Shown one piece after another: positions 1-10,662 of a DNA stretch of 10,662 nucleotides (within the stretch, counting starts at the first letter, position 1; each line of letters starts with the position of its first letter). The stretch lies in assembly GCA_016841005.1 (NCBI GenBank), contig JAEORG010000051.1, positions 1-10,662 of the forward strand, written 5' to 3'. A program made the position numbers and the translations under genes. This stretch comes from Candidatus Thorarchaeota archaeon. GTDB taxonomy: Archaea > Asgardarchaeota > Thorarchaeia > Thorarchaeales > Thorarchaeaceae. The notes beneath the pieces were generated by a model, which was not told the DNA's origin, did not search any database, and saw only the letters and a program-made list of their open reading frames with translations.

Positions 1-1
1 G

Positions 2-190
2 AATAGAGGGTTCCTCAGATTTCCTGGAATGGAAACCCTTCTCTTTCGTTCACCACTCATGTGGCTCCCAACCCAGCTTTCAGGACTATACCACGATGGT
101 ATTTGGTTACCTCTCAAAGGGAAGAAATGGGTGAAGTGGTTCTTAGATGAAACAGAATGGGGAGAACTCTGGAAATCATATAGCGAATAA
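2..190 (+). CDS. C-terminal end of an unidentified protein (5' partial)
   Basis: An open frame enters from the left edge and ends at TAA 188-190, giving 62 residues that cannot be assigned with certainty. The visible part is rich in Trp, Leu and Lys, has no obvious membrane helix, and ends in a basic/aromatic stretch (LPLKGKKWVKWF) followed by an acidic, Trp-containing tail (DETEWGELWKSYSE). The tail is faintly reminiscent of DUF362-type (PF04015) C-termini, but this is an impression from memory and not an assignment. It lies only 15 bases upstream of the UbiA-family gene on the same strand, so it is probably the preceding member of the same operon. I believe it is a real gene because the frame is open to the edge, the protein-like composition is sensible, and the next gene's ribosome-binding site begins just after its stop. 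Confidence 0.6.
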   Translation, partial: NRGFLRFPGMETLLFRSPLMWLPTQLSGLYHDGIWLPLKGKKWVKWFLDETEWGELWKSYSE

Positions 191-192
191 CT

Positions 193-196
193 GGAG
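193..196 (+). promoter_or_regulatory. Shine-Dalgarno site of the UbiA-family gene
   Basis: GGAG lies nine bases before the ATG at 206, in the 15-base gap after the upstream stop codon. It supports that ATG as the start and indicates translation from an operon message, since the gap has no room for an independent promoter. Confidence 0.5.
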
Positions 197-205
197 AGCA
201 TCATC

Positions 206-1165
206 ATGGCGATAAAACCTATCATCAAGCTTATGCGCATACATCAGTGGTACAAAAATCTCTTAGTCTTCCTTCCAATTCTATTCGTAAACTTTCGAGA
301 TCCACTACCTGCAGTATTTAACATCCAACATTATCCTCCCTTAATTATTGGCTTCATTGCTTTCTGTGCTGTATCTAGTGCAGGATATATTTTCAATGAT
401 GTTAAGGATGTAGAAGAGGATGCCGCACATCCTGAGAAAAAAGACAGACCTCTTCCAGCAGGGCAGGTATCTAGACGTCAAGCATTACTCTTTGGTGCAG
501 GATTAATGATTGGAGGACTTGTGCTTTCATTCATCAATAGCATATTTTTCCTAATGGTGATATTCTATATCATCAACTCGCAGGCATACAACTATTACCT
601 AAGGAACTACGCTGTAGTAGATGGGGTGACAATTGGAATTGGATTTATTATTCGTGCAATCTCTGGAGCATTTCTAATAGGAGTTCCATTTACATCTTGG
701 TTGGTTCTTGGTGTTTTCTTCGTAGCATTAGTCCTAGGGTTTAGCAAGAGAAAGAATGAGCTCTTTCTTCTCGGCGATGAAGCCGCACAGCATAAGAAAG
801 TGTTTACCCAATACAACATGGAATTCTTAAATCATGCAGTTGTGACATCAGCAACCTGGATAGTAATCTTCTACACCCTTTATGTGTATCAGAACTTTGG
901 TGAATACTTCGAAACTCAACCTGTTATACTAACAGTTCCTATTGTCGCTGGGATTGTTCTAAGGTATACATTCCTGGTTTTTATTGGTCATCCAATAGGT
1001 AGAAAACCACTGCTCGCAGTAAAGGACAAAGGCATGTTATTTGGTATCATTATCTTTGGAGCAGTTCTAGCAATCACGATTTTACGAATTGGTGATGAAA
1101 CCATCTGGACAATTCTGTTCACCTTCTTACAGGGATTAGTACCTCCACCTCCTGTTTTACCATAG
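206..1165 (+). CDS. UbiA-family polyprenyl-phosphate phosphoribosyltransferase-like membrane protein
   Basis: A 319-residue polytopic membrane protein with about nine hydrophobic helices. The first aspartate-rich motif of the UbiA superfamily is intact: N64-D65-x-x-D68-x-x-x-D72, followed by HPEKKDRPLPAG (75-86). The rest follows the decaprenyl-phosphate 5-phosphoribosyltransferase (DPPR synthase, Rv3806c) subfamily as I recall it: R-x-x-Q/H-W-x-K-N near the N-terminus (11-18), AVVDG (136-140), IRAISGA (150-156), Trp165 and the basic KRKNEL segment (181-186) in place of a second classical Asp-rich motif. Family members transfer phosphoribose from PRPP to polyprenyl phosphate, with Mg2+ held by the NDxxD region, at the cytoplasmic membrane face. 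The exact acceptor lipid here is inferred. The following PHP phosphoesterase and flippase-like genes fit the same pathway. An alternative is another UbiA reaction such as geranylgeranylglyceryl-phosphate prenyl transfer, which fits the motifs less well. The C-terminus is an odd proline run (PPPPVLP). Confidence 0.85.
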   Translation: MAIKPIIKLMRIHQWYKNLLVFLPILFVNFRDPLPAVFNIQHYPPLIIGFIAFCAVSSAGYIFNDVKDVEEDAAHPEKKDRPLPAGQVSRRQALLFGAGLMIGGLVLSFINSIFFLMVIFYIINSQAYNYYLRNYAVVDGVTIGIGFIIRAISGAFLIGVPFTSWLVLGVFFVALVLGFSKRKNELFLLGDEAAQHKKVFTQYNMEFLNHAVVTSATWIVIFYTLYVYQNFGEYFETQPVILTVPIVAGIVLRYTFLVFIGHPIGRKPLLAVKDKGMLFGIIIFGAVLAITILRIGDETIWTILFTFLQGLVPPPPVLP

Positions 1166-1168
1166 GTG
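1164..1168 (+). promoter_or_regulatory. Shine-Dalgarno site deciding the PHP gene start
   Basis: AGGTG overlaps the TAG stop of the UbiA gene and sits six bases before the ATG at 1175. It makes 1175 more likely than the in-frame GTG at 1166, which would lie inside the ribosome-binding site itself. The arrangement implies translational coupling to the upstream gene. Confidence 0.5.
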
Positions 1169-1174
1169 TCTATT

Positions 1175-1849
1175 ATGAGTGACCGTCTCTCTGCATTTGA
1201 TCTTCATATGCACACTCTTCATTCGAAGGACGGTCTAAATCATCCAAGGGATCTCTTTAAACTAATGAAGCACAATGATTTACGAGGTCTCGCACCAACA
1301 GAGCATTGGAGAGCCTCAACTCTCAAGATCATAGAGAGGAATAGTCGATTCATTATTCCTGCATGTGAGTTCAAATGCACTGATTATGGAGAGGTGATAG
1401 GAATGTTCCTCAATGAGGATATTGAGAATCGCTCATTTGAGGAGATTTGTGAGGACATACATGCTCAAGGAGGTCTCGTCATTCTCCCTCATCCCTGTGA
1501 CCCATTTAGAAAACACACCGCTGTAAGACGCGGACTTCCTGAGAGGTTGATATCAAAACATGTGGACCTAATAGAGGGAATCAATTCTCGATGTGTAATT
1601 GACTTATTCAACAAACGTGCTCAGAGGTTGGCAAAACGTCTGAGCAAACCTATGACTGCAGGTAGTGATGGACATTCATTCTTAGAGGTAGGTAATGCCA
1701 AAACATGGCTACAAGATATTGATACTGCAGAGGATATCTACAAAGAGTTGAAGTCGGGAAGAACTCAAATTACAGGTCATAGTTCATTGTTCATTGCACA
1801 TATTCCTACCATGATTTGGCAAAGAGCGAGGAAGATTGCAAATGTCTGA
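1175..1849 (+). CDS. PHP-domain metal-dependent phosphoesterase
   Basis: A soluble 224-residue protein covering a single PHP (polymerase and histidinol phosphatase) domain with no extra modules. The metal-site motifs appear in the expected order: D9-L-H11-M-H13 with S17-x-D19-G, T42-E43-H44 (usually TDH), E65 in a C-E-F strand, H106-P107 in LPHP, E134-G-I-N, and G163-S164-D165-G166-H167. PHP enzymes hydrolyse phosphate esters using a two- or three-metal centre; small stand-alone members include histidinol-phosphatase and nucleotide-phosphate phosphatases, so the substrate cannot be read directly. Placed between a phosphoribosyltransferase-like UbiA and a flippase-like protein, it could remove the 5-phosphate from a lipid-linked phosphoribose, a step for which mycobacteria are thought to use an unrelated PAP2-type phosphatase; this is inference. 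The start at 1175 is chosen for its AGGTG site; the in-frame GTG at 1166 would add three residues. Its 3' end overlaps the next gene by 8 bases. Confidence 0.85.
   Translation: MSDRLSAFDLHMHTLHSKDGLNHPRDLFKLMKHNDLRGLAPTEHWRASTLKIIERNSRFIIPACEFKCTDYGEVIGMFLNEDIENRSFEEICEDIHAQGGLVILPHPCDPFRKHTAVRRGLPERLISKHVDLIEGINSRCVIDLFNKRAQRLAKRLSKPMTAGSDGHSFLEVGNAKTWLQDIDTAEDIYKELKSGRTQITGHSSLFIAHIPTMIWQRARKIANV
1828..1832 (+). promoter_or_regulatory. Shine-Dalgarno site of the flippase-like gene
   Basis: GAGGA lies within the end of the PHP gene, nine bases before the ATG at 1842. It supports that start over the TTG at 1836 or the ATG at 1857 and is consistent with translational coupling of the overlapping genes. 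Confidence 0.45.
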
Positions 1850-2879
1850 AGTTGAAATGGAAAAAGAGAGCAGATCCTTCATTAGTATGGGGAAGTTATT
1901 AGCACTCATCCTAATCGGAGTTGTAATCTATCTTGTGATGTTCCTCTTTGCGAATTGGGAAGAAGTTGTTGCTGCGCTTGCCACTATTGAATGGTGGTGG
2001 GTTGTTCCAGTAATGATGGGTTTTAGTTTTCTCAATTACATTATCAGATATTTCAAGTGGCAATATTATCTTCATAGAATTGGAGTATATTTCTCCCATG
2101 CTGACAGTTTCAGTATATTCCTTGCTGGATTTACGCTAACTGTTAGTCCAGGAAAAATTGGTGAAGCGATTAAGGGATATTTTTGTAGAGACGTCGATGG
2201 CACACCTGTGGCAAAAACTGTACCAGTTGTTGTATCCGAACGATTGACAGATCTCCTTTCAATGGTGATAATTGCAGCATTTACATTTCTATTCCTCTTC
2301 TCTGGAGGAAACCAAATTCTATTGGTCATAGCAGTGGGAGGTATTGTAATTGTAGGTGCATTTGTATTAACTAACAAGACATTTTATAACAAGATTCTGA
2401 AAAGGATGACTTCATTTGGACCATTGAAACAATTCCAAGACAGCTGTGATGTCATAGAAGATACTATGGTGCGAACGTTATCACCAAAACCAATGTTATT
2501 CGGTACAACAATAAGCATTCCAGGTTGGTTTATAGAATGCTTGGAAATGTGGTTGCTTCTGAGTTTATTGACTCAGTCAAGTTTACCAACTCTATCCCCA
2601 GAATCATTACTCCTTCTCGTTCAGGCTACATTCATCCATGCCAGTGCTTCTGCTATAGGTGCAGTTTTCATCATTGCTCCAGCTGGTCTAGGTGCGTATG
2701 AAGTATATGCGTACGCCGCAATGACTGCGTTTGGAATTGCTAAGTCTATTGCGGTTGCTAGTGTCTTTCTCATTCGATTTGTAACACTCTGGTTTAGCGT
2801 GATTGTTGGATTCATTGCGCTTGGAGTTGTAACCAAACGAAACAGAGATAGAAAAGACAAATCCTCCCAGCAAGCTTAA
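1842..2879 (+). CDS. Flippase-like / LPG-synthase-TM (UPF0104) membrane protein
   Basis: A 345-residue integral membrane protein with about eight hydrophobic helices and a charged C-terminal tail (TKRNRDRKDK, 331-340). Features of the LPG_synthase_TM/UPF0104 family (PF03706) are visible: N65-Y-I-I-R-Y-x-K-W in the second helix, the loop T98-L-T-V-S-P-G-K-I-G-E-A-I-K111, V131-S-E-R-L-T-D137, and the late A279-P-A-G-L-G-A-Y-E287 segment. Stand-alone archaeal members are usually annotated as flippase-like; related domains occur in lysylphosphatidylglycerol synthase and in archaeal glycosylation proteins. The catalytic aminoacyl-transferase domain of true LPG synthase is absent, so lipid aminoacylation is unlikely. 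Overlapping the PHP gene and following a UbiA transferase, it probably moves or binds the polyprenyl-linked product across the membrane; this is inferred from context. The start at 1842 is set by GAGGA and an 8-base overlap (ATGTCTGA) with the PHP stop. Confidence 0.85.
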   Translation: MSEVEMEKESRSFISMGKLLALILIGVVIYLVMFLFANWEEVVAALATIEWWWVVPVMMGFSFLNYIIRYFKWQYYLHRIGVYFSHADSFSIFLAGFTLTVSPGKIGEAIKGYFCRDVDGTPVAKTVPVVVSERLTDLLSMVIIAAFTFLFLFSGGNQILLVIAVGGIVIVGAFVLTNKTFYNKILKRMTSFGPLKQFQDSCDVIEDTMVRTLSPKPMLFGTTISIPGWFIECLEMWLLLSLLTQSSLPTLSPESLLLLVQATFIHASASAIGAVFIIAPAGLGAYEVYAYAAMTAFGIAKSIAVASVFLIRFVTLWFSVIVGFIALGVVTKRNRDRKDKSSQQA

Positions 2880-2902
2880 AACATAACCCTTACTCGATGC
2901 GA

Positions 2903-2908
2903 GAGGTG
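2903..2908 (+). promoter_or_regulatory. Shine-Dalgarno site of tyrS
   Basis: GAGGTG with seven bases to the ATG at 2916 is the strongest ribosome-binding site in the window. The 36-base gap also holds an AT-rich stretch (TTAAAACATAA, from 2877) that could be a weak TATA-like element, but nothing else shows that tyrS has its own promoter. Confidence 0.6.
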
Positions 2909-2915
2909 AGTAGAT

Positions 2916-3929
2916 ATGTCTACACCATTCGAGATAACGATAAGCAATGCAGAAGAAGTGGTAATGGAAGATGAGATCAAACAGATCCTTAAGGATAAAC
3001 CGAATTTCAACTTCTATTATGGAACAGCACCAACTGGTCCTTTCCATTTCGCATATCTTATTCCCTTCAACAAACTAATCCAGCTAGCGGACTTAGGAGG
3101 AAAGGGAACCATACTGCTTGCTGACTATCATGCTCACTTAGATGATCAAAAGACATCATTCGAGTTGATGGAGCTTAGATCCAAATACTATGAAGAATGT
3201 ATACGTGGAGTAATGGGAAAACATGCAAAGAAATTCGAGTACATCCGCGGTTCAACCTACCAACATAAGAAAGACTATGTTGAAGATCTCTACAAGATAG
3301 CTGCGAAGGTCACAACTACACGTGCAAAGAGAGCAGCGAGCGAAGTTGTTAGAATGCGAGGAGATGCAAAAGTATCTGAACTCCTCTATCCTTTACTCCA
3401 GATACTTGATGTGAAGTATTTAGAAGCGGATATCACCGTTGGCGGAATTGATCAACGTAATATCTACATGCTTGGTAGAGAACTCCTTGAATCTGTTAAT
3501 TATCAAAAAGGCGCCTACATCTTCATGCCTCTCCTTCCATCTCTCAAGGGAGGTGGTTCGAAGATGTCAGCAAGTGATCCTCTGTCACATATTCGTGTTA
3601 CTGATACTCCTGAGAATATAATGAGTACAATCAAAAAGGCCTATTGTCCAGCAGGAGATTTGGACCAGAATGCAATAACCGCTACGGTCCGTTACATCAT
3701 CTTCCCAAGAATTGCTAAGATTGAGATTAAAAGGAAAGAGAAATTCGGTGGCGATATTACATTCGATTCAATCGGTGAATTTGAGTCAGCATACTTAGAG
3801 GAAACCATTCACCCAATGGATGTCAAACAATCAGTTGCTGATGCACTGATTGATATTCTAGAACCTGCTCGTACTTATTTCGAGCATCATCCGGACATCT
3901 TACATGAAATTGAGGACACATTTGAATAA
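2916..3929 (+). CDS. tyrS: Tyrosyl-tRNA synthetase, archaeal/eukaryotic type
   Basis: A class I aminoacyl-tRNA synthetase of 337 residues that activates tyrosine with ATP and charges tRNA-Tyr in the cytoplasm. Length and order match the compact archaeal enzymes (about 306 residues in Methanocaldococcus). The HIGH-type motif is H44-F-A-Y47 inside YYGTAPTGPFHFAY (34-47), and the KMSKS loop is K216-M-S-A-S220. Tyrosine-pocket residues align with the archaeal enzyme: Y34, Y158, Q162 and D165, followed by G176-G-I-D-Q-R181. The C-terminal anticodon-binding part has KAYCPAG (241-247), KFGGD (276-280) and H299-P-M-D302-V-K, where D302 aligns with the residue that reads G34. There is no S4 or EMAP-II-like extension. 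The HIGH region and the following ELMELRSKYYE segment resemble eukaryotic TyrRS more than the methanogen form. Start 2916 has a good GAGGTG site. It lies 36 bases after the membrane-protein gene and converges on the giant surface-protein gene. Confidence 0.95.
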   Translation: MSTPFEITISNAEEVVMEDEIKQILKDKPNFNFYYGTAPTGPFHFAYLIPFNKLIQLADLGGKGTILLADYHAHLDDQKTSFELMELRSKYYEECIRGVMGKHAKKFEYIRGSTYQHKKDYVEDLYKIAAKVTTTRAKRAASEVVRMRGDAKVSELLYPLLQILDVKYLEADITVGGIDQRNIYMLGRELLESVNYQKGAYIFMPLLPSLKGGGSKMSASDPLSHIRVTDTPENIMSTIKKAYCPAGDLDQNAITATVRYIIFPRIAKIEIKRKEKFGGDITFDSIGEFESAYLEETIHPMDVKQSVADALIDILEPARTYFEHHPDILHEIEDTFE

Positions 3930-3930
3930 G

Positions 3931-3953
3931 GTGAGGAGCAAGCGCTCATTCAC
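3931..3953. other. Imperfect inverted repeat in the convergent gap
   Basis: Between the stops of tyrS and the giant surface-protein gene, GTGAGGAGC can pair with GCTCATTCAC around an AAGC loop: nine pairs including one G-T, with one bulged A. It fills nearly the whole 25-base gap and could mark the 3' ends of both transcripts. No T-run follows directly on either strand, so it is not a textbook archaeal or bacterial terminator and may be chance. Confidence 0.25.
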
Positions 3954-3954
3954 A

Positions 3955-6900
3955 TTATTCAAGTTTTATCCCTAGACTATCCAACAGTGCTTTAAGATCA
4001 GCTTTTGATAGATTCTTTGCTTCATCAAGTATGATATCAATCTCATCAGGTGACATTCCCTTTGTCAGAAGCTTCTCACGAATCTCTTCCAGATCTTCAG
4101 GAGTCTGCTCTAGAGTAACTTCTTCAACTTCTTTCTCCTCAATCATATCAGCGCGTGCTATATCGTCAGCTCTGCGGGCTTCCTCTTGAGCGATAACTTC
4201 CTTCAGGAAACCAGGACGCTCACTTGATTTCATACGGGCTAAATCAGCACGAAATGCATCGATTTCAATCTGACCAAGTCCTGTTAAGTTGGCAAGATAT
4301 TCTAAAAGCTCCTCAACTTCAGGTACAGATATCTCAATGCTTTCACCAACAATATCATCACGGTCTTTAACAACTCCTGAGGGTTTTAGCTCTTCATTAA
4401 TCATTGCGAGGAGGAGTGTAGAACGTAATGCAACATCAGCTCGAGCTGGTATCTTTCCTTTGTTTAGCTGTTTTATCATTCGATTAATTGCACGGATGAT
4501 CTTTGGAATACTCCATACACGCAAGTATAGCACAATGAGAAGTGATGCTAATATGAGTGCAGAGCCTCCACCGAGTGTCAGAGCCTGTGTGAGCAGTTGT
4601 TCACTCGTAATATCAGAATGTATTTCATAAACAACAACCTGAGAGGAGTAATTTTCCTTTGAAAAAGTCAAAGTGACATAGAAGGTTTGACCTGCATTTA
4701 CAGTCAGCCCAAGCTGATAAACACCATTCTCCTCATCAAAACCAAGATATTCTACTGCACCTTCTGTGAATGAAACGTCAATATTTGCTCCAGTAACTCC
4801 AGCATCATGATCAATATCCCAGTACGTAAGTGTGAGAGTTAGGAGATCTCCTGGGAACGAATCAAGGGTTGTGTTTGTAGTTGTCAATGAAGTAGCAATT
4901 GGTCGAACTATAATATCCAGTGACCATGAGGTTATTGCATAGCGTGATGATGGGAATGAGAGCAGGACACTATAAGTGCCTAGAGGCAAATCACCACGAA
5001 TTAGAAGACTGTAATTACCATTTGGAAGCATTTCTAGTGAAGTAGTACCAAAGAGAGACCAATCTGCGATTCCTTCAATATCTGATATCGTTGAATCATC
5101 GAGAAGACTAACGAGTTGAATGGATATTGAGGATGGTTCGTTGATTGGAGCGTAGAATAATGAAGGAGCAATAATTTCAGCATGAGTAGGTTGAAGAGTT
5201 GCCCATACATTAATCGAGATAGATTCATAGTTGCTCTTTGTAAAGGTGACAATGACCAGGTAGTCCCGAGGTTGTGTCAGGTTAAGTATCAGAGTTATTC
5301 CATATCCTCCATTGCCTATCTCACTGATTGTCCCGTCAGGCCCATCCCAAATGATAGTAATTGTAGCATTCTCAATTCCCATGTTTGACAATGTGTCATT
5401 AAGATTGAAGGAGTATCCAATGGTTTCTAGGTAGTGACCTGATTGCACGGTCTCTATGACTGTCACAGAGGTCGGTCTTAGCAGGATATTCGTCACTATT
5501 AATCGAATATTTGTTGCATAATTCTCCTTTGAGGCAGATAGTCTTAGATAGAGTGACTGCGCAGCAAGCAAACTTGTATTCAATGAAACAAAGTAAGTCC
5601 CGTCCAAGTCCTGTGTTAGATTTCCACTGAGGCTACCAAGAACATATTCTACCAATGCACCGGTTATAGAACCTCCATTAAGTGAGTCATTGTAATGTAC
5701 ACGAAGCTCTATTATATCACCAAAGTAGGCAACAATACTTGTCGGGTTCCCCTCGAGTTCTAGCTGAGTCGCGATTGGATTAATACTGACGCTAATTGCT
5801 AAATCTAGGAAATTATGATTCGGAGCGAATGCAGAAAATGCAAGTGAATATACACCAATCTCAAATCCTGCAGCGCTAATATTGCCATCAAAGAATCCTA
5901 GAGTACCATTTGAGGTTAATACATATACTGTGTTATTCCATTCCATGGTGAGGGATGCACCACTTACTGGTGCATTTGATATTGTATCGTTAAGGTAAAT
6001 GTAGAAATTAACTTCTGAGTCATAGTAGATTGTTATCAAGGCGGTCTCAGGTACAATTTGTCCTGGTGCCTTTGAAACAATTAGCGAAAACGCTCTTTGT
6101 TTTGTTTGATAATATTGTCGCGATGCTGTAATAATGGGCTCATAGTTCCCATAGTCAGAATCTGATGTATCTAAAAGCAGAGTATAAGTCCCATTTCCTA
6201 AATCAGTCATGTCGTACGTTCGAGTATCCCAAAAGATTGTTACATTCATACCATCAATAGGTGCGAAGTAGTTTGTTTCACGCACTACAGCTCTGATGAA
6301 GATTTGTTCGCCCCAATCTGCATAGTAAATGGATTGCTCAACTGTAATCTGAGTGGTTGCAGCTCCCAACAAGATTGTAACAGATATGTTAGCAGTTGCA
6401 TAGAGAGTCTTGGATGATGATATTGAGAATGTATATGTCTGAGCTGTGAGACCAGTAGTATTCAAAGTGAGAGAATATATCCCTGATCCAATCTCCGCAA
6501 ACAATGTCGAAGTGTTTGTCCAACTTGTCGCGAAAATAGCACCTGTAACTGGTAAATCATGATCACTATCTGATAGTGTCAAATTAATTACCATATTTTC
6601 TCCTGCAACAACTCTTCCCGCTGGAGGAATTTCAGCGATTAGAGAAGTTTGGACCAATCTGATGGTTGCAGGAATCTGTGTTGCAGTGCGAGTGGAGTAA
6701 AATGGAATTCCAGTTCGACTAACTGATATGTTGATGAAGATTAATCCTGTTGTTCCGAATTGCGTAGTGGGAATTTCTATCAGATACTGACCATTACCTA
6801 GTTCTTCTATGTAATAGGTAGGTGAACTCGAATTCGAGACTGTGATAATGACTAAGGCACCAACAATTCCATCACTGGTCGAAAAATCGAGGTAATCTAG

Positions 6901-9900
6901 ATAGAGAGAGATATTGTCATAATATGGAGTTGGAGATATTAATGGGAACAATAGCTGAGTTTGGCGCTCGACGGTGCTAGCAACTAAAGAAGTAGTCCGT
7001 TCAGCAAAGTATGGAATTGTTGTGCTACGATTCAAAAGAATATACACAGGATGTGAAGAAACCAAATTCAGATTATCTAATACAGTACTATTGAAACTGA
7101 TCTCATAATAGGTCCCATAGATGTACAATGTGTAGGAGTTGGATGGGATTAATGTGGGACCACTTCCATGACTTAGTTCAATCATGGTCTTATCCAGTGT
7201 AATCAAAAGACCAGTTCCTCGATCTAGATAACGGAACTGAATTGTTATGTTATCCAAGAAGGGAGTAGCTCCAGGAGTTTTCAGAATGACTAATTCAGTT
7301 GGCCGCTTTGTTACTTCTGCATTAACTGAACGGAATGCCTGTTGATAGAATGGCTCACCAGATCTAGTTAGTTGGACAGATATACTGTAGAAATCTGGAT
7401 TCCCGAGTGCAGAACTATTTATCAGAATTGTATAGACGCCATTACCCTCATAGTTAATCCAGTAATTGGTATCTAGAACAAGCACTTCATCTGCTGTTCC
7501 ACAGCTGAGTGAAACTGTAGATGATGGAATGCCCGTTCCTGTCGCATCATCAGTATAGCTCACACTGAATGTGACGTTATCTCCGAAAGGTGTTCTTTCT
7601 GGAGAAGAATAAGTAAGTTGGGTTGACCTCGATAATACGGTAAATGAGAACTCGTGGTTTGCATCACTTACGTAATATGACCCAGTATATGTTACTGTTG
7701 CAGTGATTAGGAATGAGCCTGTTGCTCCATAGACAGTTGTATTCAAATCGACAGAGAATAGACCATCTCCCAAGAATACAACACTATAGTTCCCGCTTCC
7801 CACATTTAGTGTCAATGTTCCTGTGAGCCCAACTGAACTATCAGCTATAAGGTCCGTGTATATGAATTGAAGTGTGACTATATCCAAGTACTGCCCAGGA
7901 GTATAATCCCCGAGCTCAAGTTGTGATGAACGCTCAATCACATCAATTGTGAGTGAGTGCAGGAGAATCGCACTATAGAATGGACTTCCTGTCCAGGTAA
8001 TATTCAGATGAAGTGTCTTCAATCCTGTTGAGCCAAACTCCGATGTGTTTATGGTTAGAGTGAATATTCTCGTTGTGGGGTTATATGATATTGAATACAT
8101 CAATGAGCTTTCATTAAGGAGGATACTCAAGCTCGGTGAGTTCTGTATTAATTCAGTACTCAAGAAGTCAACGTAGCTGAATGTGTAAATTGCATCTTCC
8201 CCATATGGTGTGGCTGATGCAGGATTGTAGTCAATGTTGGTGGGTCGTTCCAGAATATTCAGGTTGACCTGTAGTGTCTTGTTTTCATACAGAGGAGATA
8301 CTCCACTCTCCCACATGAAGGCAATATTAAAGCTGAACACACCTGTACTATCTGCCTTTGTAGTGTTGATATGGAATTCGTATACACCAGTAGTTCCGAT
8401 TTCGAAGAAATAGAAATCAGATTGAGCAATAGTATTTCCTCCACCTAGAGGAGATATTATCATGAATACATGATTGGTATCGTTGGATATTCCAAGTGAA
8501 CTAACGATATCGTAGTATACAATGGTAAATGTAATATTATGCAAGTAGTATGAAGCATCTGGTGTGTCATCGAGGTACAAATCTGTTAATCGACCTACTA
8601 TTCTTACAGATGCAGGTATCGTTCGCGGTTCATATTTGTTATACCCAGTCCAACTTATTGAAATTGATAGATTCTTCCAACCTGCTGTCGCCCATTGACT
8701 CGTGGGAATTGTGATGTTGTAGTGCCCGTCTCCAAAGGAGGATACAGCACTAGTAAATGATAATGATGGCAGATCAGATGCAGATACAGATACTGCAACC
8801 TCAAAAGTTCCATTTGTAATTCCGAGGTTCAGGTCAGTGTCTTCGTAAAAGATAAGGACAACTAGGTCATCACCATAGCTGGTTTGTTGGATAACCTGAT
8901 CGAGTGTTAGTTCTGTATTGTGTGGTCGAATTGTAAGTTCCATCTCAATTGTGTGATTTTGTATAGATGGAGCTTTGAAATCCACATGAATTGGATGCAT
9001 CTGAGTAGAATCTGTATCGAGAGTGTATATTGTTATATTGTACTCTCCAGGAGAAATTTCTGAAACAGTATAATTGTAATCTCCAAGACCGTGACTACCG
9101 GTCCAGTTACATGTGATGTAACTTTCCATTCCCTGAAGTGGAATCTCATGATCTGAATCAATCCATTTAACAATAAATGAATCAGCTTGACCTAGCGGGA
9201 TTTCCAATGTATTCTGGATGTAATCCAATCTTGTATAGAGTTCTCTGACCTCGAAACCTAAATTGAATGTCGTTGGAACGACAAATGATGAGTTTCCAGA
9301 TATCTGAATTTTGTATTGGCCCAAAGGTGCTGTGCTTGTATTTAGCCAGAATCTATAGTCACCGGGAGATCCCGCTACTGGTGCGACGGTCCAAGTTTCT
9401 GTCCAATTACAAGAGAGAGTTGCTGAATCTAAGTTAGTACCAAAATAATCTCGGAATTTTATAACGAAAGTCTGATTATCGCCTAAAGGACCATTTATCG
9501 TAGTAGTCGCTGGCTCGACGATTATCATGGTTCCGAGTAGGTTGACATTTAAGGTTAAAGCATAATATTGAGAATCAAAGTAATCATTGTTCCAATTTAG
9601 ATTTAACAAATACTGACCAGAGGAACTGAGTTCGCTTGAGTCCAATGTTATGACATATACACCATTATCATATCCGAGATATTTTGTACCAGTTGTCCAA
9701 TTAACGGATAATTGACCACGAGATGCCACGACATCTGGAATATCACTATCATTGACTTGAATCTTAATCGAGAATAGATCTGGATAAGTCACATTTGTGA
9801 TACCCGTGCCTACTGCATCGCTAGGACTCAGTAGGGCGAGTATGGACTTATGAATTACTTTGAAACTTCTGCGGAAGAATCCTGTTTCATTCCATGAGCT

Positions 9901-10662
9901 TCCTGCAACACTGTTGTTCGAGAATGCTTGAAATATCCAATTACCTGCAGATGCATTACCACTGAAAGAGAGTGTAGAAGAGTTCGCAAAACCATTGACA
10001 TCTACAGTTGCAATTTCAGAATACCATAATGCACCTGATGGGTCAAAAATCGAGATATTAACACTTGAACCAACGAAACGTGAATCGAAAACTGTAGTAA
10101 ATTCGATGTCGTTGTCCATTCGTACGTCGATGAACTGATCTGTAACCCCAGATGTAACATTCTTCATCAATACATCTGTAATCATATTCAATCCCTGACT
10201 CTCTATTAACCAGTGGCCTTCTGGGTCAAGTGTCTTGAATGAACTGATATTAGCGTACCATTGTCCCTCATCCCACGAATAAGTGTAATTTACTTCGGTG
10301 AGTCGCGGGGAACCAACCCAATACACATCTCTGTAGACAGGGAGCGAGATGTTATAGTAGAAGCGATTTTCATATCCAGTTGGTGGATTCACATCAAACC
10401 AAGTGGTGTAGTTCACGAGAGTGGCATTTCCCACTATGAAGTTCTCACCGAGTGCTGATGAATCAAATGAATAAGTGGTCGTTTTTGTACCTGTTGCATA
10501 GAGATTTGTCTGCACATCAAAATCAACTCTGATGTCACGATTTGGATCTGGGACACTAGGTGTGGGAGTCCAAGTGAAATTGACTTGAAGTGGGTTTGTC
10601 CAAGATTCGCTACTTGCAGGATAATCAACCAGATAACCAGTTCCGTTTATAGTTGAACTTCC
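3955..10662 (-). CDS. Giant tandem Ig-like-repeat surface protein with one TM helix and a cytoplasmic tail (5' partial)
   Basis: The frame is open from the right edge to the TAA at 3955-3957, giving 2235 visible residues; the true start and signal peptide lie outside the window. From the N-terminal side it has about 180 Tyr/Trp/Asn-rich residues, a divergent beta domain (about 182-270), 17 tandem Ig-like domains of about 100 residues (about 270-2010), a transmembrane helix (about 2028-2048) and a basic-then-acidic helical tail of about 185 residues. The repeats share a beta pattern: an R-P/S-T-x-L linker, T-P-Y/F-G-D-N then alternating hydrophobics, Y-x-D, G-I-x-x-A, G-N-G-x-Y-x-L-x-L-x-T, G-x-T-G and a closing strand. 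About 60 N-x-S/T sequons and only three cysteines are seen. By topology it is a type I cell-surface protein, perhaps an adhesin, receptor or envelope scaffold. I cannot name its family. It is convergent with tyrS and has its own transcript. Confidence 0.85.
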   Translation of the reverse strand, partial: GSSTINGTGYLVDYPASSESWTNPLQVNFTWTPTPSVPDPNRDIRVDFDVQTNLYATGTKTTTYSFDSSALGENFIVGNATLVNYTTWFDVNPPTGYENRFYYNISLPVYRDVYWVGSPRLTEVNYTYSWDEGQWYANISSFKTLDPEGHWLIESQGLNMITDVLMKNVTSGVTDQFIDVRMDNDIEFTTVFDSRFVGSSVNISIFDPSGALWYSEIATVDVNGFANSSTLSFSGNASAGNWIFQAFSNNSVAGSSWNETGFFRRSFKVIHKSILALLSPSDAVGTGITNVTYPDLFSIKIQVNDSDIPDVVASRGQLSVNWTTGTKYLGYDNGVYVITLDSSELSSSGQYLLNLNWNNDYFDSQYYALTLNVNLLGTMIIVEPATTTINGPLGDNQTFVIKFRDYFGTNLDSATLSCNWTETWTVAPVAGSPGDYRFWLNTSTAPLGQYKIQISGNSSFVVPTTFNLGFEVRELYTRLDYIQNTLEIPLGQADSFIVKWIDSDHEIPLQGMESYITCNWTGSHGLGDYNYTVSEISPGEYNITIYTLDTDSTQMHPIHVDFKAPSIQNHTIEMELTIRPHNTELTLDQVIQQTSYGDDLVVLIFYEDTDLNLGITNGTFEVAVSVSASDLPSLSFTSAVSSFGDGHYNITIPTSQWATAGWKNLSISISWTGYNKYEPRTIPASVRIVGRLTDLYLDDTPDASYYLHNITFTIVYYDIVSSLGISNDTNHVFMIISPLGGGNTIAQSDFYFFEIGTTGVYEFHINTTKADSTGVFSFNIAFMWESGVSPLYENKTLQVNLNILERPTNIDYNPASATPYGEDAIYTFSYVDFLSTELIQNSPSLSILLNESSLMYSISYNPTTRIFTLTINTSEFGSTGLKTLHLNITWTGSPFYSAILLHSLTIDVIERSSQLELGDYTPGQYLDIVTLQFIYTDLIADSSVGLTGTLTLNVGSGNYSVVFLGDGLFSVDLNTTVYGATGSFLITATVTYTGSYYVSDANHEFSFTVLSRSTQLTYSSPERTPFGDNVTFSVSYTDDATGTGIPSSTVSLSCGTADEVLVLDTNYWINYEGNGVYTILINSSALGNPDFYSISVQLTRSGEPFYQQAFRSVNAEVTKRPTELVILKTPGATPFLDNITIQFRYLDRGTGLLITLDKTMIELSHGSGPTLIPSNSYTLYIYGTYYEISFNSTVLDNLNLVSSHPVYILLNRSTTIPYFAERTTSLVASTVERQTQLLFPLISPTPYYDNISLYLDYLDFSTSDGIVGALVIITVSNSSSPTYYIEELGNGQYLIEIPTTQFGTTGLIFINISVSRTGIPFYSTRTATQIPATIRLVQTSLIAEIPPAGRVVAGENMVINLTLSDSDHDLPVTGAIFATSWTNTSTLFAEIGSGIYSLTLNTTGLTAQTYTFSISSSKTLYATANISVTILLGAATTQITVEQSIYYADWGEQIFIRAVVRETNYFAPIDGMNVTIFWDTRTYDMTDLGNGTYTLLLDTSDSDYGNYEPIITASRQYYQTKQRAFSLIVSKAPGQIVPETALITIYYDSEVNFYIYLNDTISNAPVSGASLTMEWNNTVYVLTSNGTLGFFDGNISAAGFEIGVYSLAFSAFAPNHNFLDLAISVSINPIATQLELEGNPTSIVAYFGDIIELRVHYNDSLNGGSITGALVEYVLGSLSGNLTQDLDGTYFVSLNTSLLAAQSLYLRLSASKENYATNIRLIVTNILLRPTSVTVIETVQSGHYLETIGYSFNLNDTLSNMGIENATITIIWDGPDGTISEIGNGGYGITLILNLTQPRDYLVIVTFTKSNYESISINVWATLQPTHAEIIAPSLFYAPINEPSSISIQLVSLLDDSTISDIEGIADWSLFGTTSLEMLPNGNYSLLIRGDLPLGTYSVLLSFPSSRYAITSWSLDIIVRPIATSLTTTNTTLDSFPGDLLTLTLTYWDIDHDAGVTGANIDVSFTEGAVEYLGFDEENGVYQLGLTVNAGQTFYVTLTFSKENYSSQVVVYEIHSDITSEQLLTQALTLGGGSALILASLLIVLYLRVWSIPKIIRAINRMIKQLNKGKIPARADVALRSTLLLAMINEELKPSGVVKDRDDIVGESIEISVPEVEELLEYLANLTGLGQIEIDAFRADLARMKSSERPGFLKEVIAQEEARRADDIARADMIEEKEVEEVTLEQTPEDLEEIREKLLTKGMSPDEIDIILDEAKNLSKADLKALLDSLGIKLE
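3958..4512 (-). other. Cytoplasmic tail of the giant surface protein
   Basis: About 185 residues follow the membrane helix and differ sharply from the ectodomain: Lys/Arg/Glu/Asp-rich, few aromatics, apparently all helical. In order there is a basic amphipathic juxtamembrane helix (KIIRAINRMIKQLNKGK), a segment with LLLAMINEEL, a block around VPEVEELLEYLANL, a charged helix (EVIAQEEARRADDIARAD), an acidic linker (EEKEVEEV), and a compact C-terminal helical unit of about 45 residues from PEDLEEI to the end, containing GMSPDEID and SKADLKALLDSLG. I recognise no named domain; the last unit superficially recalls short helical modules such as SHOCT or UBA-like folds, without conserved residues to prove it. 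Confidence 0.6.
4519..4581 (-). other. Single transmembrane helix of the giant surface protein
   Basis: The codons for TLGGGSALILASLLIVLYLR form the only long uncharged hydrophobic run in the visible protein. It is followed by Arg, Trp and a Lys/Arg-rich stretch, so the positive-inside rule puts the repeats outside and the tail in the cytoplasm. Confidence 0.85.
4628..9865 (-). repeat. Array of 17 diverged Ig-like protein repeats
   Basis: Seventeen units can be delimited by eye, with their strand-A/B anchors (TPYGDN or equivalent) near 9790, 9485, 9190, 8870, 8550, 8205, 7885, 7590, 7260, 6925, 6595, 6315, 6022, 5720, 5430, 5135 and 4845, a mean spacing of about 309 bases. Units 6-10 close with a T/S-G-x-P-F-Y-type motif, while most of units 11-17 close with S-K/R-x-x-Y followed by a beta strand. 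The repeats are clear at protein level but strongly diverged in DNA, so this is old duplication, not a recent satellite-like expansion. Confidence 0.75.
9850..10120 (-). other. Divergent beta domain preceding the repeat array
   Basis: This segment (starting near RMDNDIEF and including VNISIFDPSGALWY, a NASAGNWIFQAF strand and a following NNS) has the alternating pattern of a macroglobulin/MG2-like or Ig-like domain: an extracellular strand, a D-P-S-G turn, then G-N-W-x-F-x-A. It lacks the TPYGDN and GNGxY anchors of the 17 repeats, so it is treated separately. The assignment to an MG2-like fold is tentative. Confidence 0.35.

Follow-up and report, generated by a model that had tools for sequence, protein, structure and literature searches.

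The general scheme of a polyprenyl phosphoribose synthase combined with a phosphatase and a flippase is published for bacteria, as given in the excerpted text of PMC11127046. There, the Citrobacter youngae system (ORF12/14/15, GT136) follows this synthase-phosphatase-flippase logic with an optional epimerase; its HAD phosphatase domain is fused to UbiA, its flippase belongs to the MATE type, and a GT-C enzyme is encoded in the cluster. The mycobacterial DPA pathway involves Rv3806c, Rv3807c, DprE1/DprE2 and Rv3789, of which Rv3807c is called unrelated to HAD phosphatases in the same excerpt. Among the literature matches listed, no account of a DPPR-synthase pathway in archaea or of a connection between UbiA and DUF362 was found; the haloarchaeal genome paper PMC4866403, as far as its matched text goes, contains the name of the enzyme (DPPR synthase).

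The window, a stretch of 10,662 nucleotides from Candidatus Thorarchaeota archaeon (contig JAEORG010000051.1), harbors part of a four-gene operon which, based on sequences, gene order, residues, tree and predicted folds, probably makes and exports a polyprenyl-phosphate-linked pentofuranose. The following features were considered:

2..190, plus strand: 3'-terminal 62 codons and stop of the operon's first gene, a DUF362 gene (PF04015) truncated at the edge of the window
206..1165, plus strand: UbiA-family membrane phosphoribosyltransferase, DPPR-synthase-like as judged by profile, PDB match, tree and residues (319 aa)
1175..1849, plus strand: metal phosphoesterase of the PHP fold, put forward as the 5-phosphate phosphatase (224 aa, or longer from a GTG at 1166)
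1842..2879, plus strand: membrane protein of the UPF0104 / LPG_synthase_TM family, candidate flippase (345 aa; PF03706, TIGR00374)
3955..10662, minus strand: last 2235 aa of a giant surface protein rich in N-glycosylation sequons, a neighbor outside the proposed pathway

The positions given for UbiA, PHP and UPF0104 in an earlier note on this DNA were borne out by an ORF check, and the DPPR-synthase motifs named there for UbiA are present in the translation. The PHP ORF extends from the GTG to 1849, and the database record of the same protein (P0126) starts at the ATG at 1175. The UPF0104 ORF begins with ATG at 1842, overlapping the PHP stop, and a TTG at 1836 would give 347 aa. The earlier note had also proposed a three-gene unit. 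A gene-neighborhood survey showed that the UbiA-PHP-UPF0104 order is conserved in relatives of the Thorarchaeota class, but the conserved unit begins one gene earlier, with DUF362. In the tail at 2-190, 59 of 62 residues are identical to the C-terminus of the full-length DUF362 protein at the same place in genome G002, which scores 69.1 bits with PF04015 (cut-off 24). DUF362 adjoins UbiA on the same strand in all 35 class genomes carrying both. This synteny is partly general, as genes upstream of DUF362 are also conserved in the clustered class loci. Genome G038 has lost the operon as a unit. In its assembly, where a single contig accounts for 2.58 of 2.6 Mb, neither DUF362 nor PHP nor a UbiA of the DPPRS-like kind was found, and the flippase is down to 207 aa.

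Placement of the UbiA-family protein

The UbiA protein scored 85.3 bits with PF01040 and 215 bits with NF008977, other models giving at most 47 bits save PRK12324, PRK08238 and PRK12884. The profile search suggested earlier came out in favor of a DPPR synthase, NF008977 lying far above most other models; since 215 bits is under the curated cut-off (234), which C. glutamicum in the control set likewise missed, the protein was filed as DPPRS-like and not as an NF008977 member. The best PDB match was Rv3806c (8j8j, E 3.1e-26), compared with 2.3e-7 for DGGGPS.

PRPP- and lipid-phosphate-contact residues of Rv3806c were taken from the excerpted text of PMC10994848. In the alignment, 10 of 13 are identical in the window protein (R22, K28, Y70, N73, D77, K87, R90, Y138, K191, K208), two are conservatively exchanged (K143R, Y157F), and the ribose contact Q135, kept in no other group tested, is replaced by S. 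Retention of the PRPP contacts, which the earlier note proposed to check in a model, was largely observed by alignment with Rv3806c. K28, Y70 and K191 are kept in 120/120 close relatives among the matches listed and in 39/39 other phylum loci, K87 in 120/120 and 38/39, and K208 in 9 of the 120 close relatives. At K28, Y70, K191 and K87, in this order, nine DGGGPS-like paralogues carry I, N, A and a gap, and three MenA-like paralogues carry A, N, L and D. The paralogue set comprised 19 regions (L119-L137), four of which (L124, L134, L135, L136) had no ORF passing the motif filter; the residue alignment also omits L137, L008 and L095 (a weak UbiA in G212).

In the tree, the window protein belongs with Rv3806c and with bacterial and other archaeal copies to a group of 34 rows (support 97/94), and the DGGGPS-like (100/98) and MenA-like (100/100) groups stand apart, in agreement with the DPPR-synthase assignment of the earlier note. 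Paralogues L129 and L131, in which Y70 is retained but K28 is R and K191 is F, sit on a long branch within the DPPRS group. Judged by sequence, the nearest kin of the protein among UbiA enzymes is Rv3806c.

Candidate phosphatase and flippase

The PHP protein scored 55 bits with PF13263, over the cut-off, and 20.8 bits with PF02811, under its cut-off of 26.4. It has the PHP fold with its set of metal ligands and is not of the HAD or PAP2 fold. The gene adjoins UbiA in 35/35 class genomes and in 11 of 20 other phylum genomes carrying both; outside the class, a PHP relative is absent from 58 of 78 UbiA genomes at E <= 1e-15. In the loci L084, L085 and L093, a HAD protein directly follows UbiA (the L084 copy scanned gave 90 bits with PF13419). 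Among 41 UbiA loci of a second archaeal phylum, PAP2 (counted by cluster, two copies scanned) occurs in 12 and PHP in 7, never both, and neither was found near UbiA in 22. Rv3807c, for its part, is presumably a PAP2-fold phosphatase. The phosphatase role claimed for PHP in the earlier note gains from the presence of these HAD or PAP2 enzymes next to UbiA in archaea elsewhere; the role itself is assigned by genomic position, and confidence in the proposed substrate, which rests on the same context, is fair. The UbiA module suggests that three unrelated phosphatase families fill one pathway slot in archaea.

The UPF0104 protein scored 138.6 bits with PF03706 (cut-off 33.4) and 73.1 bits with TIGR00374 (cut-off 43.2). 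Of the 37 class genomes that have PHP, 35 carry its gene next to PHP, as read by eye, and the remaining two stop at a contig edge; the UbiA-PHP-UPF0104 order recurs outside the class in G104. The previously suggested flippase is supported in the Thorarchaeota class and in two other genomes, its substrate being assigned by context. With fair confidence, the protein is a candidate flippase of a lipid-linked sugar.

DUF362 and the proposed pathway

Across archaea, the link of DUF362 with UbiA is wider than that of PHP. DUF362 and UbiA occur together in 105 of 114 UbiA-bearing phylum genomes, a raw count ignoring kinship, and their adjacency recurs, with differing order and orientation, in two archaeal phyla and in a bacterium. 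The structure predicted for L002, a full-length relative, shows a LarA fold; K165 and H180, candidates for the NPN-binding Lys and the Ni-ligand His, are invariant in 69 aligned sequences with LarA-like spacing, in a register that the profile alignment does not support. Comparison of DUF362 with LarA by hhalign gave probabilities of just 1 and 5 per cent, so that homology was not seen at the profile level. The G002 protein matched PF04015 only and not the LarA profile PF09861. Searched against PDB sequences, the DUF362 profile gave only weak thiolase matches (E 0.57), and a single DUF362 sequence gave no match. LarC, found in 187 of 227 phylum genomes with or without DUF362, was dropped as discriminating evidence because it is common background. 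A LarC gene lying two genes away from the UbiA-DUF362 pair of the Brocadiia contig L007 was also set aside, because the same genome has LarA. Among 14 genomes tried, 10 gave a LarA (PF09861) match; G002, G006, G283 and G354 gave none.

In the proposed pathway, 5-phosphoribose would be transferred from PRPP to polyprenyl/dolichyl phosphate in the membrane by UbiA, a step for which the sequence argues strongly. With fair confidence, the PHP enzyme would remove the 5-phosphate at the cytoplasmic face and the UPF0104 protein would flip the lipid-sugar outward. Between these steps, DUF362 with its LarA-like predicted fold may alter the sugar, perhaps by epimerizing a hydroxyl by analogy with mycobacterial DprE1/DprE2; confidence here is weak to fair. 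The operon is without a GT-C transferase or a pentose acceptor, and a GT-C transferase encoded elsewhere would, with fair confidence, add the pentose to a surface glycan. The giant surface protein, with 65 N-x-S/T sequons against a shuffled mean of 27.5 (SD 4.5) and relatives in 16 of 21 clustered sequences (20 loci and the window), is a conceivable acceptor.

It is possible, albeit doubtful, that UbiA, PHP and UPF0104 form a lipid-phosphate-ribose pathway as described and that the linked DUF362 has an unrelated role. Synthesis, dephosphorylation and flipping need no DUF362, 25 of the 41 second-phylum UbiA loci are without it within five genes, and both the profile comparison with LarA and the background frequency of LarC favor this reading; the varied arrangements beside UbiA and the co-occurrence in phylum genomes speak against it. 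Somewhat less probable, and put forward tentatively, is that DUF362 acts as an NPN (or similar hidden-redox) epimerase that, as a single enzyme, converts polyprenyl-phosphate-ribose to another pentofuranose, replacing DprE1/DprE2. We know of no NPN-type enzyme acting on a lipid-linked sugar rather than a 2-hydroxy acid, and DUF362 would be the first.

It appears unlikely that the end product is a membrane lipid or head group carrying ribose, moved by UPF0104 in the manner of MprF, which moves lysyl-phosphatidylglycerol, and not serving as glycan donor. The window operon contains no glycosyltransferase and UPF0104 matches MprF weakly (NF033480, 25 bits, cut-off 600). Against this reading, 17/41 second-phylum loci carry, no more than five genes away from UbiA, a member of one PMT-type GT-C family (52 bits with PF13231 for the single copy scanned), and in many other Asgard-phylum loci a glycosyl transferase assigned to PF00953 from one scanned copy (cluster in 19/43 loci) is located two genes upstream of UbiA. 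Far less probable still is that UbiA is a DGGGP synthase or a quinone or heme prenyltransferase of the usual kind, clustered here by chance, as PF01040 membership and the JGI label 4-hydroxybenzoate polyprenyltransferase on many relatives might imply; this was rejected on profiles, PDB match, tree and residues, and nine sampled class genomes carry a separate DGGGPS-like paralogue.

The proposed pentofuranose-exporting operon predicts pentofuranose in surface glycans of Asgard archaea. Among known prokaryotes these are the closest kin of eukaryotes, and their surface-sugar synthesis is, to our knowledge, little known. If the epimerase role were true, the large DUF362 family, whose name says only that its function is unknown, would gain a concrete testable role and would count among the non-LarA NPN proteins being sought, here within an archaeal module of UbiA, PHP and DUF362. 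It is also a candidate answer to the puzzle, raised in the excerpted text of PMC11796402, of which proteins use the nickel-pincer cofactor where a genome makes it but lacks LarA.

Comparison with known systems

The LarA superfamily of nickel-pincer NPN racemases/epimerases, with 2-hydroxy acids as reported substrates, belongs to a Pfam family different from that of DUF362, both being placed in the same clan in the excerpt of PMC11770544; equivalents of LarA H108 and D72 are not evident by eye in DUF362. AglD-type UPF0104 proteins of archaeal S-layer glycosylation (PMC5898192, in excerpt) have the PF03706 membrane domain in common with the window protein which, unlike them, stands alone without a fused glycosyltransferase. 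Compared with Citrobacter youngae, the operon encodes a separate PHP protein, UPF0104 and no GT-C; neither a MATE flippase nor a GT136 GT-C was found among the window genes scanned or the neighbor clusters scanned in class loci. The mycobacterial DPA pathway shares the family of the first enzyme, with most substrate residues kept, and likewise has a separate phosphatase and a separate flippase. It differs in using Rv3807c where the operon has PHP, the SMR-type Rv3789 where it has UPF0104, and DprE1/E2 where DUF362 would take the slot; the host of the operon is archaeal. Because the bacterial scheme is published (PMC11127046, in excerpt) and NCBI already names two Thorarchaeota relatives (P0022, P0053) decaprenyl-phosphate phosphoribosyltransferase, the new version of the pathway put forward in the earlier note is narrowed to an archaeal variant.

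Gene content and order within the class

The genes encoded in the window are as follows:

2-190, + strand: DUF362 gene, 3' end
206-1165, + strand: UbiA gene
1175-1849 (alternative start 1166), + strand: PHP gene
1842-2879, + strand: UPF0104 gene
2916-3929, + strand: TyrRS gene
3955-10662, - strand: giant surface protein, truncated at the window edge (2235 aa)

Their nearest named database proteins originate from Candidatus Thorarchaeota MAGs. The earlier note had described UbiA, PHP and UPF0104 with coordinates and motifs that were all correct; the DUF362 tail had been missed. Gene order was evaluated across the class to which genome G003 belongs (47 genomes), taken as Thorarchaeota from its named members. 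Some UbiA match was obtained for 43 genomes, of which 36 encode a DPPRS-like UbiA (read by eye, weaker paralogue matches removed), while PHP was present in 37 and the UPF0104 protein in 38 (E <= 1e-3). UbiA adjoins PHP on the same strand in 35 of 35 genomes having both, as it does DUF362 (also 35 of 35), and UPF0104 directly follows PHP in 35 of 37, a contig end being located there in the remaining two; the three-gene order seen in the earlier note is conserved in the class. This synteny is partly general, since upstream genes for PIN, SLOG and calcineurin-like phosphatase proteins are conserved too. TyrRS is next downstream of the operon in about 21 of the 47 genomes, and an inverted tRNA-synthetase-Ib paralogue (33-37% identical) takes its position in about 11 (both by eye).

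In G038 (2.6 Mb genome, 2.58 Mb contig), DUF362, PHP and a DPPRS-like UbiA were not found and a 207-aa flippase remnant was retained, indicating that the unit is lost together. G038 and G014, class genomes without the operon and mostly in one large contig each, encode divergent UbiA paralogues of the NDI.D...KPLARG type (loci L129 and L131).

UbiA as a DPPR-synthase-like enzyme

As judged from its sequence, the window UbiA is a DPPR-synthase-like phosphoribosyltransferase. Among NCBIfam models, PRK12324 (NF008977) reached 215 bits, missing the cut-off of 234; models for 4-hydroxybenzoate octaprenyltransferase and GGGP geranylgeranyltransferase reached 47 and 36 bits. The NF008977 cut-off was attained by UbiA of archaeon nzgw40 (L006, 234.4) and of a Brocadiia bacterium (L007, 250.7). 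The top PDB chain was the mycobacterial synthase Rv3806c (3.1e-26), and DGGGPS was matched at 2.3e-7.

Ten of the 13 Rv3806c contact residues taken from PMC10994848 are identical in the window UbiA; K143 is replaced by R, Y157 by F and Q135 by S. That paper notes F at the Y157 position in some mycobacteria and describes K28, Y70 and K191 as contacts to the 5-phosphate or lipid phosphate. These three residues are kept in 120 of 120 close relatives among the matches listed (almost all of those with names belong to Thorarchaeota) and in all 39 other phylum loci, as is K87 (120 of 120 of the same relatives and 38 of 39 loci); K208 is kept in just 9 of these 120 listed relatives, and Q135 is also lost in L006 and L007. 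All four lysine and tyrosine residues K28, Y70, K191 and K87 are absent from nine DGGGPS-like and three MenA-like paralogues, labels assigned here from motifs and tree, and of K28, Y70 and K191 the divergent L129 and L131 kept only Y70. In a 46-row tree, the window UbiA, Rv3806c, bacterial and other archaeal copies form a 34-row group (support 97/94), which also includes L129 and L131 and in which Rv3806c and some bacterial rows have long branches. The DGGGPS-like and MenA-like groups are separate from it.

Distribution in the Asgard and a second archaeal phylum

Within the phylum (227 genomes, taken as Asgard archaea from named members), the UbiA model matches 114 genomes at 1e-15, a few of the matches being weak or paralogous (e.g., G038, G133, G212). 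PHP is matched in 115 (1e-15), in many of them unlinked, and DUF362 in 122 (1e-40). Both UbiA and DUF362 were matched in 105 of the genomes (Fisher test without correction for relatedness, p 7.5e-35). Of 78 non-class genomes with UbiA, 20 encode PHP, adjoining UbiA in 11, and 70 encode DUF362, which adjoins UbiA in 7, lies within 15 kb of it in 38, is on a different contig in 23 and is far away in 2. G104 shows the window's order UbiA-PHP-UPF0104; in G103, PHP and a UPF0104 relative lie side by side about 4 kb upstream of UbiA. Directly after UbiA, G143, G145 and G147 encode a HAD protein that carries DxD and GDxxxD motifs (L084 copy scanned). Other loci (L061-L098) feature an M48-type membrane peptidase family in 28 of 43, mostly just upstream of UbiA (one copy scanned), a PF00953 glycosyl transferase, labeled Alg7-like here, in 19 of 43, and a cis-prenyltransferase (PF01255; one copy scanned) in L069-L071.

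The second archaeal phylum, that of G006, comprises 194 genomes (those listed 0.6-2.1 Mb, resembling DPANN archaea in size), with UbiA in 47 (1e-20), DUF362 in 23 (1e-40) and both in 20, namely in varied orientations, adjacent (<300 bp) in 11, within 2 kb in 16 and on different contigs in four. In the 41 UbiA loci that were read, PHP lies close to UbiA in 7 and PAP2 in 12; the two PAP2 representatives scanned scored 41 and 57.6 bits (cut-off 27.2). No locus has both near UbiA, and 22 have neither. PHP accompanies DUF362 (6 of 16 loci with DUF362 versus 1 of 25 without, p 0.009). Small EamA-type transporters (three loci, pairs in two), a polysaccharide-exporter-type protein (three loci) and a PMT-type GT-C family (17 of 41 loci, at most five genes away) were also observed near UbiA.

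Proposed functions of the encoded proteins

For the operon, a route is proposed in which UbiA would very probably make polyprenyl-P-ribose-5-P, and PHP would likely take the 5-phosphate off the lipid-linked ribose. UPF0104 may well flip the resulting lipid-sugar, and DUF362 could possibly modify it; that DUF362 would do so as an NPN enzyme appears unlikely. The giant surface protein, featuring 65 N-x-S/T sequons against 27.5 expected from shuffled sequence, a late hydrophobic segment and a relative in 16 of 21 clustered sequences, is conceivable as a glycan acceptor.

Several DUF362 proteins contain inteins at the conserved KTHGHT motif (L040:11820-13382, L055:8910-11675, database proteins P0307 and P0312, genomes G001 and G043); PF14890 was shown in L040, P0307 and P0312, and the others were read from inserted or split frames (split matches in G001 and G043). 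In the Brocadiia bacterium, a LarC gene (L007:4212-5402) is located two genes from the UbiA-DUF362 pair, and the same genome also has LarA. NF052623 (Npun_F2552 family), presumably a cyanobacterial family by its name, was the sole NCBIfam model touching the two scanned DUF362 proteins (33-38 bits, cut-off 500). Many cyanobacteria are named as NPN makers without LarA in PMC11796402, which together with this weak match represents a lead only.

Since PHP, HAD and PAP2 neighbors were encountered in different loci, the place beside UbiA can be filled by any of the three. Such an interchange would be expected of a phosphatase step, and it provides the best evidence for the role of PHP. For bacterial polyprenyl phosphoribose systems, HAD and other phosphatase types are likewise reported in PMC11127046.
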